From positions 1 to 63,097 of IMG/VR virus record IMGVR_UViG_3300028840_003063: a stretch of DNA of 63,097 bases, one strand, 5' to 3'. Source of the stretch: a virus. Position numbers and translations under genes: made by a program. Numbering within the stretch: the first letter of the stretch is position 1; each line of letters begins with the position of its first letter. The notes under the pieces are model-generated. The model was not told the origin of the DNA. It saw nothing but the letters and a program-made list of their open reading frames with translations, and ran no database searches. Shown piece by piece: positions 1-63,097 of the stretch.

Positions 1-226
1 CCGCCTTTATTGCATTTTTATTTAACAGTCTGCATATTAACCAGTTAGCCCATTCTAACGTATTATAATCTTCGCCTTCATTATCACGCCATGAATAATT
101 GTTATCTTTATTCATTAGCATTTTAAATACTTTTCTTAATTGCTTAGGCTCTTTGTTTTGTTTGTAAGCTTCTATCGATTCTTTGCAAGCACCAATAGAT
201 TTTAGATAACTTAATGTAATTTTCAT
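1..226 (-). CDS. Ala/Tyr/Asp-repeat protein, N-terminal part (runs off the window start)
   Basis: ATG is at 226-224, and the frame stays open for 75 codons to position 1. The N-terminus is a close paralogue of the gene at 223-843 (shared MK-IT-L, YLKSIGACKE, DNNYSWRDNEGEDYNT), but a block of about 30 residues after CRLLN is missing. The ATG overlaps the stop of the upstream paralogue (ATGA), so translation is probably coupled. The matching C-terminal half lies at 62956-63097 at the other end of the window. Function unknown. Confidence 0.75.
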   Translation of the reverse strand, partial: MKITLSYLKSIGACKESIEAYKQNKEPKQLRKVFKMLMNKDNNYSWRDNEGEDYNTLEWANWLICRLLNKNAIKA

Positions 227-843
227 TTATTTTCCTTTATGTTTAATAATTTTAATCCATATTTTAATATTTTAATTCTTAATTTATTTTTTTTGCCAAT
301 ATAAGCTGCTGTATAAACAGCAGCAACATAGGCAGCATAGGCAATGTAGGCAGCGTAGGCATTGGGATAGGCAGTGTAGACAACGTAGGCAGCGTAGGCA
401 GCGTAGACATTGGCATAGGCAGCGTAGACATTGGCATAGACAATGTAGGCATTGGCATAGGCAACATAGGCAGCGTAGGCATCGGTGGCATTTTCTTGAT
501 TTGGATTCTTAATATATTTTTCTGCCGCCTTTATTGCATTTTTATTTACTTGTGGTATTTCTTTCCCTTTATCTGTATATACTATCTTATTTGCTTGTTT
601 TGCTGCAAACACAGCATATTGAATTTTCTGTTTGTTATTTAACAGTCTGCATATTAACCAGTTAGCCCATTCTAACGTATTATAATCTTCGCCTTCATTA
701 TCACGCCATGAATAATTGTTATCTTTATTCATTAGCATTTTAAATACTTTTTTTAATTCCTTAGGCTCTTTGTTTTGTTTATAAGCTTCTATTAATTCTT
801 TACAAGCTCCAATAGATTTTAAATACTTTAATGTAATTTTCAT
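223..843 (-). CDS. Ala-Tyr repeat protein (AAY/NAY repeats), 206 aa
   Basis: The first 115 residues form a non-repetitive domain (MKITLKYLK, GAC at 12-14, SWRDNEGEDYNTLEWANW around 45-62, then AIKAAEKYIKN). Residues 120-182 are a tandem array of AAY, VAY, NAY and VVY triplets encoded by 6-9 bp repeats (about 307-480). A basic tail follows (KKNKLRIKILKYGLK). The domain order loosely resembles proteins annotated as Imm-5-like putative immunity proteins; this is a resemblance from memory, not a search. The start overlaps the upstream small gene and the stop overlaps the downstream paralogue at 226. Repeat number is likely to vary by slippage or recombination. Function unknown. Confidence 0.75.
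   Translation of the reverse strand: MKITLKYLKSIGACKELIEAYKQNKEPKELKKVFKMLMNKDNNYSWRDNEGEDYNTLEWANWLICRLLNNKQKIQYAVFAAKQANKIVYTDKGKEIPQVNKNAIKAAEKYIKNPNQENATDAYAAYVAYANAYIVYANVYAAYANVYAAYAAYVVYTAYPNAYAAYIAYAAYVAAVYTAAYIGKKNKLRIKILKYGLKLLNIKENK
236..294. repeat. 59-bp direct repeat, copy A (copy B at 62966-63024)
   Basis: These 59 bases (TTTATGTTTAATAATTTTAA onward) are identical to 62966-63024. Both copies encode the same C-terminal segment (KLRIKILKYGLKLLNIK) of the two Ala/Tyr-repeat paralogues. This is sequence identity I aligned by eye. Confidence 0.85.
307..480 (-). repeat. Short tandem repeat encoding AAY/NAY units
   Basis: On the + strand the array is built from GGCAGCGTA, GGCAACGTA and GGCATTGGCATA-type blocks of 6-12 bp in phase with the coding frame of the 206-aa protein. 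A related but simpler GCAGCAGCATCA array lies at 63027-63097. Confidence 0.8.
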
Positions 844-947
844 TTATTATTCTCCTTTTTATATTTCTCTATCTGAAATTTTATTTCATCACATATTAAC
901 ATTATTTTTACTTCTTCTAGTGTTTTTACTTCTGTGCCTTTAATCAT
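840..947 (-). CDS. Small protein, 35 aa
   Basis: ATG at 947 follows AAGGGGTGTTAAAA, a good ribosome site on the minus strand. The product is charged and short (MIKGTEVKTLEEVK..., ending KKENNK). Its TGA overlaps the ATG of the 206-aa repeat gene (ATGA), and its start overlaps the end of the upstream gene by 8 bases. The tight coupling supports it as a real gene. Function unknown. Confidence 0.55.
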   Translation of the reverse strand: MIKGTEVKTLEEVKIMLICDEIKFQIEKYKKENNK

Positions 948-1098
948 TTTTAACACCCCTTAACTTTTTAATTATTATTTTTTGTTTTTTAATTTTGGCT
1001 TTTAATTTTTTTATTTGTTTTTCCTGTTGATCTATAATATCGTATTTATCCGAAAGAGAATTAATTAAATAAAGTAGTGCGGCATAATTAAAATTCAT
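940..1098 (-). CDS. Small coiled-coil, lysine-rich protein, 52 aa
   Basis: ATG at 1098 is preceded by AAAGAGGTGATAAA. The N-terminal third is hydrophobic/aromatic (NFNYAALLYLINSL). The rest is a basic predicted coiled coil (QQEKQIKKLKAKIKKQK). It overlaps both neighbours in the leftward operon. Function unknown. Confidence 0.5.
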   Translation of the reverse strand: MNFNYAALLYLINSLSDKYDIIDQQEKQIKKLKAKIKKQKIIIKKLRGVKND

Positions 1099-1205
1099 TT
1101 TATCACCTCTTTACCTAATAATTTGTTTATTTCTTCTTTTAATCTAGGAACTTGATTAGCAAGCTGTTGCCCTAAGTCTTTGTATATAGCTTCTAAGTTG
1201 TCCAT
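1095..1205 (-). CDS. Small protein, 36 aa
   Basis: ATG at 1205 follows AAGGAGAAATT, a strong ribosome site. The product starts MDNLEAIYKDLGQQL and ends LLGKEVIK. The stop overlaps the ATG at 1098 (ATGA). It is probably the first gene of the leftward operon before the HNH gene was inserted upstream. Function unknown. Confidence 0.5.
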   Translation of the reverse strand: MDNLEAIYKDLGQQLANQVPRLKEEINKLLGKEVIK

Positions 1206-1300
1206 AATTTCTCCTTAGTTTTTCCTTGCTCTGTATTTTTCATGCAGGCTTGCAACTGCCATCGGCTACATTAAGGACAGGCGAGAATTAACTCGCGTTA
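1206..1300. other. Intergenic stretch with a small hairpin (1281-1296)
   Basis: The stretch holds the ribosome site of the 36-aa gene and a 5-bp hairpin GCGAG / CTCGC (1281-1285 with 1292-1296), just past the stop of the HNH gene. There is no U-tract on either strand, so I do not call it a terminator. The bases 1241-1280 also look capable of pairing (GCAG / CTGC on the minus strand). Role unknown. Confidence 0.35.
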
Positions 1301-1765
1301 TTATTTTATAATAATATTTTTCCATGAATCATAATTTAAAATATTTTTAATTGTTAAATAAGATTTATTATATATTTTTTGAAATTCTTTAATAGAATAT
1401 TTATTCATATTTTTTCTAATAAATATAATATCTTGTTTTTTTAAATGATTATATTTTTTATTTTTGTATCTATGTTTTTGATTCTGAGAATTTGTACAAT
1501 ATTCTAAATTTTTTAGCCTATTATCTTCTTTAATCCCGTTTTTATGATTCGTTTGTAAATTTTTTTTCCCTAAAAAATTTTCAATTACTAATCTATGTAC
1601 TTGTTTTGTTATGCATTTTTTATTTTTATATAAATTAACAATAAGATATCCGTATTTATTTTTTTTAGCTTTTAATATTTTATTAGTTTTTAAACTTCTA
1701 ATATTACCAAAATTGCTAATTTTATATTTATTAAAACCTTCAATATTTTCCCAAATTTCTTTCAT
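1301..1765 (-). CDS. HNH homing endonuclease with NUMOD4 domain, 154 aa
   Basis: The N-terminus has the NUMOD4 pattern (EIWENIEGFNKYKISNFGNIRS, within residues 3-24). It is followed by an HNH core (HRLVIENFLG, then NHKNGIKEDNRLKNLEYCT, about residues 57-91) and a C-terminal DNA-binding extension. Such proteins nick or cut DNA at a target site and spread themselves into it. The gene is free-standing, first in the leftward operon, behind the promoter at 1811-1839. Family assignment is firm; the target site is unknown. Confidence 0.85.
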   Translation of the reverse strand: MKEIWENIEGFNKYKISNFGNIRSLKTNKILKAKKNKYGYLIVNLYKNKKCITKQVHRLVIENFLGKKNLQTNHKNGIKEDNRLKNLEYCTNSQNQKHRYKNKKYNHLKKQDIIFIRKNMNKYSIKEFQKIYNKSYLTIKNILNYDSWKNIIIK

Positions 1766-1810
1766 TATTTCCTCTTAATTTTTGTTAAGTTTCCTTAACC
1801 TTATGTACTA

Positions 1811-1839
1811 AGCATACTACATAATTATATATTTGTCAA
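1811..1839 (-). promoter_or_regulatory. Leftward sigma70-type promoter
   Basis: On the minus strand TTGACA (1839-1834) is followed by a 17-base spacer and TATGCT (1816-1811). It would start transcription about 40 bases upstream of the HNH gene and read into the whole leftward operon. Confidence 0.55.
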
Positions 1840-1941
1840 CAAAAAAGTTAACATTTTTAAACATTTTTTTTAAATATTTTGTAAACAATTATGCATTTAA
1901 TTAACTTATTATGTTTTTTTTATATTAAAGTGTTTTTTTTA

Positions 1942-1970
1942 TTGACAAAACCAAATAAATGTATTATATT
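1942..1970 (+). promoter_or_regulatory. Rightward sigma70-type promoter
   Basis: TTGACA (1942-1947), 17-base spacer, TATATT (1965-1970). The expected transcription start near 1977 precedes the leader hairpin and the first rightward gene at 2060. It faces away from the leftward promoter, so 1840-1941 is the likely operator region. I see no clear operator repeat there. Confidence 0.7.
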
Positions 1971-1990
1971 TTTATTAAATTTGTGCATAA

Positions 1991-2038
1991 TGGCTACACT
2001 CATTCCTTCCTTTTGCTCTTAATTACAGGGTGTAGCCA
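1991..2038 (+). promoter_or_regulatory. Leader stem-loop in the early rightward transcript
   Basis: TGGCTACAC (1991-1999) pairs perfectly with GTGTAGCCA (2030-2038) around a 30-base pyrimidine-rich loop, followed by AATTTTTAAAGGGGG and the GTG start at 2060. The loop contains CCTTTT, which could pair with the AAAGG of the ribosome site. This would allow attenuation or translational control. The helix is seen; the role is inferred. Confidence 0.5.
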
Positions 2039-2059
2039 AATTTTTAAAGGGGGTTAAAA

Positions 2060-2293
2060 GTGGAAGAAAAACGAAAAGATAAACGTTCAGTTTTAAGGCA
2101 AAATAATATTGAAGAACCTTGTGATGATTGGATACCAAATAATAATTATTTTTTTACAAATGAATATATTCAAAAACAATCATTTAAAAAAGGTTTTAAT
2201 GAATGCAAAAAATTAATAATTAATTATATTATTGATTTTCAGCAAAAAAAGATCGACCAAATATGTGAAGACTTAATAGGAGAAAAAATATGA
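2060..2293 (+). CDS. Early protein of unknown function, 77 aa
   Basis: GTG start at 2060 behind AAAGGGGGTT. The product is charged and has a CDDWIPNNN motif near residues 21-29; a shorter DWIPNNN peptide recurs at 5904-5951. It is first in the rightward early operon and its stop overlaps the annealing-protein start by four bases. I do not recognise the family. Confidence 0.65.
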   Translation: MEEKRKDKRSVLRQNNIEEPCDDWIPNNNYFFTNEYIQKQSFKKGFNECKKLIINYIIDFQQKKIDQICEDLIGEKI

Positions 2294-2652
2294 AAACAAT
2301 TGATATTAAAGGTAAACCTTACGTTATGGTTAATGAGCGTATTAAGTTCTTTAGGGAAAGTTTCCCTGAATGGTCTATTATAACAGAAATAGAAAAAATA
2401 AACGAAGGGGCTGTAATTTTTAAATGTCAGATACTAGATGATAAACAAAATGTAAGATCAACTGGGTTTGCATTAGAAAGAAACGACTCATCTTATATTA
2501 ATAAAACAAGTCATATAGAAAATGCAGAAACTTCGGCTATTGGAAGGGCGTTAGGATTTTTAGGGATTGGTATTGATGCAAGTATTGCAACAGCAGAAGA
2601 AGTTTTTAACGCAATAAATAATCAAGGAGAAAAAAATGGAATACAACAATAA
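2290..2652 (+). CDS. Probable single-strand annealing (ERF/Rad52-like) recombinase, 120 aa
   Basis: The protein has the pattern of a very common phage family: KPYVMVNERIKFFRE near the N-terminus, then FPEWSI, a strand with TGFALERN, and the signature NKTSHIENAETSAIGRALG with GIGIDASIA (about residues 76-100). The ETSAIGRAL segment resembles that of ERF-type annealing proteins. Its place directly before an SSB-like gene and a PD-(D/E)XK nuclease fits a recombination module in which annealing of single strands is paired with an exonuclease. The family is familiar; the biochemical role is inferred. Confidence 0.6.
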   Translation: MKTIDIKGKPYVMVNERIKFFRESFPEWSIITEIEKINEGAVIFKCQILDDKQNVRSTGFALERNDSSYINKTSHIENAETSAIGRALGFLGIGIDASIATAEEVFNAINNQGEKNGIQQ

Positions 2653-2923
2653 TAATCGCGGCGCTTTGTGGTTAACGAAAGCAAAAAAAACAGGGCAAAC
2701 ATATATGAGGGGGGAAGTTATAATCAATGGTCAAAAATATTATTTATCTGTTTTTAAAAATAATAAAAAACAATCAGAAAAACACCCTGACTATAACATA
2801 GTTATTAATTTGCCACAACAAAACAAAACTATAAATCAGGTTAATCAAACCTTTAACGACCCTTATAAAGAAAGCAGCAACATTGAGTTTGCAGACAATA
2901 AAGATCAAGATATTCCTTTTTAA
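2636..2923 (+). CDS. SSB-like protein, 95 aa
   Basis: The core GALWLTKAKKTGQTYMRGEV, FKNNKKQSEKHPDYNIVI has the look of short OB-fold/DUF736-like phage single-strand DNA-binding proteins. The C-terminus ends in acidic DIPF (92-95), the tip by which bacterial SSB recruits partners. It overlaps the annealing-protein gene by 17 bases. Role in coating replicating or recombining DNA is inferred from the tip and the neighbours. Confidence 0.65.
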   Translation: MEYNNNNRGALWLTKAKKTGQTYMRGEVIINGQKYYLSVFKNNKKQSEKHPDYNIVINLPQQNKTINQVNQTFNDPYKESSNIEFADNKDQDIPF

Positions 2924-2935
2924 CTTGGGGTAAAA

Positions 2936-3871
2936 ATGAGTAGATATTCAATAAAACAAATGGGTGTTGATAATGATTTCATTGATTATGTAGGATCTAC
3001 AACAATTACAGGCATTCCGGATAAACCTATGCTTAAACAATGGGCTGTTGACAAAGCTATTGAGTATATAAAAGAAAATTGGGATGTTGATGTTAATTGT
3101 GATAAGTTAACGATGGATGAAAGAAGCGAATATTATAAAGATTATGATAATATGTTAAACCAAGCCCGATACGCTCATAAAACCTATCTTAATCAAACAG
3201 CAGATATTGGAAGCGAGTTACATAAAATAGTAGAAGCTTTTATAAATATTAAAATTTCTATGTATGATGTTCAAGAAACAATGTTTGAGGGGAAAATTAC
3301 ACAAGAAATGTATTTTTTAGATTATGTTTCTAAACAAAAATATAATTTAAAACAAATGTTCTATCAATTCTATAACTGGCAGAAAAAAAAGGTGAAAAAA
3401 TTTATTGAAAGTGAAAAACCAGTTTGCCATAAAGAATTATGCGCTGCTGGAACTTGTGATTTTTTATATCAAGGGTTTAACGATAAAATATACATGACGG
3501 ATTTAAAAACGACATCTTTTAAGCCATATAAGAATAAAAAAACAAATAAAATTGATTACAAATTAAAGGCTCATTATCCAGAACATGAGATACAGGATTC
3601 TTTTTATTGTAAAGCGCGTGAAAATATGTCCGGAAAATATAAAGTAAGGTTTAATCAATATAATAATAACTGGACAAAAGTATTTAATTATAAAAAAGTA
3701 AAAATTGATGGTTGTAAGATATTATATATAGAAAGAGATTTTTTTAATTTATATTGCCATAATGTTAAAGACATTGAAAATAGACAAGAATGTTTTGAGT
3801 CATTGCTTACATATTATTATAAAGTATCTAAAAGGCAAATGAATAATTATCGGGCAATAAATCAAGTATAG
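2936..3871 (+). CDS. PD-(D/E)XK nuclease (RecB/Cas4-like), 311 aa
   Basis: Motifs in order: GSELHK (92-97), the acidic GTCDF (172-176), DLKT (189-192, the D...EXK lysine region), and a HEIQDSFYCKA helix (217-227) typical of RecB-type exonucleases. Together with the annealing protein and SSB-like gene upstream it forms a phage recombination pair comparable in logic to lambda exo/bet. A start at ATG 2936 follows CTTGGGGTAAAA. Confidence 0.8.
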   Translation: MSRYSIKQMGVDNDFIDYVGSTTITGIPDKPMLKQWAVDKAIEYIKENWDVDVNCDKLTMDERSEYYKDYDNMLNQARYAHKTYLNQTADIGSELHKIVEAFINIKISMYDVQETMFEGKITQEMYFLDYVSKQKYNLKQMFYQFYNWQKKKVKKFIESEKPVCHKELCAAGTCDFLYQGFNDKIYMTDLKTTSFKPYKNKKTNKIDYKLKAHYPEHEIQDSFYCKARENMSGKYKVRFNQYNNNWTKVFNYKKVKIDGCKILYIERDFFNLYCHNVKDIENRQECFESLLTYYYKVSKRQMNNYRAINQV

Positions 3872-3899
3872 TCGTATAAATGAACTCCTTAGCGCATTT

Positions 3900-3928
3900 T
3901 ACTGCTTTTGGCGAAACTAAAAGCAGTA
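3900..3928. other. Strong hairpin after the nuclease gene
   Basis: TACTGCTTTT (3900-3909) pairs perfectly with AAAAGCAGTA (3919-3928) around GGCGAAACT. There is no clear U-run after the helix on either strand, so termination would be weak. It may instead protect the 3' end of the upstream message. Confidence 0.5.
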
Positions 3929-3938
3929 TTATTAAAAC

Positions 3939-4034
3939 ATGACAAAAGAAAGCAAAAAACAAACCATTGAAGATATAAAAGAGCTAAATAAAATATTAAA
4001 AAATAAACAAAAAATAATTAAACCAAAGGAATAG
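3939..4034 (+). CDS. Possible small lysine-rich protein, 31 aa
   Basis: An open frame MTKESKKQTIEDIKELNKIL... with a stop three bases before the next ATG. No convincing ribosome site precedes it, so it may not be translated. Function unknown. Confidence 0.3.
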   Translation: MTKESKKQTIEDIKELNKILKNKQKIIKPKE

Positions 4035-4037
4035 GTT

Positions 4038-4439
4038 ATGGAAATAAGTATAAAAATAGATCAAAACGGAACTATAAATCCAATAGATATAAATGATCGC
4101 AAATGGCTTGTGAGCAAATTAAAACAAAACAAAGAATATAAATGTAAAATTACAAACTCGCGTAATATAAAACATTTAGGCCTTTATTGGTTAACAATGA
4201 AATCTTTACAATTCCACTTTGGCAACACTGATATTGGCTGGCATATGTTCTTTAAGGAATTATTTTTAGAACCTATTATATTTAAAACACGTTCAGGTGA
4301 GATTAAAAAATATGTAAACTCAATATCTTTTGAAAAAATGGATCAAATTCAATTTGATAGTTATTTTGCTAAAATAGTTGATTTATTAAATCAAAAAGGT
4401 TATAGCATTGAAGAGCTTATTAATACAATGGAGGTTTAG
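4038..4439 (+). CDS. DUF1367/NinB-like protein, 133 aa
   Basis: The layout matches phage DUF1367-type proteins: a strand-rich N-terminus, then HLGLYWLTMKSLQFHFG and a C-terminal ISFEKMDQIQFDSYFAKIVDLL segment (about residues 98-119). In other phages this family lies among recombination and Nin-region genes, as it does here. Its biochemical role is not established. Confidence 0.6.
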   Translation: MEISIKIDQNGTINPIDINDRKWLVSKLKQNKEYKCKITNSRNIKHLGLYWLTMKSLQFHFGNTDIGWHMFFKELFLEPIIFKTRSGEIKKYVNSISFEKMDQIQFDSYFAKIVDLLNQKGYSIEELINTMEV

Positions 4440-4440
4440 C

Positions 4441-4579
4441 ATGAAGATTTTATTATTAGTTTTATTTGTTTTATTCGTTTTATGTTTATTTGGGTGCACC
4501 GAATGATGCAGAATTAAGAGTAATAAAAGATTATGATTTTGATATTGGTATAATGTATTTTGATAATTTTTATACGTAG
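4441..4579 (+). pseudogene. Small lipoprotein gene, apparently frameshifted
   Basis: The first frame (4441-4506) encodes a signal peptide with a lipobox (LCLFGC at residues 14-19) and then stops two residues later, which would leave almost no mature protein. A second frame continues directly (NDAELRVIKDYDFDIG..., stop at 4577-4579). One deleted base near 4500 would join them into a lipoprotein of about 45 aa. It could be an indel in the phage or in the assembly. Confidence 0.45.
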
Positions 4580-4587
4580 GAGTTATT

Positions 4588-4722
4588 ATGGATTTATTTG
4601 AAAAAATATCACAGTTATGTGATAGATTAGACCGTATGCCACAAGAAAGCATACCAGCCAAAAAATTACAAACACTTGTAAAAATGGCTAAAAAAAAGAA
4701 AAAAGGAGAGAAAATAAAATGA
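4588..4722 (+). CDS. Small basic protein, 44 aa
   Basis: ATG at 4588 follows AGGAGTTATT. The sequence begins MDLFEKISQLCDRLDRMPQ and ends in a lysine-rich tail (KKKKKGEKIK). Its stop overlaps the next ATG (ATGA at 4719), which supports translation. Function unknown. Confidence 0.55.
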   Translation: MDLFEKISQLCDRLDRMPQESIPAKKLQTLVKMAKKKKKGEKIK

Positions 4723-5342
4723 AATTAAGCAGAGATAATTTAAAGAAATTAAAGGCTTGTGAGGATGGTATAAATTTTCTTGAAAGGAATGGATTAATTG
4801 ATCTTGAATCAGATAATCTTAAAATCACAGGAGATTATGAAAGATATTTTTCATGGTTTCAAGAAAGACAAAATGTAAAAAGGAAATATGATGATAGAGG
4901 AAATTGTATTGAAATAACCAATTCTAGTGGAGATAAGTACACTTACAAATATGATGATAGAAATAATCTTATTGAAAAAATCTATCCTAATGGAGATAAA
5001 ATTACTTACAAATATGATGATAGAAATAATCTTATTGAAATAACCAATTCTAGTGGAGATAAGTACACTTACAAATATGATGATAGAAATAATTGTATTG
5101 AAATAACCTATCCTGATGGATATAAATCCACTTACAAATATGATGATAGAAATAATTGTATTGAAAAAATCTATCCTAATGGAAATAAATCCACTTACAA
5201 ATATGATGATAGAAATAATTGTATTGAAATAATCTATCCTAATGGAAATAAATCCACTTACAAATATAAATTCAAAAATAAGATATTACACAAAATATAT
5301 TGTAATGGTAAATTAAAATGTAAAATAGAGGTGGAAAAATGA
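4719..5342 (+). CDS. YD-repeat (Rhs-like) protein, 207 aa
   Basis: A 52-residue head (MKLSRDNLKKLKACEDGINF...) is followed by six copies of a 21-residue unit of the form YKYDDRNN-[CL]-IE-x-x-YPNG-x-K-x-T, which matches YD repeats found in Rhs and teneurin shells. Here the copies are nearly identical at DNA level (63-bp period). Known YD proteins are large surface or toxin-shell proteins; this one is short and lacks a signal peptide or toxin domain. The head resembles the start of the Ala/Tyr-repeat proteins (MK-[IL]-x4-LK-x-x-x-AC). Function unknown. Confidence 0.8.
   Translation: MKLSRDNLKKLKACEDGINFLERNGLIDLESDNLKITGDYERYFSWFQERQNVKRKYDDRGNCIEITNSSGDKYTYKYDDRNNLIEKIYPNGDKITYKYDDRNNLIEITNSSGDKYTYKYDDRNNCIEITYPDGYKSTYKYDDRNNCIEKIYPNGNKSTYKYDDRNNCIEIIYPNGNKSTYKYKFKNKILHKIYCNGKLKCKIEVEK
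4879..5268 (+). repeat. 63-bp tandem repeat, about six copies
   Basis: Near-identical units containing AAATATGATGATAGAAATAA recur every 63 bases in phase with the YD-repeat gene. Differences are concentrated at a few codons (E/K, T/I, N/D, S/Y/I). Confidence 0.85.
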
Positions 5343-5584
5343 AACTAAGCAGAGATAATTTAAAGAAAATATTTATAATACCTTTATTAATTCCATTTTT
5401 TATTATAATGTTATGGTTTTCTATCATATATTATGTATTAGTATTTCCTTTATTATCAATTGTGTTTTTCTTTATTATATTACCTAGTCATTTTTTTAAA
5501 AATGACTTTTTTATGTTATGGAGAACTTATTTAGATTTTTGTGTTTTACCTTTTTTAATGATAAAAGATATATTAGAAAACTAA
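5339..5584 (+). CDS. Membrane protein with duplicated MKLSRDNLKK start, 81 aa
   Basis: The first ten codons are almost identical at DNA level to those of the preceding YD-repeat gene (one silent change). From residue 11 the protein turns into two or three hydrophobic segments (IPLLIPFFIIMLWF, VLVFPLLSIVFFFII). The start overlaps the upstream stop (ATGA). It looks like a chimera made by copying a gene start in front of a membrane-protein body. Function unknown. Confidence 0.65.
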   Translation: MKLSRDNLKKIFIIPLLIPFFIIMLWFSIIYYVLVFPLLSIVFFFIILPSHFFKNDFFMLWRTYLDFCVLPFLMIKDILEN

Positions 5585-5634
5585 CACAATTTTAACATTT
5601 TATCCTTGTAATTAATTATATAGGAGGTATAAAT

Positions 5635-5907
5635 ATGATAATATTTATTTTATCATTACTATTTTTTTTATTTTTATCAAGACTTTTTATTTATTTTATA
5701 ATTAATTTTCGTCATAAAAGAAAAGAAAAATTATTTCACGAATTTATGCATGATGAGCAAGAAGAAATAAAAAAATATAAATGGATTGAATCAGAAAATG
5801 CCGGTAAAGATGTAGGAAATAAAGCCTGTATTGAATGGATTGAACGATACGCTAAGGATTTTAGAAAAAAATGGTATAAAGATCATAAGTTTTGGAGAAA
5901 AAAATGA
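5635..5907 (+). CDS. Single-pass membrane protein, 90 aa
   Basis: Start after a strong AGGAGGT. One N-terminal membrane segment (residues 2-24) is followed by a basic cytoplasmic domain with IESENAGKDVGNKACIEWI and YAKDFRKKWY, a motif set I have seen in many hypothetical phage proteins. Function unknown. Confidence 0.65.
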   Translation: MIIFILSLLFFLFLSRLFIYFIINFRHKRKEKLFHEFMHDEQEEIKKYKWIESENAGKDVGNKACIEWIERYAKDFRKKWYKDHKFWRKK

Positions 5908-5951
5908 GAGCGCCAAGCGGTGACTGGATACCTAATAATAATAACGATTAA
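5904..5951 (+). CDS. Very short peptide with DWIPNNN motif, 15 aa
   Basis: ATG overlaps the upstream stop (ATGA). The peptide MRAPSGDWIPNNNND repeats the DWIPNNN motif of the 77-aa protein at 2060-2293. It may be a remnant of a duplicated copy of that gene. Confidence 0.3.
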   Translation: MRAPSGDWIPNNNND

Positions 5952-5973
5952 TATATAAAATGGTTAAAAGAGT

Positions 5974-6216
5974 ATGACTAAAAAAGAAAAAGAACAACAA
6001 TATATTAAATGGAAAAAATTATCACGTTTTAATCAAGAAAAATGCAAAAGGCTTGATAAAGAACGTGATATATGGTATAATGATTTAAAAAAAGAAATTA
6101 AAGATAAGTCTGATAAAGAAATTGCACAAATAAAAACAAGAGAATTAAAAAAAATAACTAATAATATTGAATCATCAATGAAAAAATTTAAAGATATATA
6201 TAAAAAAAATGGTTAG
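5974..6216 (+). CDS. Charged coiled-coil protein, 80 aa
   Basis: Almost entirely lysine/glutamate-rich helix (KEKEQQYIKWKKL..., ELKKITNNIESSMKKF). No recognisable domain. It lies just before the HNH and replication genes in the same direction. Function unknown. Confidence 0.6.
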   Translation: MTKKEKEQQYIKWKKLSRFNQEKCKRLDKERDIWYNDLKKEIKDKSDKEIAQIKTRELKKITNNIESSMKKFKDIYKKNG

Positions 6217-6240
6217 GATATAGATTTTTAAGGAGGTTTA

Positions 6241-6651
6241 ATGCAATATAAAGTAAATATTATAAAATTATTCTCAGATATACAAAAAAAATATCCTAAT
6301 ATAGATATAAAAAAAAGTATTGAAATAATAAAATATATGATTGAGTTAGATTTGTTTCAAATGGAAGGGGTATATCTACATTGTAAAAGTTTAAAAAATT
6401 ATGTAGGATATGGTGCTGATAAAAAGTATTGTAAAACAAAATACGCCAAAATGTTAATGGATGAAAGATGGCTAGTAAAAAAAGAAAAAATATTAAAGAG
6501 AGATAATTATACTTGTGAAAACTGTGGGGATAAAAACAATTTATGTGTTCATCATTTAAAATATGAAAGTTATGTCCCTTGGGAAACTTCTGATAAATAT
6601 TTAATAACATTATGTTTAAAATGTCATAAAAAAATACACGGGAGAGGTTAA
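6241..6651 (+). CDS. HNH endonuclease, 136 aa
   Basis: The C-terminal half has an HNH zinc finger: C92-x2-C95, HH at 104-105, C125-x2-C128, and H129/H133, in the McrA-like arrangement CENCGDKNNLCVHH. The N-terminal 80 residues are helical and unrecognised. It overlaps the next start by one base. It could be a homing nuclease or a nicking enzyme tied to replication; the sequence does not decide. Confidence 0.75.
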   Translation: MQYKVNIIKLFSDIQKKYPNIDIKKSIEIIKYMIELDLFQMEGVYLHCKSLKNYVGYGADKKYCKTKYAKMLMDERWLVKKEKILKRDNYTCENCGDKNNLCVHHLKYESYVPWETSDKYLITLCLKCHKKIHGRG

Positions 6652-7322
6652 TGGCAATATTTAGGAAAGTTCATTTAGAATTTTGGAATGATGATGAAAT
6701 ATTAGAATATACACCAGAAGATAAATACTTTTTTTTATTTTTAATGACAAACCCAAAAACTAAACAATGCGGTATATATAAAATAAGTATGAAACAAATG
6801 GAATATTATACAGGTTATAATAAAGATACTTTAAATAATCTGGTTGAAAGGTTTGAAAATAAATATAAAAAGATACGATATAATAAAGAAACAAAAGAAA
6901 TGGCAATTAAAAATTGGGCTAAATATAATTACTCTGAGAGTCCAAAAATAAAAGCTTGTATAGAAAAAGAGCTTTTAGATGTTAAAGATGCATTATTGAT
7001 AGAGTATGTATACTCTATGGATACTGTATGCATAGAGTATCCCAATAAGAATAAGAATAAGAATAAGAATAAGAAAGAAGGCTTATATGGAGAATTAAAT
7101 AATGTTCGTTTAACAGAAGACGAATATGAAAGACTAATTAAAGACTATGGAGAAACTATTATAACTAAATATATAAATTCACTTTCTCTCTATCAGCATA
7201 TGGATAAATATAAAGATCACAATAAAGCCCTACGTTCATGGTTAAATAAAGACGATATAAAAAAGCTTAGTCAAACGCCCAAACGTAAATGGATAATACC
7301 AGAAAAACAGGATAAGCTATGA
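6651..7322 (+). CDS. Replisome organiser / DnaD-like replication initiator, 223 aa
   Basis: The N-terminus (FRKVHLEFWNDDEI, TPEDKYFFLFLMTNP, GIYKISMKQMEYYTGY) matches the winged-helix domain of phage replisome organisers. The C-terminal part (LTEDEYERLIKDYGE..., HNKALRSWLNKD) is the usual partner segment. A KNKNKNKNKN linker at about 131-140 comes from an AATAAG/AAGAAT repeat. It precedes the helicase and overlaps it by four bases, as loaders commonly do. The role, binding the origin and loading DnaB, is inferred from family and context. Confidence 0.7.
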   Translation: MAIFRKVHLEFWNDDEILEYTPEDKYFFLFLMTNPKTKQCGIYKISMKQMEYYTGYNKDTLNNLVERFENKYKKIRYNKETKEMAIKNWAKYNYSESPKIKACIEKELLDVKDALLIEYVYSMDTVCIEYPNKNKNKNKNKKEGLYGELNNVRLTEDEYERLIKDYGETIITKYINSLSLYQHMDKYKDHNKALRSWLNKDDIKKLSQTPKRKWIIPEKQDKL

Positions 7323-8542
7323 AAAATTTAGAATACATTATATTCGCATGCATATTTTATGAGTATGAACATTACATAAAAGTTTTATCTATGGGCAATA
7401 TTTTTATTGAACTTAAATTATACTTTGACACCTTAAAAGAAATGTATGATAAGAACTATAAAATATCATCTTTTTTATTTAAGGATATTTTAAAAAGTAA
7501 AAATATAGATACATCTAAAATAGAGGACGTATTAGATAACCTAGATAATGAGGATGATAATTTTGATTATTACCTAGATAAATATTTAGAAGAATATAAC
7601 GAAAAAAACATTAAATCATTATTTAAGCAATATGAATATAAAAATTTAACTTTAAATGAACTTGAAGATAAAATAATAAATGATAAGAAGATTGTTAATT
7701 TATCTAATAGCCAAAGTATTGCAAGAGTTTACAGTCATGAAGATTTTGAAAAACCAATTAAATCTTTAAAAACAGGTTTTAAATGGTTTGATAATTTTGA
7801 AGGTGGTTTTAGGGTAGGAGAATTAATTAATATAGCAGCCAGAACATCGATAGGAAAAACGAGTCAGCTAAAAATGTTAGCTTTAAATATGTTTAAAGAA
7901 AGACCAGCTATATTTTCATTTGAAATGTCAAAAGAAAGAATATCCAAAGATATATTAGCGACATTAGCAGGTGTTAGCAAAAGAAGATATGCAGCGGGGA
8001 TGCTAGATACAATTGATCAAGAAAAAGTTGATCATGTAAAAAAGAATTTTTATAATGATTTTAACAATATGGAAATTGTAGATAAAAACATTGGTGTTGA
8101 TATGTTATGCATGGAAGCTAAAAGATTAAAAAGAACAAAAAATACAGGCATTATATTTATAGATTATTTACAGATAATAAGAGCTATCATGTTAGAGAAA
8201 AAAGATTTAAGGATAAAAATTAATTATATATCTATGAAGTTACAAAATCTCGCACAGGAATTACAAATACCAGTTGTTGTATTAGCACAACTTAATAGAC
8301 AAGCTGAGGATAGAAAACATCCAATATTAAGAGACTTAAAAGAATCAGGCAAAATCGAAGAGGATGCCGATGTTGTATGGATGCTTGCTAATGAGCAATG
8401 GATTGATGAAAACATGAAAACAGAAGTTATTTTATGGAATGGCATAAGAAAAAACCGTAATGGTGCAACGGGCAAGTTTTTTACACATTTTAACAAGGTC
8501 ACAGGGTTTATACAAGATTGTGATTATGAAGAAAATAAATAG
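7319..8542 (+). CDS. dnaB: Replicative DnaB-family helicase, 407 aa
   Basis: RecA-like core with Walker A ARTSIGKT (174-181), Walker B IFIDYLQ (279-285), QLNRQ (324-328) and the EEDADVVWML segment (347-356), all diagnostic for DnaB. The N-terminal 140 residues are the divergent helical domain. It unwinds the fork as a hexamer in the 5'-3' direction. No polymerase or primase gene is visible in the window, so the phage must use host enzymes for synthesis. Confidence 0.92.
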   Translation: MKNLEYIIFACIFYEYEHYIKVLSMGNIFIELKLYFDTLKEMYDKNYKISSFLFKDILKSKNIDTSKIEDVLDNLDNEDDNFDYYLDKYLEEYNEKNIKSLFKQYEYKNLTLNELEDKIINDKKIVNLSNSQSIARVYSHEDFEKPIKSLKTGFKWFDNFEGGFRVGELINIAARTSIGKTSQLKMLALNMFKERPAIFSFEMSKERISKDILATLAGVSKRRYAAGMLDTIDQEKVDHVKKNFYNDFNNMEIVDKNIGVDMLCMEAKRLKRTKNTGIIFIDYLQIIRAIMLEKKDLRIKINYISMKLQNLAQELQIPVVVLAQLNRQAEDRKHPILRDLKESGKIEEDADVVWMLANEQWIDENMKTEVILWNGIRKNRNGATGKFFTHFNKVTGFIQDCDYEENK

Positions 8543-8550
8543 GAGTTAAT

Positions 8551-9220
8551 ATGAATGTCGTATATAATTGTGATTGCATGGAATACATGAAAGATATTGA
8601 AGATAAATGTTTTGATTTAACATTAACTGATCCTCCGTATAATGTAGGCTTAGACTATAATTCATATAATGATAATAAAGATGATTATTATGAATGGTGT
8701 GATATATGGTTTAAAGAGTTATTAAGGATTAGCGATACTGTTGTGTTTACACCTGGGTTTAATAATATTAAACATTGGATTAAAAAAGACTATAAAGAAA
8801 TCATTATTTGGATTAAAAAAAAATTCTTGTACTAGAAATTCTCTAGGCGGTTTTCATATATGGGAACCTATTATGTTTTTTGGAAAAATTCAAAAAAAAA
8901 TTATGAATAATGTTATAGAACATCCTATTTCTATTCAAGAAAATGCTAAATTTCATAGATGTCCAAAAAATTTAAAATTTTGGAAAATATTATTATCAAA
9001 AATTATAAGCCCACCTGCAAATATATTTGATCCGTTTTTAGGGAGTGGCACATCTCGTATAGCTTGTTATGAATTAGGCTTTGACTTTATAGGATGTGAG
9101 TTTGACAAGGATTACTGGGAAGCGCAAGAAAAAAGATTCATGGAGTTTAAAAAGAAATTTCATAATGAATTTTATATAGGTGAAGCTGATTTATTTAAAG
9201 GGCTTGACAACCCATCATAA
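8551..9220 (+). pseudogene. Beta-class DNA methyltransferase (N6-adenine/N4-cytosine), split by a frameshift at A9
   Basis: The first frame has the catalytic DPPY (27-30) and ends early at 8833-8835. A second frame carries HIWEPIMFFGK, NIFDPFLGSGTSRIA (SAM-binding motif I, DPFLGSG) and FIGCEFDKDYW. The order DPPY before FxGxG marks the beta class. The frames meet at a run of nine A (8815-8823); eight A would give a continuous protein of about 222 aa reading WIKKNSCTRN across the joint. It is therefore inactive as read, or expressed by slippage, or the run is miscalled. Confidence 0.8.
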
Positions 9221-9232
9221 ATATTATATAAT
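9204..9232 (+). promoter_or_regulatory. Perfect consensus sigma70 promoter
   Basis: TTGACA (9204-9209), exactly 17 bases, TATAAT (9227-9232). It lies at the end of the methyltransferase gene and faces the genes at 9278 and 9511. Confidence 0.85.
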
Positions 9233-9277
9233 ATGTATATATACCTATTATATAAAAGATAATTTAAAGAGGATAAT

Positions 9278-9514
9278 ATGTTAAACTACATTAAACAACA
9301 AACGGAAGAATTAATCTTAAAGTATCACAAAGATCATATAGTAATTAGACGTTACTTATTTGACAGTGATACATATGATCTTTTAAAATCTAAGGGAATA
9401 ACAAAGATTAATCAATATAAAGTTGGTGTTAATGTAAATGGTGTTAAGAATACATGTAGTATTGTCGGTGATAATATAATTGCAACAATAGGATTAGCGG
9501 GGTATAAGATATGA
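9278..9514 (+). CDS. Unknown protein, 78 aa
   Basis: ATG behind AAAGAGGATAAT, 45 bases after a perfect promoter. Mixed alpha/beta composition (IVIRRYLFDSDTYDLL, YKVGVNVNG, IATIGLAGYKI), no known motif. Its stop overlaps the start of a zinc-ribbon gene. Function unknown. Confidence 0.65.
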   Translation: MLNYIKQQTEELILKYHKDHIVIRRYLFDSDTYDLLKSKGITKINQYKVGVNVNGVKNTCSIVGDNIIATIGLAGYKI

Positions 9515-9666
9515 AAATTGAAGAGCCAAATTTTATAGGTGAAAACGGTAAAATATATTTAGTTAGGTGCCCTAAATGTTATAGAGAAAATTATATTCAT
9601 GCTGTGAACAGTGGACAATGTGCCTGGTGTAACTTCAAATATAAAAAAGAAACCAATATTAATTAA
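9511..9666 (+). CDS. Small zinc-ribbon protein, 51 aa
   Basis: Two CxxC pairs (C20-P-K-C23 and C37-A-W-C40) form a zinc ribbon. The start overlaps the upstream gene (ATGA). Such small ribbons bind nucleic acid or proteins; no specific role can be read. Confidence 0.6.
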   Translation: MKIEEPNFIGENGKIYLVRCPKCYRENYIHAVNSGQCAWCNFKYKKETNIN

Positions 9667-9819
9667 AATAGCGTCAGTATGATATTTAATCATCCTTTAC
9701 ATAAGCTTAAAATCGACGTGTAGTTAAACAAAAACGTAATAATTATAAATAATTAGTAAATATGTAAATATTTGCAATGAGGGTGCAATTTTAAGCAAAT
9801 AAACAATTTAATATTTTTG

Positions 9820-9847
9820 TTGACATACAAAAATAATGTGCTATAAT
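9820..9847 (+). promoter_or_regulatory. Consensus promoter of the structured-RNA cluster
   Basis: TTGACA (9820-9825), 16 bases, TATAAT (9842-9847). The expected start, 6-8 bases on, coincides with the first bases of the closing helix of the first structured RNA (9853). This positioning argues that the RNAs are true transcripts. Confidence 0.8.
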
Positions 9848-9852
9848 TAAAT

Positions 9853-9963
9853 ATAGTTGCTATGTGGCGGACAGATGCTAACGGCCGGTAAGAGTAATAG
9901 GCGTCAAAAAAGGTTGGCTAGCGCCGAATGAAAGGCTAGTAAAGGACTTACCATAGCAACTAT
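9853..9963 (+). ncRNA. Structured tRNA-like RNA A
   Basis: ATAGTTGCTATG (9853-9864) pairs perfectly with CATAGCAACTAT (9952-9963), a 12-bp closing helix. After one T comes a D-arm-like hairpin (GGC...GCC, 9866-9886). GTAAG (9888-9892) pairs with CTTAC (9947-9951), which abuts the closing helix exactly as a T-stem abuts an acceptor stem. Inside lies CTAGC / GCTAG (9918-9922 with 9934-9938). No anticodon arm is recognisable. It starts at a consensus promoter. Confidence 0.7.
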
Positions 9964-9975
9964 TTTATATTCATC

Positions 9976-10026
9976 AATAGCGAAAGTGGGCTTCAAGTTC
10001 TGTTTAGCGAAAGTTAACTAGCTATT
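9976..10026 (+). other. Stem-loop between RNAs A and B
   Basis: AATAGC (9976-9981) pairs with GCTATT (10021-10026) around a 39-base loop that contains a second TAGCGAAAGT; the helix is followed by TTTTG. It could be a spacer, a weak terminator or a degenerate further member of the RNA family. Confidence 0.35.
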
Positions 10027-10034
10027 TTTGAATT

Positions 10035-10148
10035 AAGGCAGGGTGGCGGAATAGAGACGCCTCATGCGCCAAATAAGACATGTGACATTTAAGTATTGTG
10101 CGCCCATAAGTCGCAAAAACTGTAAGAATCGAATCTTACCCCTGCCTT
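10035..10148 (+). ncRNA. Structured tRNA-like RNA B (class II tRNA-derived)
   Basis: AAGGCAGGG (10035-10043) pairs with CCCTGCCTT (10140-10148). It differs from the closing helix of the other three but is fully complementary. TGGCGGAATAGAGACGCC (10044-10061) is close to the start of bacterial tRNA-Leu/Ser but lacks the GG of the D-loop. GTAAG (10122-10126) and CTTAC (10135-10139) enclose AATCGAAT, a T-loop-like octamer retaining TCGA. The roughly 60 bases between show no 5-bp/7-base anticodon arm. A T-run follows (TTTT then TTTTTT). Confidence 0.7.
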
Positions 10149-10164
10149 TTATTTAAGTTTTTTG

Positions 10165-10373
10165 ATAGTTGCTATGTGGCGATATTGCCCTTAATTAGGT
10201 TCGAGTCCTAAGTCTGGGGAAGCGATAATTAAAAGTTATCATCTAGGGAACTAGCCCCAGACATGGTCACAGGGACATCATGTAAGGTGACTATACTAGT
10301 AACATCGTAGTGATGTAAAACAATAATGATAGCCAAAGCGGGCTACTAGTCAAATCCTTACCATAGCAACTAT
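10165..10373 (+). ncRNA. Structured tRNA-like RNA C (largest, 209 nt)
   Basis: It has the same 12-bp closing helix as RNA A (10165-10176 with 10362-10373), the TGGCG start with a GGC/GCC hairpin, and GTAAGG (10282-10287) paired with CCTTAC (10356-10361). Extra domains: a textbook T-arm TTAGG-TTCGAGT-CCTAA, an 8-bp helix GTCTGGGG / CCCCAGAC enclosing hairpins GATAA-TTAAAAG-TTATC and CTAG-GGAA-CTAG, and a 6-bp CTAGTA / TACTAG helix enclosing two more hairpins. No open reading frame explains this stretch. Confidence 0.7.
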
Positions 10374-10399
10374 TTTATTATAAAAAAAGGAGAATTAAT

Positions 10400-10645
10400 A
10401 TGAATAATTTTAAAATTGAATTAGGTACAAAAGTAAAAAGCAATATATCGGGCTTTAAGGGTATTGTTGTATCAAGATCAGAGCATCTTAATGGATGTTA
10501 TAGATATTGGGTTGCACCAAAAGTTGATAAAGATGGTAAGTTACCTGATGGTTATTGGTTTGATGAGCATGAATTAGAAATTATTGAACTTAAAATAAAA
10601 TCAAAGAAGGTTAATACTGGTGGATTTCCATCAAATATAAAATAA
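10400..10645 (+). CDS. SH3-like phage protein, 81 aa (paralogue of 57844-58110)
   Basis: Start after AAAAGGAGAATT. The pattern FKIELGTKVKSNISGFKGIVVSR, HLNGCYRYWV, GYWFDEHELEII is a small beta-barrel common in phages, with a conserved NGC-R-Y turn. A diverged second copy lies in the leftward operon. The gene sits between structured RNAs C and D, which suggests they are co-transcribed. Function unknown; KOW/SH3-like folds often bind RNA or protein. Confidence 0.7.
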   Translation: MNNFKIELGTKVKSNISGFKGIVVSRSEHLNGCYRYWVAPKVDKDGKLPDGYWFDEHELEIIELKIKSKKVNTGGFPSNIK

Positions 10646-10651
10646 AAAAAA

Positions 10652-10712
10652 TGGAGCCACAATCCTTAACTGTGTTGGCATCTTTGAAGATTAGATGAAG
10701 GGACAAGACCTG
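10652..10712 (+). other. Two small hairpins upstream of RNA D
   Basis: CACA / TGTG with flanking GCC / GGC, and CATCT / AGATG around a nine-base loop, lie between the SH3-like gene and RNA D. They could be a leader or processing element. No coding frame is evident. Confidence 0.3.
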
Positions 10713-10720
10713 AAATTAAA

Positions 10721-10864
10721 ATAGTTGCTATGTGGCGGAATAGAGACGCCCTATGCGAAGTAGTAACTTTGCCATAAGTAATACGCGTGGCTTATGGGTA
10801 ACAGAGCGAGAAAACATAGAGCTATGATCAAGATGTAAGTATCAAATCTTACCATAGCAACTAT
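10721..10864 (+). ncRNA. Structured tRNA-like RNA D
   Basis: It has the 12-bp closing helix of A and C (10721-10732 with 10853-10864). The 18 bases TGGCGGAATAGAGACGCC (10733-10750) are identical to RNA B. GTAAG (10835-10839) and CTTAC (10848-10852) enclose TATCAAAT. The middle folds into GCGAAG / CTTTGC, CCATAAG / CTTATGG and CATA-GAGC-TATG hairpins. It ends 20 bases before the GIY-YIG gene. Confidence 0.7.
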
Positions 10865-10883
10865 ATTTAATATTGGAGTAATT

Positions 10884-11705
10884 ATGCAAGTATTTTGTCC
10901 ATACGCAAATCCACAAAAAATGGGTTATATTTATAAAATCACAAATGTTATAAATAATAAAATATATATAGGACAAAGAAAAGGATTACCAAACGAAACT
11001 AAAAATTACTATGGTTCTGGAAAAATCATAAAAAGAGCAATCGTAAAATATGGGGATAAAAATTTTATAAAAGAAATATTAAATATTTCATTTAGGCATA
11101 ATTTAAATTTTTTAGAAAAATTTTGGATAAATTATTTTAAACAAAATAATTTTATATTATATAATATAGGGGATGGCGGTTTAGGAAATAATGGCGGATA
11201 TAATAAAGGGAAAAAATTATCAATAGAAACAAAAAATAAAATCAGTAAGGCATTACAAAATATTAAAAGGTCAGAAAATTTTAAAAATAAAATAAGTAAA
11301 ACATTAAAAAGAAAATATAAAAACGGAGAACGATTACCAGCAAATTTAAATAAAAACATGTCTAATAAAACAAAAATAAAAATGAGTATTTCTCATAAGG
11401 GTATGGTGTTTTCAGAAGAACACAAACAAAAATTAAGTCAATTACATATAGGAAAACCAAAAAGCAAAGAACACAAACAAAAATTAAGGGAAGCTAAGTT
11501 AGGGAAAAAACAATCAAATATCCATATTGAAAAAAGAATAGAAAAAATAAGAGGTAAAATATATATAACTAAACAAGAAAAATGGGATAGAATAGGTAAA
11601 ACACAAGAAGAATGTTTGTGTGGATGTGGATTAAAATGTCATAAATTATTTTATCATGGGCATAATTCAAGATATAAACATCCTAGTAAATATAAAGGAG
11701 AATAA
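10884..11705 (+). CDS. GIY-YIG homing endonuclease with NUMOD3 repeats, 273 aa
   Basis: GIY-YIG domain near residues 13-95 (GYIYKITN, KIYIGQRKG, with E68-type FLEKFWI) followed by NUMOD3 DNA-binding repeats (FSEEHKQKLSQLHIGK, SKEHKQKLREAKLGK) and a C-terminal CLCGCG cysteine segment. The first 11 residues, MQVFCPYANPQ, do not belong to the endonuclease; they copy the start of the next gene (VQIFVPFAQPY). The insert therefore captured or regenerated the start of its host gene. Confidence 0.88.
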   Translation: MQVFCPYANPQKMGYIYKITNVINNKIYIGQRKGLPNETKNYYGSGKIIKRAIVKYGDKNFIKEILNISFRHNLNFLEKFWINYFKQNNFILYNIGDGGLGNNGGYNKGKKLSIETKNKISKALQNIKRSENFKNKISKTLKRKYKNGERLPANLNKNMSNKTKIKMSISHKGMVFSEEHKQKLSQLHIGKPKSKEHKQKLREAKLGKKQSNIHIEKRIEKIRGKIYITKQEKWDRIGKTQEECLCGCGLKCHKLFYHGHNSRYKHPSKYKGE

Positions 11706-11706
11706 A

Positions 11707-12129
11707 GTGCAAATTTTCGTTCCTTTTGCTCAACCATATAAAACTGCTCGTTGCTTGGATAATCGTAGGCTTGCAAAACAGATTATTGAGGCAATCCAGA
11801 TATTATCAGCTAATACTAAAATAAATGTAGGATGGAAAATTCCAAAATATATTTATAATCATCCTAATACTTTACTGTGGAAAGATGATAATCCATATTT
11901 AGTTTATTATTCGTTGATTTTATGTGATGTATTTTATACAAGAAGAAAAAAACATCATAAATCAAAAGATTTAATAAATAAACATTTTTTTAACTATGCG
12001 CTCGAATCAGATTATATTTATAAAAATAATTTAAAACATATAACACCTGAATTTTGCAAACAACATCAACGAAAATTATTAGAAAAAAATTATGATTATT
12101 ATAAAATATATTTTGGAGAAATGATATGA
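11707..12129 (+). CDS. Pyrimidine-dimer-glycosylase-like (MSMEG_6728 type) protein, 140 aa
   Basis: I take GTG at 11707, after AAAGGAGAATAAA, because the family starts at this point (QIFVPFAQPYKTARCLDNRRLAKQ). Conserved later segments are GWK-PKYIYNHPNTLLWKDD and YYSLILCDVFYTR. Relatives are often annotated as pyrimidine dimer DNA glycosylase, though biochemical proof is thin. The GIY-YIG gene sits immediately upstream, fused to a duplicate of this gene's first codons. Confidence 0.65.
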   Translation: MQIFVPFAQPYKTARCLDNRRLAKQIIEAIQILSANTKINVGWKIPKYIYNHPNTLLWKDDNPYLVYYSLILCDVFYTRRKKHHKSKDLINKHFFNYALESDYIYKNNLKHITPEFCKQHQRKLLEKNYDYYKIYFGEMI

Positions 12130-12356
12130 ATAAAGAATGTGCTAATATAAACTATAAATATCATTATGATATAGAATTATTGCCATATATATTATATGCT
12201 CCAAAGATACAATGGCAATCAGGAATAAAAAAATCAAAAGTTAATATTGATAAAGATTTAATTGAGTGGTTTAAAGAGTTTGTTCAAATACATAATTCTT
12301 ATTATGATATAGATCAAGCAAAAATATTTTTAAAACAATTAAATATACAGGATTAA
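12126..12356 (+). CDS. Unknown protein, 76 aa
   Basis: ATG overlaps the upstream TGA. Aromatic-rich, acidic/basic mixed composition (YKYHYDIELLPYILYAPKIQW), no known motif. It is followed within two bases by an HNH gene. Confidence 0.55.
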   Translation: MNKECANINYKYHYDIELLPYILYAPKIQWQSGIKKSKVNIDKDLIEWFKEFVQIHNSYYDIDQAKIFLKQLNIQD

Positions 12357-12358
12357 AA

Positions 12359-12754
12359 ATGACAGAGAGACATTTACAATCACTATGGAGACAAGCAGTA
12401 TTAAAGTATCATAAAAATAAATGTTTTTTATGTAATATAGACTTTTCATATGATATTTCTTTGTTGCAATGTCATCATTTTGTAAAACGCCGGAAAGTAT
12501 TTTTAAAAAATGACATCTTGAATGGATTTCCCTTATGTCATGGTTGCCATTTAGAAGCCCATACAAAAAAAGGAGAACAAAAACTAATTGAACTAATGGG
12601 TAAAAAAAGATTTAATTATTTAATAGATAATGAAGATATTAAAATAAAAGATTATTTAATGGAAAATGGATTAAATCGAAAGCAATTTAATAAGATAATA
12701 GCTGAGAAGCTAAAAAAAGGGGTGCAAAATGATAATACCATACAAAGAAGCTAG
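12359..12754 (+). CDS. HNH nuclease, 131 aa
   Basis: Zinc-finger HNH fold: C22-x2-C25, CHH at 38-40, C60-x2-C63, H64 and H68. The size and the tail (KKGEQKLIELMGKKRF) resemble free-standing phage HNH or NinG-like nucleases. It overlaps the next gene by 26 bases. Homing or recombination role cannot be told apart. Confidence 0.7.
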   Translation: MTERHLQSLWRQAVLKYHKNKCFLCNIDFSYDISLLQCHHFVKRRKVFLKNDILNGFPLCHGCHLEAHTKKGEQKLIELMGKKRFNYLIDNEDIKIKDYLMENGLNRKQFNKIIAEKLKKGVQNDNTIQRS

Positions 12755-13040
12755 TTTACAAAAACAAAGTGTCCGAAAAATATGCAAAATTGCCGATTGG
12801 ATGCTGTGGCATAAAGGCTCTTATATAAGATTTGATTATTTAGAAAAATACGATGATATCGCTATATATTATCAAGGCAAAAGAAATATGGAATTAAGTA
12901 GACTTTTAAGGTTTGAATTTTATGATTTGTTAAGAAGAATATTTGAAAAAACAGAAACTTCATGGAATTATTGTATTAGAAAAATAGATATAAAAAAATA
13001 TAAAAAATTCAAAGAAAAATACATAAAATGGATAAAATAA
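12729..13040 (+). CDS. Unknown basic protein, 103 aa
   Basis: Start behind AAAGGGGTGC. Rich in lysine, tyrosine and tryptophan (ICKIADWMLWHKGSYIRFDYLEKYDD). No recognised motif. Last gene before a promoter at 13053. Confidence 0.55.
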   Translation: MIIPYKEASLQKQSVRKICKIADWMLWHKGSYIRFDYLEKYDDIAIYYQGKRNMELSRLLRFEFYDLLRRIFEKTETSWNYCIRKIDIKKYKKFKEKYIKWIK

Positions 13041-13052
13041 TTAATATTTTAG

Positions 13053-13081
13053 TTGACAAACATTAATTATTTGTATATTAT
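13053..13081 (+). promoter_or_regulatory. Sigma70 promoter before a ribbon-helix-helix gene
   Basis: TTGACA (13053-13058), 17 bases, TATTAT (13076-13081). The predicted transcript starts within ten bases of the RHH ribosome site, a layout typical of autoregulation. Confidence 0.75.
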
Positions 13082-13096
13082 TATATAGGGGTACAT

Positions 13097-13297
13097 ATGA
13101 CAAACGCAGAATATCAAAGAAAATGGGTAAAAGCACATCCAGAAAAAGTAAAAAAATATAGAAAAAATTTATTACATGTAAAACTATCAGATGAAGATTA
13201 TGAAATATTGATGAAATGGGTTAATAAACAAGGAACAACAAAAACAAATATTGTATGTAAGTCATTAAGACTGTTTGATGAACATATGGAGATATAA
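13097..13297 (+). CDS. Ribbon-helix-helix DNA-binding protein, 66 aa
   Basis: After a basic arm (YQRKWVKAHPEKVKKYRKN) comes a short strand LHVKLSDEDYEIL and two helices ending KTNIVCKSLRLF, the MetJ/Arc/CopG pattern. A dedicated promoter lies directly upstream. Probably a dimeric repressor of its own transcript and the RNA ligase/peptidase genes that follow. Confidence 0.65.
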   Translation: MTNAEYQRKWVKAHPEKVKKYRKNLLHVKLSDEDYEILMKWVNKQGTTKTNIVCKSLRLFDEHMEI

Positions 13298-13315
13298 AAA
13301 AATAAAGAGGCTTAT

Positions 13316-14218
13316 ATGAGCAGTTATCATAGCTATCCAAAAGTGTTTGCATTAGGTCATGCAATGATAAAAAATATTTTTATGGATAACGTAATAGTTC
13401 AAGAAAAAATAGACGGAAGCCAGTTTTCTTTTGGCGTTTTTGATGGTGAAATAAAATGTAGGTCGAAAGGTAAGCAAATTCAACTAGATAATCCAGAAAA
13501 AATGTTTAAAGAAGCAATTCAAACAGTGATAATGTTAAAAGATAAATTAAAAAACGGGTGGACTTATAGGGGGGAATACTTAAAAAAACCTCAACATAAT
13601 ACGTTAAAATATAATAGGATTCCCAAAAACCATATTATAATTTTTGATATAAACATTGAGCAAGAAGACTATTTAAATTATGAAGAGGTGGAAAAAGAAT
13701 GTGATCGCCTTGGCCTTGAATGTGTACCCAAGTTTTATGAAGGTGAGATTAAAAACACGGATAAAGTATTATCATTTTTAGAAAATGAATCTGTATTAGG
13801 TGGCTGTAAAATAGAGGGTATGGTTTTTAAAAATTATAATCAAGTGGGTGTTGATGGCAAAGTATTAATGGGCAAATATGTATCAGAAAAATTTAAAGAA
13901 ATACACAATAAGGTTTGGAAAGAAAAAAATCCCACAAAAAAAGATATTATTCAACTTATAATAGCATCATTAAAAACGGAAGCAAGATGGGAAAAATCTA
14001 TACAACATTTAAAAGAAAAAAGCCTGTTATTAAATGAGACAAAAGATATTGGTAATTTAATAAAAGAAATACAGGAAGATATTAAGAATGAATGTAATGA
14101 TTACATAAAAGAAAAATTATATAACTATGCAATAAATCAAATATTAAGGGGATGCGTTTCTGGTTTTCCAGAATGGTATAAGGGGAAATTATTAGAAAAT
14201 CAATTTAAAAATAAATAG
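13316..14218 (+). CDS. RNA ligase (Rnl2-like nucleotidyltransferase), 300 aa
   Basis: Motif I EKIDG with the AMP-accepting lysine K31, motif III TYRGEY (83-88), IIIFDI (107-112), motif IV EGMVFKNY (167-174) and motif V MGKYV (185-189). The C-terminal 100 residues are a helical appendage. RNA ligases of this type seal nicked or cleaved RNAs, often tRNAs cut by host defence nucleases. The phage also carries a tRNA, tRNA-like RNAs and a kinase-like P-loop gene, so an RNA-repair role is plausible but inferred. Confidence 0.82.
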   Translation: MSSYHSYPKVFALGHAMIKNIFMDNVIVQEKIDGSQFSFGVFDGEIKCRSKGKQIQLDNPEKMFKEAIQTVIMLKDKLKNGWTYRGEYLKKPQHNTLKYNRIPKNHIIIFDINIEQEDYLNYEEVEKECDRLGLECVPKFYEGEIKNTDKVLSFLENESVLGGCKIEGMVFKNYNQVGVDGKVLMGKYVSEKFKEIHNKVWKEKNPTKKDIIQLIIASLKTEARWEKSIQHLKEKSLLLNETKDIGNLIKEIQEDIKNECNDYIKEKLYNYAINQILRGCVSGFPEWYKGKLLENQFKNK

Positions 14219-14226
14219 GAGTTGAT

Positions 14227-15162
14227 ATGAAACGACTTTTTAATATGGCTATATTTAGTATAATATTGTTCTTATTTGTAATTGTAATTACAATGTATAT
14301 ACATTCTCAGTACGCGCAATCAAAATATCAAAAAGCAATATATTCTCAAACCCAAAAAATTAAATCTATATCTAAGAACAATGAAGAGTTAGAAAAATCA
14401 AATTATGTACGAATAAAAATGGTAGAGGATGCTATGATAAAGCTTGCCGATAGTTATGGTGGTGGCGGTCAAGAGATGTTTGAAATAATAGAAAAGATTA
14501 AAAAAAATGATACCAAAAACATTGATGAACTGATCAACACAATTCCCGACACGATGGAAGAGTATAAAAGAGAGATGAAAATAAAGTTTCATGGTTTGCA
14601 AAATTATACAATGAGAATTGACGGGATGATATTTCCTTTTAGTGTTGACGAATCATGGGTAACTTGTGAAGATGGCGAGTTTGGGTATAGATATTGGAAA
14701 GGCAACAAAGAATTACATCCAGGTACAGACTTTAAATCCAAAGGCGATAAAATAATGGCAATGGGTGACGGTATTGTATTAGATGTTGGCGAAGCTAAGA
14801 AAGGCGGTAACTATATACTAAGTGAACATTATATTGATGGTGAAACATATAGATTATACATGGCTCATTTATTTTCATATAATGTTAAAAAAGATGATTT
14901 AATAAAAAAAAGTGATATAATTGCAACTATGGGTAATACAGGCAAAAAGACAAGCGGTAAACATTTGCACGTAACCCTAATGAAATATGATAAGAAATTA
15001 AAAAGATGGATATATATAAATCTTGTAAGAGAGTCAACATATAATAAAAGTGTAATGACAGGATATTATTATATAAAACAATATTATAATGTTAAAAAAG
15101 TTGATAGCGAGGGCAATAAATATTATGAAAAAAAGTTTAGATATATTCCAAAATTTATATAG
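14227..15162 (+). CDS. M23 (LytM-type) peptidoglycan endopeptidase, membrane-anchored, 311 aa
   Basis: N-terminal membrane segment (residues 8-26), a coiled-coil stalk (40-115), then the M23 zinc peptidase domain with H164-x3-D168 and HLH (246-248). It would cut peptide cross-links in the cell wall. The anchor and its distance from the lysis genes suggest either an endolysin with signal-anchor export or a wall-remodelling enzyme. Confidence 0.8.
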   Translation: MKRLFNMAIFSIILFLFVIVITMYIHSQYAQSKYQKAIYSQTQKIKSISKNNEELEKSNYVRIKMVEDAMIKLADSYGGGGQEMFEIIEKIKKNDTKNIDELINTIPDTMEEYKREMKIKFHGLQNYTMRIDGMIFPFSVDESWVTCEDGEFGYRYWKGNKELHPGTDFKSKGDKIMAMGDGIVLDVGEAKKGGNYILSEHYIDGETYRLYMAHLFSYNVKKDDLIKKSDIIATMGNTGKKTSGKHLHVTLMKYDKKLKRWIYINLVRESTYNKSVMTGYYYIKQYYNVKKVDSEGNKYYEKKFRYIPKFI

Positions 15163-15173
15163 GAGAGTGAATT

Positions 15174-15806
15174 ATGATTATAACATTAAAGTATTCAAAA
15201 ACAGAAGTAACAACCATTGAGATGGATGCATACTTTTTGTCAGCAACAATATTATTTAAGGATATATATCAAAATTCAAAAGAAATTAAAAATATCGTTA
15301 TGGAGAAAACTCCCGTATTATATGTAGGGTGTAGATATGTTGGTATATATCGCTTGATAAGTGCTAGGCTAAATAAATTAGGCAAAAGTTTAACATTTGA
15401 AGAATATGACAAAATAGCAGATGAAGGGGGATTGCTAGGAGATGCATGGGTAGACGGCACTAATTCAAATCCTATTTATGATGTAATAGATGTTGGAAAA
15501 CTAGTTAAAAAAATAAACAAAAAGTTGGGTGTAAAATTAAAATATGAAATTATTAGAAAGTATAATCAAAAAACAAAAGACCGAATAAATTGGTTGTTAA
15601 ACAACGGTATAGGTTTAGTAGTTAAGATGGATAATCCTTATAGCCCAAATTATAAAAATCATTTTGTTAATATAGATGGATATGTTTTAAATTATAGAGA
15701 TGACGAATTATATTTAAAAATGAAAGAAACTTATAAATCTACAAGAGGTTATGATGGTTATTACATTAAGTGGAATAGTCCAGATTATTATGAGGTGATA
15801 GTATGA
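15174..15806 (+). CDS. Putative C39-like cysteine peptidase, 210 aa
   Basis: A possible catalytic Cys at C53 (VGCRYVGIYRL), His at H163 in NHFVNIDGY, and D168 fit papain/C39-like order. It follows the M23 peptidase gene at 11 bases, so the pair may act together on the cell wall or on proteins. The assignment rests on these few residues and could be wrong. Confidence 0.45.
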   Translation: MIITLKYSKTEVTTIEMDAYFLSATILFKDIYQNSKEIKNIVMEKTPVLYVGCRYVGIYRLISARLNKLGKSLTFEEYDKIADEGGLLGDAWVDGTNSNPIYDVIDVGKLVKKINKKLGVKLKYEIIRKYNQKTKDRINWLLNNGIGLVVKMDNPYSPNYKNHFVNIDGYVLNYRDDELYLKMKETYKSTRGYDGYYIKWNSPDYYEVIV

Positions 15807-16270
15807 GCATGCATGCTTATAATTATGTTGGTATATATTTTGAATGCGAAAAACAATATGAAATTAAAGAAAATAAAATACCTATTTGTAATAAATGTAA
15901 AATAGTCATTGATGGATTAAATTTTTGTTCGTCCTGTGGAAATAATTTAAAAATAAATAAAGAATATAAAATAGTTAAAGAAAAACAAGAAAAATATTTT
16001 ACTGAAATTTTAATAGAAGAGTTAGATGAAGAAATAATTGAAATTGATTTTTATGAAAATAAAGAGAGAAAATATTATATATTAAATACATTTGATGAAA
16101 AATATTGTTATAATGTTGATGAAGAAGGTATTATAGAACTAGGAAACATAAATGTTAAAAACATTATTGAACAATATAAAATAAAACACTTCAAAATAAT
16201 AGGATTCTTCGAAAAATATTATAAGGAAAAGTATAAAATAAAATTTGGATATATAAATTACTATATGTAG
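15803..16270 (+). CDS. Zinc-ribbon protein, 155 aa
   Basis: ATG overlaps the upstream stop. Four cysteines in CNKC and CSSC (about residues 32-52) form a zinc ribbon; the rest is acidic and strand-rich (ILIEELDEEIIEIDFYENK). No function recognised. Confidence 0.55.
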   Translation: MSMHAYNYVGIYFECEKQYEIKENKIPICNKCKIVIDGLNFCSSCGNNLKINKEYKIVKEKQEKYFTEILIEELDEEIIEIDFYENKERKYYILNTFDEKYCYNVDEEGIIELGNINVKNIIEQYKIKHFKIIGFFEKYYKEKYKIKFGYINYYM

Positions 16271-16297
16271 AAACCAAAAAAAAAATAAAGGCTAAGA

Positions 16298-16462
16298 ATG
16301 AAACTAATTAAAAAAATATTAAAAATAATAGCATTTCCTTTTAAGTGGGCTTTAATAGGCATTGCAAACTTTTTAGCGATGTTATTTACAGTAATAATGA
16401 TGCTGTTTATTGGCAGCATTATAGCAATAATAAATTTGTTTGATAGGGAAAATAATAAATGA
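16298..16462 (+). CDS. Small membrane protein, 54 aa
   Basis: A basic start (MKLIKKILKI) and a long hydrophobic stretch (WALIGIANFLAMLFTVIMMLFIGSIIAII) indicate one or two membrane helices. The stop overlaps the next ATG (ATGA). Too small for the usual gene finders but well placed. Confidence 0.5.
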   Translation: MKLIKKILKIIAFPFKWALIGIANFLAMLFTVIMMLFIGSIIAIINLFDRENNK

Positions 16463-16758
16463 AAAACAAAGAAACAAAATCAGAAGAGTTTGCAGATAAA
16501 TTACTTAAAAATATTCGTATGGCAAATGAAACATATCCTAACTCCGAGATAGAAAAAAAAAGAAAAAATCAATTAAAGAAAGTGTGGAAACAAAAAGGCT
16601 ACATTAAAAAAAGCAGAGAAGAAGAAATAAAAGAAGAATTAAAAAAGCCTTATCTTGTATATGAAGACGGGAAAGGATTTGTTCCAATGGAAATACAAAA
16701 GAAAATGGAATTATATCAAGAGCTTATAAAGATATTAGAAAAAAAACTAGAGGGATAA
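16459..16758 (+). CDS. Charged helical protein, 99 aa
   Basis: Lysine/glutamate-rich (KKVWKQKGYIKKSREEEIKEELKK), with a C-terminal coiled coil. No recognised domain. Confidence 0.55.
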   Translation: MKNKETKSEEFADKLLKNIRMANETYPNSEIEKKRKNQLKKVWKQKGYIKKSREEEIKEELKKPYLVYEDGKGFVPMEIQKKMELYQELIKILEKKLEG

Positions 16759-16761
16759 TTT

Positions 16762-16914
16762 ATGTATCAATTTAACGACCTTATAGAAGACATCAATAGA
16801 ATTTATGATTTATATTCTGATTATCCGGATATATGCAGAAGTCACGTAGAAAGCTGTATTAATATTTATATTGAAAATGTCGTAAAATCAAGAATAAAAA
16901 AAAATACAAAATGA
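16762..16914 (+). CDS. Small protein, 50 aa
   Basis: Begins MYQFNDLIEDINRIYDLYSDY and ends KSRIKKNTK. Its stop overlaps the next ATG (ATGA at 16911). Unknown function. Confidence 0.45.
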   Translation: MYQFNDLIEDINRIYDLYSDYPDICRSHVESCINIYIENVVKSRIKKNTK

Positions 16915-17168
16915 AAACAGATTTATTTGAATTTAAAAGAAATGAATCCCAAAAAATAAATATTGCAAAAAGCATAATAAACTCCATATCTTTTGGTGAT
17001 ATAAAAGAAATTGATATTATAATAAATGAGTTAGAGTTAAATCTATGCAGACACTTAAAAAACATATTTATGGAATTAAAAATAGAAACTAAAAAGAATA
17101 ATAGTACATATGATGTTTTTAAAGCCGAATTAAATAAATTTACCAAAAGAGGGGATGATGAGCTTTAA
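16911..17168 (+). CDS. Unknown protein, 85 aa
   Basis: Helical and charged (FEFKRNESQKINIAKSIINSI, EIDIIINELELNLCRHLK). Overlaps the metallophosphoesterase start. No known motif. Confidence 0.55.
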   Translation: MKTDLFEFKRNESQKINIAKSIINSISFGDIKEIDIIINELELNLCRHLKNIFMELKIETKKNNSTYDVFKAELNKFTKRGDDEL

Positions 17169-17937
17169 AAGATTGTTAGTTTTATCAGATTTACATTGTG
17201 GCCACAAGGCAGGATTAGCGCCTCCCGAATGGCATAGATCAAAAAGTGCATTTTATAAACAACAAGCCGAAATGTGGAGTTTTTTTCAAGAGCGAACAGA
17301 GAAACATAAACCTTATGATATTTGTGTTATTAATGGTGATGCCCTGGATGGGAAGGGCAAAAAATCAGGAGGCAGCGAATTATTAACAGCTGATAGAGAC
17401 GAGCAGGCTCTTATGGCTTATGAGTGTATTAAAATATCAGAAGCTAAAGAATATCATATGACTACCGGGACTGCTTACCATACAGGGGCATTTGAAGACT
17501 TTGAAAAAATAACAGCGAGAAAGTTAAAGGCAACAATACAAGGGCAATTATTTTTAGATGTTAACGGTACAATAATAGATTTTAGACACCAGGTTGGTGC
17601 GTCTAGTATACCACATGGAGCTAATACACCATTATCAAAGGCTAAACTATGGAATATGGTTTGGAATAATTATGGGGGACAGCCTAACGCAGATATAACT
17701 ATTAGATCACATACACATAGATTTGTATATAATGGGGATAATAAATATCTCAATATAATAACGCCAGCATTGCAAGGGTTTGGATCAAAATTTGGGGAGA
17801 GAATATGTTCTGGTATAATACATATAGGTTTTATATATATCGATATATATAAAGATCATTATGATTGGGGATTTGAGATTATGAATTATAAAACTTCCCA
17901 GAAAAATAATATTATTATATCAGGATTAAAAAAGTGA
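17155..17937 (+). CDS. Calcineurin-like metallophosphoesterase, 260 aa
   Basis: Metal-binding motifs in order: DLHCGH (12-17), NGDALDG (60-66), GTAYHTG (105-111), FRHQVG (143-148) and RSHTHRF (184-190). It hydrolyses phosphoesters with two metal ions. Phage relatives act on nucleotides, RNA or DNA ends; the substrate here is unknown. MM start: either ATG is possible. Confidence 0.85.
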   Translation: MMSFKRLLVLSDLHCGHKAGLAPPEWHRSKSAFYKQQAEMWSFFQERTEKHKPYDICVINGDALDGKGKKSGGSELLTADRDEQALMAYECIKISEAKEYHMTTGTAYHTGAFEDFEKITARKLKATIQGQLFLDVNGTIIDFRHQVGASSIPHGANTPLSKAKLWNMVWNNYGGQPNADITIRSHTHRFVYNGDNKYLNIITPALQGFGSKFGERICSGIIHIGFIYIDIYKDHYDWGFEIMNYKTSQKNNIIISGLKK

Positions 17938-17948
17938 GGTGTTGTTAT

Positions 17949-18197
17949 ATGGATAAAGAATGGTCTGTTGATATGCAACAAATTTTAGACGAAGTAAAAA
18001 AAACTTATAACAAACCAATTACATTTGAAATAGCAAAAGTTGTATATACAATGTGGGACAATATAGTTAAAAAAAAATTTGCAAAAAAAGTTGGAATTAG
18101 TTATGAAAGATTAAAAAGTTTTCACGATTATATAAACAGCCAAAATGATATAAATATGACAGATGATAAAATAAAAGAAATAGCAAGGGAATTTTAA
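17949..18197 (+). CDS. Possible HTH protein, 82 aa
   Basis: I start at ATG 17949 because GAGGTG lies 8 bases upstream; a GTG at 17934 overlapping the upstream stop would add five residues (MRCCY). The middle (IVKKKFAKKVGISYERLKSFHDYI) looks like a helix-turn-helix. The stop forms TAATG with the next gene. Confidence 0.45.
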   Translation: MDKEWSVDMQQILDEVKKTYNKPITFEIAKVVYTMWDNIVKKKFAKKVGISYERLKSFHDYINSQNDINMTDDKIKEIAREF

Positions 18198-18535
18198 TGT
18201 CTAAACTTAAAGTATATATAGCAAGCCCTTATACAAAAGGTGATATAGCGCGAAATATAAAAAGGTCATTTGAATGTTATGATAATCTGTTAAAACGGAA
18301 TTTTTTACCGTTTGCGCCATTAACAAGCCATTTTATACACATGATATATCCTCAGAATTATGAAACATGGCTAGAAATAGATTTAGAATGGGTTAAGGTT
18401 TGTGATTGCGTATTAAGATTGTCAGGGGAGTCAAAAGGGGCAGATCTGGAGGTAAAATTTGCAAATAAAAACAACATTCCTGTTTTTTATTCTATAGGTG
18501 AATTGGTTGGGTGGCAAGATGCGAAAAATAGATAA
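18197..18535 (+). CDS. Nucleoside 2-deoxyribosyltransferase-like (DUF4406) protein, 112 aa
   Basis: The pattern KVYIASPYTKGD near the start, NFLPFAPLTSHFIH, YETWLEIDLEWVKVCDCVLRL and GESKGADLEVKFA is that of small phage DUF4406/nucleoside deoxyribosyltransferase-like proteins. The family cleaves or transfers deoxyribose on nucleosides, so a nucleotide-salvage role is likely. The catalytic glutamate is probably within SGESKGADLE. Confidence 0.7.
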   Translation: MSKLKVYIASPYTKGDIARNIKRSFECYDNLLKRNFLPFAPLTSHFIHMIYPQNYETWLEIDLEWVKVCDCVLRLSGESKGADLEVKFANKNNIPVFYSIGELVGWQDAKNR

Positions 18536-18656
18536 AGAGCAAGCGGAGTTTATGTTAAGAAAAATACCACAATGGATGAAAGAAAAATTAATTAAACAAT
18601 GGTACGCGGATAACATAATAAAAAAATATAACATTTTTTATAAAAATAATACTTGA
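18519..18656 (+). CDS. Small basic protein, 45 aa
   Basis: It overlaps the previous gene by 17 bases and contains LRKIPQWMKEKLIKQWYADN. Its stop lies within the -35 box of the next promoter. Unknown function. Confidence 0.4.
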   Translation: MRKIDKEQAEFMLRKIPQWMKEKLIKQWYADNIIKKYNIFYKNNT

Positions 18657-18681
18657 AATTTTTTAAGGAAAAGCGTATAAT
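18653..18681 (+). promoter_or_regulatory. Sigma70 promoter before a second RHH gene
   Basis: TTGAAA (18653-18658), 17 bases, TATAAT (18676-18681). The RHH ATG is at 18688, only 6 bases past the -10 box, so the message would be leaderless or nearly so unless a further promoter exists. Confidence 0.7.
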
Positions 18682-18687
18682 AAGAAC

Positions 18688-18843
18688 ATGAAAGAAATAA
18701 AAATAAAAATTAACGACTTAATGTATTCAAATCTTGAAAATATATCTAAAAATGAGAATAAAAGCATATCTTATATGATAAAAGAAATTATTATAAGTTA
18801 TATTGATTTCCAAAAAGATTTATTAGAAGATATAGAAAACTAA
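18688..18843 (+). CDS. Ribbon-helix-helix protein, 51 aa
   Basis: KEIKIKINDLMYSNLENI (strand plus helix A) and NKSISYMIKEIIISYIDF (helix B) match CopG/Arc regulators. A strong promoter directly abuts the start codon, suggesting a leaderless, self-repressed transcript. Confidence 0.6.
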   Translation: MKEIKIKINDLMYSNLENISKNENKSISYMIKEIIISYIDFQKDLLEDIEN

Positions 18844-18864
18844 AATTTATTTTAAGGGGGTAAT

Positions 18865-18936
18865 ATGAATTGTGCAAAATGTATACATTATAGTTATAAC
18901 CCATTTGGGGGGAGATGTAAAAAAAGGAATAGATAA
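18865..18936 (+). CDS. Cysteine-containing micro-protein, 23 aa
   Basis: Good ribosome site (AAGGGGGTAAT). MNCAKCIHYSYNPFGGRC carries CxxC plus a third Cys. Its stop overlaps the next ATG (TAATG). Probably real because of the site, but function unknown. Confidence 0.4.
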   Translation: MNCAKCIHYSYNPFGGRCKKRNR

Positions 18937-19124
18937 TGATAGAAAATAGGCAACGTTATCCAGAAAGTAATGGTTTAATTGAATATGATTTATATTCATC
19001 TTTAATGGAGGCTAATATATTTGTTAATAATAAATTAAAAAGAAAAACTTATATATGTACAAAAATAAAAAAAATAATTACATGCGATAATAAAAGTTTT
19101 TTAGAAATTCATTTAAAGGGGTAA
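18936..19124 (+). CDS. Unknown protein, 62 aa
   Basis: Strand-rich small protein (IEYDLYSSLMEANIFVNN, KTYICTKIKKIITCDN). No recognised motif. Directly precedes the tetrapeptide-repeat gene. Confidence 0.5.
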   Translation: MIENRQRYPESNGLIEYDLYSSLMEANIFVNNKLKRKTYICTKIKKIITCDNKSFLEIHLKG

Positions 19125-19126
19125 GC

Positions 19127-20614
19127 ATGATTACTAAATTAACAAAAGAGCAAGAAGAAAAGTTAAAAGAATATCGGGATAAATATATTAAAATTGGGTT
19201 AAACACAGACAGAATAGACAAGGAGCAATGCATAAAAGACATGCATGAAATATATAAAAATTTGCTAAACAGAAAAAAAACGCCCGTTGTAATATTAGAT
19301 AATCCTTTTCATTGTTGGATAGCGGTTAATATGTTTAATCAAGTTAGTGATCAAGTTAGGAATCAAGTTAGGGATCAAGTTAGTGATCAAGTTAGTGATC
19401 AAGTTTGGAATCAAGTTTGGAATCAAGTTTGGAATCAAGTTAGGGATCAAGTTAGTGATCAAGTTTGGAATCAAGTTAGGGATCAAGTTAGGAATCAAGT
19501 TTGGAATCAAGTTTGGAATCAAGTTTGGAATCAAGTTAGGGATCAAGTTAGTGATCAAGTTTGGAATCAAGTTAGTGATCAAGTTAGGGATCAAGTTAGT
19601 GATCAAGTTTGGAATCAAGTTAGGAATCAAGTTAGGGATCAAGTTAGGAATCAAGTTTGGAATCAAGTTAGGAATCAAGTTTGGAATCAAGTTTGGAATC
19701 AAGTTAGGGATCAAGTTAGTGATCAAGTTTGGAATCAAGTTAGGGATCAAGTTAGGAATCAAGTTAGGAATCAAGTTAGGAATCAAGTTAGTGATCAAGT
19801 TAGTGATCAAGTTAGTGATCAAGTTTGGAATCAAGTTAGGGATCATAAATTGCTTTTCTATATAAGCCCTTATTTTCAAGGTAGTTATGACTCCTATATT
19901 TTTTCTTTTTATAATTTTTTTATAAAAGAATTAAATATAAATATAAAGAAAGGTCTATCGAAAAAATATAAAATATGGGAAAAGACACTAAAATATAATT
20001 TAATATTCCCGTTAAATAATATTTGTTTTGTTTCTGAAAAACCGTTAGAGATAAATAAAAACGGAAGAGGGTTGCATGCAGATGGAAAACCAGCAATAAT
20101 ATATGCAGGTAGTCAAGAATATTATTATTTAAACGGGATTAATGTCCCGAAAGAGCTAGTTATGACACCAAAAGAAGAATTAGATTGTAAAATGTTATAT
20201 AATATAGATAATATAGAGGTTAGACAAGAGTTTATTAAAAAGGTTGGTTTAGAAAAAATTTTAAAAGATTTAAAATGTGAGATAATAGATAAAATAAACG
20301 CTAATGATTTATATAGACAAAAAAAAATAGGGTCATGGTTTCAACAAGGAGATGTTATTTTAGAGCCAGAATATGAAAATATTATTGAATATAAAGATTT
20401 AAAGCTAACATTTAAAAAAAAATTAAAAAATATAAATTATGAATTAATAAACTTACAAATAAATGATAATGAAGTTAGGCCATATTTAAAAATGACTAAT
20501 GCAAGTTTATTAAATAAAACGCACATAGAAGGCGTTTCAAAAGAATGTAAGACGGTTTTTGATGCTCTTTGTTGGAGAAATCAAAAAAATACATTGCCGT
20601 GTTATTTAACTTAA
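19127..20614 (+). CDS. DUF6745-type protein with about 42 tetrapeptide repeats, 495 aa
   Basis: Head (LTKEQEEKLKEYRDKYIKIGL..., DNPFHCWIAVN) and tail (GRGLHADGKPAIIYAGSQEYYYLNG, RQEFIKKVGLEKIL) match the DUF6745 family as I remember it. Between residues 71 and 240 runs [ND]-Q-V-[WRS] repeated about 42 times, encoded by a 12-bp unit. Relatives also carry W-SV-type repeats of variable length. The next gene is its frequent partner. Function is unknown; the regular four-residue periodicity suggests a solenoid or filament. Confidence 0.75.
   Translation: MITKLTKEQEEKLKEYRDKYIKIGLNTDRIDKEQCIKDMHEIYKNLLNRKKTPVVILDNPFHCWIAVNMFNQVSDQVRNQVRDQVSDQVSDQVWNQVWNQVWNQVRDQVSDQVWNQVRDQVRNQVWNQVWNQVWNQVRDQVSDQVWNQVSDQVRDQVSDQVWNQVRNQVRDQVRNQVWNQVRNQVWNQVWNQVRDQVSDQVWNQVRDQVRNQVRNQVRNQVSDQVSDQVSDQVWNQVRDHKLLFYISPYFQGSYDSYIFSFYNFFIKELNINIKKGLSKKYKIWEKTLKYNLIFPLNNICFVSEKPLEINKNGRGLHADGKPAIIYAGSQEYYYLNGINVPKELVMTPKEELDCKMLYNIDNIEVRQEFIKKVGLEKILKDLKCEIIDKINANDLYRQKKIGSWFQQGDVILEPEYENIIEYKDLKLTFKKKLKNINYELINLQINDNEVRPYLKMTNASLLNKTHIEGVSKECKTVFDALCWRNQKNTLPCYLT
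19338..19844 (+). repeat. 12-bp tandem repeat, about 42 copies
   Basis: Units AATCAAGTTTGG, GATCAAGTTAGT, AATCAAGTTAGG and GATCAAGTTAGG alternate in mixed order. The core ATCAAGTT is invariant; only the first base and the last three bases change, swapping N/D and W/R/S. All other frames are also open here, which is a by-product of the repeat. Confidence 0.92.
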
Positions 20615-20625
20615 AGGGGGATTAT

Positions 20626-20904
20626 ATGAGAAATTTTAATTTTAAAGAAATCAAAAAAGAAAAACAGGGGGGTAAAATAATAGCCATGGGGGAAACAACA
20701 CATAAACATCAAATTAAAGATGATAACATAGAATTATATAAAAGCCTTGAAGATGAATGTTTATTATTAAAAGTATTAAAAAAACCTGTGGAAATCACAC
20801 ACGAAGAACATAAAAAAATTGAGTTAATGCCAACGAATTATAAAAGACGATTTGTCAGGGAATACGACCATATAAAAGAAGAGGCGAGGAAAGTTATAGA
20901 CTAA
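20626..20904 (+). CDS. DUF6745-associated protein, 92 aa
   Basis: I start at ATG 20626 behind AAAGGGGGATTAT; an upstream in-frame start inside the previous gene has no such site. The motif set GETTHKHQI, IELYKSLEDECLLLKV, ITHEEHKKIEL and a C-terminal REYDHIKEEARKVID recurs next to DUF6745 genes in other genomes, in my recollection. The conserved HEEH suggests metal binding or a cupin-like site. Function unknown. Confidence 0.55.
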   Translation: MRNFNFKEIKKEKQGGKIIAMGETTHKHQIKDDNIELYKSLEDECLLLKVLKKPVEITHEEHKKIELMPTNYKRRFVREYDHIKEEARKVID

Positions 20905-20916
20905 GGAAATAAAAAC

Positions 20917-21858
20917 ATGATTGATTGTAAAAATGTATTAATAACAGGCGGAAGCGGGTTTTTAGGTAAAAATCTTGTTAAATATTTATTATCAAAAACT
21001 GATGCTAAGAAGATAATTATATATTCAAGAGATGAACATAAACATAATAAAATGCAAAAAGAAATTTATGACGAAATGGATAGGGTAAGATATTTTATAG
21101 GCGATGTAAGAGATGAAAAAAGATTAAAACAGGCTACTAGGGATGTTCATATAGTTATTCACGCAGCGGCTTTAAAATGCGTACCAAGCATTGAATATAA
21201 CCCAATAGAGGCGATAAAAACAAATGTAATTGGTACAACAAATATAATAGATGCTTGCGCGGAAAATAAGGTAGAAAAAGTTATAGGTATTAGCAGTGAT
21301 AAAGCGGTAAAAGCGTGCAATCTGTATGGTGGTACAAAGTTTTGTTTAGAAAAACTTTTTCAGTCAGCACATATATATTCACGTGGTCATAAAACAGAAT
21401 TTGTATGTGTAAGATATGGGAATGTTGCAAATTCAACAGGAAGTGTAATCCCCTTTTTTAAATATTTGATAAAAGAAGGGAAAAAAGAATTGCCGTTGAC
21501 CCATAAGAACATGTCAAGATTTTGGATAGATATAAAAGATGCAATTGAGTTGATATTATTAGCAATAGGCAGGGGTAAAAAAGGCGAAATTATAGTCCCT
21601 AAGTTAAAGTCTTTTTATATTAAAGATTTAATTGAGGCGTTAGATTATCATTACCGTATTGTGGGTATACGGGAAGGTGAAAAAATTTATGAAGAAATGT
21701 TATCTATAAATGAAAATTCTATTTTTTGTGATAATTATTTTAAAGTTATCCATTCTTCTGAAAGCAATACACTAGCCTCTAAAAGAGAATATCGTAGTGA
21801 CATAAATGAATTTATGACAATTGATGAAATAAAATCAAAAATAGGTGAGCTTGTATGA
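20917..21858 (+). CDS. pseB: UDP-GlcNAc 4,6-dehydratase (PseB-like), 313 aa
   Basis: Rossmann motif GGSGFLG (11-17), HAAALKCVPSIEYNP (82-96), SSDKAVKACN (126-135), and Y137-x3-K141 of the extended SDR active site. PseB starts pseudaminic-acid synthesis by removing water from and epimerising UDP-GlcNAc. It opens a sugar island that continues to 29883. The size (313) is close to the family's usual 330. Confidence 0.88.
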   Translation: MIDCKNVLITGGSGFLGKNLVKYLLSKTDAKKIIIYSRDEHKHNKMQKEIYDEMDRVRYFIGDVRDEKRLKQATRDVHIVIHAAALKCVPSIEYNPIEAIKTNVIGTTNIIDACAENKVEKVIGISSDKAVKACNLYGGTKFCLEKLFQSAHIYSRGHKTEFVCVRYGNVANSTGSVIPFFKYLIKEGKKELPLTHKNMSRFWIDIKDAIELILLAIGRGKKGEIIVPKLKSFYIKDLIEALDYHYRIVGIREGEKIYEEMLSINENSIFCDNYFKVIHSSESNTLASKREYRSDINEFMTIDEIKSKIGELV

Positions 21859-22325
21859 AAGCATTTATTATGTGTGGCCTTATTGGAAGTGGTAAAAGCA
21901 CAAAAGCAAAACAGCTAGCAAAAGAAAATAACGCTTTGCTTATATGCAAAGATAAACTTAGAGAAATGATTTATGGTAAATATGCATATAAAGAAGACGA
22001 TGAAGTTTTAATTGATAATATAGTATATGGGATAATAAAAAATTTTAGTTTTTTTGGGGTAAATATGGTTATAGATGAATGCCATTTAAAAACTTATGAT
22101 AGGTTTTATTTAATTAAAATATTAAAAAAACTTGGATATAATGTAACGCTTATATTTTGTTTGGAAAATAAAACTAATTTAAAAAACAGAGCAAATAATT
22201 TGCGAGGCATATCATTAAAAAGATGGGGCGGTGTACTAGAAACTCAAAAGCAGCAACTTGAAAAGCCTACAAAAGAAGAGTGTAATAAATTAGGTATAGA
22301 TTATATAGAATGGAATATACCATAA
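21855..22325 (+). CDS. P-loop kinase (polynucleotide-kinase-like), 156 aa
   Basis: Walker A GLIGSGKS (8-15), then a DKLREMIYGKY lid-like segment and VIDECHLK, as in the kinase domain of T4 PNK and similar AAA_33 proteins. It overlaps pseB by four bases. It could phosphorylate a sugar, nucleotide or RNA end; with an RNA ligase elsewhere in the genome an RNA-repair role is possible. Substrate unknown. Confidence 0.65.
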   Translation: MKAFIMCGLIGSGKSTKAKQLAKENNALLICKDKLREMIYGKYAYKEDDEVLIDNIVYGIIKNFSFFGVNMVIDECHLKTYDRFYLIKILKKLGYNVTLIFCLENKTNLKNRANNLRGISLKRWGGVLETQKQQLEKPTKEECNKLGIDYIEWNIP

Positions 22326-22373
22326 AAAAAAATTAAATTTGCAAAAAAAATAATTAAAAAAGGGGTAGCAATA

Positions 22374-22544
22374 ATGTCAATATTAAAATTTTTTGCTTTT
22401 ATTCCAATAGCAACTTTATTTGTACCATTTATTTTAATAACGGTACAAATAAATATTAAGGTTTCACAAATATTATTATTTTTTCAAATTATGTTTTTTT
22501 TAATTCAAGTTGTTTGTATTGTTATTTTAATTGTAAAAGGATAA
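22374..22544 (+). CDS. Small two-helix membrane protein, 56 aa
   Basis: Ribosome site AAAAGGGGTAGCAATA. Two hydrophobic stretches (FFAFIPIATLFVPFILITV and ILLFFQIMFFLIQVV). Lies inside the sugar island. Function unknown. Confidence 0.5.
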   Translation: MSILKFFAFIPIATLFVPFILITVQINIKVSQILLFFQIMFFLIQVVCIVILIVKG

Positions 22545-22547
22545 TAA

Positions 22548-23564
22548 ATGATTGAAAAAATTACATGGATTGCCGATGTTTCTAGTAATTGGGAATCCCT
22601 AGATCATGCTAAAAAAATAATAGAAGAATGCAAGAAGATAGGTGTAGACTATGTTAAGTTTCAATCATTTAAAGCTGATAGTATAGTTTCTAAAAAAACT
22701 TTTAATAGCTTAAAAACAGCTCATCAAAAAGACTGGGACAGCGTGTATGACGTTTATAAAAAATATGAATTACCCGATGGCTGGGTTTACAAGCTATATA
22801 AATGCTGTAAAGAAAACAATGTTGGTTTCATGTCCTCGCCTTATAGTTTAGAGGTTGTTGATTGGCTTGATCCGTATCAAAATTATATTAAATTAGGCTC
22901 AGGAGAAATCACACATAAAGATATGCTAATAAAATGTTCTCAAATGAATAAACCTATTATTTTGGCAGTAGGTGCTAGCACAAGAGGCGATATATCAAGA
23001 GCAATGAATATATTAAGAAATAATAAAGTTATATTAATGCAATGTAACACTTCATATGATGGTAACGATAAATATAATCTTAATCACCTTAATATAAGTG
23101 CTATAAGTTTTCTAAGACAATATGGCTGTGAAGTTGGACTATCAGATCATAGCAAAAGCGATATTCCTATAATATCTGCAATTACATTAGGTGCTAGATA
23201 TATTGAAAGGCACATTAAATTAGATGATAATGATAGCCCAGATGATAAATTTTCCTTGACAATAAAAGAATTTTCTGATATGATACAGATGGGTAATCAA
23301 ACCTTACAAACGCTAGGAAACGGTATAAAAAATATTGAAGAAAACGAAAGACAAACACATATAGTTCAACGTAGAAGTTGGCACGCAACACGAGACATAA
23401 AAGCCGGAGAATTTATTAGAAAACAAGATATAATAGCGTTAAGACCATGTAAAAAAGATGGTATAAGTCCTATGTATAATATAACAAGTTGTCAAGCAAG
23501 TGTTAATATTAAGCAAGGCGACTATATTAGATTAAGAGATTTAAGCCGGGGGTATCCATATTAA
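22548..23564 (+). CDS. Nonulosonic acid synthase (NeuB/PseI-like), 338 aa
   Basis: N-terminal TIM barrel (IADVSSNW, YVKFQSFKADSIVS, GFMSSPYSLEVVDWL, IKLGSGEITH, GLSDHS) and a C-terminal SAF domain from about residue 285 (RRSWHATRDIKAGEFI) are diagnostic. It condenses a 6-deoxy amino hexose with phosphoenolpyruvate to give a nine-carbon sugar acid. With PseB it defines the pathway; which sugar (sialic, legionaminic, pseudaminic) cannot be told by eye. Confidence 0.88.
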   Translation: MIEKITWIADVSSNWESLDHAKKIIEECKKIGVDYVKFQSFKADSIVSKKTFNSLKTAHQKDWDSVYDVYKKYELPDGWVYKLYKCCKENNVGFMSSPYSLEVVDWLDPYQNYIKLGSGEITHKDMLIKCSQMNKPIILAVGASTRGDISRAMNILRNNKVILMQCNTSYDGNDKYNLNHLNISAISFLRQYGCEVGLSDHSKSDIPIISAITLGARYIERHIKLDDNDSPDDKFSLTIKEFSDMIQMGNQTLQTLGNGIKNIEENERQTHIVQRRSWHATRDIKAGEFIRKQDIIALRPCKKDGISPMYNITSCQASVNIKQGDYIRLRDLSRGYPY

Positions 23565-25062
23565 AATTTTACTCATTAGTCCTATTACATACCCATCAAT
23601 AGATCAGTTTATAGAAGATTCTAAACGAATGAAAATAAATTCCGATGAACCAATTGGATTGATGTATATAAGTTCATATATTAAACAACATTTATCAGGG
23701 GTCAAATGTGAAGTGTTTGACTGGCACATTTCAATGTTAAAGCTTTTTAAAACATATAAAAACAAAGAAAATATTTATTCAAAAAATATAATTATCCATG
23801 AATTAGAAGAAAAGATAAAAAAATATAAGCCGGATGTTGTAGGAATTTCAGCATTATATGAGCTGAATAGTAATATAGCACTGGAAGTGGCAAAAATAAT
23901 TAAAGACATGAATAAAGACATAATAATAGTTATGGGTGGTATGTATGCAACTACTTATTATCAAGAATTAAAAAAAAACAATAATATAGATTATGTAGTC
24001 TATGGAGAAGGTGAATATAACTTTTATTTAATAATAAAAAGTTTATTAGGGTATTTGGGAGAACATGAAGAATCTGATTTTGCCTGGTGTGGTGTAAAAA
24101 AATTAGACAGCTTGCCACTCCCAGATAGATCAACTATACCTATTGGTGAATATAGTATTATAGGGCGTACGGTTGTAGATCGTGTATATAAAGAAAATTG
24201 TAGGGTGGCAATAATACAAATAAGCAGGGGATGCCCTCAAAAATGTTCGTATTGTTCGGGTCATACTATATCAAATAGAAACTATAGAACAAGGTCAATA
24301 GAGTCAATTGTTGATGAAATAAAAATGCTTCAAAAAAAATATGATATTGAGGTGTTTTTATTTAATGAAGAGAACCCGTCTGTCAATATGAAACACACAA
24401 AAGAATTATATAAAGCTTTAATGCCATTAAATATAAAATGGATAAGTAATTCAGGATTTTATGTTAGTAACATGGATAAAGAGTTTGCAGAGCTAGCTAT
24501 AAAAAGTGGCTTATTGTATTTTAACTTGGCTTTTGAATCGGGTTCTAAAAGAATGCTTAAAATAATGAATAAATCTGAAAAAATTATTGACAATGCAGAA
24601 AATGTAATGAAGTGGATAAGAGACGTTAAGAACGATATATATGTTATAGGGTTTTATATGTTCGGGTTTGTAGATGAAACATGGCAAGATGTTAATTTGT
24701 CAATAGAATTTATGAAAAAATTAGATTTAGATTGGTATCAAATAAACATGTTACAAGCTTTTAAAGGTTCAAGTTTATACGAAGATTATAAAGAAAAAGG
24801 GTATTTAAAACAGAAAAAAAACAACGAACTGCATTATATTGAAAGCACTATACAGGGTAGTATTATAAATCCAAAAGAATTAAGTGATTATATATATAAA
24901 AAAGTAAACATAGATTTAAATTTTAAAAATAATCGTTGTATGAGAGTTGGTAATTATGCGCAAGTTAAACGTGATATGGCTCATATATTAAATATAACAA
25001 ATAATTCTCATGTTTGGGCAAAAAAAATACTTGACAAAATAAATAAAATAGGACGGAAATAG
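23560..25062 (+). CDS. B12-binding radical SAM protein, about 500 aa, likely ATT start
   Basis: The family normally begins KILLISP..., and this is encoded from ATT at 23560 (IKILLISPITYPSID), with GGGGG 7 bases upstream and overlapping the NeuB stop. The first ATG (23629) would delete that strand. The B12-binding domain (VGISALYELNSN, VMGGMYAT, YGEGE) precedes the iron-sulphur motif C225-x3-C229-x2-C232 and FNEENPSVN. Such enzymes methylate or rearrange carbon skeletons, so it probably tailors the sugar. Confidence 0.75.
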   Translation: MKILLISPITYPSIDQFIEDSKRMKINSDEPIGLMYISSYIKQHLSGVKCEVFDWHISMLKLFKTYKNKENIYSKNIIIHELEEKIKKYKPDVVGISALYELNSNIALEVAKIIKDMNKDIIIVMGGMYATTYYQELKKNNNIDYVVYGEGEYNFYLIIKSLLGYLGEHEESDFAWCGVKKLDSLPLPDRSTIPIGEYSIIGRTVVDRVYKENCRVAIIQISRGCPQKCSYCSGHTISNRNYRTRSIESIVDEIKMLQKKYDIEVFLFNEENPSVNMKHTKELYKALMPLNIKWISNSGFYVSNMDKEFAELAIKSGLLYFNLAFESGSKRMLKIMNKSEKIIDNAENVMKWIRDVKNDIYVIGFYMFGFVDETWQDVNLSIEFMKKLDLDWYQINMLQAFKGSSLYEDYKEKGYLKQKKNNELHYIESTIQGSIINPKELSDYIYKKVNIDLNFKNNRCMRVGNYAQVKRDMAHILNITNNSHVWAKKILDKINKIGRK

Positions 25063-25148
25063 CCTCTTGTATAGAGGTGTTTTAAATAAAAAGTAGATAT
25101 ATTTGCTGGGTGGTTACCTCCCGCCCAGCATCATTTAAAGGGGGAAAT
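25063..25148. other. Intergenic gap with two hairpins inside the sugar island
   Basis: CCTCT / AGAGG (25063-25067 with 25073-25077) and a GC-rich GCTGGG / CCCAGC (25105-25110 with 25124-25129, with inner GG/CC pairs) interrupt otherwise gap-free genes. No U-run follows the second helix. It may be an RNA stabiliser, attenuator or partial terminator. Confidence 0.4.
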
Positions 25149-25180
25149 ATGATATTTTTAATTATATTACTTATGAGTTA

Positions 25181-25471
25181 TTGCCTATATTTAAGCAATA
25201 TTTAGCTACCGAATATCCTGAATACGAAAAAGATATATACGAAAAAATAAGCCCAAATAATACAATAGTTTATTTTGCTAAATATCCAGAATTAAAGAAT
25301 ATTGAAGGTGTAAAATTATTAGTTGAAAAGATAAATACAATAAGAGATACTATTTACGAAAAAGAACTAGAAAAATTAAAACTTGAAAAAAATATAAATA
25401 TGAGAAGAAAAAATAAATTATATATAAAGTGGCTTGTGCCTAAATATGTAAGAGAGATAGATGAAAATTAA
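25181..25471 (+). CDS. Unknown protein, 96 aa, start uncertain
   Basis: The first acceptable start in frame is TTG at 25181, with no good ribosome site. The frame is open further up and reads YDIFNYITYELLPIFKQY, so the true start may be ATT at 25154. Alternatively an indel separates it from ATG 25149, which has GGGGG upstream but encodes only 18 residues. The tail is basic. Not recognised. Confidence 0.5.
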   Translation: MPIFKQYLATEYPEYEKDIYEKISPNNTIVYFAKYPELKNIEGVKLLVEKINTIRDTIYEKELEKLKLEKNINMRRKNKLYIKWLVPKYVREIDEN

Positions 25472-25973
25472 AAGACTTGAAAAAGAAAATTTATATCCTA
25501 TGTCACAGATACGCAATAAACATATTAAATATCTTCGCCAATTTACACCGTTAAATATGCAAGATCAAGAAAAATGGTTTGAAAGCACGAACGATTTATA
25601 CTGGTCTATTTTAGATGATAAAAAAATAAACCTCATATATGAGTTTGATGAAACAATTGGTGCTATCGGCTTAACTCAAATAGATATGGTATCACGCAAA
25701 GCAGAGCTTAGTTTTGTGGTTGATGATTATCAGAGTCTTAAAGATTATGATAGCGTTTTATATGAAGTTTTAGAATACGCATTTACTATACTTAATCTTA
25801 ATAAGGTGTTTTGTTTAGTTTATGAGTATGATCAGGCAAAACAAGACTTATTTGAAAAATGTAAATGGGAAATAGAGGGGATTGATAAAGAAGATAAATG
25901 CATGGGAGGGGTTTATTATAATACATATCGCTATGCAATATTTTGTAAGGATTATTTAGATAGGAGGCTATAA
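25461..25973 (+). CDS. GNAT N-acetyltransferase (PseH-like), 170 aa
   Basis: GNAT order: IRNKHIKYLRQFTPLNMQDQEKWFE, IGAIGLTQIDMVSRKAELSFVVDD, then YAFTILNLNKVFCLVYEYDQAKQDLFEKCKW, as in RimJ/PseH enzymes. In the pseudaminic pathway PseH acetylates the 4-amino sugar with acetyl-CoA. Context supports this; substrate is inferred. Confidence 0.75.
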   Translation: MKIKRLEKENLYPMSQIRNKHIKYLRQFTPLNMQDQEKWFESTNDLYWSILDDKKINLIYEFDETIGAIGLTQIDMVSRKAELSFVVDDYQSLKDYDSVLYEVLEYAFTILNLNKVFCLVYEYDQAKQDLFEKCKWEIEGIDKEDKCMGGVYYNTYRYAIFCKDYLDRRL

Positions 25974-26603
25974 ATGATTTTAGGCACAGCTAAGTTTGGG
26001 TTTGACTATAATGGTTTACAGGTAGAAAAAAAAGACGTATTTGACATACTAGATTATTACTACGAAAATGGTGGTAGATATATCGATACTGCGTTAAATT
26101 ATCGTGATGCGCAAAAGATATTAACAGAATGGCGAGGTCAAAACAATATAAATGATTTAAAAATATCTACTAAAATAGTTTATCAAGAAGACTATTCTAA
26201 ATGCATGGATGAATTAAAACTTGATAAAATATATTGTGTGCTAGCAAGGGATTCGGCTAATAATGATACGATAGAATTTTTAAAAGATCAAAAAAACTGT
26301 GGTGATATAGAAAAATTTGGAATATCGATCTACTATCCAAAAGAGATTAGGCAAGATGTAAATATCGTATTTATAGAGAACTCATATAAACTATGGGAAA
26401 ATTATTTAAGTGGGATGATATTACACGCTGATATACATATTAGATCGTTTTTTAATAAAAATGATAAAAATGTTAATCGTGCTTACTTAGATTATTCACG
26501 ATTTAAAGTTTACGGAAGAAAAGATTTAAATCATAGTGTAAACGCGGTTATAGGCGTGAGTAATTTAGAACAATTACAAATTAATATGGGGTTATTTAAA
26601 TGA
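25974..26603 (+). CDS. Aldo/keto-reductase-like protein, shortened, 209 aa
   Basis: MILGTAKFGFDYNG and GGRYIDTALNYRDAQ carry the AKR Asp and Tyr, and KISTK the Lys. The usual catalytic His after the fourth strand is replaced (YCVLARDS). At 209 aa it is well below the normal 280-320. Similar short AKRs occur in nonulosonic-acid clusters. Activity is doubtful or altered. Confidence 0.7.
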   Translation: MILGTAKFGFDYNGLQVEKKDVFDILDYYYENGGRYIDTALNYRDAQKILTEWRGQNNINDLKISTKIVYQEDYSKCMDELKLDKIYCVLARDSANNDTIEFLKDQKNCGDIEKFGISIYYPKEIRQDVNIVFIENSYKLWENYLSGMILHADIHIRSFFNKNDKNVNRAYLDYSRFKVYGRKDLNHSVNAVIGVSNLEQLQINMGLFK

Positions 26604-27373
26604 AAAATAAAATCACATTTATTATATGCACTATGAATTCAATAGATACTATTAAACCATGCTTAGAGTCTGTCAAAGATTATCCTGTTATTTTAGTAGA
26701 CAAAGACTCAAAAGATGGAACCTTGGATGTTGCTTGGAAATATCCTAATGTTACAATAGTACATCAAGACGGCAAAGGATTAGCTAACGCGAGAAATGAG
26801 GGTTTAAAAAGAGTAAAAACTCCATATATATGTATGTTTGGCTCAGATAATGAATTAATAAAAGGCTTTGTTAATATAGATGCATTTATAGAATATTTAG
26901 ATCTTCAAGGGTGGGTAGGATTTTCTTTTAAAACTTTAGTTAAGTACAAAAATACCTATCTTGATAAGTGTTTAGATATATGGTGGAGAAAAAGATTTAC
27001 AGAAGGACAGCGTGAAGTTATAGGGACGCCATGCGTCTATAAAACAGATATATTAAAACAATTCATGTATGACGAAAACTGTACTCATTCGGATGACACC
27101 GATTTAGGCGCGAGATTAACCAAAGCAGGTTATAGACAAGGATATAGTCCATATTTTGTATATGATATAAGCAAGAATAGATTAAGTGATATAATAGATA
27201 GATGGTCTAGGTATGCAAAGTCAGACGCAGAATATCATAAGAAATATTGCAAGACATTTAAGCAAAAAGTAAAAAGTTATTTACACCCATTTAGAACGGA
27301 ATGGATATTTAACTTGACATACCTGCCGTTTTATATTATGATAAGCTTGATAAGATTTTCTAGGAGGTTTTAA
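26600..27373 (+). CDS. Family 2 glycosyltransferase, 257 aa
   Basis: GT-A fold: FIICTMNSIDTIKPCLESV, LVDKDSKDGT (33-42), GLANARNEGL, and FGSDNE in the DXD place. A C-terminal hydrophobic helix (IFNLTYLPFYIMISLI) would hold it at the membrane. It probably attaches a sugar made by this island to a surface acceptor. Confidence 0.8.
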   Translation: MKNKITFIICTMNSIDTIKPCLESVKDYPVILVDKDSKDGTLDVAWKYPNVTIVHQDGKGLANARNEGLKRVKTPYICMFGSDNELIKGFVNIDAFIEYLDLQGWVGFSFKTLVKYKNTYLDKCLDIWWRKRFTEGQREVIGTPCVYKTDILKQFMYDENCTHSDDTDLGARLTKAGYRQGYSPYFVYDISKNRLSDIIDRWSRYAKSDAEYHKKYCKTFKQKVKSYLHPFRTEWIFNLTYLPFYIMISLIRFSRRF

Positions 27374-27411
27374 TGGTAGTGTTAATAAGATTTTTTGGAA
27401 GATTTAAATGA
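27373..27411 (+). CDS. Possible leader peptide, 12 aa
   Basis: TAGGAGGTTTTAATG gives a near-perfect ribosome site for MVVLIRFFGRFK, whose stop overlaps the ATG of the transporter gene. It may serve only to carry ribosomes to the next start. Confidence 0.35.
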   Translation: MVVLIRFFGRFK

Positions 27412-27848
27412 TTAAAAGAGAGAAAAATATGGGGATATGGTTAATAATATTATATTGTTTAATATTTGGTGTTTTTAGTATAATACAAAAATATACAGCA
27501 AATAATTTGTCATGGCAAACACATATGACTTTTATATGGGGGTCAGCGTTTATATTTAATTTAATTTTTGTGTTTAGATTTGCAGAGTTTCAAGTTAGTA
27601 AATATACATGGGTATGTATAGGTTTAGGATTGTTAGCTTCGTTAGGTACCATATGTATGTATAAAGCTTTAAATTTATTACCTTTATCAAAAGTACACAT
27701 AATAAATAATTTTGTTTTTGTATTGCCTGTGTTATCGTCGTTTATAATATATGGTGAAAAAATTACCATAAGAAAAATAATAGCTATTATATTCGCGTTA
27801 ATAGCAATTATATTATTGCTGCCGTTTGAAGATTGGATAAAAAAATAA
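27408..27848 (+). CDS. EamA/DMT-type membrane transporter, half-size, 146 aa
   Basis: Four hydrophobic segments with the EamA pattern (WLIILYCLIFGVFSIIQKY, ICMYKALNLLPLSKVHIINNFVFVLPVLSSFIIYGEK). Half-size members pair or dimerise. In the sugar island it could export or flip a precursor. An alternative ATG is at 27429. Confidence 0.7.
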   Translation: MIKREKNMGIWLIILYCLIFGVFSIIQKYTANNLSWQTHMTFIWGSAFIFNLIFVFRFAEFQVSKYTWVCIGLGLLASLGTICMYKALNLLPLSKVHIINNFVFVLPVLSSFIIYGEKITIRKIIAIIFALIAIILLLPFEDWIKK

Positions 27849-27861
27849 AAAAGGAGATTTT

Positions 27862-28596
27862 ATGATACTAGGGATGATCCAAGCTCGCCAGGGCTCAACT
27901 AGGCTTAAAGCTAAGTGCCTTAAATTAATCAAGGGTAAAACCGTATTAGAACACGTCTATAACAGGACAAACAAATCTCTTGTAGACAATGTGGTTATAG
28001 TTACAACAGCCAACAGTCCAAATATAATTAGATTATGCGAAGAAAAAGGATGGTTATATTTTGTTGGGGACGAAAACGATGTAATTGATAGATATTATCA
28101 ATACATTAAAAACAAGCCAGAAGTTAAGCATATTGTGAGGATTACAAGCGATCTGCCTGTAATTGATCCACAAATGATATCAAAGTGTATTATTTATCAT
28201 TTGAAAAGTGGTTATGATTTTACTACAAATGCATTATTAGGTAATGAGACCTGGCCTGATGGAATGGACGTGTATATACCAACAAGAGAAACTTTAATAA
28301 AATCTTGGAAAGAAGCGACAGGAAAACACAGGGAACATGTAACAACATACCCACAAGAAAATTCTGATTTGTTTAAAATAGGGCATTACGCAAGTAATGA
28401 GGATTTAAGTAATATTAGATTAACTATTGATTATCCAGAGGATTTAAAGTTAATAGAAAAGATTTATGATGGATTATATGATAAAGATAATTATTTTGGA
28501 CTAGATAAGATATTAGCTTATTTAAAAGAAAATCCAGACTTACTAAAAATAAATGAAAAATATAAAAGAAACGAATCTTATTATAATGTGGGATAA
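27862..28596 (+). CDS. Cytidylyltransferase (SpsF/PseF/NeuA-like), 244 aa
   Basis: The nucleotide-binding start GMIQARQGSTRLKAKCL (4-20), then VIVTTANSPN, GDENDVIDRYYQY and RITSDLPVIDP are characteristic. It activates a nonulosonic acid with CTP to the CMP-sugar. Together with PseB, NeuB and GNAT genes it supports a nearly complete route to a CMP-sugar. Confidence 0.8.
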   Translation: MILGMIQARQGSTRLKAKCLKLIKGKTVLEHVYNRTNKSLVDNVVIVTTANSPNIIRLCEEKGWLYFVGDENDVIDRYYQYIKNKPEVKHIVRITSDLPVIDPQMISKCIIYHLKSGYDFTTNALLGNETWPDGMDVYIPTRETLIKSWKEATGKHREHVTTYPQENSDLFKIGHYASNEDLSNIRLTIDYPEDLKLIEKIYDGLYDKDNYFGLDKILAYLKENPDLLKINEKYKRNESYYNVG

Positions 28597-28597
28597 T

Positions 28598-28741
28598 ATG
28601 AAAAAATATATTGTGGTCAGACAGACAAGAAGTTGTGGGCGGCTTGACGATGTAGAAGAGGCAGTTTTTTCAACAAAAGAAAAAGCTGAAAAATTTCTAC
28701 TAAAATCAAAAGCTACAAAAAGGATAAATAAGGATAAATAA
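28598..28741 (+). CDS. Unknown protein, 47 aa
   Basis: I choose ATG 28598 (GTGGGATAAT upstream); an in-frame start 45 bases earlier lies inside the transferase gene. Short strand-helix protein (KKYIVVRQTRSCGRLDDVEEAVF). Its stop overlaps the aminotransferase start (TAATG). Confidence 0.45.
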   Translation: MKKYIVVRQTRSCGRLDDVEEAVFSTKEKAEKFLLKSKATKRINKDK

Positions 28742-29883
28742 TGCATAAAATACCATTATATTCAAAAACACCTCTATACACGGGCTTTCCAAAGACTTAC
28801 ACAAAAGCAAAAGGTATGTATATATGGTCTAACGGTAATAAACACCTCGATATGGCTCAATTTTTAGGAACTCATATGTTAGGATATGCCGATAAATACA
28901 TAAACCATCATGTTAAAAAATGTATAGATAAAAGCAATACATCATTATTAAACCATAAATACATGCAGAAGTTTAGCGATTTAATGTTAGCTATTCATCC
29001 GTGGGCTGATAGTATTCGTCTTGGAAATAGTGGCGGTGAAATGATGAAATTAGCTTATGACTTAGCTTTAGAAAAAATAACACATACCAAAAACCCAAAG
29101 ATTTTATTTGCGGGATATTTTGGGTGGCAATTAAAAAACATTGAAAAACAGAATAAAGAAATATTAAATTTAGGTGTAGATGGTTTAAACAAAATAAATG
29201 ATTATGATTATAAACCAGATGTTATATTTTTTGAGTTAGCAAGACACGATTATCCAACCGTGGAAACCATTGAAAAGTTAAAAAAATTACAATCACAAGG
29301 TACTATATTAGCCCTAGATGAAATAACAAGTGGGTTTAAATTTAACTATGGGGGGTTACATCTACTATATGATTTAATTCCTGATTTATGCGTGTTCTCG
29401 AAAAGCATCGGAAATGGCTATCCTATATCTTGTGTTATAGGTAAGGAAGAGTATGTAGAATCAGATTTATGGATAAGTTCTACCAATTGGTGCGATGGAA
29501 TAGGTTTTGTTGCTGGGTATTATACTTTAAAAAAGTTTAAACATTGTAATTATAGGCTACTAACAAAGTTAGGGCAAAGTGTGCAAAAAATATGGCTGGC
29601 TTGTGCCTTAAAGCATGGTGTAGAAATAAAAGTAAATGAAGTTCCGAACATAGCCTGTTTTAAATTTAAAGAAAAACATTTAGAATGTAAATCATTATAT
29701 ATACAAGAAATGTTAAAAGAAGGAATATTAGCGTCAGATCAATACTATCCAAGTTTCGCACATAAAGCAGATCATATTAAGATATTTGCAAAGGCCTGTG
29801 ATAAAGTTTTCAAAAAAATTAAAAAACACTTGACGGGTGAAGAAAAATATGGTATCAATATGTTAGAAGTTTTAGATAAATGA
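28741..29883 (+). CDS. PLP-dependent class III aminotransferase (GSA-aminotransferase-like), 380 aa
   Basis: GNSGGE (95-100) binds phosphate, DEITSGF (193-199) holds the ring Asp, and K221 in VFSKSIGNG is the PLP lysine. The family includes glutamate-1-semialdehyde aminomutase and sugar-cluster aminotransferases. Here it may stand in for the DegT-type aminotransferase (PseC), which is absent. Confidence 0.82.
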   Translation: MHKIPLYSKTPLYTGFPKTYTKAKGMYIWSNGNKHLDMAQFLGTHMLGYADKYINHHVKKCIDKSNTSLLNHKYMQKFSDLMLAIHPWADSIRLGNSGGEMMKLAYDLALEKITHTKNPKILFAGYFGWQLKNIEKQNKEILNLGVDGLNKINDYDYKPDVIFFELARHDYPTVETIEKLKKLQSQGTILALDEITSGFKFNYGGLHLLYDLIPDLCVFSKSIGNGYPISCVIGKEEYVESDLWISSTNWCDGIGFVAGYYTLKKFKHCNYRLLTKLGQSVQKIWLACALKHGVEIKVNEVPNIACFKFKEKHLECKSLYIQEMLKEGILASDQYYPSFAHKADHIKIFAKACDKVFKKIKKHLTGEEKYGINMLEVLDK

Positions 29884-29904
29884 TATAAAATCAAGGGGTG
29901 TTTT

Positions 29905-31929
29905 ATGAGCGATTTTATTATCTTTAAAAAAGCTATGCAAAAACATTTTGAATTTCTTATTGAAAATCAGGATGTTTTATTTCTAGCGAATATAGATAAA
30001 GATTCGCTTTGGGATTTATATTTAAATAGTTTTCCGAAAGGAACTAACGAAATATATAGAGAACGAAGAGAATATGATTGTAGCCTATGTAAGCATTTTA
30101 TAAGATCGTACGGTAATATTATTGCTGTAAAAAGCAATAAGCTTGTTTCTATTTGGGATTTTAATGTTGAATACCCTTTTAATAAAGTTTGCGAAAAAAT
30201 ATCAAGTGTTATAAAAGGTAAAGAAATAAAAGATATTTTTGTTTCTAAATTAAACAAATTAGGCACGAATAAAAATAGAGAGCTTGGTGAAAATAACATT
30301 GTTAGAACTTGGGAACATTTTTATTTAGAGTTACCCCAAAGGTTAGTCAACAAATCACACGACACAATAGAATCTATACAAGGCAATTACAGAGACGTAA
30401 AAAATGTTTTTTCTAGATCTATGCAAGAATTAACATTAGAGTCAGGTGAAACGGTATTAGAGTTAATCGAACAAGGGTCTTTATATAGAGGTGAAGAATT
30501 CAAAGAAACTATTAAAAAGTTTATCAAATATAAAAAAGAATATATTAATTTAATAGATAAAGAAAAAGATAATTGGTGCTGGTTTAATTGTTATAATTCT
30601 GTTGGCAAAATAAGAAATACGGCAATAGGGACTTTACTAATTGATCTATCAAATAACGTAGACTTGAATAGCGCTGTTTTAAAATGGGAAAAAGTAATAG
30701 CTCCCACGAATTATAAAAGGCCCAAAGCTATTTTCACAAAAAAGATGATTGAGGATGCCGAAAAAAAAATAAACGAACTAGGATTTACAGAATCATTAGG
30801 GAGAAAATATGCGGTTTTAGAAGATATTGCAGTTAATAATGTATTATTTGTAAACAGAGATGCGAAACCCAAACTTCAAGGCTCTGTATTTGATGAATTA
30901 AAACAAGATGTTGCGGAAAATATAAAGAAGTTTGATAGGGTAGAAGAAGTCAGTATTGAGAGTTTTGTAAAAGATATATTACCTAATATTAATGATATAG
31001 AAATATTACTAGAAAACAAACATAAAAATAATTTTTTAAGTTTAATCGCACCAAAAAATAAAAGTGCGCCAAGTATGTTAAAGTGGGGGAATAATTTTTC
31101 ATGGTCTTATGTTGGCAACATCACTGATAGCATGAAGCAAAATGTAAAAAATGCAGGTGGTAATATAGATGGTGTTTTAAGGTTTTCTATTCAATGGAAT
31201 GATGGCGATAATAACCAAAATGATTTTGACGCTCATTGTCGAGAACCTAATGGTAATCATATACATTATCCAAATAAAGGTCATATTCATCCTTCGTCGA
31301 GTATGTTAGATGTGGATATTATAACACCGGGTAATAAAGTTGCGGTAGAAAATATAACATGGACAGATATAAATAAAATGCAAGAGGGCAAATATATATT
31401 ATTTGTAAATAATTATTCTCATAGAGGTGGTCGGACTGGATTTACGGCAGAAATTGAATATGATGGCCAGATATATTCTTATGAATATAACAAAGAGCTT
31501 AGGCAAAACGAAAATGTTATAGTTGCAGAAATTGAATTTAACAAAAAAACAGGTATTAAATTTATTCAATCATTAGATTCTTCTTTAAGTTCAAAAGAAA
31601 TATGGGGTATAAATACTAATAAATTTCATAAAGTTTCTGTATTTATGTTTAGCCCTAATTATTGGAACAGTCAAGAAATAGGTAATAAGCATTATTTCTT
31701 TTTTATAAATAATTGCTTAAATGATTCACAGCCGAGAGGATTTTATAATGAGTTCCTAAAAGAGGATTTAATGAAACATAAAAGAGTTTTTGAGGCGTTA
31801 GGGTCAAAGATGAAAATAGAAGAATCTAACAACCAGCTTTCTGGTTTAGGTTTTTCTTCTACTAAAAAAGATAGTATTATAGTAAAAGTTTCGGGTAATT
31901 TTACTCGGATTATAAAAATAAAATTTTAA
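29905..31929 (+). CDS. Large phage protein with YfaP/DUF2135-like C-terminal domain, 674 aa
   Basis: The N-terminus LWDLYLNSFPKGTNEIYRERREYDCSLCKHFIRSYGNIIAV (between residues 30 and 75) is a recurring phage sequence of unknown role. About residues 430-540 form a beta domain with NDFDAHCREPNGNHIHYPN and SSMLDVDI, resembling the acidic/His metal site of DUF2135/YfaP. It is followed closely by a small gene that accompanies it in other phages in my recollection. Not a TROVE protein as far as I can see. Confidence 0.5.
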   Translation: MSDFIIFKKAMQKHFEFLIENQDVLFLANIDKDSLWDLYLNSFPKGTNEIYRERREYDCSLCKHFIRSYGNIIAVKSNKLVSIWDFNVEYPFNKVCEKISSVIKGKEIKDIFVSKLNKLGTNKNRELGENNIVRTWEHFYLELPQRLVNKSHDTIESIQGNYRDVKNVFSRSMQELTLESGETVLELIEQGSLYRGEEFKETIKKFIKYKKEYINLIDKEKDNWCWFNCYNSVGKIRNTAIGTLLIDLSNNVDLNSAVLKWEKVIAPTNYKRPKAIFTKKMIEDAEKKINELGFTESLGRKYAVLEDIAVNNVLFVNRDAKPKLQGSVFDELKQDVAENIKKFDRVEEVSIESFVKDILPNINDIEILLENKHKNNFLSLIAPKNKSAPSMLKWGNNFSWSYVGNITDSMKQNVKNAGGNIDGVLRFSIQWNDGDNNQNDFDAHCREPNGNHIHYPNKGHIHPSSSMLDVDIITPGNKVAVENITWTDINKMQEGKYILFVNNYSHRGGRTGFTAEIEYDGQIYSYEYNKELRQNENVIVAEIEFNKKTGIKFIQSLDSSLSSKEIWGINTNKFHKVSVFMFSPNYWNSQEIGNKHYFFFINNCLNDSQPRGFYNEFLKEDLMKHKRVFEALGSKMKIEESNNQLSGLGFSSTKKDSIIVKVSGNFTRIIKIKF

Positions 31930-31940
31930 AGGTGTTATAT

Positions 31941-32315
31941 ATGTTTGAAAAAGCTACTAGATTAAAATTAAGATTTGATTCTGTAATAGGTTACTTAAGT
32001 GTAGAAGATTTGTGGGATTTAAGTTTACAACAACTTAATAGTTTAGCAAAAAAGATCAATAAACAAGTAAAAGAAACAAAAGAAGAAGATTTTTTAGAAG
32101 AAATTAGCGATGAGGACGCTATATTTCAATTAAAATTTAATATTGTATTACATGTTTTAGAAACTAAAAAGAAAGAGTTGAAAGAAAAGAAAGAAGAATC
32201 TTTAAGAAAAGAAGAAAGGGAAAAGATATTAGGTATTTTATCAAAAAAACAAGATGCAGCATTAGAAGAATTATCTGAAAAAGATTTACTTAAAAAATTA
32301 GATGAATTATCATGA
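31941..32315 (+). CDS. Partner of the 674-aa protein, charged helical, 124 aa
   Basis: ATG 31941 (MFEKATRLKLRFDSVIGYLSVEDLW) lies behind AAAGGTGTTATAT. The C-terminal half is a highly charged coiled coil (KKKELKEKKEESLRKEEREK). The SVEDLWDLSL motif is typical for this companion gene. Function unknown. Confidence 0.6.
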   Translation: MFEKATRLKLRFDSVIGYLSVEDLWDLSLQQLNSLAKKINKQVKETKEEDFLEEISDEDAIFQLKFNIVLHVLETKKKELKEKKEESLRKEEREKILGILSKKQDAALEELSEKDLLKKLDELS

Positions 32316-32488
32316 ATTGCAAGAACTGTAAAAGAGATATAACTGACGGCATAAAAGAAAACACTAAACATGGATGGAAGTGTCCTTTATGCTATACAAT
32401 TAATCCATACCACGAAATGTGTGGGGTTATTTGGAAAACTCCAACAGGCACACCAAAAAGAATGCCAAGGGGGCCAAAGTGTTTATAA
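32312..32488 (+). CDS. Zinc-ribbon protein, 58 aa
   Basis: CxxC pairs at C3/C6 and C24/C27, plus C37 and C57. ATG overlaps the upstream stop (ATGA). Unknown partner. Confidence 0.5.
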   Translation: MNCKNCKRDITDGIKENTKHGWKCPLCYTINPYHEMCGVIWKTPTGTPKRMPRGPKCL

Positions 32489-32607
32489 AAATAAGAGATA
32501 TTTTATTGGCTATATTATATGCGTTATTAACAATTATATTTTTCCCTATATTATTTGTAATGGGGTTTATAATAGGCATAGTAAAGCTTTGGAGGCAAGA
32601 TGCATAA
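32479..32607 (+). CDS. Small membrane protein, 42 aa
   Basis: GTG at 32479 follows AAGGGGG at the right distance. One long hydrophobic stretch (LLAILYALLTIIFFPILFVM) flanked by basic residues. Overlaps the ends of both neighbours. Confidence 0.45.
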   Translation: MFIKIRDILLAILYALLTIIFFPILFVMGFIIGIVKLWRQDA

Positions 32608-32827
32608 ACTAAACAATAAACAGATAGATGAAATAAGAAATTCTAATTTGCCTATAATGGCGTTATGATTTGGCTGCCAGGAATGAGACTGGCTTATTAA
32701 ATTTTGAGGTGTTTTTACATGAAAAATTTAAAGAACAAAGGATTGACGAAAGAGAGTTTTTTAAAACCAACGAAGAAATGTTAAACTATATTGATTCCTT
32801 AAAAGGGATAAAGGAAAGTTATGTCTA
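32600..32827 (+). pseudogene. Small gene apparently broken by a one-base indel
   Basis: The first frame (MHKLNNKQIDEIRNSNLPIMAL) stops at 32668. A second frame continues at the same spot (RYDLAARNETGLLNFEVFLHE, ending SLKGIKESYV, stop 32825-32827). Removing one G near 32660 joins them into about 75 aa. GTG 32709 in the second frame could alternatively start a 39-aa protein. Not recognised. Confidence 0.4.
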
Positions 32828-32979
32828 AATGCATATCAATATATTTAAATGAAGAGCTTCTGGCCTTACTAAAAAATGAATCTAATGAAAGAAATATTTC
32901 TTTTAATGAACTTACTAGGACTATATTAATAAAGCATGTTATAAGTAAAAACAGCACTAATTTGTATAAACTTAACTAA
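32821..32979 (+). CDS. Ribbon-helix-helix (CopG-like) protein, 52 aa
   Basis: KCISIYLNEELLALLKNESNERNISFNELTRTILIKHV, spread over residues 3-40, is a clear strand-helix-helix regulator. It is the third such gene in the genome. It overlaps the broken gene upstream and is followed by a promoter at 33006. Confidence 0.65.
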   Translation: MSKCISIYLNEELLALLKNESNERNISFNELTRTILIKHVISKNSTNLYKLN

Positions 32980-33005
32980 ATATAGTTTAAACAAAAAAAT
33001 AATTC

Positions 33006-33033
33006 TTGACAAATAAAATATATAGTATATACT
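33006..33033 (+). promoter_or_regulatory. Sigma70 promoter before the HNH/tRNA region
   Basis: TTGACA (33006-33011), 16 bases, TATACT (33028-33033). It lies just past the RHH gene and would drive the HNH gene, the tRNA and possibly the packaging genes. The box region is surrounded by TATA palindromes that could bind the RHH protein. Confidence 0.7.
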
Positions 33034-33080
33034 AAGTATATGAAATTTTTAAAACGGCGCAGCAGAGTGAAACGGATAAA

Positions 33081-33548
33081 ATGAAAAGATGCACCAAGTG
33101 CTTTAAACTAAAAACTCTCGACGGATTTAGTTTTAAGAATAAACAAAAAAATAAATATAACTCTTTTTGCAAAGAGTGCCGGAATAAATATAGCCGAGAA
33201 GTATGGTATCCAAAGAATAAAGAAAAGCACAAAGAAGCATCAAGAGTATGGAAAAAAAACAATAAGTTTAAAAAATTAAGCAAAAAGTATAATTTATGTG
33301 AACAAAAAATAATGAATGCTTATTTAAACCCTAATAACATTTGCCCTATTTGTAAAAAAACAAGCAGCCTAATTTTGGATCATTGCCATGAAGAGGATAG
33401 ATTTAGGGGTTTTATATGTAATACATGCAACACAATGATAGGTAGATTAGGAGATACAGAGCAAGAGATTTTAACATCAATCAATAATATTGTTGAATAT
33501 TTAAAAATAGAACACCGTGAAGCAGCGGCCAGCTTGCGAGCCTCATAA
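33081..33548 (+). CDS. Endonuclease VII-like HNH nuclease, 155 aa
   Basis: An N-terminal zinc finger (C4-x2-C7, C30-x2-C33) precedes the endonuclease VII fold: C88-x2-C91, DHCH (100-103), RGFICNTCN (109-117). The family resolves branched DNA or acts as a homing enzyme. The last twelve codons (from about 33513) lie within the tRNA gene, and the TAA stop is part of the tRNA anticodon loop. Confidence 0.8.
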   Translation: MKRCTKCFKLKTLDGFSFKNKQKNKYNSFCKECRNKYSREVWYPKNKEKHKEASRVWKKNNKFKKLSKKYNLCEQKIMNAYLNPNNICPICKKTSSLILDHCHEEDRFRGFICNTCNTMIGRLGDTEQEILTSINNIVEYLKIEHREAAASLRAS

Positions 33549-33583
33549 GCTCGATGTCACAGGTTCGAATCCTGTCGGTGTCA
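33511..33583 (+). tRNA. tRNA with CAT anticodon (Met or lysidine-type Ile)
   Basis: Cloverleaf by eye: acceptor AACACCG / CGGTGTC (first pair A-C mismatched), D-stem AAGC / GCTT with GG in the loop, anticodon stem CGAGC / GCTCG with loop CTCATAA (anticodon CAT at 33544-33546), variable ATGTC, T-arm ACAGG-TTCGAAT-CCTGT. CCA is not encoded. Its 5' half overlaps the end of the HNH gene. Confidence 0.9.
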
Positions 33584-33715
33584 ATAGAGTTCACGCCTCT
33601 ATAATAGCGTAAAGGGTAAAAGAGTACTCGAAACACCCTATAACCTACCTAAACTAAAACAATTATTAAATTATAATTATTCTTATTTAAGAATGATAAA
33701 CGGTTTAAAAACACG
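33584..33715. other. Gap between tRNA and terminase genes
   Basis: It contains TAGAG-TTCACGC-CTCTA (33585-33601), a 5-bp/7-base hairpin shaped like a T-arm, and GGGT / ACCC. No gene or clear terminator is visible. Since it precedes the small terminase gene it is a candidate packaging-site region, but I see no direct sign of that. Confidence 0.3.
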
Positions 33716-34000
33716 ATGAATCCAAATTTAGCAGAAGACGGTAAAAAATATCGTTTCACATCAACCAACCAGCCAGACCCAAAAAAAAAGAGAGTGCCTA
33801 AAACTAAAACTCGCATCAAGCAGATGGTTAAAAAGCATTTAGAAAAGTTTGAAGAGCAATTAGAAAAAGGTAATCCTGCGTTTTGGAAAATGGCTATGGA
33901 TCACACAGTAGAGAAACCTAAAACAAAAATTGACCAAAAAATTAAAGGTAAGCTAGATAATAAGGTAGAGGTAATATTAGTAGACAAGCAAGATGAATGA
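33716..34000 (+). CDS. Probable terminase small subunit, 94 aa
   Basis: Proline/lysine-rich start (NQPDPKKKRVPKTKTRIKQMVKKHLEKFEE) like DUF5681-type small terminases, and direct overlap with the large-subunit start. It would recognise the packaging site. Shorter than usual, lacking an obvious HTH, so the call leans on position. Confidence 0.6.
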   Translation: MNPNLAEDGKKYRFTSTNQPDPKKKRVPKTKTRIKQMVKKHLEKFEEQLEKGNPAFWKMAMDHTVEKPKTKIDQKIKGKLDNKVEVILVDKQDE

Positions 34001-35190
34001 AAATAGAAATCCCAAAAATATTTCAAGGATTATTCACACCTAAAAGATATAAGGTTTACTGGGGTGGCAGAGGCTCTGGTAAATCACAATCATTTGCAAG
34101 GGCTTTACTGATAAAAGCTAAACAAAGCAGAATAAGAATACTTTGTACAAGAGAGATACAGCGGTCAATTAAAGATAGTGTCCACAAACTACTTAAAGAC
34201 CAGATATATGAGCTAGAACTAGACAACGAGTTTGATGTTACTGAAAAGAATGTAACACATATTAATGGCAGCGAGTTTATATTTGCAGGGCTACATACTA
34301 ATGTGCATTCTATCAAAAGTATTGAAGGTATAGATATATGTTGGGTTGAAGAAGCCCACTCTGTAAGTGAAAATAGTTGGCGTGTTTTAATACCTACCAT
34401 AAGAAAAAATAATAGTGAAATATGGATAAGCTTTAACAGGGACAGAGAAGATGATCCTTGTTATGTTAGGTTCGTTGAAAACAAGCGTAATAATGCGATA
34501 ATAAAAAAAGTCAACTACTACGATAATCCTTTTTTCCCTGACGTTTTAAAAGAAGAGATGGAATGGGACAAAAAAAACGATTATGATAAATATTTACATG
34601 TATGGGAAGGCGAGCCTTTAATACATTCTAACGCACAAATATTTAAAAATAAGTGGCGTGTAGAAGACTTTGAAGCACCCGAAAATGTTAATTTTTATCA
34701 TGGTTGTGACTGGGGGTTTAGCACAGACCCTTTTGCTCTTATAAGATGTTTTATACAAGACAAAAAGTTGTATATAGATCAAGAAGTTTATGGTACCGGT
34801 ATAGATATAGACAAGCTGCCAGAAAGATTTGATTTAATCGATAATATTAAACGGTGGGTTGTTATAGCTGATAGGTCAAGGCCAGAAACCGTTTCATACA
34901 TGAAGCGTAGGGGGTATTTTATAAAGCCTAGTAGGGGTTGGCCTAACTGTAAAGAAGATAGAATAGAGTTTTTAAAAAGCTTTGAAGAAATTGTAATACA
35001 TGAAAGGTGTAAAAACACTAAGTATGAGTTTGCTAACTTCTCTTATGCAAGAGATAGATTAACTGACGAAATACTTAGGAAGATCGTAGAAAAACACGAT
35101 CATGCTATCGATGCTATTACATATGCATTAGATGACGTTATGAAAAATAGAAAAAAGCTTAATTTAAAAAGAAGTGATTTTGGTATATGA
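33997..35190 (+). CDS. terL: Terminase large subunit (PBSX/Terminase_3 type), 397 aa
   Basis: Walker A GGRGSGKS (23-30), Walker B with catalytic glutamate ICWVEEA (114-120), and nuclease acidic residues including D238 in GCDWGF and D in VVIADRSRPE; the C-terminal KHDHAIDAITYAL completes the RNase H-like nuclease. It pumps DNA into the prohead and cuts it. Confidence 0.93.
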   Translation: MKIEIPKIFQGLFTPKRYKVYWGGRGSGKSQSFARALLIKAKQSRIRILCTREIQRSIKDSVHKLLKDQIYELELDNEFDVTEKNVTHINGSEFIFAGLHTNVHSIKSIEGIDICWVEEAHSVSENSWRVLIPTIRKNNSEIWISFNRDREDDPCYVRFVENKRNNAIIKKVNYYDNPFFPDVLKEEMEWDKKNDYDKYLHVWEGEPLIHSNAQIFKNKWRVEDFEAPENVNFYHGCDWGFSTDPFALIRCFIQDKKLYIDQEVYGTGIDIDKLPERFDLIDNIKRWVVIADRSRPETVSYMKRRGYFIKPSRGWPNCKEDRIEFLKSFEEIVIHERCKNTKYEFANFSYARDRLTDEILRKIVEKHDHAIDAITYALDDVMKNRKKLNLKRSDFGI

Positions 35191-35312
35191 TAATAGAGTT
35201 TGGTAAATATGAAGAAATGATTGCATTTGGTATTACTTATATTAGGAAGTGTATAATCATAGAATTGTTATTTTGGTATATAGAAATAAAGTGGGGTTAT
35301 AAGGATGGTTAA
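35187..35312 (+). CDS. Small protein, 41 aa
   Basis: ATGA overlap with the terminase stop and TAATG with the next gene support translation. Hydrophobic/aromatic (GKYEEMIAFGITYIRK, IIELLFWYIEIKW). Unknown. Confidence 0.4.
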   Translation: MIIEFGKYEEMIAFGITYIRKCIIIELLFWYIEIKWGYKDG

Positions 35313-35485
35313 TGGATATCGACAGCAAGATATTAGAACTCAAAAAGCAATTGGAAAACGTAAATGGTAAAAAATGCGAAGTGTACTCAAGGATTGTGGG
35401 ATATTTTAGAGCTATCGATAGTTGGAATTATGGGAAAAAAGAAGAATATAAGCACAGAAAAGAGTTTAAAGCAAAAGATTATTGA
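35312..35485 (+). CDS. Stand-alone NrdD C-terminus-like peptide, 57 aa
   Basis: After a short helix (SKILELKKQLENVNG) comes KCEVYSRIVGYFRAIDSWNYGKKEEYKHRKEF, close to the extreme C-terminal segment of anaerobic ribonucleotide reductase (EVYSR-x-x-GY-x-RP...WN-x-GK-x-EE). No catalytic domain is present in the window. It could donate a replaceable glycyl-radical segment to a host enzyme, or be an inhibitor. The motif match is from memory. Confidence 0.5.
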   Translation: MDIDSKILELKKQLENVNGKKCEVYSRIVGYFRAIDSWNYGKKEEYKHRKEFKAKDY

Positions 35486-35549
35486 CAATTGTGTTAAAAA
35501 AGTGAAAGAAGCTTTGTTAAAGGTTAGTAATCCAAATTATAAACAATAA
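35430..35549 (+). CDS. Possible small basic protein, 39 aa
   Basis: A frame inside and beyond the previous gene: MGKKKNISTEKSLKQKIIDN..., ending NPNYKQ. No ribosome site is evident; competing frame. It fills the gap before the portal gene. Confidence 0.25.
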   Translation: MGKKKNISTEKSLKQKIIDNCVKKVKEALLKVSNPNYKQ

Positions 35550-35560
35550 TAGGCTAATAA

Positions 35561-37027
35561 ATGACAGGTGATGTAAAAAATGACATTAAAATTCTTCAAT
35601 ATCCACGTGTAGAAGATTTTACAGCTGTAACAAAAGAAAGCTTAGTAAAAACCATACAAGATAATCTTGATTTTCGTAACAAATATCTTGATAATCTTAA
35701 TTATTACGTTGGTAAAAATACCAGAATCAACGAAAAAAGAGTTGTCGCAAAAGATAATCCGGATTCAAGAATAAGTGTTAGTTATGCAAGAACCATGACT
35801 CAAATGGTTAAGGGCTATATGTATAAACCGGGTTTAGTTACATATGCAAGTGAAGAAAATTCATATCTGAATCAATTATTAGAAATTTTTAAACAAAATA
35901 ACGAAGAGTTAAAAACATCAGAATTAGGAGAAAATCAATCTAAATATGGCATAGGCGTTGAACTATTATATGGTGACAACAAAGTTGTTAACGGTGGTAC
36001 TATTCCTTACTTTACAGTTATTAAACCAGAAGAATGTATTTTTATTTACAATATGGAAATAGAGCCAACAATGATAGGGTGTATTAGGTATTATGTTGTA
36101 GGTGAAGATAGCCAAAAACGTGAAAGAACTTATAGAGTTGAGGTTTATTTTTTAGATCGTGTAGAATTATACGAAATGAAAGAAAGTGGTTTTGATTTAC
36201 ACAATAAAGGTAATTTTAAAATCACACAAAAATTAGACTCTTACCCTAATTGGTTTGATGGTATACCTTTTGTGTTGTATATTAATAACCAAGAATATTT
36301 GGCAGACTATGAGCCTGTTAAAACTTTAATTGATGCTTATGATATACTTGTTAGCGACAGTGTGGATGAGCTTAATAGATTTGCAAGCGCTTATTTAATA
36401 TTACAAAATTTTATATTAGCAAACGCGGAAGATGAAAATGAGAAATCAAGAGCGTTAGAAAAAATCAAAAAAAATAGATTAATAGAGGTTGATAGTGACG
36501 GTAATGTTTCATTCCTAACAAGAGATATACCAAGCGAATTTTTTAAAGAAGTTAAACAGACTTTAAGGGAAGACATAGAGGCACATTCTCATATACCAGA
36601 TTTTAGAGATAGAAGCTTTGAGTCGAAGTCTGGTGAGGCTATGAAGTGGGCGTTATTTCATTTTGAAAATTTAGCGGCCGACAAACAGTCTCTTTTTGAA
36701 AGGGGTCTTCAGGAAAGAATAAGACTTATTAATAGCTTTTTAAAAAAGAAAGAAATAGATACTGGTAATGTATATGTTAGATTTCAAAGGAACCTGCCTT
36801 CTAATATAGATATGTTGGTAGGAATAGCTGAAAGGCTAAAAGCGCTTGGATTGCCAGAAGAATCTTGGTTAGAAATATTAAAATCAGCCGAGTTAATAGA
36901 TAATGTAGAAGATATTATAAGCTTAATGGAAGAAGCAAAGGTAAAAGCACAAGAAGAGTTTCAACTAAACATAGATCAAGATGTTAAGGAAGAAGAAGAT
37001 GATCAGCAAAATATACGGCCTACCTAA
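35561..37027 (+). CDS. Portal protein (SPP1 gp6-like), 488 aa
   Basis: The order NLDFRNKYLDNLNYYVGKNTRIN, DSRISVSYARTMTQMVKGYMY, GIGVELLYGD, IPFVLYINNQEYLADYEPV, and SDSVDELNRFASAYLIL matches the SPP1-type portal. Twelve copies form the DNA gate at one capsid vertex and bind the terminase. Length fits (SPP1 gp6 is 503). Confidence 0.9.
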   Translation: MTGDVKNDIKILQYPRVEDFTAVTKESLVKTIQDNLDFRNKYLDNLNYYVGKNTRINEKRVVAKDNPDSRISVSYARTMTQMVKGYMYKPGLVTYASEENSYLNQLLEIFKQNNEELKTSELGENQSKYGIGVELLYGDNKVVNGGTIPYFTVIKPEECIFIYNMEIEPTMIGCIRYYVVGEDSQKRERTYRVEVYFLDRVELYEMKESGFDLHNKGNFKITQKLDSYPNWFDGIPFVLYINNQEYLADYEPVKTLIDAYDILVSDSVDELNRFASAYLILQNFILANAEDENEKSRALEKIKKNRLIEVDSDGNVSFLTRDIPSEFFKEVKQTLREDIEAHSHIPDFRDRSFESKSGEAMKWALFHFENLAADKQSLFERGLQERIRLINSFLKKKEIDTGNVYVRFQRNLPSNIDMLVGIAERLKALGLPEESWLEILKSAELIDNVEDIISLMEEAKVKAQEEFQLNIDQDVKEEEDDQQNIRPT

Positions 37028-37196
37028 CTGTTATAAGTGTAAAGAAATGCAACAAAAACATCCAAATGTTAAATATATAATTATGGATTATGCAAAGCAC
37101 AGGCCAATTATAGAAGAAGCATTAAAAAAAGGTGTTATGAGTGCACCTATATTAGTAGATGAAAATAATAATATAATAAGGATAAGCGATGTTTAA
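36999..37196 (+). CDS. Glutaredoxin/NrdH-like thiol protein, 65 aa
   Basis: MISKIYGLPNCYKCKEMQQK has the strand and CxxC (C11, C14) of a glutaredoxin, and VMSAPILVDENN contains the cis-Pro turn. ATG 36999 is preferred. It overlaps the portal gene by 29 bases. Likely reduces disulphides, perhaps of a ribonucleotide reductase. Confidence 0.65.
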   Translation: MISKIYGLPNCYKCKEMQQKHPNVKYIIMDYAKHRPIIEEALKKGVMSAPILVDENNNIIRISDV

Positions 37197-37347
37197 GGTA
37201 AGAGATGTAATACAAGAATTAAAAAAATATAAATTTGATCTAGACACAAATGTATGTAAAATTAAGAAAAAAGATAATTTAATAGAAATTGTTGTCAAAG
37301 AAAAAAACATTAATAAAAAATCAGAAAAAATTTTAAACGATAAATAA
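37189..37347 (+). CDS. Small protein, 52 aa
   Basis: Overlaps the glutaredoxin stop by eight bases. Lysine-rich (RDVIQELKKYKFDLDTN, KEKNINKKSEKIL). Unknown. Confidence 0.45.
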   Translation: MFKVRDVIQELKKYKFDLDTNVCKIKKKDNLIEIVVKEKNINKKSEKILNDK

Positions 37348-37354
37348 ATAAATC

Positions 37355-38278
37355 ATGGGTGAGTTAAAAAAAAATCAACAAAAAGCATTTGATAATGCAA
37401 TTAAACTTACCAACAATCAAGAAAAACAATTAGTTAAAATATACCAACGCTCTTTGAAAAATATTCGTAATGAATTATTAAAGCTTAATGAAAAGATAAC
37501 ATGGTCATTCCAAGAGCTTAATAAGTATGATAGATTAAAAAAGCTTGAAGATCAAATATTTAAAGAATTAAAAAACATAAGCAAAGAATCATATAAGATT
37601 GCTGTTAAAAATAACACGCTTATAGTAAACGATTCATACAACAGAAGCTGGTTTGGTTATACAAAAGAATTAAGTGCATTTGTAGCTTTTGGTAAAATTA
37701 ACCCTGATTTAGTTAAGCAAATTGTATTAGAACCATATCCTGGCGTTAAGCTTGTTGACTTGATTAAAAACGTTAATGCTACTGATATTAATAAAATAAG
37801 GCTAGAAATAGGGCAGGGATTACTGCAAGGTGAAGGTGTCCAAAAGATAGCAAGAAGAATACGTGATATTTTAAACATTAGCCTTAACAGAGCTAACCGG
37901 ATAGTGCGTACAGAAGCATTAAGCGCACAAAGTAAGGCACTAGAATTAAGTAACCAAAAAGCAAAAGAACAGGGTATAGAAATACGAGAGCTTTGGGATG
38001 CTACACTTGATAGCCGGACAAGGCAAACACATAGAAGCGCAGACGGAAAAGTAAAAAACAAAGATGGTGATTTTATTGTTGGTGGTGTTAAGTTTACATC
38101 TCCTAGAATTGTAAGTCCTAGAAATACTTCTGGCAATACCGCAAGAGAAAGAATCAATTGTAGATGTTCAATGTTTACAGAAATTGAAGATGTCCCGGAA
38201 ACGTTAAAAACAAGAGCTAAAAAGCAAAGCAAGCGAATAGACGGATTAACATATGAAGAATGGTTAAAGGGGTTATAA
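37355..38278 (+). CDS. MuF/SPP1 gp7-like minor head protein, 307 aa
   Basis: The C-terminal third has the MuF signature: RTEALSAQSKALE, WDATLDSRTRQTHRSADG and RERINCRCSM (positions about 187-272). It follows the portal gene as usual and is packaged in the head, acting in DNA delivery. N-terminal part helical. Confidence 0.85.
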   Translation: MGELKKNQQKAFDNAIKLTNNQEKQLVKIYQRSLKNIRNELLKLNEKITWSFQELNKYDRLKKLEDQIFKELKNISKESYKIAVKNNTLIVNDSYNRSWFGYTKELSAFVAFGKINPDLVKQIVLEPYPGVKLVDLIKNVNATDINKIRLEIGQGLLQGEGVQKIARRIRDILNISLNRANRIVRTEALSAQSKALELSNQKAKEQGIEIRELWDATLDSRTRQTHRSADGKVKNKDGDFIVGGVKFTSPRIVSPRNTSGNTARERINCRCSMFTEIEDVPETLKTRAKKQSKRIDGLTYEEWLKGL

Positions 38279-38454
38279 TGGAAGCAAAAGAATATTTTGA
38301 AGAAGAGCTTAAAAAAATAAACAAAAAATTAAGTGACTTAACAGATGAATTAAATACACATAAAAAAGAAGAGTCAAGACTTAAAACTCAAAAACATATT
38401 TTAGAACTAGATTTAAGCAGGGTAAAAGCTGCGTTAGAATATTTAAAGGGGTAA
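38278..38454 (+). CDS. Short coiled-coil protein, 58 aa
   Basis: ATG 38278 overlaps the MuF stop (TAATG); an in-frame start 18 bases earlier is inside that gene. Heptads throughout (FEEELKKINKKLSDLTDELN, KHILELDLSRVKAALEYL). Perhaps a head-assembly factor by position. Confidence 0.5.
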   Translation: MEAKEYFEEELKKINKKLSDLTDELNTHKKEESRLKTQKHILELDLSRVKAALEYLKG

Positions 38455-38456
38455 AA

Positions 38457-38849
38457 ATGTTAGTAGTAAAAAAGATATTACACGATATATATGGATTATT
38501 AAGGTGTAAAGACCGTGATGGGCTTATATCTATATATGAGGAATGTAAAAATAATATACTGGAAATTGAAAAAATAGAAGGTATTGCAGGAAAGAATAGT
38601 TATTTTTCACAAGAAACACAACTACGTAAACAGATAGAAAAAGAATATCAAGAAATGGTAATTGTAAAAGACAAAGAGAATAACGTTTTAAAAGACCAGA
38701 TTAAAGCATTAAAAACTTTAGAAAATCAATTTAAAGAAGTAAATAAAAGTTTAAAAGAGATGCAAAAAATAACTAAGGATAAAGATTTAAAGATTAAAAA
38801 TCTTGAAAATAAAATAAAAGAGGCTGAGGCATTAGCAGCAGACTCATAG
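38457..38849 (+). CDS. Coiled-coil protein, 130 aa
   Basis: Heptad-rich (KDKENNVLKDQIKALKTLE, LKEMQKITKDKDLKIKNLE). Between MuF and scaffold genes. Function unknown, possibly assembly. Confidence 0.5.
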   Translation: MLVVKKILHDIYGLLRCKDRDGLISIYEECKNNILEIEKIEGIAGKNSYFSQETQLRKQIEKEYQEMVIVKDKENNVLKDQIKALKTLENQFKEVNKSLKEMQKITKDKDLKIKNLENKIKEAEALAADS

Positions 38850-38857
38850 GGGATATC

Positions 38858-39559
38858 ATGTCAGATGAATTAAAAAATGATAGTGTTGTTGTAGAACAAG
38901 AACAAGAACAAGATCAAGCGGTAGATCAACCAGTGGAAACACAAAAAGATCAAATTGTTAATGAAGATAAGGAATTATATAATTCTTTAAAAAATGATTT
39001 TGAAGAAATGAAAAAAAGTATGTCTGCTTGGCAAGAAAAAGAAAAGGTTTATAAAAACCAAATCAAAGGTCTTGATCGTAAGAATACCGAGCTGTCACAA
39101 AAAGTTAAACAATTGACACAAAAAGAAATGAGTGCAGAGGAAATAATTGAGCAACAAAGAAAAGAACTAGAAGACGGGTTTAAGTCTTTATGGTGTGAAA
39201 AAGCAGTTGCTATTAATTTTTCAGACTATGAGGAAGAAGAACAGGGAATTTTAAAAACTTATGTATATGGTAATAATGAAGAAGAACAAATTGCCTCTGC
39301 AAAATCGCTTAGAGATATCATGGATAAAAAAATAAAAGACGGTATTTCAAAAGGTGTTGAAGAAAAGCTTGCACAAGGCTATAAGCCTAAATCAAGTGGT
39401 GTTCAAGGGCAGGGTGTAAAGACGTTACAAGACATGACAAATCAAGAGCTAGCACAACTAGCAAAAGATGTTGTTAAAATGCCAAGTGGAAAAGACAAAG
39501 ACGAAAAACTAAAAGCTCTCGCAGAAGAAGAAGATAGAAGAAGAAGGGAGCTTTACTAA
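38858..39559 (+). CDS. Capsid scaffolding protein, 233 aa
   Basis: Acidic, glutamine-rich start (VEQEQEQDQAVDQPVE), long coiled coil (NDFEEMKKSMSAWQEKEK, NTELSQKVKQLTQKEM), SAEEIIEQQRKELE, and a basic C-terminus (KLKALAEEEDRRRREL) directly before the coat gene are typical of scaffolds, which guide shell assembly and then leave. Confidence 0.75.
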   Translation: MSDELKNDSVVVEQEQEQDQAVDQPVETQKDQIVNEDKELYNSLKNDFEEMKKSMSAWQEKEKVYKNQIKGLDRKNTELSQKVKQLTQKEMSAEEIIEQQRKELEDGFKSLWCEKAVAINFSDYEEEEQGILKTYVYGNNEEEQIASAKSLRDIMDKKIKDGISKGVEEKLAQGYKPKSSGVQGQGVKTLQDMTNQELAQLAKDVVKMPSGKDKDEKLKALAEEEDRRRRELY

Positions 39560-39572
39560 ATAGGAGAATAAC

Positions 39573-40430
39573 ATGGCAGATGTTTTTACTGAATTTATTC
39601 CTGAAATTTGGTCTGCTAGAATACTTGAAGAAAAGAAAAAGGCTCATGTGTTCGCACAATTAGCCAATACTGATTATCAAGGTGAAATAACAGCAGCAGG
39701 CGATCAGGTAAGAATTCCACAGGTAGGATTACCAACCGTAAATAGTTATACAAGAAATAACTTTTCAAATGGTCTTACAAAAGAAACTGCTAATGTTGCA
39801 AGCATGACATTAGTAGTAGATCAAGAAAAATATGTAAATATTTTGCTTGATGACGTTGATATAAAACAGTCAAAACCAAACTTTATACCAACATTACAAA
39901 CAAATATTGCTTATCAATTGGCCGATAGCCAAGATCAATATATATCGGGACTAGCAACAGAGTCCGGAATAACATCAACTTCTAACAGTGCTAGTTCAAG
40001 AGTATTGATAGGTTCTAGTAACATCAAAACTGAACTATTGTTAATAGGGAAAGAATTTGACGAGGGTAACGTTCAAAGAAACGGCCGATATGCTGTCATA
40101 AATCCAGCACTAATGTTTGAATTGATTGACGCTGGCGTATTAGAGCAATCTAATAACGATACTACTTGGATGAATGGATATATTAACGATGCGTATGGTT
40201 GGAAAATTTATGTTTCTAACAATTTAACATCAACAGCTTCTTCATCGGTTAATTTATTTTTTGGTGTTGGGAATGAGTCTATTACAATGGCTGAACAAAT
40301 AACACAAGTCAAAATGGGTGAATTAACACAAGAGGGATTCGGTATGTATATCAAAGCTCTTCACGTATATGGTGCAAGAGTTATTCCAGACAGAACAGGT
40401 ATAGTATATGCCTTAGTAGCAAACGCGTAG
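39573..40430 (+). CDS. Major capsid protein, 285 aa
   Basis: Starts ADVFTEFIPEIWSARILEEKKKAHVFAQL and has GDQVRIPQVG, VDQEKYVNILLDDVD, GRYAVINPALMFELI, and the C-terminal FGMYIKALHVYGARVIPDRTGIVYA, the pattern of P22/HK97-fold coat proteins. Position after the scaffold supports it. Confidence 0.87.
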   Translation: MADVFTEFIPEIWSARILEEKKKAHVFAQLANTDYQGEITAAGDQVRIPQVGLPTVNSYTRNNFSNGLTKETANVASMTLVVDQEKYVNILLDDVDIKQSKPNFIPTLQTNIAYQLADSQDQYISGLATESGITSTSNSASSRVLIGSSNIKTELLLIGKEFDEGNVQRNGRYAVINPALMFELIDAGVLEQSNNDTTWMNGYINDAYGWKIYVSNNLTSTASSSVNLFFGVGNESITMAEQITQVKMGELTQEGFGMYIKALHVYGARVIPDRTGIVYALVANA

Positions 40431-40440
40431 GGAGGTAGAA

Positions 40441-40824
40441 ATGGCAGCTTTTAGTACAACAGCAAGAAAACTAGGCGTTAACGGATTTTATCTTGACGTG
40501 ACAGGTTCTTTATTGAGTGGTTCTACGGCTACCTCTTCAATCACAATAACATGTGGAGCATTAGAAGATGTAGTTGTATTTGGTCATAATCCAACAGGTT
40601 CAGATGATATAACTTTAACATTATCAGCATCAACAAACACTTTTTACATTTCAGCTGGCAGAGGAGATAGAACTCTTACAACAGCTATGGCATCTAGTGA
40701 TTGGTTTGTTATAACACAAATGGAATCTAATTGGTTTCAATCAACAAGCAATACATTTACAATTGCAGCGACAACAGCTATTGCAATGTTTGCATTTGAA
40801 AGAAGTTCAACAAAACAAATATAG
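40441..40824 (+). CDS. Probable head decoration or structural protein, 127 aa
   Basis: Thr/Ser-rich beta protein (ATSSITITCGALEDVVVFGHNP, TLTLSASTNTFYISAG). It follows the coat gene at 10 bases behind GGGAGG, where many phages encode a capsid decoration protein. Assignment by position and composition only. Confidence 0.5.
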   Translation: MAAFSTTARKLGVNGFYLDVTGSLLSGSTATSSITITCGALEDVVVFGHNPTGSDDITLTLSASTNTFYISAGRGDRTLTTAMASSDWFVITQMESNWFQSTSNTFTIAATTAIAMFAFERSSTKQI

Positions 40825-40912
40825 TTTCCCCCTTGACTATATTTATTATACACGGGAGTGGTCGTGAGATTGCTCCCAATATTTAGGGGAAAAAATTTTA
40901 AAAGGGGATATA
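40825..40912. other. Gap after the coat genes with a GGGAG/CTCCC hairpin
   Basis: GGGAG (40854-40858) can pair with CTCCC (40873-40877). No U-run follows. It may lower read-through or stabilise the coat message. No gene seen. Confidence 0.35.
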
Positions 40913-41974
40913 ATGACAAAAGAAAAAAGGACAACAAATGATTACATTAAGGATTTAACCGGCAAAGAAATGCCAAAAGTAGAAAAAAAAGGTAAAGAAG
41001 TTAAAAAGATAATTAGTATCTTAGGTACTGCCGGAAGCAGAAGCATGGCTAATTGGGGTGATTCAAGATGTGAATTTTGGGGGGTTGCTCATTGTTTGTT
41101 ATTAAGCGATATAAAAAAGTTAGATAAGGTCTTTGAAATTCACTTGCCATATATATATAATCAGGAGATATCACCGTTTTCTCAAAAACCTATTATTTAT
41201 CATGCAAACAAAGAATATAGCTTAGGTAAATATCAAAAAGATAATTTTGGTATGCCTTGTAGAGACATTAAAGATATAACAGCAATATTGCCCGTACAAG
41301 ACAATAATATTAACAAATATGAAATTTTCCCACGTGAAGAAATTAAAGCTAAATATAAAGATTTATTGCCGCCGAGCGATGCTTTTTATGCAACTAACTC
41401 TATTGCTTGGATGATATGTTTAGCAATTGAACAAAAACCCGATAGAATCGAACTATGGGGAATACATTTAGAAACCGATTCAGAGTGGCAATATGAGCGC
41501 CCTTGTGTTGAGTTTTGGTTGGGCATTGCAAGAGGCATGGGGATAGAAATTTACATTCCAGAAGCAGCCGATTTGTTAAAAGCTTATCACGAATACGGAT
41601 TTGCCGATATTGAAGTTAGAAGGAAAAAACTAAAAGTCAGGTTAGATAATTTTCAAAAAAACATACAAGATTATACAAGTGAAATTAACAGATTGTTGAC
41701 TAGAAAAAAAACACTAATAGAAAACATGAGAATATCTTTTAAAGATAAAGTAGTTCAAATGGAAAATGAGAAAAAGCGGTTACAAGAAGAGATAAAAAAA
41801 TATAATGAAAAAAATGAAGAAGATAAAATAAAGTTTGAAAAAAATATTAAAGATAAAATGCAAAAAGAAGTAATTAATTTAGATGTTAAAATCAGGCAAT
41901 TAGAAAATAGGGCAAGCGCTTTTCATGGGGGCAGAGAGCAAATAGAATATGAAATTAAACAATTAAATGCATAG
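40913..41974 (+). CDS. Rossmann-like protein with long coiled-coil tail, 353 aa
   Basis: ISILGTAGSRSMANWGDSRCEFWGVAHC, FEIHLPYIY, ATNSIAWMICLAI, IELWGIHLETDSEWQYERPCVEFWLGIARGMGIEIYIPEAADLLKA form a nucleotide-binding-like domain found in structural regions of other phages. The last 130 residues are coiled coil. The fold suggests an enzyme or sugar/nucleotide binder inside the morphogenesis operon. Function unknown. Confidence 0.5.
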   Translation: MTKEKRTTNDYIKDLTGKEMPKVEKKGKEVKKIISILGTAGSRSMANWGDSRCEFWGVAHCLLLSDIKKLDKVFEIHLPYIYNQEISPFSQKPIIYHANKEYSLGKYQKDNFGMPCRDIKDITAILPVQDNNINKYEIFPREEIKAKYKDLLPPSDAFYATNSIAWMICLAIEQKPDRIELWGIHLETDSEWQYERPCVEFWLGIARGMGIEIYIPEAADLLKAYHEYGFADIEVRRKKLKVRLDNFQKNIQDYTSEINRLLTRKKTLIENMRISFKDKVVQMENEKKRLQEEIKKYNEKNEEDKIKFEKNIKDKMQKEVINLDVKIRQLENRASAFHGGREQIEYEIKQLNA

Positions 41975-41983
41975 GAGCAAAAA

Positions 41984-42208
41984 ATGAAAATGAAAGTTAA
42001 TGAGTTTGAAGTAGCAAACAACCTTACGGCACAAAATGTTACTATAACAAGCTCAACCGATACAACAAGCATTACAGTTGTAACGGCTATAACAACTAGC
42101 GAATCTACACAATTCCAATTCAACACACAAACAATATATTTTTCGGGTGGCGTTTGGACAGATTTGGGCGCAGAATCAACAAGTACAGTAACTACAAGCA
42201 CCAGTTAG
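41984..42208 (+). CDS. Thr/Ser-rich small structural protein, 74 aa
   Basis: Beta-rich and threonine-dense (TSSTDTTSITVVTAITTSEST). Between head genes; possibly virion surface. Confidence 0.45.
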   Translation: MKMKVNEFEVANNLTAQNVTITSSTDTTSITVVTAITTSESTQFQFNTQTIYFSGGVWTDLGAESTSTVTTSTS

Positions 42209-42217
42209 GAGTTTTAT

Positions 42218-42502
42218 ATGGCAATACACGAGCCTTCACAAACATATTTATGGCAATTGGCCAATACATCGGGCGGTGCTGGGTGTGAGATAGTAACAGA
42301 TACAGAGGCTCATATTGGTGATTATAGAGTTATCCAAATTGCAAGCACAGATGTTGTTTTTACGTCTATAACATCAACGTTAGTAACTAATAGTAGCGAA
42401 GCAAGTTCTTTGACCTCACTACCGATAGGTTTTACTATTTTATCGCCGTGCACAAGCGTTCAAGTAGACTCGGGGAATATAATACTATATAAAGAAGTAT
42501 GA
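42218..42502 (+). CDS. Small structural protein, 94 aa
   Basis: Beta-rich (YRVIQIASTDVVFTSITSTLV, ILSPCTSVQVDSGNIILYK). Pattern similar to small head or fibre modules. Unknown. Confidence 0.45.
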   Translation: MAIHEPSQTYLWQLANTSGGAGCEIVTDTEAHIGDYRVIQIASTDVVFTSITSTLVTNSSEASSLTSLPIGFTILSPCTSVQVDSGNIILYKEV

Positions 42503-43557
42503 TGAGTTTTTCATATAACTTAAATTTAAAAAGCAAAATATTACAAACTGTTTCATCCCCTGTTCAAGGTACACTAACATATGCGGGAAATATACAAGAT
42601 GCGACAAATTGTGATAATCCAACAGGCATAAAGATAAATTCGGCTAATAGTAAAATATATATATCACAATATGACGATGATTCTGCTAGTTGGTGGGGCG
42701 TAAGTTCAGGCGAGCCTTCTTATGTTGGAGAATACTCAAACTCTAATATAAACGGTGCAAACGAAATATTATTATCAGTAGATGAAGGTAACGCATATGT
42801 TGTGGCGGAAGTAGACACCATAGTTTGGTTTACGCTTAATAGCTCTGACGGCTCGCTTAGTTATGTTAGCAAACATACATCAACAGACATAGATGGCGCT
42901 ATTAATATGGGTATTAGCAACGATAACGATCACGTTTATGTTTTAAGCAAAAACAATAACGCTGTTAGTTGGTATGATCGCAGCACTTCTGATGGAAGCC
43001 TTTCTTATGTTGGGCAATATTCGGACGCAAACATAGCGTTCCCCAGATCAATAGTTTTTTCGTCAGAGTCAACAATGGCTTATATTTGTGGTAGAAATGC
43101 GAACTCAATATCTTGGTTAACAAGAAGTACAGCGGACGGGAGTTTAACTTTTGTTGACAATATAGTATCAACAGCGTTAGATGATGTATGGACACTATGT
43201 ACAAACCCAACTTATAGCAATGTTTATGCGGTGGCTTGGACTGGAAATAAAGTAAACACGTTTACAATTAATAGTTCAGATGGTAGTTTAACGCTACTAC
43301 AATCATTAGATAATACCGGCGCTTATGGGGTAGCCTGTTCAAAAGATGGTAATAATATATATGTATCTAGTAGAGAAAGTAATACAATATCATGGTATAG
43401 TGTTAATAGTTCAGATGGAAGCTTAGAATTTGTTGATAATTACACAAGCAGCAATATAGCGGGCGCCAATCAAATAGCAATATCAAACGATGATAAATAT
43501 GTATATATTGTAGGAAGCTCTGGCGATTTGGTAGCTTGGTTTAATAGAACAACATAG
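42499..43557 (+). CDS. Beta-propeller (lactonase/YVTN-like) protein, 352 aa
   Basis: Seven-fold repeating units of about 45 residues with ...SSDGSLSYVG-x-Y and NDNDHVYVLSKNNNAVSWY motifs indicate a beta-propeller. It lies in the head/decoration segment and follows a four-base overlap. Propellers in virions may bind host sugars or decorate the capsid. No signal peptide. Confidence 0.75.
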   Translation: MMSFSYNLNLKSKILQTVSSPVQGTLTYAGNIQDATNCDNPTGIKINSANSKIYISQYDDDSASWWGVSSGEPSYVGEYSNSNINGANEILLSVDEGNAYVVAEVDTIVWFTLNSSDGSLSYVSKHTSTDIDGAINMGISNDNDHVYVLSKNNNAVSWYDRSTSDGSLSYVGQYSDANIAFPRSIVFSSESTMAYICGRNANSISWLTRSTADGSLTFVDNIVSTALDDVWTLCTNPTYSNVYAVAWTGNKVNTFTINSSDGSLTLLQSLDNTGAYGVACSKDGNNIYVSSRESNTISWYSVNSSDGSLEFVDNYTSSNIAGANQIAISNDDKYVYIVGSSGDLVAWFNRTT

Positions 43558-43565
43558 GAGAAAAA

Positions 43566-43820
43566 ATGAGATTTAGGATAACAAATATAGGGAATAATCC
43601 GAGTGATTCTAATTATTTTGATATAGATGTGGATTATTTAGAAGATGATAACTCGGCGTTTAGAGCTTCAAATACGCTAACTTTGGTAAAACAAAATTAT
43701 AGATCACAACAAGCTATATTGGACTATATTGCAAGTGAAGTTATATTCCAATATGACAGAGTTAATATAAATGATATTATTAATGTTATTTATGATGCGG
43801 ATACGGTAATGCCGGTATAG
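43566..43820 (+). CDS. Unknown structural protein, 84 aa
   Basis: FRITNIGNNPSDSNYFDIDVDY and RVNINDIINVIYD; beta/alpha mix. In the head-tail operon. Confidence 0.45.
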   Translation: MRFRITNIGNNPSDSNYFDIDVDYLEDDNSAFRASNTLTLVKQNYRSQQAILDYIASEVIFQYDRVNINDIINVIYDADTVMPV

Positions 43821-43829
43821 GAGAAAGAG

Positions 43830-44399
43830 ATGTTACAACAACCAGCTTTTGATGTTTTGTTAGGGATGAAAGACCCAACAGGATCAAGTGTAAAAACTAT
43901 AACACATCTACACTCAAAAATTCACTCAGGGAAAGCATTTAAAGCTTGTTTTACAAGCTCTGCAACAACGGATGGTGCAGTTGTATATTTACAAATTAAC
44001 GGTTCAAGTGATGTAGATGCGCATTTAAAAGAGTTTAATGTTCACACTTCTGAGGGATTTTTGGATATAAAATTTATTGAATGTTCAACATCTAGCACAC
44101 ATACAACTGGTAGTGCGAGTGTTTCGGTTTATGATAAAAATAGAACAACTAAAAACAGCGCAAACATTACGTTTTTTTCTGACCCCACAGATGTTAATAG
44201 CACGGCTAGCAATAATATTGTTATTGATAGGTTTCAAGTAGGAGGAACAGCAGGAAGCTCTTTAACGCCTACAGGTAGCCAGATTAACGTATCACAAGAT
44301 GAATGGGTTATAGGTAATAGTACATATATTATAGAAATAACGTGCCAAACAACAGCAGCTAGTTTCTATTTAAATGGATGTTTAATATTTTATGAGTAA
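43830..44399 (+). CDS. Putative virion beta-sandwich protein, 189 aa
   Basis: Jelly-roll-like composition: long Thr/Ser/Asn strands (KAFKACFTSSATTDGAVVYLQING, NSTYIIEITCQTTAASFYLNG). Likely a surface or decoration protein. Function inferred from composition and place. Confidence 0.5.
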   Translation: MLQQPAFDVLLGMKDPTGSSVKTITHLHSKIHSGKAFKACFTSSATTDGAVVYLQINGSSDVDAHLKEFNVHTSEGFLDIKFIECSTSSTHTTGSASVSVYDKNRTTKNSANITFFSDPTDVNSTASNNIVIDRFQVGGTAGSSLTPTGSQINVSQDEWVIGNSTYIIEITCQTTAASFYLNGCLIFYE

Positions 44400-44427
44400 T
44401 CATAATGTCAGAAAGCAGAAATAGTTA

Positions 44428-44511
44428 ATGCCAAAGAAAATAAAAGGTAAGCCTAATAAGGGAACGCCAAAAGATATGAGATTAAAAAAAAATAAAAAAA
44501 GGAAAAAATAA
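44428..44511 (+). CDS. Very basic micro-protein, 27 aa
   Basis: MPKKIKGKPNKGTPKDMRLK and a lysine/arginine tail; TAATG overlap with the next gene. Possibly DNA-binding. Confidence 0.35.
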   Translation: MPKKIKGKPNKGTPKDMRLKKNKKRKK

Positions 44512-44636
44512 TGCCGGCTAAACTAGAAAGGTGCGTAAGTAAAGTCATGGGAAAAGGCAAAAGTAAATCGAGCTCCTATGGGATATGTGTAAAATCTACT
44601 GGATTAAAACCAAAAAAACGTAAAAAGAGGAAGTAA
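44511..44636 (+). CDS. Small LERCV-x-KVM-type protein, 41 aa
   Basis: MPAKLERCVSKVMGKGKSKS...YGICVKSTGLKPK matches a small protein seen in many phages, often near structural genes. TAATG overlaps on both sides support translation. Role unknown. Confidence 0.5.
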   Translation: MPAKLERCVSKVMGKGKSKSSSYGICVKSTGLKPKKRKKRK

Positions 44637-45241
44637 TGTATAGACTATCTACTAATGTTTTGGTGGCTTCTAGTAACGTAAAGCTTTGGACTGGAATAAC
44701 AAGCACAGATTATGATGAAACAATTGAGGCATTAAACCCCATAATACTTGATGATATAACTAATTATTGTAAAAATAGTTTTGTTAGATCAACTATGTAT
44801 CAATGGGATGATAATATATCATTTTCTACAAGCACCGGGAGTAATAGTATTATAAGCAACGCCTCAACAAGTGATGTTGATTTCACAGAGTTTATAGATG
44901 TTGGAAATATTATAAGGGTTGTTGATGCAATCCAAAACAATGGTTATTTTTCTGTTGTAAGTGTTAATAGTACTGTAATTACAGTTAATGAAACTATAAA
45001 AACAGAGTCTAGTAGCACGGGTAAATTTCCTATTGTTTATAGAGTTGATTATCCTGACGACATTCCTTTTATAGGTGCTAAAATGATTCGTTGGAGTATA
45101 GATTCACAAAATAGAGATGGGTTAAGAAGTGAATCGTTAGGAGACTATTCATATACATTGCAGGAATTAGTTGGTAACAATATGTACCCTACAAACATTG
45201 TAGGGGGATTAAAAAAATATAAAAAGGCTAAATTTTTATAA
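44636..45241 (+). CDS. Head-tail connector (adaptor) protein, 201 aa
   Basis: Position first in the connector block, DDITNYCKNSFVR helix, a beta insertion (residues 60-140) and a C-terminal RDGLRSESLGDYSYTLQ typical of gp6/gp15-type adaptors. Joins portal to tail. Confidence 0.6.
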   Translation: MYRLSTNVLVASSNVKLWTGITSTDYDETIEALNPIILDDITNYCKNSFVRSTMYQWDDNISFSTSTGSNSIISNASTSDVDFTEFIDVGNIIRVVDAIQNNGYFSVVSVNSTVITVNETIKTESSSTGKFPIVYRVDYPDDIPFIGAKMIRWSIDSQNRDGLRSESLGDYSYTLQELVGNNMYPTNIVGGLKKYKKAKFL

Positions 45242-45723
45242 TGTCTATAAGTGGATTTTACAATACAACAGCAATATTAGAAACTTTTACAACAACAGAA
45301 GATGAATATGGACAAGCTGTAAAAACATGGGTTGCTAGTACTACTATTATAGGTACTAAACAAGGCAGAAGTGGAAATAAAAGTGTTATAAATACACAGG
45401 ATCGTATTAGTAAAAACGAAAGGTTTTATTGCAACTATCAAACAATACATCCTTCTGGAAGATTAGTTTTTTCAAACTCTACTATAAGTTTTAACTTTCA
45501 AGGTACGGCCAGCGCAAGTATAGATTTAGCCAGCACAACTAAGGGGGCTTTATATTTTATAGATACGGCTTTTAGTACTTTTGGCCAATACGATTATGCC
45601 TTATTTAATGGCACTGCATATGTAACCCCTAACGTTACAAGAAATGATATACTTTTTGTGAACGATAGATTAAGAAATAGACACTTAGAAATAGACTTAG
45701 ACTTAGATCATAGAGATAGATAA
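45241..45723 (+). CDS. Head closure/stopper protein (SPP1 gp16-like), 160 aa
   Basis: ILETFTTTEDEYGQAVKTWVASTTIIGTKQGRSG and ISKNERFYCNY resemble head-tail joining proteins. Overlaps neighbours by one base on each side. Confidence 0.65.
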   Translation: MSISGFYNTTAILETFTTTEDEYGQAVKTWVASTTIIGTKQGRSGNKSVINTQDRISKNERFYCNYQTIHPSGRLVFSNSTISFNFQGTASASIDLASTTKGALYFIDTAFSTFGQYDYALFNGTAYVTPNVTRNDILFVNDRLRNRHLEIDLDLDHRDR

Positions 45724-46061
45724 TGGCTGACATAAGAGTAAGCTTTACAGTTAACCCAGCGACAGAAGGACAAATAATAAACGCTGTTAATAGTGCATTA
45801 GAAAGCGCTGCTATATTTTTACAAAATGAGACTAAGAGTAGAGTCCCTGTTGATACTGGCAATTTAAAAGGTAGTATGTTATATGCTGTACAAAATTTTC
45901 AAATGGTGGTGTTCACGCCAATAGAATATGCGATACCATTAGAGTTTTCGACAAAAAAACCTAGAAGATCCGGGACTATACCTTTTATGAGGCCTGCTTT
46001 ATTTGAAAATAAAAGCGAGATTGAAAATATTATAGCTAATATAATGAGAGCAAGAATATGA
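45723..46061 (+). CDS. HK97 gp10-like tail component, 112 aa
   Basis: AAIFLQNETKSRVPVDTGNLKGSM and TPIEYAIPLEFSTKK...IPFMRPALFENK are the family signature. Needed at the head-tail joint. Confidence 0.85.
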   Translation: MADIRVSFTVNPATEGQIINAVNSALESAAIFLQNETKSRVPVDTGNLKGSMLYAVQNFQMVVFTPIEYAIPLEFSTKKPRRSGTIPFMRPALFENKSEIENIIANIMRARI

Positions 46062-46453
46062 ATTCAGATATATGGCTAGTTAATAAAATTAAAAACAGTA
46101 CGGTATCAAGTACGCGAGTTTATCCTAACTATATACCCGAATCTACATCAAATAACTATTCAGATCATATCCCGTGTATTGTATATCAATCCATAGGCTT
46201 TGATAGGAATAGAAAAAATAGACAAATTATTTATTCATTAACAAGTATACATAATTCAAAAAGTAATGTAGAAGATTTAAACGATCAATTATATAACCTG
46301 TTTGATAATTCAACACAATATATAAGGGAAAGTTCAAGCAATCTTCACACAATCAATGTTGAAATCATTAATAATGTGCCTAGCTTATATGATGATGACA
46401 ACAAGTACTGGACACGACCATTAGATATAAGTGTTTGGTATTACGTTAATTAA
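46058..46453 (+). CDS. Tail completion protein, 131 aa
   Basis: Next to gp10-like gene and before the tube gene, with IPCIVYQSIGFDRNRK and LNDQLYNLFD, in the pattern of DUF3168/gp17-type tail terminators. Confidence 0.6.
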   Translation: MNSDIWLVNKIKNSTVSSTRVYPNYIPESTSNNYSDHIPCIVYQSIGFDRNRKNRQIIYSLTSIHNSKSNVEDLNDQLYNLFDNSTQYIRESSSNLHTINVEIINNVPSLYDDDNKYWTRPLDISVWYYVN

Positions 46454-46464
46454 AGGAGAAAAAA

Positions 46465-47070
46465 ATGGCACAAAATACTATTCAAAATAGTTCTCTCTTA
46501 TTTCCGGAAGACGTTATTGTTTATGTAGCTGCTTATTCAACTGAGTTTACTACGTTGGCTGAATTGTCAAGCGCTAATTTTTTAAATTGTGGTGCATTGA
46601 CAGAATATTCAAGAGAAAGTGCAAATGAGTCGGTGCAGCCGGGGTCTTTTAATGTAGAACACGACCAGGTTGTAACCAAAGAGGCTGAGACTATAAATAT
46701 TACATTACAAGAATTTAATTCTAGTATTGTAAATTTATTACGAGGCACTATGAGTCAGCAAGTCACTACATCTCTTGATTTAATCGGTGGGACAAGTGCA
46801 GCAGATTTAGAAGTACTTTACTCTGGCGATGCAGATACAGTAACGGCGTGTATGTTGTGGGAAATAGCAACATACTCTGACGGAAGAACAAGACAAGCTT
46901 ACTTCCCTTATGTATTTTATGTAAGTGGAGGCTCTTATTCTGCGAAAAGTCAAGGTACTGGAGAATATGGCGATATGGGATTCCAATTAGAAGCAAGAGA
47001 ATCACCCGTATTAACATACAACAATAGAAAGCAATATAGAATAGAACTATTAAGCACAGCTTCAACTTAA
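46465..47070 (+). CDS. Major tail (tube) protein, 201 aa
   Basis: A single beta-rich domain after AAAGGAGAAAAAA, with ESVQPGSFNVEHDQVVTKEAETI and MGFQLEARESPVLTYNNRK, directly before the chaperone pair. Polymerises into the tail tube. Confidence 0.7.
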   Translation: MAQNTIQNSSLLFPEDVIVYVAAYSTEFTTLAELSSANFLNCGALTEYSRESANESVQPGSFNVEHDQVVTKEAETINITLQEFNSSIVNLLRGTMSQQVTTSLDLIGGTSAADLEVLYSGDADTVTACMLWEIATYSDGRTRQAYFPYVFYVSGGSYSAKSQGTGEYGDMGFQLEARESPVLTYNNRKQYRIELLSTAST

Positions 47071-47091
47071 TATTAATTTAAAGGGGGTTTT

Positions 47092-47529
47092 ATGAAAATT
47101 ATAGATTTAAGTTTATTTAACAAAGAGCCTGAGTTTGGATTTAAGGCAATTAGTGGGAAAGAATATATTGTTAATTTTGTTAATGCGGAAAACGAATTAA
47201 CATTAATGCAGGAACAAGAAGATATTGCGGCGGCTATTAGTAAGTGGAAGAATATCAAAATTGAAACATTGGATAAATGGAAACAAATATTAAAAAAACT
47301 TTTGAGAGAATGTAATAATAATTATAACACAGACGAAATAGAAAAAGATGTTAATGCATTAAAGCCAATACATATATTGACAATATTATTTGATGCTTGT
47401 AAGTATCTTAACGAAAGAGCACAAATATTATATGAGGTTTTCCCTGACGATACAAAAAAACAAGCTAAAAAACTTGAAAGAGAGCTTAAAAAAAAAGCAG
47501 CGTCAGCCTTATCAGAATCGGAAGCATGA
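47092..47529 (+). CDS. Tail assembly chaperone, upstream frame (gpG-like), 145 aa
   Basis: FKAISGKEYIVNFVNAENELTLMQEQEDI and a helical C-terminus between tube and tape-measure genes fit the G-type chaperone. Near the end a run of nine A (47488-47496) lies in KKKAA. The stop overlaps the next ATG. Confidence 0.75.
   Translation: MKIIDLSLFNKEPEFGFKAISGKEYIVNFVNAENELTLMQEQEDIAAAISKWKNIKIETLDKWKQILKKLLRECNNNYNTDEIEKDVNALKPIHILTILFDACKYLNERAQILYEVFPDDTKKQAKKLERELKKKAASALSESEA
47488..47496 (+). promoter_or_regulatory. Likely programmed -1 frameshift site (A9)
   Basis: CTT-AAA-AAA-AAA-GCA: shifting back one base gives AGC-AGC-GTC-AGC-CTT-ATC-AGA-ATC-GGA-AGC and runs without a stop straight into the downstream chaperone frame. 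Siphophages commonly make a G-GT fusion this way at slippery A runs. Confidence 0.65.
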
Positions 47530-47738
47530 TATTAAGAGAATATAATCTTAATTGTGGGTTGAAAGAAATTTTTAAAAAATATGAGTGGTGGGAAATCTTA
47601 GGCTTAATGTATGCCAGTGAAGATTGGCTAAAACAACAAAACGAGGCGTATGTAGAAGCAAGACGTAGACAAGCAGAAAAAGAAAAAATAAAAAGTGGTA
47701 AGATGAATATGATATTCAGGCCTAAGAAAAAGAGGTAA
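47526..47738 (+). CDS. Tail assembly chaperone, downstream frame (T-like), 70 aa
   Basis: It can start at ATG 47526 but is more likely made mainly as the -1 frameshift extension of the previous gene. GLKEIFKKYEWWEILGLMYASEDW and a basic tail are typical T-part features that bind the tape measure. Confidence 0.7.
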   Translation: MILREYNLNCGLKEIFKKYEWWEILGLMYASEDWLKQQNEAYVEARRRQAEKEKIKSGKMNMIFRPKKKR

Positions 47739-47740
47739 TT

Positions 47741-49894
47741 ATGGCTTTAACTGCCGGCGAATTACAAATATTAGTAGATGTTAATACTCGCGAATTAGAT
47801 ACACTAAAAAAGAAACTTAATGACATAGATGGACAGTCTAAAAAAACACAAGGTGGCTTTAAGTCTATGGCTGCAAGTTTCTTTACAGCACAGGCAGCTT
47901 TTAGTATAGCCGAAAAAGGGTTATCTATATTAAAAGACGAATTAATAAAATCTGTAAGGGTAGCAAGAGACTTTGAAGAGGCTAATAATAAATTTAGAGT
48001 TACTTTTAGGGCTGTGGGTAAAGAAGCTAATGTATTAAGAAAAAACTTAACTGACGCTTATGGATTAAGCAGACTAGAAGCTACAAATCTATTAGCAGCA
48101 ACAGGCGACCTCTTAACAGGTTTTGGATTTCAAGGTGAAGCTGCATTAAATTTAAGTAATCAGGTTCAACAGTTAGCGGTAGACTTAGCAAGCTTTCAAA
48201 ACTTAGAAGGTGGCGCACAACAAGCAAGTGAGGCTCTTACTAAGGCGTTACTTGGCGAAACCGAAAGCGCTAAATCTTTGGGTATAGTTATAAGGGCAGC
48301 CGATGTAAACGCAAGATTAGCAGCTGAGGGTAAAGATAAACTTACAGGCCAATCTTTATTGCAAGCACAAGCAGAAGCCAGACTTCAAATAGCATTAGAA
48401 CAAAGTAAAAACGCCATTGGCGATTATGCAAGAACAACGGATTCATTAGCCAATAGGCAAAGAACTTTAAAGGCGGTACAAGAAGATGTTGCTATTTCTG
48501 TTGGGTCATTATTTTTACCGGTAATAAATAAAATTACAGGGGAGTTATTAGATAGCGCACAAGGCATTAGAGACTGGTTAGGTGAGGCTGAAAATGTAAA
48601 AAATTTAAGAAACGCAATAAGTGTTGTGTCATTTGCATTTTTTACATTATTAAAAATACTTAAATTGATAGCGACTCCGTTTTTTGCGTTTGCAAACAAC
48701 GCTATAATTGCAGCTAAGGCATTAGGCAATTTAGGAGAAGTTTTTAAAAATGTTATTGAAATTATTAAAAACCCAACAGACGCACAAGAAGCAATTGACA
48801 ACATAAAAAACATAGGTAGCAGTTTTGTAGATTTAGGCAAAGATTTAGTCGATAACTATAAAAATTTTGGTAAAACTTTTTTAAACACAGGTGTTGAAAT
48901 AAGGAAAGACTGGGATCAGCTAATGAAAGACATTGGTGAAGAAACAGGAGAAACACTGATACAAGAAACTAAACCAGAAGATACCGGAAAAGAAATAGGC
49001 GAAAAAACAGGTGATGGTATATCAAAAGGATTAGCCTCTAAAATAGATAAGATAAGCGAAACATTTAGTAAGATTTCTCAAATTGGGGGGATGATAGCAA
49101 ATGTTTTTCAAGAATCTTTTACTATCGCAGGCGAATTTGCTAATAGGTTTTTTGAAAGCCAGTTAGCGAATTTAGAAGAATTCCACAACGCAGAAATTGA
49201 AGCAATCGATGCTAGATTAGCAAGGGAAATAGAGCTAATAGAAAACAACGGCATAACAAAAGCAGAAGCTCAACAAGCAGAGCTGGAACAACTTCAAGAA
49301 GCGTTAGCGCAAGAAACTGACCTTAAAAAACAAGCGGACATACAAGAAGAAATAAATAGTCTTCAACAACAAATTAATATTAGAAAAGCCGAAACCAGAG
49401 CTGCTGAAGACCGAGAAAAAGAAGAAAAAAAATTTGCAAAAAAGAAATATAAACTAGAAGTAGAGCAATTTAATACAAATAAAGGGTTGCAAGCAGCCAA
49501 CGCAGCTATTAGCTTTGCAACGGGTTTAATCTCAATGTGGGCTAGCGTTTGGCAAGTAGGCCCAATAGCCGGTCCTATACTTGGAGGTATATTTTCAGGG
49601 TTATTAACAGGAATATTTGCAGCACAACTTGCTAGCATTCTTTCACAAGCGCCACCACCGCCACCAAAATTTCAACAGGGCGGACAATTTATTCAAGGTG
49701 GTCAAGCCATTGTTGGTGAGGCCGGCCCTGAAATAGCAGAGTTCCCTGGTGGCACTAATTTTAGAAACGCACGAGAAACCAGAAATATACTAGGAGGCGA
49801 ACGAGAGCCACAAGTAATTAATATTGTTTTAGATGGTGAAATATTACGAAGTTGGTTAATCACAAATAAAGAAGCGGAGGCTGTCGTTGGCTAA
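47741..49894 (+). CDS. Tail tape measure protein, 717 aa
   Basis: N-terminal coiled coil, an internal repeat-rich central part (FRVTFRAVGKEANVLRKNL, LSNQVQQLAVDLASFQN), a hydrophobic stretch (NAISVVSFAFFTLLKILKLI), coiled coil (EFHNAEIEAIDARLAREIEL) and C-terminal membrane-like segment (WQVGPIAGPILGGIFSGLL). It sets tail length; by the usual relation of about 0.15 nm per residue, a tail near 100 nm. Confidence 0.9.
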   Translation: MALTAGELQILVDVNTRELDTLKKKLNDIDGQSKKTQGGFKSMAASFFTAQAAFSIAEKGLSILKDELIKSVRVARDFEEANNKFRVTFRAVGKEANVLRKNLTDAYGLSRLEATNLLAATGDLLTGFGFQGEAALNLSNQVQQLAVDLASFQNLEGGAQQASEALTKALLGETESAKSLGIVIRAADVNARLAAEGKDKLTGQSLLQAQAEARLQIALEQSKNAIGDYARTTDSLANRQRTLKAVQEDVAISVGSLFLPVINKITGELLDSAQGIRDWLGEAENVKNLRNAISVVSFAFFTLLKILKLIATPFFAFANNAIIAAKALGNLGEVFKNVIEIIKNPTDAQEAIDNIKNIGSSFVDLGKDLVDNYKNFGKTFLNTGVEIRKDWDQLMKDIGEETGETLIQETKPEDTGKEIGEKTGDGISKGLASKIDKISETFSKISQIGGMIANVFQESFTIAGEFANRFFESQLANLEEFHNAEIEAIDARLAREIELIENNGITKAEAQQAELEQLQEALAQETDLKKQADIQEEINSLQQQINIRKAETRAAEDREKEEKKFAKKKYKLEVEQFNTNKGLQAANAAISFATGLISMWASVWQVGPIAGPILGGIFSGLLTGIFAAQLASILSQAPPPPPKFQQGGQFIQGGQAIVGEAGPEIAEFPGGTNFRNARETRNILGGEREPQVINIVLDGEILRSWLITNKEAEAVVG

Positions 49895-50867
49895 TTATTA
49901 TTTACAGCAAGGTGATGATACAAGTTTAACATATAATCTTGATATAGTTGGTGATTTAGATATTGGTCTTCCTTCACTAGATTATAAATTAGTTGATATT
50001 AAAGGCGAGGGTGGCCAATTACAAGGCGTTGGTACACAAAAAGGTAGAGTGTTAGAATTTTCGTATTTTTTCAAAAGAAATGAAGAATATGAAAGAGATG
50101 AGTTTTTAGATTGGTTAACAAAAGGAAGTGAAATTACTTTATATTGTTATAAAACAGTTGACAAAAGAGTAAGATGTTCTATTACAAACACTAGCACAGA
50201 AGTAAAAGTAATAGGTATAAATAGCACACAGCAATTAAAACAACTATCAACTGGGGATTCAATAACAGGCGTAGGAATTCCAGATAATACAGTGATAGAT
50301 ACTATAAATTCTACTAGTTTTTTAATCGATCAAGCAGCAACAGCTTCACTTAACGACACTTGGCTTCAAGCAAGAACGTTTACAGGCAGAACAAGAGTAT
50401 ATCCTCAACCAAAAGGTGGGGAAGCTTATAAAGTTAATCGTTTATCTGAAAGTGTTAATTTTTCTTGTATTTCAAAAAATCCTTTTTTTACATCAACAAC
50501 ACTTACTATCACAGAATTTGACTCTACATCAAAAACAGAAAAAAGCACAACCATAAATATAAATGGATATAGAACGCCTATAATAGTTGATTTTACACCA
50601 AATGAATCTTTTAGCGTTTTACAAGTGAAAACATCGGACTCTTTTGGTTTTAAGGCTAGTAGAGCTTTTCAGTCTGGTGAAACAATTTCTGTTAATACCG
50701 GCAACTCAGAATTAACAATGACAATAGATGGAAATACAGTTACGGGCATATTTGATGCAGATTCAACGCCTTTTATGCTAGAAAAAACTACAAATGTTTT
50801 AAGTATAATTGCATCTAATAGTACGGACGGTGCTTTAAAAATAAAATATTATGAGAGAAGAATATAA
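49887..50867 (+). CDS. Distal tail (Dit-like) protein, 326 aa
   Basis: DYKLVDIKGEGGQLQG, RVLEFSYFFKRNEEYERDEFLDWL and GEAYKVNRLSESVNF resemble Dit N-domains. An inserted beta domain (about 105-170) is present. Directly follows the tape measure with an 8-base overlap. Forms the hub at the tail tip. Confidence 0.65.
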   Translation: MANYYLQQGDDTSLTYNLDIVGDLDIGLPSLDYKLVDIKGEGGQLQGVGTQKGRVLEFSYFFKRNEEYERDEFLDWLTKGSEITLYCYKTVDKRVRCSITNTSTEVKVIGINSTQQLKQLSTGDSITGVGIPDNTVIDTINSTSFLIDQAATASLNDTWLQARTFTGRTRVYPQPKGGEAYKVNRLSESVNFSCISKNPFFTSTTLTITEFDSTSKTEKSTTININGYRTPIIVDFTPNESFSVLQVKTSDSFGFKASRAFQSGETISVNTGNSELTMTIDGNTVTGIFDADSTPFMLEKTTNVLSIIASNSTDGALKIKYYERRI

Positions 50868-52468
50868 TGTATATTATAGGCGAGCAGCCATTAGGTGAAA
50901 CACCTGTAAGTGTTAGCCAACTATCAACACCCCCGATACCCTATTATAGATGGAAAGTAGAAGTAGAAGGTGTGAAAACGTGGCATATACACGGGTTTGA
51001 TTGTTCTATAAAAAGCGGTAAGGCTAGCGATACCATAAAAGGGATGGGTAAAGCAGAATTAAATTTTGCTGTTTTAGACGTTCCTATTATAAGCCAAGAC
51101 CGAGTTAACATGTATTATAACTCAGAGAAGGTTTATTCTGGATATGTTGATAAAATACCAGATTTATCGGGTGGTAAAGTTTCTATTTCACCTGATAGCA
51201 AAAAATTTGAGACGGCTGTATATAATGCAGATTATACTAGCACAAACGCAACATATCAACAAATAATACAAGATGTATTAAGTGACAAACAATCTCAAAC
51301 TGATATATTGTATAACGCTAGTCTTATAGATATTGATGATACAACAGCAAAAAGTATAGACTATAATTATAAATCGGTAAAAACATTATTAAATGATATT
51401 GTTGATCAGCTAGACGACAGATATGCCGGCGCAGATGCAAACCAATTTTATTTTATAAAAACACTATCAACATCTATTAAGTATTATTTATATAACAGCG
51501 AAAATCCAGCTTTTCAAGACATAACGGTAACGGAAGACGACAGCAAGATTAAAGCTACTAGATATCAGGTATATCAAAAATCTACTAGCGGTAGTGAAAC
51601 TAATAGACTAGGGCAAGTTGGCTATGACTCTTCAACCGGGGACTATCCATCTTTAAGCATTGAAAATAGGATTGGTATAAAAGAAAAAAAATATACAGCT
51701 CCGGAAGGGTTGAATTCTTCTAACGCTCTTAATTTTGCATATACAAAGCTAAAAGCAGAAACTGTTATACCTACTAATATAAAAATTAAAGGTTTAGACT
51801 TACGTAGAATTCCTGTAAAAATTGGAGATAGAATAAGAGGCTACAAGCCAGAAACTTTGTTATGGCGTACTATAATAGATTGTGAATCTACAAGCAATTG
51901 GCTTGGTAATGCCGAATTAAGTACTATTGCAAAAAAAGATACTTATTCTATTACTTTTTCTGGACTTGGTGGTATTCATTACGGTTACCCTGAGCTAAAA
52001 CAATGGAGAAAAATACAAAAAATTGGTTTTTATATTAGGTCAAATAAAAGTGTAACATGTAGAGTTGATATAGCTAATTATGCTCAAGCATATGGATATG
52101 TTAATTATTCTATGGGTAATTATAGTTTTGGTAATTCTACCGGTACTGACGAAATGAATTCTACATATTTTAATGTTTATGTTGGAAATGTTAATCAATG
52201 GATATGGTATGACACACCAATTACATGTGATGATTTTAGGTATATTAGTTTTAGCTCTACCGATCAAAACGCGACTATTTGGATTGATGAAATTAAATTA
52301 TATCAATATCACAGACAATTTTATGATGGGAATGTAATACAAATAGACTATGAGTTAGGAAGTGATTTTGTAAACGTGCAAGCAGGGGAATTTCAAGAAT
52401 TTGTTAATGATGATTTTTTTAATTTACAAAAAGAATTAGAGCAACAAAAAATAATACAGGAAGCTTAA
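50867..52468 (+). CDS. Tail-tip/baseplate hub protein (Tal-like), 533 aa
   Basis: SVSQLSTPPIPYYRWKVEVEG, VDKIPDLSGGKVSISPDSKKF, and a C-terminal half with a carbohydrate-binding-like beta sandwich (about 330-490: WLGNAELSTIAKKDTYSITFSGLGG) are seen. Position after Dit suggests the hub and receptor contact. Confidence 0.55.
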   Translation: MYIIGEQPLGETPVSVSQLSTPPIPYYRWKVEVEGVKTWHIHGFDCSIKSGKASDTIKGMGKAELNFAVLDVPIISQDRVNMYYNSEKVYSGYVDKIPDLSGGKVSISPDSKKFETAVYNADYTSTNATYQQIIQDVLSDKQSQTDILYNASLIDIDDTTAKSIDYNYKSVKTLLNDIVDQLDDRYAGADANQFYFIKTLSTSIKYYLYNSENPAFQDITVTEDDSKIKATRYQVYQKSTSGSETNRLGQVGYDSSTGDYPSLSIENRIGIKEKKYTAPEGLNSSNALNFAYTKLKAETVIPTNIKIKGLDLRRIPVKIGDRIRGYKPETLLWRTIIDCESTSNWLGNAELSTIAKKDTYSITFSGLGGIHYGYPELKQWRKIQKIGFYIRSNKSVTCRVDIANYAQAYGYVNYSMGNYSFGNSTGTDEMNSTYFNVYVGNVNQWIWYDTPITCDDFRYISFSSTDQNATIWIDEIKLYQYHRQFYDGNVIQIDYELGSDFVNVQAGEFQEFVNDDFFNLQKELEQQKIIQEA

Positions 52469-52469
52469 A

Positions 52470-52664
52470 ATGGGATTTAAATTAGAAGAAGAAGACTATT
52501 TAAAATCTTTATGTTTTGAGAATGAAAAAAACAAGCAAATTAAAACGTTAGAAATAAATATGTGGAATGAAATAAAAACATTAAAAGAGTCAACGGATAA
52601 TAATAAATATACAAAAATTACTGAAATAAAACAAAAATATTACAAAGATATTATGGAGTTATAA
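52470..52664 (+). CDS. Small helical protein, 64 aa
   Basis: LEEEDYLKSLCFENEKNKQIK, mostly helix. Between tail genes. Unknown; could be a fibre chaperone. Confidence 0.45.
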   Translation: MGFKLEEEDYLKSLCFENEKNKQIKTLEINMWNEIKTLKESTDNNKYTKITEIKQKYYKDIMEL

Positions 52665-53486
52665 ATGGCAGTTACATATTATGAAAGCGCCAAAAGCCCA
52701 CTAGATAATACGGTTGTAAGACCATATAGGTTTATTAGTGATAGTAGTACCGAAAGTACAAGTAATGCTGTTGCGATAGACGATGTTACAATACCCGCAA
52801 GCCCAAATTTTCCCCCAAGTGAAAGCGGCGCGAGTACAAGCTATTATATATTTTTAGACTTAGATATATATAAAACATCAACAAATAGTACAAATTTTGC
52901 TGTATATAATGTTACACAAGGTCGAAGTTTAACAGTTGTTGACCCTAGCGTGGGATTATCTAATTATACCTGTAAGTTTTATTCTACAACAAGCGAAAGA
53001 AGAAATGTTTTAGAGGTTCATGTTGGTAGCACCAGCAACCAAGCTAGTGACGTTTTAAGTTTAGCAGGAGAGTTCAGTGCTAGTATCATAAACGGAGAGC
53101 AATATAGCACTGATAGAAGAATAGATTATGCATATGGGACTCCATTTGGTACAGTTCAAAGAAATGAGTATCAAATAAGAACAAGAACATATCCCATATC
53201 TGGCTGGAATATGAATTCTGACGCTTTATTAAGTTTTTCATTTTCAGAAAGTTTAGATTCTGCCGGTGATATAATAGAATTACAAGCTTTAATAAATAAT
53301 GACTCTACTTCTAATATAATATATTATCAACTGAATGGCGGTGGCTATGCCTGGATACAGCTTGCTACAACAAATGCCGTAACTGTTTCTTTGACGCGAA
53401 GCGCTGGAGGGTTATTTGATAGCACAAATTTCGAAAGTACTACAATATCGCGTGGTATTGTGACTATAAGATATTATTCAACATAA
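52665..53486 (+). CDS. Tail fibre-type protein, 273 aa
   Basis: Beta-rich, Ser/Thr/Asn-dense (PASPNFPPSESGASTSYYIFLD, NEYQIRTRTYPISGWNMNSDALLSF). Likely a fibre or receptor-binding module by place and composition. Confidence 0.5.
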   Translation: MAVTYYESAKSPLDNTVVRPYRFISDSSTESTSNAVAIDDVTIPASPNFPPSESGASTSYYIFLDLDIYKTSTNSTNFAVYNVTQGRSLTVVDPSVGLSNYTCKFYSTTSERRNVLEVHVGSTSNQASDVLSLAGEFSASIINGEQYSTDRRIDYAYGTPFGTVQRNEYQIRTRTYPISGWNMNSDALLSFSFSESLDSAGDIIELQALINNDSTSNIIYYQLNGGGYAWIQLATTNAVTVSLTRSAGGLFDSTNFESTTISRGIVTIRYYST

Positions 53487-53495
53487 GGAAATAAA

Positions 53496-54980
53496 ATGAG
53501 CGTACATTTAGGTGATTATAATGGTGATGCTTATGTGTGGGGGTTATCTCATAATGATTCTCATAGGGCATATAAGGGGTATACGGATTATATCAATATA
53601 AGTATTTTTACCACAACACAACCCTTACGTGTTAGTTCAAGTAGTGCATTTGGTGTTTATATAGAGTCTAGCGCTACGATTGACTCACAAGCTAGTGGGA
53701 ATAATTGTTACCCTCCATCAACAGCACTTAGCTATTATAATATGCAAACTATTTATGAATCAGCCGATAGAGATTTTACTTGGGGGTCAACAAACTTTCC
53801 TTCAACAGATGCTATTGCTGCAAGTACTTATTTTTTAGAATGCTATGGTGCAGAAAACGTTTCTAGTACGTCTAAGGGTTTTGGAATATATGGTGCAAGC
53901 ACGGAAGCTCCTGTTTATTATATTGATAGGGGGGGGTGGTATAATTCTAACGGCAGAGTTTTAGCACAGTTTGAAAGTGACACAAGTGGGTTAGTAAGTA
54001 ATTTACAATTATATGCGATTAGCTACCAATCAACAGGGTTTTATTTTCCATCAACAATGCAAAATCTAACAATAAGAACTGAAAAAAACGGTAATACTGT
54101 AATTGGTGATAGGTTATTAGAATTAACGGCTAGTACAGGAATTGACTTAAATTCTACTGACGGGATTAGCACAATTATTGTAAATTCTAGCGGTGTCCAA
54201 GTTCCCATAAATATAGCCGATGGCTTAGGCAATCCTACTAGCTTTATTAATAGAGATTTATTTGTAAAAAAAGTTAGTCAAGCCGGAGAGGCTGTAATAT
54301 ATGGTAAAATAGAAGATAGCACTTATATAAGATTAATTAATCAATATGACTGGGTTCAACTAAAAGCAATATCTACAAGTTGGATTATAAAAGATAAAAA
54401 TAGAAATGTATATTCTGGATACAATAGACGCTCAGATTATGAAAATGTTCATACTGGCACGCCAAACATTATATATGATGGTGCGAGCGGCGCTCCTGTT
54501 GTTGGCGAAAAAATACAATGTACTTCTACAAGCTCTACAACTGTTGTTGCATTAGGATATGTAATAAATGATCCATCTACAACAACAATAGTGTTAAGAG
54601 ATATTGTTAGCACTGGCAGTACCACGTTATTCCCTGATAATTTTGAAATAGAAGGTGAGGTAAGCGGATTTACCGCATTAGTTAATGGGGATGTAAAAAA
54701 CGCAGACTGTGATTTTTATCACGGGTTTAATAAAAATATTAGGGAATTAGAAATAGATTATTATATTTCTACTGACGGTACGGAAAGTGGGTCATTTAGA
54801 ATTTATTCTAACGCTGGAAACGCATCACTAAATGTAGGGCAAGTAATATATCAAGTGGGGTCTAGTTCTTTCCAATTACAGTGGGGTAGTAATGGAGAAA
54901 GTTATGTTGACGGAGATGGAGCAAGAACGCTATTAGATACAGATGATTATTGGATTAATGTAAGGGTAAGGGATAGATAA
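53496..54980 (+). CDS. Putative tail fibre / receptor-binding protein, 494 aa
   Basis: Beta-rich with repeated Ser/Thr stretches (GDAYVWGLSHNDSHRAYKGY at the start; DFYHGFNKNIRELEIDYYISTDG near the end). Last of the tail block. Candidate host-range determinant. Confidence 0.5.
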   Translation: MSVHLGDYNGDAYVWGLSHNDSHRAYKGYTDYINISIFTTTQPLRVSSSSAFGVYIESSATIDSQASGNNCYPPSTALSYYNMQTIYESADRDFTWGSTNFPSTDAIAASTYFLECYGAENVSSTSKGFGIYGASTEAPVYYIDRGGWYNSNGRVLAQFESDTSGLVSNLQLYAISYQSTGFYFPSTMQNLTIRTEKNGNTVIGDRLLELTASTGIDLNSTDGISTIIVNSSGVQVPINIADGLGNPTSFINRDLFVKKVSQAGEAVIYGKIEDSTYIRLINQYDWVQLKAISTSWIIKDKNRNVYSGYNRRSDYENVHTGTPNIIYDGASGAPVVGEKIQCTSTSSTTVVALGYVINDPSTTTIVLRDIVSTGSTTLFPDNFEIEGEVSGFTALVNGDVKNADCDFYHGFNKNIRELEIDYYISTDGTESGSFRIYSNAGNASLNVGQVIYQVGSSSFQLQWGSNGESYVDGDGARTLLDTDDYWINVRVRDR

Positions 54981-55774
54981 TGCTTAGTAACATGAATATA
55001 TATTCCGTGTTAGTTGTTAGTATAATAAGTATAGCTGGTGTAGTTATAGCAATGTTAATTATAAAAGTTTTAAAAGGCTTGTTAGGCAAAATTAAAAATG
55101 CAAAAATACCGGGTGTTGAATTAAAATTTAATGGCGATATAAAAAGCTGTAATTTACAACCTTTTGCTTTAATTTTTCGTGAATCTTTGCGAGTTGGAAG
55201 AGAAATTGATAGAATAGACTTTCAAGAACGATTACGCGAGCAAATGAATTATGTTGAAGATGAAATAATAGAGATTAAAGAATTGATTGTTAAAATTCAT
55301 AGGCATATATTACAGGCTAAGGGAATATCTAAAAGTGATTCAGAAATTCATCCGCAAATAAAAATACTTTCAGAAATTGTAGAAAATATGCTTAAAGACA
55401 TGAAGGGTATAGTCAGAGATAAATTTAAAGAAATGTATGATTTGTTTAATATAGAAGAAAATGTTAATAATGATTATAACTTTATACGGGATGATTTTGA
55501 AAAATATTTAAATAGGGTTATTGAAAATATTATGCAAGAAAGTAGAGCTAATATTAGAAAAAGATGGGTTGATCATAAAGAAATAGCAATAGGCCGTCGT
55601 GAAAGTTGGGAAAGCATAATAAAGACCATGAAAAACAATGATAAATCAAATATATGTATTCTTGTAAGGGAAATGTTTATTAATGCAATTAAAGTACAAT
55701 TAAAGTATTCAAAACGAATAAAGGCGTTAGAATTTAAGATAGATGAAATAATACAAGGTATATCTAATGAATAA
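54980..55774 (+). CDS. Membrane-anchored coiled-coil protein, 264 aa
   Basis: One N-terminal membrane helix (YSVLVVSIISIAGVVIAMLII) and long helices (ERLREQMNYVEDEIIEIKELI). Overlaps the fibre gene by one base. Start of a membrane-protein cluster that precedes lysis genes. Unknown. Confidence 0.55.
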   Translation: MLSNMNIYSVLVVSIISIAGVVIAMLIIKVLKGLLGKIKNAKIPGVELKFNGDIKSCNLQPFALIFRESLRVGREIDRIDFQERLREQMNYVEDEIIEIKELIVKIHRHILQAKGISKSDSEIHPQIKILSEIVENMLKDMKGIVRDKFKEMYDLFNIEENVNNDYNFIRDDFEKYLNRVIENIMQESRANIRKRWVDHKEIAIGRRESWESIIKTMKNNDKSNICILVREMFINAIKVQLKYSKRIKALEFKIDEIIQGISNE

Positions 55775-55994
55775 AGACGAACAACTAGTGGGTGCTGTTC
55801 ATAAAAATACAGTATTGGCAAAAAAATGTACATTTGCAAACCCGTTGTATCATAAAAATTTATATCCTAATATGAAAAAGTATTGGCGATATGATAAATA
55901 TAGAGGTTTAGAAGAATCAATATTTAGTAAATCCCACTTGACAAACAAAGACAAAAGTAAAATAATGAAATTTATTTTGGAAAATTTTAAATGA
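55767..55994 (+). CDS. Unknown protein, 75 aa
   Basis: Basic (TFANPLYHKNLYPNMKKYWRYDKYRG). Overlaps both neighbours. Not recognised. Confidence 0.5.
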   Translation: MNKDEQLVGAVHKNTVLAKKCTFANPLYHKNLYPNMKKYWRYDKYRGLEESIFSKSHLTNKDKSKIMKFILENFK

Positions 55995-56182
55995 AAATAT
56001 TAAGATTTTTAGCAATATTTTTATATATATTTCACTATATGTTATTAGGGTTAGGAATAATATTTTTAGGCTTAAAATTTATAATAGGTATAAGTGTTTT
56101 TTTTAGCTTAACGATGATTATTGGCTGGTTTATTATAATGATTAGTATGTCATTATATATTTTTATAAAAATGAATAGGTAA
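55991..56182 (+). CDS. Small two-helix membrane protein, 63 aa
   Basis: Two hydrophobic stretches (FLAIFLYIFHYMLLGLGIIFLGL, SLTMIIGWFIIMISMSLY). Candidate holin by size and place. Confidence 0.5.
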   Translation: MKILRFLAIFLYIFHYMLLGLGIIFLGLKFIIGISVFFSLTMIIGWFIIMISMSLYIFIKMNR

Positions 56183-56186
56183 AAAA

Positions 56187-56360
56187 ATGAGCTTTTATGC
56201 CATTGAAAATGAATGTTTTTGTCCTAAATGCAAAAGATTAGGTTTAAAAATTAAAATGCGTGAGTTTTCAAAAAGTTATATACATTTTACGGGTAAAATA
56301 AAATGGGAAATATATTATAAATGTCCTAAATGTGGGTGGTATAAAAAAAGAGAGGATTAA
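56187..56360 (+). CDS. Zinc-ribbon protein, 57 aa
   Basis: CPKC pairs at C12/C15 and C46/C49 with KCPKCGWYKKRED at the end. Unknown. Confidence 0.5.
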   Translation: MSFYAIENECFCPKCKRLGLKIKMREFSKSYIHFTGKIKWEIYYKCPKCGWYKKRED

Positions 56361-56362
56361 AA

Positions 56363-56827
56363 ATGAAAGGGTTATTATTGTCGTTTATTTTTTATGGAAT
56401 TGCTTATTATGTATTTGAAGCATTGTTTAATTATATATCCATTGATTTGTTGGGGTCTAAAATAGCGTGGAAAGAAAAAATAAGGTTAAAAACATCTATA
56501 AGCCCTTCTTTTTGGATGATTCCGGCAGGTTCCTTATTGGGATTTTTGTTACATTTATACATAATGATTCCTTTAAACTATAAAAATATATTTATTTTAA
56601 TTTTATTGGGAATAGTAAGCTGTGTAATTATAACAGGCTTAGAGTTACTATCAGGGCTGCTGCTAAATATTAAAATGAAATTAAATCTTTGGAACTATGA
56701 CACTAAAATTACTTTATTTAAAAAAAACATACCTTTAAATTATAAAGGGCAAATAGATATATTTCATTCGATAGGGTGGTTTTTTATAGGATATATAGTT
56801 TTAGTTATAGATAAAATTTTATTTTAG
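56363..56827 (+). CDS. Four-helix membrane protein (CmpB-like), 154 aa
   Basis: LLLSFIFYGIAYYVFEALF, SFWMIPAGSLLGFLLHLYIM, ITGLELLSGLLLN, LWNYDTKITLFKKNIPLNYKGQI resemble the putative ABC-transporter type IV (CmpB) membrane family. In phages found in or near lysis blocks. Confidence 0.55.
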   Translation: MKGLLLSFIFYGIAYYVFEALFNYISIDLLGSKIAWKEKIRLKTSISPSFWMIPAGSLLGFLLHLYIMIPLNYKNIFILILLGIVSCVIITGLELLSGLLLNIKMKLNLWNYDTKITLFKKNIPLNYKGQIDIFHSIGWFFIGYIVLVIDKILF

Positions 56828-56836
56828 GAGTCTAAA

Positions 56837-57052
56837 ATGAAAATGATAAAAATATTACAGGGCGCGGTTGTATTAATGTTTATTGCTATGGTTGTGACTG
56901 GTATATTAACATTAGTATACTGGCCTAATAAATTAGATGGATATAAAACGTTAGTAGAAACTATATTCCCTTATTTTATGTCAACTGTAATACCTGCATT
57001 GATAGGAAAGCCTTTGACAGAGGGAGTTAAAAATTTAACACAAAAAAAATAA
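56837..57052 (+). CDS. Holin-like membrane protein, 71 aa
   Basis: Two helices (AVVLMFIAMVVTGILTLVY and IFPYFMSTVIPALIG) and a charged tail (EGVKNLTQKK). Behind TTAGGAGTCT. Best holin candidate. Confidence 0.55.
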   Translation: MKMIKILQGAVVLMFIAMVVTGILTLVYWPNKLDGYKTLVETIFPYFMSTVIPALIGKPLTEGVKNLTQKK

Positions 57053-57086
57053 GGATTAAATATAGATAAAATTTAAAACCAAGACA

Positions 57087-57173
57087 ATGTTAGTCTTACA
57101 AATAATATTATCAATTATTGGTGGTATTATTATACTGCTTATATTAAAATTTTTTTTTGACGGCTGGTTATGA
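57087..57173 (+). CDS. Membrane micro-protein, 28 aa
   Basis: MLVLQIILSIIGGIIILLIL then KFFFDGWL; one helix. Overlaps the next start (TTATGA). Confidence 0.4.
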   Translation: MLVLQIILSIIGGIIILLILKFFFDGWL

Positions 57174-57265
57174 TAAAATCTATAAAAGAATTTTTTATCA
57201 CTTTGTTTTTAGTTTTTTATGTTTTTATAGCGTTTATATATTATACAATAAGGTGTAAAAAATGA
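57170..57265 (+). CDS. Membrane micro-protein, 31 aa
   Basis: One helix (FFITLFLVFYVFIAFIYY) with basic ends. Coupled by ATGA to the next gene. Could be a lysis accessory. Confidence 0.4.
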   Translation: MIKSIKEFFITLFLVFYVFIAFIYYTIRCKK

Positions 57266-57816
57266 AAAAGTTTAAAACTATTGTTATTATTATATTAAGT
57301 GTTTTACTTTTTATAGTTATAGGAATAAATACAATACAATATATATTTAGTCTAAAAAAAGATAAAGAAATTGCAGGGTTAAAACTTGAAAATGAAACTA
57401 TTATAGACAACTTTGATAAAAAAGAAAATGTTTATGTAAATTTGATTGCCGATCGTGATAAAACTATTTCAGATTATAAACTAAATAAACCAAAAACAGA
57501 AAAAGAAATAATATATTATGAAACTATAAAAAAAGACACTAAACTTATAGAAGAATTAAGAGAAGATAATAAACAGTTAAAAACACAATTAGAAAAAACA
57601 AATAAAGCTTTAAAAAGCATATATTACATCAAACATGGATTAAGCTTATTTGCATTAGCAGGAATTGACAGGGAATTAGAAATTGATGTTTATACAGGAA
57701 TTATTTATAGAAGGTATTTGTTTAAAGGCAGATTTTTTATAGGGGGCGGTGCTGCAATTAAGCTATATGACGAAATAGGTGTTAGTGGTTTATTTGAACT
57801 AGGATTTACTTTTTAA
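57262..57816 (+). CDS. i-spanin-like membrane coiled-coil protein, 184 aa
   Basis: Membrane anchor (IVIIILSVLLFIVIGINTIQY), then coiled coil (ELREDNKQLKTQLEKTNKAL) and a C-terminal beta part (GLSLFALAGIDRELEIDVYTG, RFFIGGGAAIKLYD). This is the layout of inner-membrane spanins but with an added beta domain. Last rightward gene before the terminator. Confidence 0.5.
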   Translation: MKKFKTIVIIILSVLLFIVIGINTIQYIFSLKKDKEIAGLKLENETIIDNFDKKENVYVNLIADRDKTISDYKLNKPKTEKEIIYYETIKKDTKLIEELREDNKQLKTQLEKTNKALKSIYYIKHGLSLFALAGIDRELEIDVYTGIIYRRYLFKGRFFIGGGAAIKLYDEIGVSGLFELGFTF

Positions 57817-57817
57817 A

Positions 57818-57841
57818 AAAGCCTGCTTTTACACAGGCTTT
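57818..57841. terminator. Bidirectional hairpin terminator between convergent units
   Basis: AAAGCCTG (57818-57825) pairs with CAGGCTTT (57834-57841) around CTTTTACA. On the minus strand it is followed by TTTTTT, so it stops the leftward operon well; on the plus strand the U-run is only three long. Confidence 0.85.
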
Positions 57842-57843
57842 GA

Positions 57844-58110
57844 TTAAAATAGTTTTTGGGGTGATGGCCTTGGGCCTCCACGACCAGTTTTTTCTTTTTT
57901 GATTTTAGGCTTTTTAGTTTTTTCTTTCTTAACTAATTCTAATTGGTTTTCATCGAAGTTCTGCCAATCAACAGGTTTGCCTTCATGTAAATCTTCTGAT
58001 TGCAAAGAATATCTATTACATCCAGTTAAATAATCAATTCTTGCAACAATAATACCAGAAAAACCTGTTATTTTTTCTTTTGCCCTTTGACCTAATTTAA
58101 ATTTAAACAT
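57844..58110 (-). CDS. SH3-like phage protein, 88 aa (paralogue of 10400-10645)
   Basis: KFKLGQRAKEKITGFSGIIVAR, YLTGCNRYSLQ and WQNFDENQLELVKK match the barrel of the other copy, plus a lysine/proline tail (KKPKIKKEKTGRGGPRPSPQ). Last gene of the leftward operon, behind AAGGAGAATAA. Confidence 0.75.
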   Translation of the reverse strand: MFKFKLGQRAKEKITGFSGIIVARIDYLTGCNRYSLQSEDLHEGKPVDWQNFDENQLELVKKEKTKKPKIKKEKTGRGGPRPSPQKLF

Positions 58111-58128
58111 ATTTATTCTCCTTTGTTT

Positions 58129-58333
58129 TTATATATGACAATCATATACAGATAATAAAGTATTTTCATCTAAACCTTCAATTAGTTTATAAAATTCTTT
58201 ATTCCATATAGATTGATCTTTTTTATCCTTTTTTTTATAATATAAAATTTAATATACATGTCATACCGACAATAATTAAAGCAAAAGTTAATACAATTGC
58301 TGTTAATGTTAACCAAAATTTAAAGTTAGTCAT
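58129..58333 (-). pseudogene. Small membrane protein gene, apparently frameshifted at T8
   Basis: On the minus strand, ATG 58333 gives a membrane helix (FWLTLTAIVLTFALIIVGM) that stops at 58235. A different frame from the A8 run (58236-58229) continues KKKDKKDQSIWNKEFYKLIE to a stop at 58129. One indel in the run would make a single anchored protein of about 66 aa. Confidence 0.4.
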
Positions 58334-58740
58334 AATATATTCCAATTATAATTATTTATATTATTTTCTTTTTTCAACCTTTTTTTTTCTAGTTTTTCAT
58401 ATTTAATTTTTTCCTTTTCTTGTTTTTTATTATTCCAATCCACAGGCTCTTTTTGATTAAGTTCCAATGCTAATTTGTGTAGTTTTTTGTCAATGTCGTT
58501 ATATATGGCACATTCTTTTTCGTCTAAGAATACATTGTTATGATATAATCGATAATTATCTGTATAAGAATTAACCCAAGTAGTCGAATCGACTATAGCA
58601 AAACTAGTAATATACCAATATTTTTGTCCAGTTTCAAGTACATCAGGAGTAATAGCAGATACGATAGATATGTTTAATTTTTCGTCAACTAGCTTTTCAA
58701 CTTCTAACATAATTTCTTTTTTAATTTGTTTTTTATTCAC
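58330..58740 (-). CDS. Unknown protein, 136 aa
   Basis: Lysine-rich ends, middle TGQKYWYITSFAIVDSTTWVNSYTD. The stop overlaps the next start (ATGA at 58333). Not recognised. Confidence 0.55.
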   Translation of the reverse strand: MNKKQIKKEIMLEVEKLVDEKLNISIVSAITPDVLETGQKYWYITSFAIVDSTTWVNSYTDNYRLYHNNVFLDEKECAIYNDIDKKLHKLALELNQKEPVDWNNKKQEKEKIKYEKLEKKRLKKENNINNYNWNIL

Positions 58741-58750
58741 AATATAGCTC

Positions 58751-59632
58751 CTATAATTTTAACAAAGCTTCTCTCATTTTGTATATGATTAATTTTTTTT
58801 CCCCCATTCGCCTTGCCTCTTTTTTTGTTATTTTAGACCATTCTTTTTTTGTTCTTAATTGACAACCAATTTGTATATGATTGTCAAAAATAATTATTCT
58901 ATATGGAATATTTCCGAAAATTCTAATATATTTTTTTGTAACAATATGTTTAATTTTCAGATCACCTTTGCAATTCAGATCACCTTCGCAATTCAGATCA
59001 CCTTCGCAATTCAGATCACCTTTGCAATACAGATTACCTTCGCAAATCAGATTACCTTTGCAAATCAGATAACCTTCGCAATTCAGATAACCTTTGCAAA
59101 TCAGATTACCTTCGCAAATCAGATTACCTTCGCAAATCAGATAACCTTTGCAATTCAGATCACCTTCGCAATACAGATTACCTTCGCAATACAGATAACC
59201 TTCGCAATTCAGATCACCTTCGCAATTCAGATAACCTTTGCAATACAGATCACCTTCGCAATTCAGATCACCTTCGCAAATCAGATTACCTTTGCAAATC
59301 AGATCACCTTTGCAATACAGATTACCTTCGCAATACAGATTACCTTCGCAATTCAGATCACCTTCGCAATTCAGATCACCTTCGCAATACAGATTACCTT
59401 CGCAAATCAGATTACCTTTGCAAATCAGATAACCTTCGCAATTCAGATAACCTTTGCAAATCAGATTACCTTCGCAAATCAGATTACCTTCGCAATTCAG
59501 ATTACCTTCGCAATACAGATTAATTGTAATTTTTACATCTACATTAAAATTTAAATCTTTTTCTAATTCATAACTATTATAACCATTATGTTCATATTTT
59601 TTTTTTATTTCTTCAATCTTCTTTATTAGCAT
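58751..59632 (-). CDS. Hexapeptide-repeat (beta-helix-type) protein, 293 aa
   Basis: Residues 40-225 are 31 copies of C-[EK]-G-[NYD]-L-[NIYK], a six-residue period that fits a left-handed beta-helix or bactofilin-like rod with Cys and Leu stacked inside. A 36-residue head and a 67-residue basic tail (IKHIVTKKYIRIFGNIPYRI..., KKEARRMGEKK) flank it. Start at ATG 59632 behind AAAGGAGTC. Three positions vary freely, the rest never. Function unknown. Confidence 0.8.
   Translation of the reverse strand: MLIKKIEEIKKKYEHNGYNSYELEKDLNFNVDVKITINLYCEGNLNCEGNLICEGNLICKGYLNCEGYLICKGNLICEGNLYCEGDLNCEGDLNCEGNLYCEGNLYCKGDLICKGNLICEGDLNCEGDLYCKGYLNCEGDLNCEGYLYCEGNLYCEGDLNCKGYLICEGNLICEGNLICKGYLNCEGYLICKGNLICEGNLYCKGDLNCEGDLNCEGDLNCKGDLKIKHIVTKKYIRIFGNIPYRIIIFDNHIQIGCQLRTKKEWSKITKKEARRMGEKKLIIYKMREALLKL
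58963..59520 (-). repeat. 18-bp tandem repeat, 31 copies
   Basis: On the + strand units read CCTTYGCAAWWCAGATDA-like blocks with an invariant core (GCAA, CAGAT, ACCTT). A block of six units (in the protein CEGNLI-CEGNLI-CKGYLN-CEGYLI-CKGNLI-CEGNLY) occurs twice, so segments have been duplicated inside the array. Confidence 0.92.
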
Positions 59633-60482
59633 TTTTTGACTCCTTTTACATTATAATCTTGCCATTTAACGCTATTAAAAATAGCTTTATGATTAACCCA
59701 TCTTGCAAAATTTTTTTGATATTTATCGTTTTTTTATATGGCATGACAAACGGTTTTATTCCGTATTCTTTTAATTTTATGACTCTAAAATAATCTTCTT
59801 CAAAATTAGAACTAAAACCGATCAAAACATAACACATTAATTTATAGGGTTTTATTATTTTTATTATTAGTTTTAATTTTTCTTCAATATTATCTTTAAT
59901 ATTATCCCATGCAAAATGAAATTGTTTATAAGGTTTTATTTTGTTTAATTCAATCATCATTTCTTCATTCAATATTCTAATATCAATACCTTCAAATTGC
60001 ACTTTTTGATTATAGCCATGTAAATGTTTTATATTTTCTTTCCAATTTTCACTTGCAAAAAAATTATTATCTAGCAGATAAATCCATTTTCCTTTTGGGT
60101 TTAGATTCATTGGTTGTACATCTTGCAATAAACCTTCTTTTTCTCTAACTATACAAAATTTACAATTTCTAATACAGCCTGTCGTATATCTTTGTAATGA
60201 ATAATCACAATTATATATTGCATAATCAGGTTGACATTTTTCTATTTCATATGGTAATCTTGACTTAATATTATATCCAGTTCCACCCTTAATTATTTCA
60301 TCTGAATTTATACAATATTCATAATCTTTCGTAAAATTAAATATTTTTGAAATATAAACCTTATTATATTTTGAAAATCCATCGTACCAATCACACCTGT
60401 CGTTATAATATGATTTTATTTTCATTAATGGTAAATTAACTATTTTATTATCGATGTCAATTAATCCAATTATTGTTTTCAT
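59626..60482 (-). pseudogene. Phage radical SAM protein, C-terminus frameshifted at T7
   Basis: TTGCIRNCKFC-type motif with C103-x3-C107-x2-C110, then NFFASENWKENI, QFEGIDIRIL and CYVLIGFSSNFEEDYFR mark a phage radical SAM enzyme. As read the frame ends at 59646 with an unrelated tail. With eight instead of seven T at 59729-59735 it reads NDKYQKNFARWVNHKAIF..., the expected family ending, and stops at 59626. Indel in phage or assembly. Its partner gene is a C5 methylase, so a nucleic-acid modification is possible. Confidence 0.75.
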
Positions 60483-60494
60483 TTTATTCTCCTA

Positions 60495-61142
60495 TTAAAA
60501 TAAATCTAATTGCTTACTGTTATCTATATTCATTGCTTGATCTAATATGTATTTTCCAAGTTCTGAATTAACTAAGTTTCTTAAAATTTTACGTTTATTT
60601 TTTATGTTATATTTTGAAATATTAAAATCATATATAGTTTCATTACCTGTCATTATTCCGTGATGTTTTCTATTTTCTTTTATGTTTTTATTTTCAATAT
60701 AAAAATTGCTCCAAAAATAATGCCTGTTAATTTTTACCGATGGTTTTATTAGCGGATCATAATAAGGGATAACATTTTCTATAACCCATTTAGTGTCTTT
60801 TTTTGCAAAATTTTTTAATAATATTATTTCTTGATATAATGATATGTCTGGGTATATAGCAACCCTATTTTGACACCCTGCATTTTTTGAGTCTGATAAT
60901 ACACTCATTATTTGAGTTCTACTATGTGTAGGACACGGTGGACTAGCCCAAATAAAATCATATTCTTTATAATTTTCTAACAAATATTGGTGTGCATCTG
61001 TTATAATTACATTGTCAGTTGGGAAAAAATCTTTGTATATCTTTGCAATATCTGGATTATATTCAACAGCTGTTATTTCATGTTCATTATCCCATAATTT
61101 ACGGTTTCCTCCAATACCGGAATAAAGATTAAGTATTTTCAT
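60495..61142 (-). CDS. DNA C5-cytosine methyltransferase, 215 aa
   Basis: Motif I LNLYSGIGGN (4-13), motif IV SPPCPTHSR with catalytic C70, and VIENV (120-124). It is short because the target-recognition region is reduced, as in many phage enzymes. Protects phage DNA from restriction or marks it for another modification. Confidence 0.82.
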   Translation of the reverse strand: MKILNLYSGIGGNRKLWDNEHEITAVEYNPDIAKIYKDFFPTDNVIITDAHQYLLENYKEYDFIWASPPCPTHSRTQIMSVLSDSKNAGCQNRVAIYPDISLYQEIILLKNFAKKDTKWVIENVIPYYDPLIKPSVKINRHYFWSNFYIENKNIKENRKHHGIMTGNETIYDFNISKYNIKNKRKILRNLVNSELGKYILDQAMNIDNSKQLDLF

Positions 61143-61146
61143 TTTA

Positions 61147-61401
61147 TTATCCTATCAAATTTCTTGTTATAAGTTCAGCCAAATAATCTATGCCAAACTC
61201 CATGTATTTATCATCGTTAATATCTTTTTTAATTTCATTTAGTCTTTTTTCTGCCCGAATTTCTTTTCGTCTTCTGCCCATTGCAGCACTTCTAATCATG
61301 CATTTTTTACACTGATTTTCATATCTTTTATAATGTTTATTATAGAAAAATCTATCAATAGGTTTTGTTTGACCACATCTATTATATCGTTTTCCTTTCA
61401 T
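61147..61401 (-). CDS. Zinc-finger protein, 84 aa
   Basis: RCGQTKPIDRFFYNKHYKRYENQCKKC resembles the N-terminal finger of the endonuclease VII-like gene at 33081, but one of the usual four cysteines is replaced (NRCG) and there is no HNH core. The rest is basic helix. Possibly a remnant or a DNA-binding accessory. Confidence 0.5.
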   Translation of the reverse strand: MKGKRYNRCGQTKPIDRFFYNKHYKRYENQCKKCMIRSAAMGRRRKEIRAEKRLNEIKKDINDDKYMEFGIDYLAELITRNLIG

Positions 61402-61553
61402 AGCTTACTTAACTCCAATTCTTTCGCTTCAATACCTTTTTGTATTATATCATACAATAGATACTCCTCAAATTCCACATCATCTTTACAATCACGATTT
61501 TTTAGTTTTTCTATATAAAGCATAATTCTTTCGTAATCATCGTCATATTTCAT
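61398..61553 (-). CDS. Unknown acidic protein, 51 aa
   Basis: ATG 61553 with CAGGAGC upstream. MKYDDDYERIMLYIEKL and VEFEEYLLYDIIQ. Its start overlaps the zinc-ribbon stop, and its own stop overlaps the next start. Confidence 0.5.
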   Translation of the reverse strand: MKYDDDYERIMLYIEKLKNRDCKDDVEFEEYLLYDIIQKGIEAKELELSKL

Positions 61554-61675
61554 TTTTTGCTCCTGTATCCTGAATAATGTAATCGGCAATTATCGCATTT
61601 CCCATGATAATTATTTCCGGTTGTTTTTTCTATAATTATAGATTTGCAAACCGGACACGTTCTTTGTTTTTCCAT
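61550..61675 (-). CDS. Zinc-ribbon micro-protein, 41 aa
   Basis: ATG 61675 behind AGGAGGTTATT, an ideal ribosome site. C7-x2-C10 and C27-x2-C30 form a ribbon. Coupled by ATGA to the next gene. Confidence 0.55.
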   Translation of the reverse strand: MEKQRTCPVCKSIIIEKTTGNNYHGKCDNCRLHYSGYRSKK

Positions 61676-61684
61676 AATAACCTC

Positions 61685-61999
61685 CTATGGTTTTACAAAA
61701 TAAAAATATTCTAATCTAATATACAACTTCTTTTTTTTCTCTATATATTTTGCCTGTATATGAGTGTCATTAGACATATTATTAGCAACATATTTTTTGA
61801 TATAATTATCCCAAAAAGGATCGTATTCTTTCAATACTTCTAATAGTTCGTCTTTTGTTACTGCTTCACCTGGCACATCAAATCTAGCTAACATTTCAAT
61901 ATAGTTTTCTTGTTGTTCATACTCTCCTATATAGCTTTTAAAAGTTTCTAGATTTTCGTCTAAATATTTGCAAATTTCTTCATCTCTAAATACGCTCAT
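61685..61999 (-). CDS. Unknown protein, 104 aa
   Basis: Acidic N-terminus (DEEICKYLDENLETFKSYIGEYE), DVPGEAVTKDELLEVLKEYDPFWDNYI, then strands. No family recognised. Overlaps the upstream stop. Confidence 0.55.
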   Translation of the reverse strand: MSVFRDEEICKYLDENLETFKSYIGEYEQQENYIEMLARFDVPGEAVTKDELLEVLKEYDPFWDNYIKKYVANNMSNDTHIQAKYIEKKKKLYIRLEYFYFVKP

Positions 62000-62208
62000 T
62001 TCTCATCCTCCCATTTTTTGCCTGTGTGTTTTTCTATTAGTTCAATGCTATTTATATATGTTGTATCATTAGTATACTTTGCTGGTATATCTGATCCATA
62101 TTCTTTGGCATATCTAATCAATGCCTCAATCAATTCTTTATTCTCTTTTTCAAGCTTTTTTATTTTAAGTAAAAATGATTTTAATAATAAACTCATTTCA
62201 GTATCCAT
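61996..62208 (-). CDS. Helical protein, 70 aa
   Basis: ATG 62208 (MDTEMSLLLKSFLLKIKKLE) follows GAAGGGGAAAAAA. Coiled coil then YAKEYGSDIPAKYTND. Unknown. Confidence 0.5.
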   Translation of the reverse strand: MDTEMSLLLKSFLLKIKKLEKENKELIEALIRYAKEYGSDIPAKYTNDTTYINSIELIEKHTGKKWEDEK

Positions 62209-62611
62209 TTTTTTCCCCTTCTTGTTCATAATATAATATTAGTTTATAATATTTTTTTGTTTCTATTATTGTATAGCTTATATCGTATATACAATCGCAA
62301 ATATCTATCCAAAAAGGCATAAGATGATTTTGGTCTAAGTATACAGAAAGCTCATATTTTGTAATTCTCATATTTGGAATTAAATAATATTTTTCTAAAA
62401 ATCTTATACCATTTTGATTATCATATTCATATTCTTTTGATAGAAACTTATTATAATTAGCATATAAATAACTTTCTATTTGATTTAGTCTTTCTTTTGT
62501 TATACTTGTGTTTGATTGTATTTCGTTGTATAAACTTTTAATACTGTTTAATATAGTGCTATCAATTTTTAATTTTTTTTCATTTGCAATAAAATTATTT
62601 ATATTTTTCAT
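62198..62611 (-). CDS. Unknown protein, 137 aa
   Basis: ATG 62611 behind AGGAGGTATATT; an in-frame ATG 51 bases further up has no site. Helical, with FWIDICDCIYDISYTIIETKKYY near the end. Not recognised. Confidence 0.55.
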   Translation of the reverse strand: MKNINNFIANEKKLKIDSTILNSIKSLYNEIQSNTSITKERLNQIESYLYANYNKFLSKEYEYDNQNGIRFLEKYYLIPNMRITKYELSVYLDQNHLMPFWIDICDCIYDISYTIIETKKYYKLILYYEQEGEKNGY

Positions 62612-62648
62612 AATATACCTCCTAAAATAACCCCTCCCCATTGATGGA

Positions 62649-62930
62649 TTATTTTTTTGCAACCTTATATGCGTTAATTGCTGACTTGCCCATTATGTCA
62701 AGTATAATGAATGGTATATAGGCAAGCTTAACGGAATCAACTAGACCCTTTACATTTTTTGGGGTCTCGGTTAAAATATCGTATACACTTACATCGTCCG
62801 GACTTTTCTTTTCAACCTGTTTTAATACATCTTTTTCAGATTTATTAAGTGTCTTTATTAAGATTATAAACCCTAATAGTATAATTGCACCAATAAAACC
62901 AAATAAAAATACGATCATTCCTGTACTCAT
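62649..62930 (-). CDS. Membrane protein, 93 aa
   Basis: Start behind TTGGAGGTAACAAA. Membrane helix at residues 5-25 (MIVFLFGFIGAIILLGFIILI), a charged linker, and a weaker second helix (LAYIPFIILDIMG). Unknown. Confidence 0.55.
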   Translation of the reverse strand: MSTGMIVFLFGFIGAIILLGFIILIKTLNKSEKDVLKQVEKKSPDDVSVYDILTETPKNVKGLVDSVKLAYIPFIILDIMGKSAINAYKVAKK

Positions 62931-62955
62931 TTTGTTACCTCCAAAAGTTGTTTTG

Positions 62956-63097
62956 TTAGTCTACTTTTATGTTTAATAATTTTAATCCATATTTTAATAT
63001 TTTAATTCTTAATTTATTTTTTTTATAAGCAGCAGCATCAGCAGCAGCATCAGCAGCAGCATAAGCATCAGCAGCAGCAGCATAAGCATCAGCAGCA
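62956..63097 (-). CDS. Ala/Tyr/Asp-repeat protein, C-terminal part (enters at the window end)
   Basis: The frame is open from 63097 to a TAA at 62958-62956 and reads AADAYAAAAADAYAA... followed by KLRIKILKYGLKLLNIK, the tail of the paralogue at 223-843. It is the natural 3' half of the gene that starts at 226. Direct joining of the window ends would be out of frame by one; one missing base (or 3n+1) restores GCT-GCT. Confidence 0.75.
   Translation of the reverse strand, partial: AADAYAAAADAYAAADAAADAAAYKKNKLRIKILKYGLKLLNIKVD
62966..63024. repeat. 59-bp direct repeat, copy B
   Basis: Identical to 236-294. It encodes the shared C-terminal tail of the two Ala/Tyr-repeat paralogues. Confidence 0.85.

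Follow-up and report, generated by a model that had tools for sequence, protein, structure and literature searches.

YrlA, a bacterial Y RNA and tRNA mimic, keeps the D-arm and the T-arm of a tRNA and lacks the anticodon arm. The species 1 RNA of phage T4 (rnaC) is expressed late and is of unknown function (PMC9697503, PMC3014915), and the irregular allo-tRNA-like polycistrons form arrays of tRNA-like RNAs some of which are not aminoacylated in vitro (Mukai 2017, reviewed in PMC7609411). The window analysed here, the whole 63,097 bp of an IMG/VR virus record in which the terminase, portal and head genes of a phage are present, has four structured RNA elements on the + strand, with a DNA methylase fragment on one side of them and a GIY-YIG homing endonuclease gene on the other (Table 1). 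Elements 2 and 4 fully belong to a phage RNA family in which an acceptor, a D-arm, a T-arm and the tertiary signature of tRNA are combined with an alternative elbow and with an exchangeable core in place of the anticodon arm; elements 1 and 3 are divergent and have the outer frame in common with them.

A preliminary description of this DNA had proposed four structured, tRNA-like RNAs with no anticodon arm, and this holds: the elements lie where it placed them, their folds beat dinucleotide shuffles, and the closing helices fall in its range of 9-12 bp, with 12 bp in elements 1, 3 and 4 (ATAGTTGCTATG/CATAGCAACTAT) and 9 bp in element 2 (AAGGCAGGG/CCCTGCCTT). The one plan it gave to all four stands for elements 2 and 4 and reduces to the outer frame in elements 1 and 3, and similarly the T-stem said to abut the closing helix is found in the T-arms of elements 2 and 4 and is opened by a long insert in the other two. 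The two octamer T-loops are present as described, in elements 2 and 4, but the supposed GGC/GCC hairpin of the D-arm is in fact a GCG/CGC D-stem in both. Element 3 has a canonical T-arm (TAGGTTCGAGTCCTA) inside its core, and in the sequence L169 the element-3 T-arm occurs without the insert (GTAAGGTGCAAATCCTTAC).

Table 1. Features of the element array and its surroundings in the window; z is the minimum free energy z-score against dinucleotide shuffles, and R1 is the covariance model described in the text.
Feature	Position	Strand	Remarks
Predicted sigma-70 promoter	9820..9847	+	TTGACA-16-TATAAT, extended -10 (TGC); 12/12 consensus matches, TG before second hexamer
Element 1, divergent	9853..9963	+	12-bp closing helix 9853-9864/9952-9963, T8; z -2.2
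Element 1, T-stem halves	9888-9892/9947-9951	+	GTAAG/CTTAC, long insert between
Element 2, full member	10035..10148	+	R1 match; z -3.75
Element 2, acceptor	10037-10043/10140-10146	+
Element 2, D-arm	10046-10060	+
Element 2, core	10061-10121	+
Element 2, T-arm	10122-10139	+	loop AATCGAAT
Element 3, divergent	10165..10373	+	12-bp closing helix; z -4.7
Element 3, canonical T-arm in core	10196-10210	+
Element 3, T-stem	10282-10287/10356-10361	+	GTAAGG/CCTTAC, opened by insert
81-aa ORF	10400..10645	+	PHROG of unknown function; between elements 3 and 4
Element 4, full member	10721..10864	+	R1 match; z -3.7
Element 4, acceptor	10721-10732/10853-10864	+
Element 4, D-arm	10735-10749	+
Element 4, core	10750-10834	+
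Element 4, T-arm	10835-10852	+	loop TATCAAAT
GIY-YIG/NUMOD3 homing endonuclease gene	10884..11705	+	immediately 3' of element 4

Membership of the family is decided by an external covariance model (R1), trained without the lineage of the window, which describes an acceptor, U8, a 3-bp D-stem with a GAA..AGA loop and a 5-bp T-stem with the 8-nt loop NNTCRANY. A covariance model was among the checks proposed with the preliminary description, and R1 matches phage relatives as well as element 2 (59 bits, E 6.7e-14) and element 4 (58 bits, E 1.3e-13), which satisfy the definition, and does not match elements 1 and 3, though these have the acceptor and the CTTAC end of the T-stem in common with the family. 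A further R1 match, weak and within an ORF (42796-42887 of the window), was disregarded. At 9970-10030, in the spacer of elements 1 and 2, a 60-nt segment ends in AATAGC/GCTATT and contains TAGCGAAAGT twice; it may be a further small RNA or else an attenuator. An RNA ligase gene (PF09414) is found 2.5 kb downstream of the array, at 13316-14218.

Across the family the acceptor has 7 bp (9-12 in the window), with all four Watson-Crick pair types occurring in it, and is followed by U8-G9 and the D-arm, then by a core of ~20-200 nt where a tRNA has its anticodon arm, and lastly by U48 and the T-arm, whose loop is the 8-nt TATCRAAY. The D-arm, GCGGAA..AGACGC with a 3-bp stem, matches that of tRNA-Leu, a type II tRNA and the likely ancestor, but the family differs from tRNA-Leu in the absence of the anticodon arm and of G18-G19 and in the 8-nt T-loop. 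In 34 members the positions U8, A14, A15 (R15-Y48), A21, U48, G53-C61, C56 and A58 are invariant or nearly so, and these make up the core tertiary signature of tRNA (RF00005). The contact of G18-G19 with Psi55-C56 of a 7-nt T-loop is not found in the family: among 82 elements 59 have no GG in the D-loop and an 8-nt T-loop, 12 sister elements keep both the GG and the 7-nt loop, and 11 are mixed. Loss of the GG and the 8-nt loop thus go together (Fisher p 7e-7, not corrected for phylogeny), which argues for a real, altered elbow.

It is very unlikely that the elements work as tRNAs of an unusual kind, or that they are pre-tRNAs whose anticodon arm holds an intron. In favour of such tRNAs are the tRNA-Leu-like D-arm, an encoded ACCA end in a few members and a complete tRNA-Val(aac) gene nested in the core of one (L049:2766-2838). 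However ARAGORN calls only two of 65 elements, one of these being the nested tRNA, and calls no more when introns are allowed, and most members have no encoded CCA even where the adjacent tRNAs encode it. In the window ARAGORN makes no call on the four elements, its sole call being a tRNA-Met at 33511, and Rfam 15 has no match to the elements, whether at gathering thresholds or with E relaxed to 5, so both the absence of canonical tRNA calls and the absence of a fitting known family are borne out. The 7-nt anticodon loop of RF00005 is missing also from the compact copies of S-CAM9 and phAPEC8, predicted cloverleafs that have a short UUCG- or AAGA-capped hairpin for an anticodon arm; if these predictions hold, no decoding would be possible. 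In phAPEC8 there is also a second unannotated tRNA-like gene (L456:3425-3493), in which the T-loop is canonical and a CACAA-TTTA-TTGTG hairpin takes the place of the anticodon arm.

The family is phage-borne and rare in chromosomes. An exact search of IMG/VR for the D-arm motif common to elements 2 and 4 gave 19 contigs, most of them with the same plan, and since searches with the T-arm recover the same D-arm and searches with the D-arm recover the same 8-nt T-loop, neither end is an artefact of searching with the other. In 3.06 Mb a scanner for the combination of acceptor, U8, D-stem and T-arm gives 66 elements; on reversed sequence it gives none. Relatives matched by R1 include Phapecoctavirus, the cyanophage S-CAM9 and the Levilactobacillus phage ENFP1; in phAPEC8 and ~75 relatives, in S-CAM9 and in ENFP1 the element sits unannotated within tRNA clusters, as R1 confirms. 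Arrays are common, and one phage (L278) has at least 12 elements by R1. No named phage with DNA similarity to the element flanks was found, nor was a description of the family found in the literature searched, a search largely outside the subscription journals. A genome-wide chromosomal role was considered and rejected: 85 D-arm matches in the genome collection came down to two complete elements with the 8-nt loop, both from Sphingobacterium, the other matches being about as many as expected by chance in 257 Gb, and among 151 genomes of the Sphingobacterium family the one positive was the query itself. Upstream of the elements in Sphingobacterium hungaricum (L189:4150-4620) are two more structured RNAs with AAACAACCNT/ANGGTTGTTT closing helices, in a region with few long ORFs.

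Once the core is removed, 98.8% of the cells in an alignment of 34 members are paired and 12 of the 15 pairs change on both sides, counts that are partly inflated because the scanner demanded pairing of the acceptor and the T-stem; the covariation score is 0.675 as against 0.145 for shuffled and 0.086-0.136 for slid pairings. As R1 was made without the lineage of the window its matches there are free of this caveat. A Justusliebigvirus orthologue has compensatory changes in acceptor and T-stem and another hairpin, and homologues with compensatory changes, which the preliminary description had looked to for support of a family, do therefore exist. Decaying tRNA pseudogenes, which could explain the divergence of elements 1 and 3 and the missing anticodon, are the least probable of the readings weighed here and are already contradicted by this strong covariation; the D- and T-loops are also invariant across unrelated phages, and there are arrays of 12 or more elements, and predicted promoters.

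The core behaves otherwise, and by sequence comparison is swapped whole between sister phages. At the orthologous loci L011/L056 the flanks are 96.3% and 99.7% identical, and at L018/L026 88.5% and 99.7%, while in both pairs the identity of the cores is that of shuffled sequence; L015 and L354 have upstream flanks that are 94.7% alike, and differing cores. Where a core is retained it may exceed its flanks, with 95.9% against 85% and 73% in L034/L077 and 96.5% against 86% and 79% in L085/L097, and some core modules recur in unrelated frames (L018/L019). No k-mer is common to the cores above shuffles, bar a borderline GCCCATAA, and the cores are weakly structured (mean MFE z -0.56). Hypervariable, swapped cores within a constant frame are what an antisense sRNA on a tRNA scaffold might show, its core pairing with host or rival-phage RNAs and its frame merely stabilising. 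This seems rather improbable, as the cores of the window have no antisense match beyond chance to the rest of their own genome and the compact members carry only a tetraloop hairpin. A broader proposal, which we regard as possible but doubtful, is that the tandem tRNA-framed RNAs have cores that serve as cassettes: phages would exchange these whole, by recombination via the conserved D- and T-arms, and would so possess an adjustable set of RNA effectors against host defences, with T4 rnaC a distant relative in strategy.

The closing helix of element 1 follows a predicted promoter at a distance of 5 nt, and the start is therefore expected at the first base pairs of the RNA. Promoters are placed in the same way relative to the element in L308, L314, L004 and L121; a boxA-like TTCTTTGAA is found upstream of some members, and TCTTTGA in only 5 of ~62. 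The 81-aa ORF probably shares a transcript with the elements. This ORF is bracketed by elements 3 and 4, the nearest upstream ORF is co-directional in 47 of 62 cases, and the phAPEC8, ENFP1 and S-CAM9 copies lie between tRNA genes, all of which would suit a cis-acting tRNA punctuation in which the elements supply only RNase P and RNase Z sites, at which tRNAs and mRNAs are released from a polycistronic phage transcript, and the core is filler. We consider this unlikely, if still a serious proposal, and together with the antisense scaffold it is the main rival to a tRNA mimic. Filler should drift, and not be swapped whole beside flanks up to 99.7% identical, some cores are better conserved than their flanks, and several elements have predicted promoters of their own that start exactly at the helix. 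RNase P measures the 12-bp acceptor plus T-stem, and the closing helices of 10-14 bp in the lineage of the window are ill-suited to it.

The interpretation that we tentatively prefer, holding it at a little below an even chance, is that the elements are trans-acting, anticodon-less tRNA mimics for phage-host conflict. Compact members are about as small as an acceptor, an elbow and a capped stem, and the conserved function should therefore reside in the tRNA-like half; the core, being replaced whole, would then be the cargo or the part exposed to conflict. No conserved partner protein was found near the elements, and so host factors are the likely contacts, which favours the anticodon-less mimic. 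With its own promoter or as part of a tRNA operon the RNA might be transcribed and fold as the upper half of the tRNA L, and could then act in trans by occupying host or defence proteins that read the tRNA elbow and acceptor; the swapped core would confer specificity for the target or serve to escape recognition in an arms race of phage and host. Against such a mimic are the weak structure of the cores and the position of some members between tRNA genes or ORFs, which would fit a processing role equally well. The decoy, regulator and anti-defence roles suggested earlier for the elements are all possible on the sequences at hand. Whichever applies, this is an RNA family overlooked by tRNA finders and by Rfam and apparently widespread in phage genomes, whose elbow departs from the normal tRNA form and whose core has a turnover as fast as that of conflict genes. 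Its function is amenable to genetics, as ~75 Phapecoctavirus records have copies in their tRNA clusters and some of these phages were isolated on E. coli K-12; in the Phapecoctavirus 'ukendt' (NC_052661) the element spans about 76 nt, at about 94,636-94,711.

Among the known RNAs, YrlA and tmRNA are naturally occurring tRNA-like modules whose anticodon arm has been replaced, tmRNA having an acceptor and T-arm with an insert in its place, and a relative of either is highly improbable and mostly refuted as an explanation. YrlA works with Ro60, whereas a Ro60 (TROVE, PF05731) gene is absent from the window record; the Rfam model of YrlA matches neither the window (E up to 5) nor any of six relatives (E up to 2), and the elbow differs, so that the Y-RNA-like scaffold offered in the preliminary description is not supported. 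In contrast to tmRNA the short cores of the family hold no tag frame, many being too short for one, and the elements have no Rfam tmRNA match, although a permuted tmRNA match (49.6 bits, cut-off 47) adjoins two members on a phage contig (L450:2217-2429), right after these elements and before a tRNA gene. ARAGORN calls a permuted tmRNA with a tag ending RLAA beside another element (L012:1832-2203). The allo-tRNA-like polycistrons are likewise arrays of irregular tRNA-like genes, but with anticodons of their own and 8/4 or 9/3 acceptor domains. As for T4, its species 2 RNA (rnaD) has no tRNA-like frame of this kind; a T4 rnaD-like sequence lies right 3' of the element in Acinetobacter phage ABPW7 (L462:1930-2060; GAAACAGGGTCGCTCCCTGTAAGTCGTCC vs GAAACCGGGTCGCTACCGGTAAGTCGTCG), a similarity which suggests that rnaD homologues exist beyond T4. 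The T4 tRNA region (L460) has no R1 match at E up to 1, and rnaC is for this reason not counted as a member; it has a canonical 7-nt T-loop and no GCG-GAA D-arm. As a 139-nt RNA of a phage tRNA cluster, with the T-arm CCGGG TTCGAAT CCCGG and a predicted fold that has no anticodon arm, rnaC is nevertheless the closest precedent for the family, and the family in turn provides a context for T4's stable RNAs.
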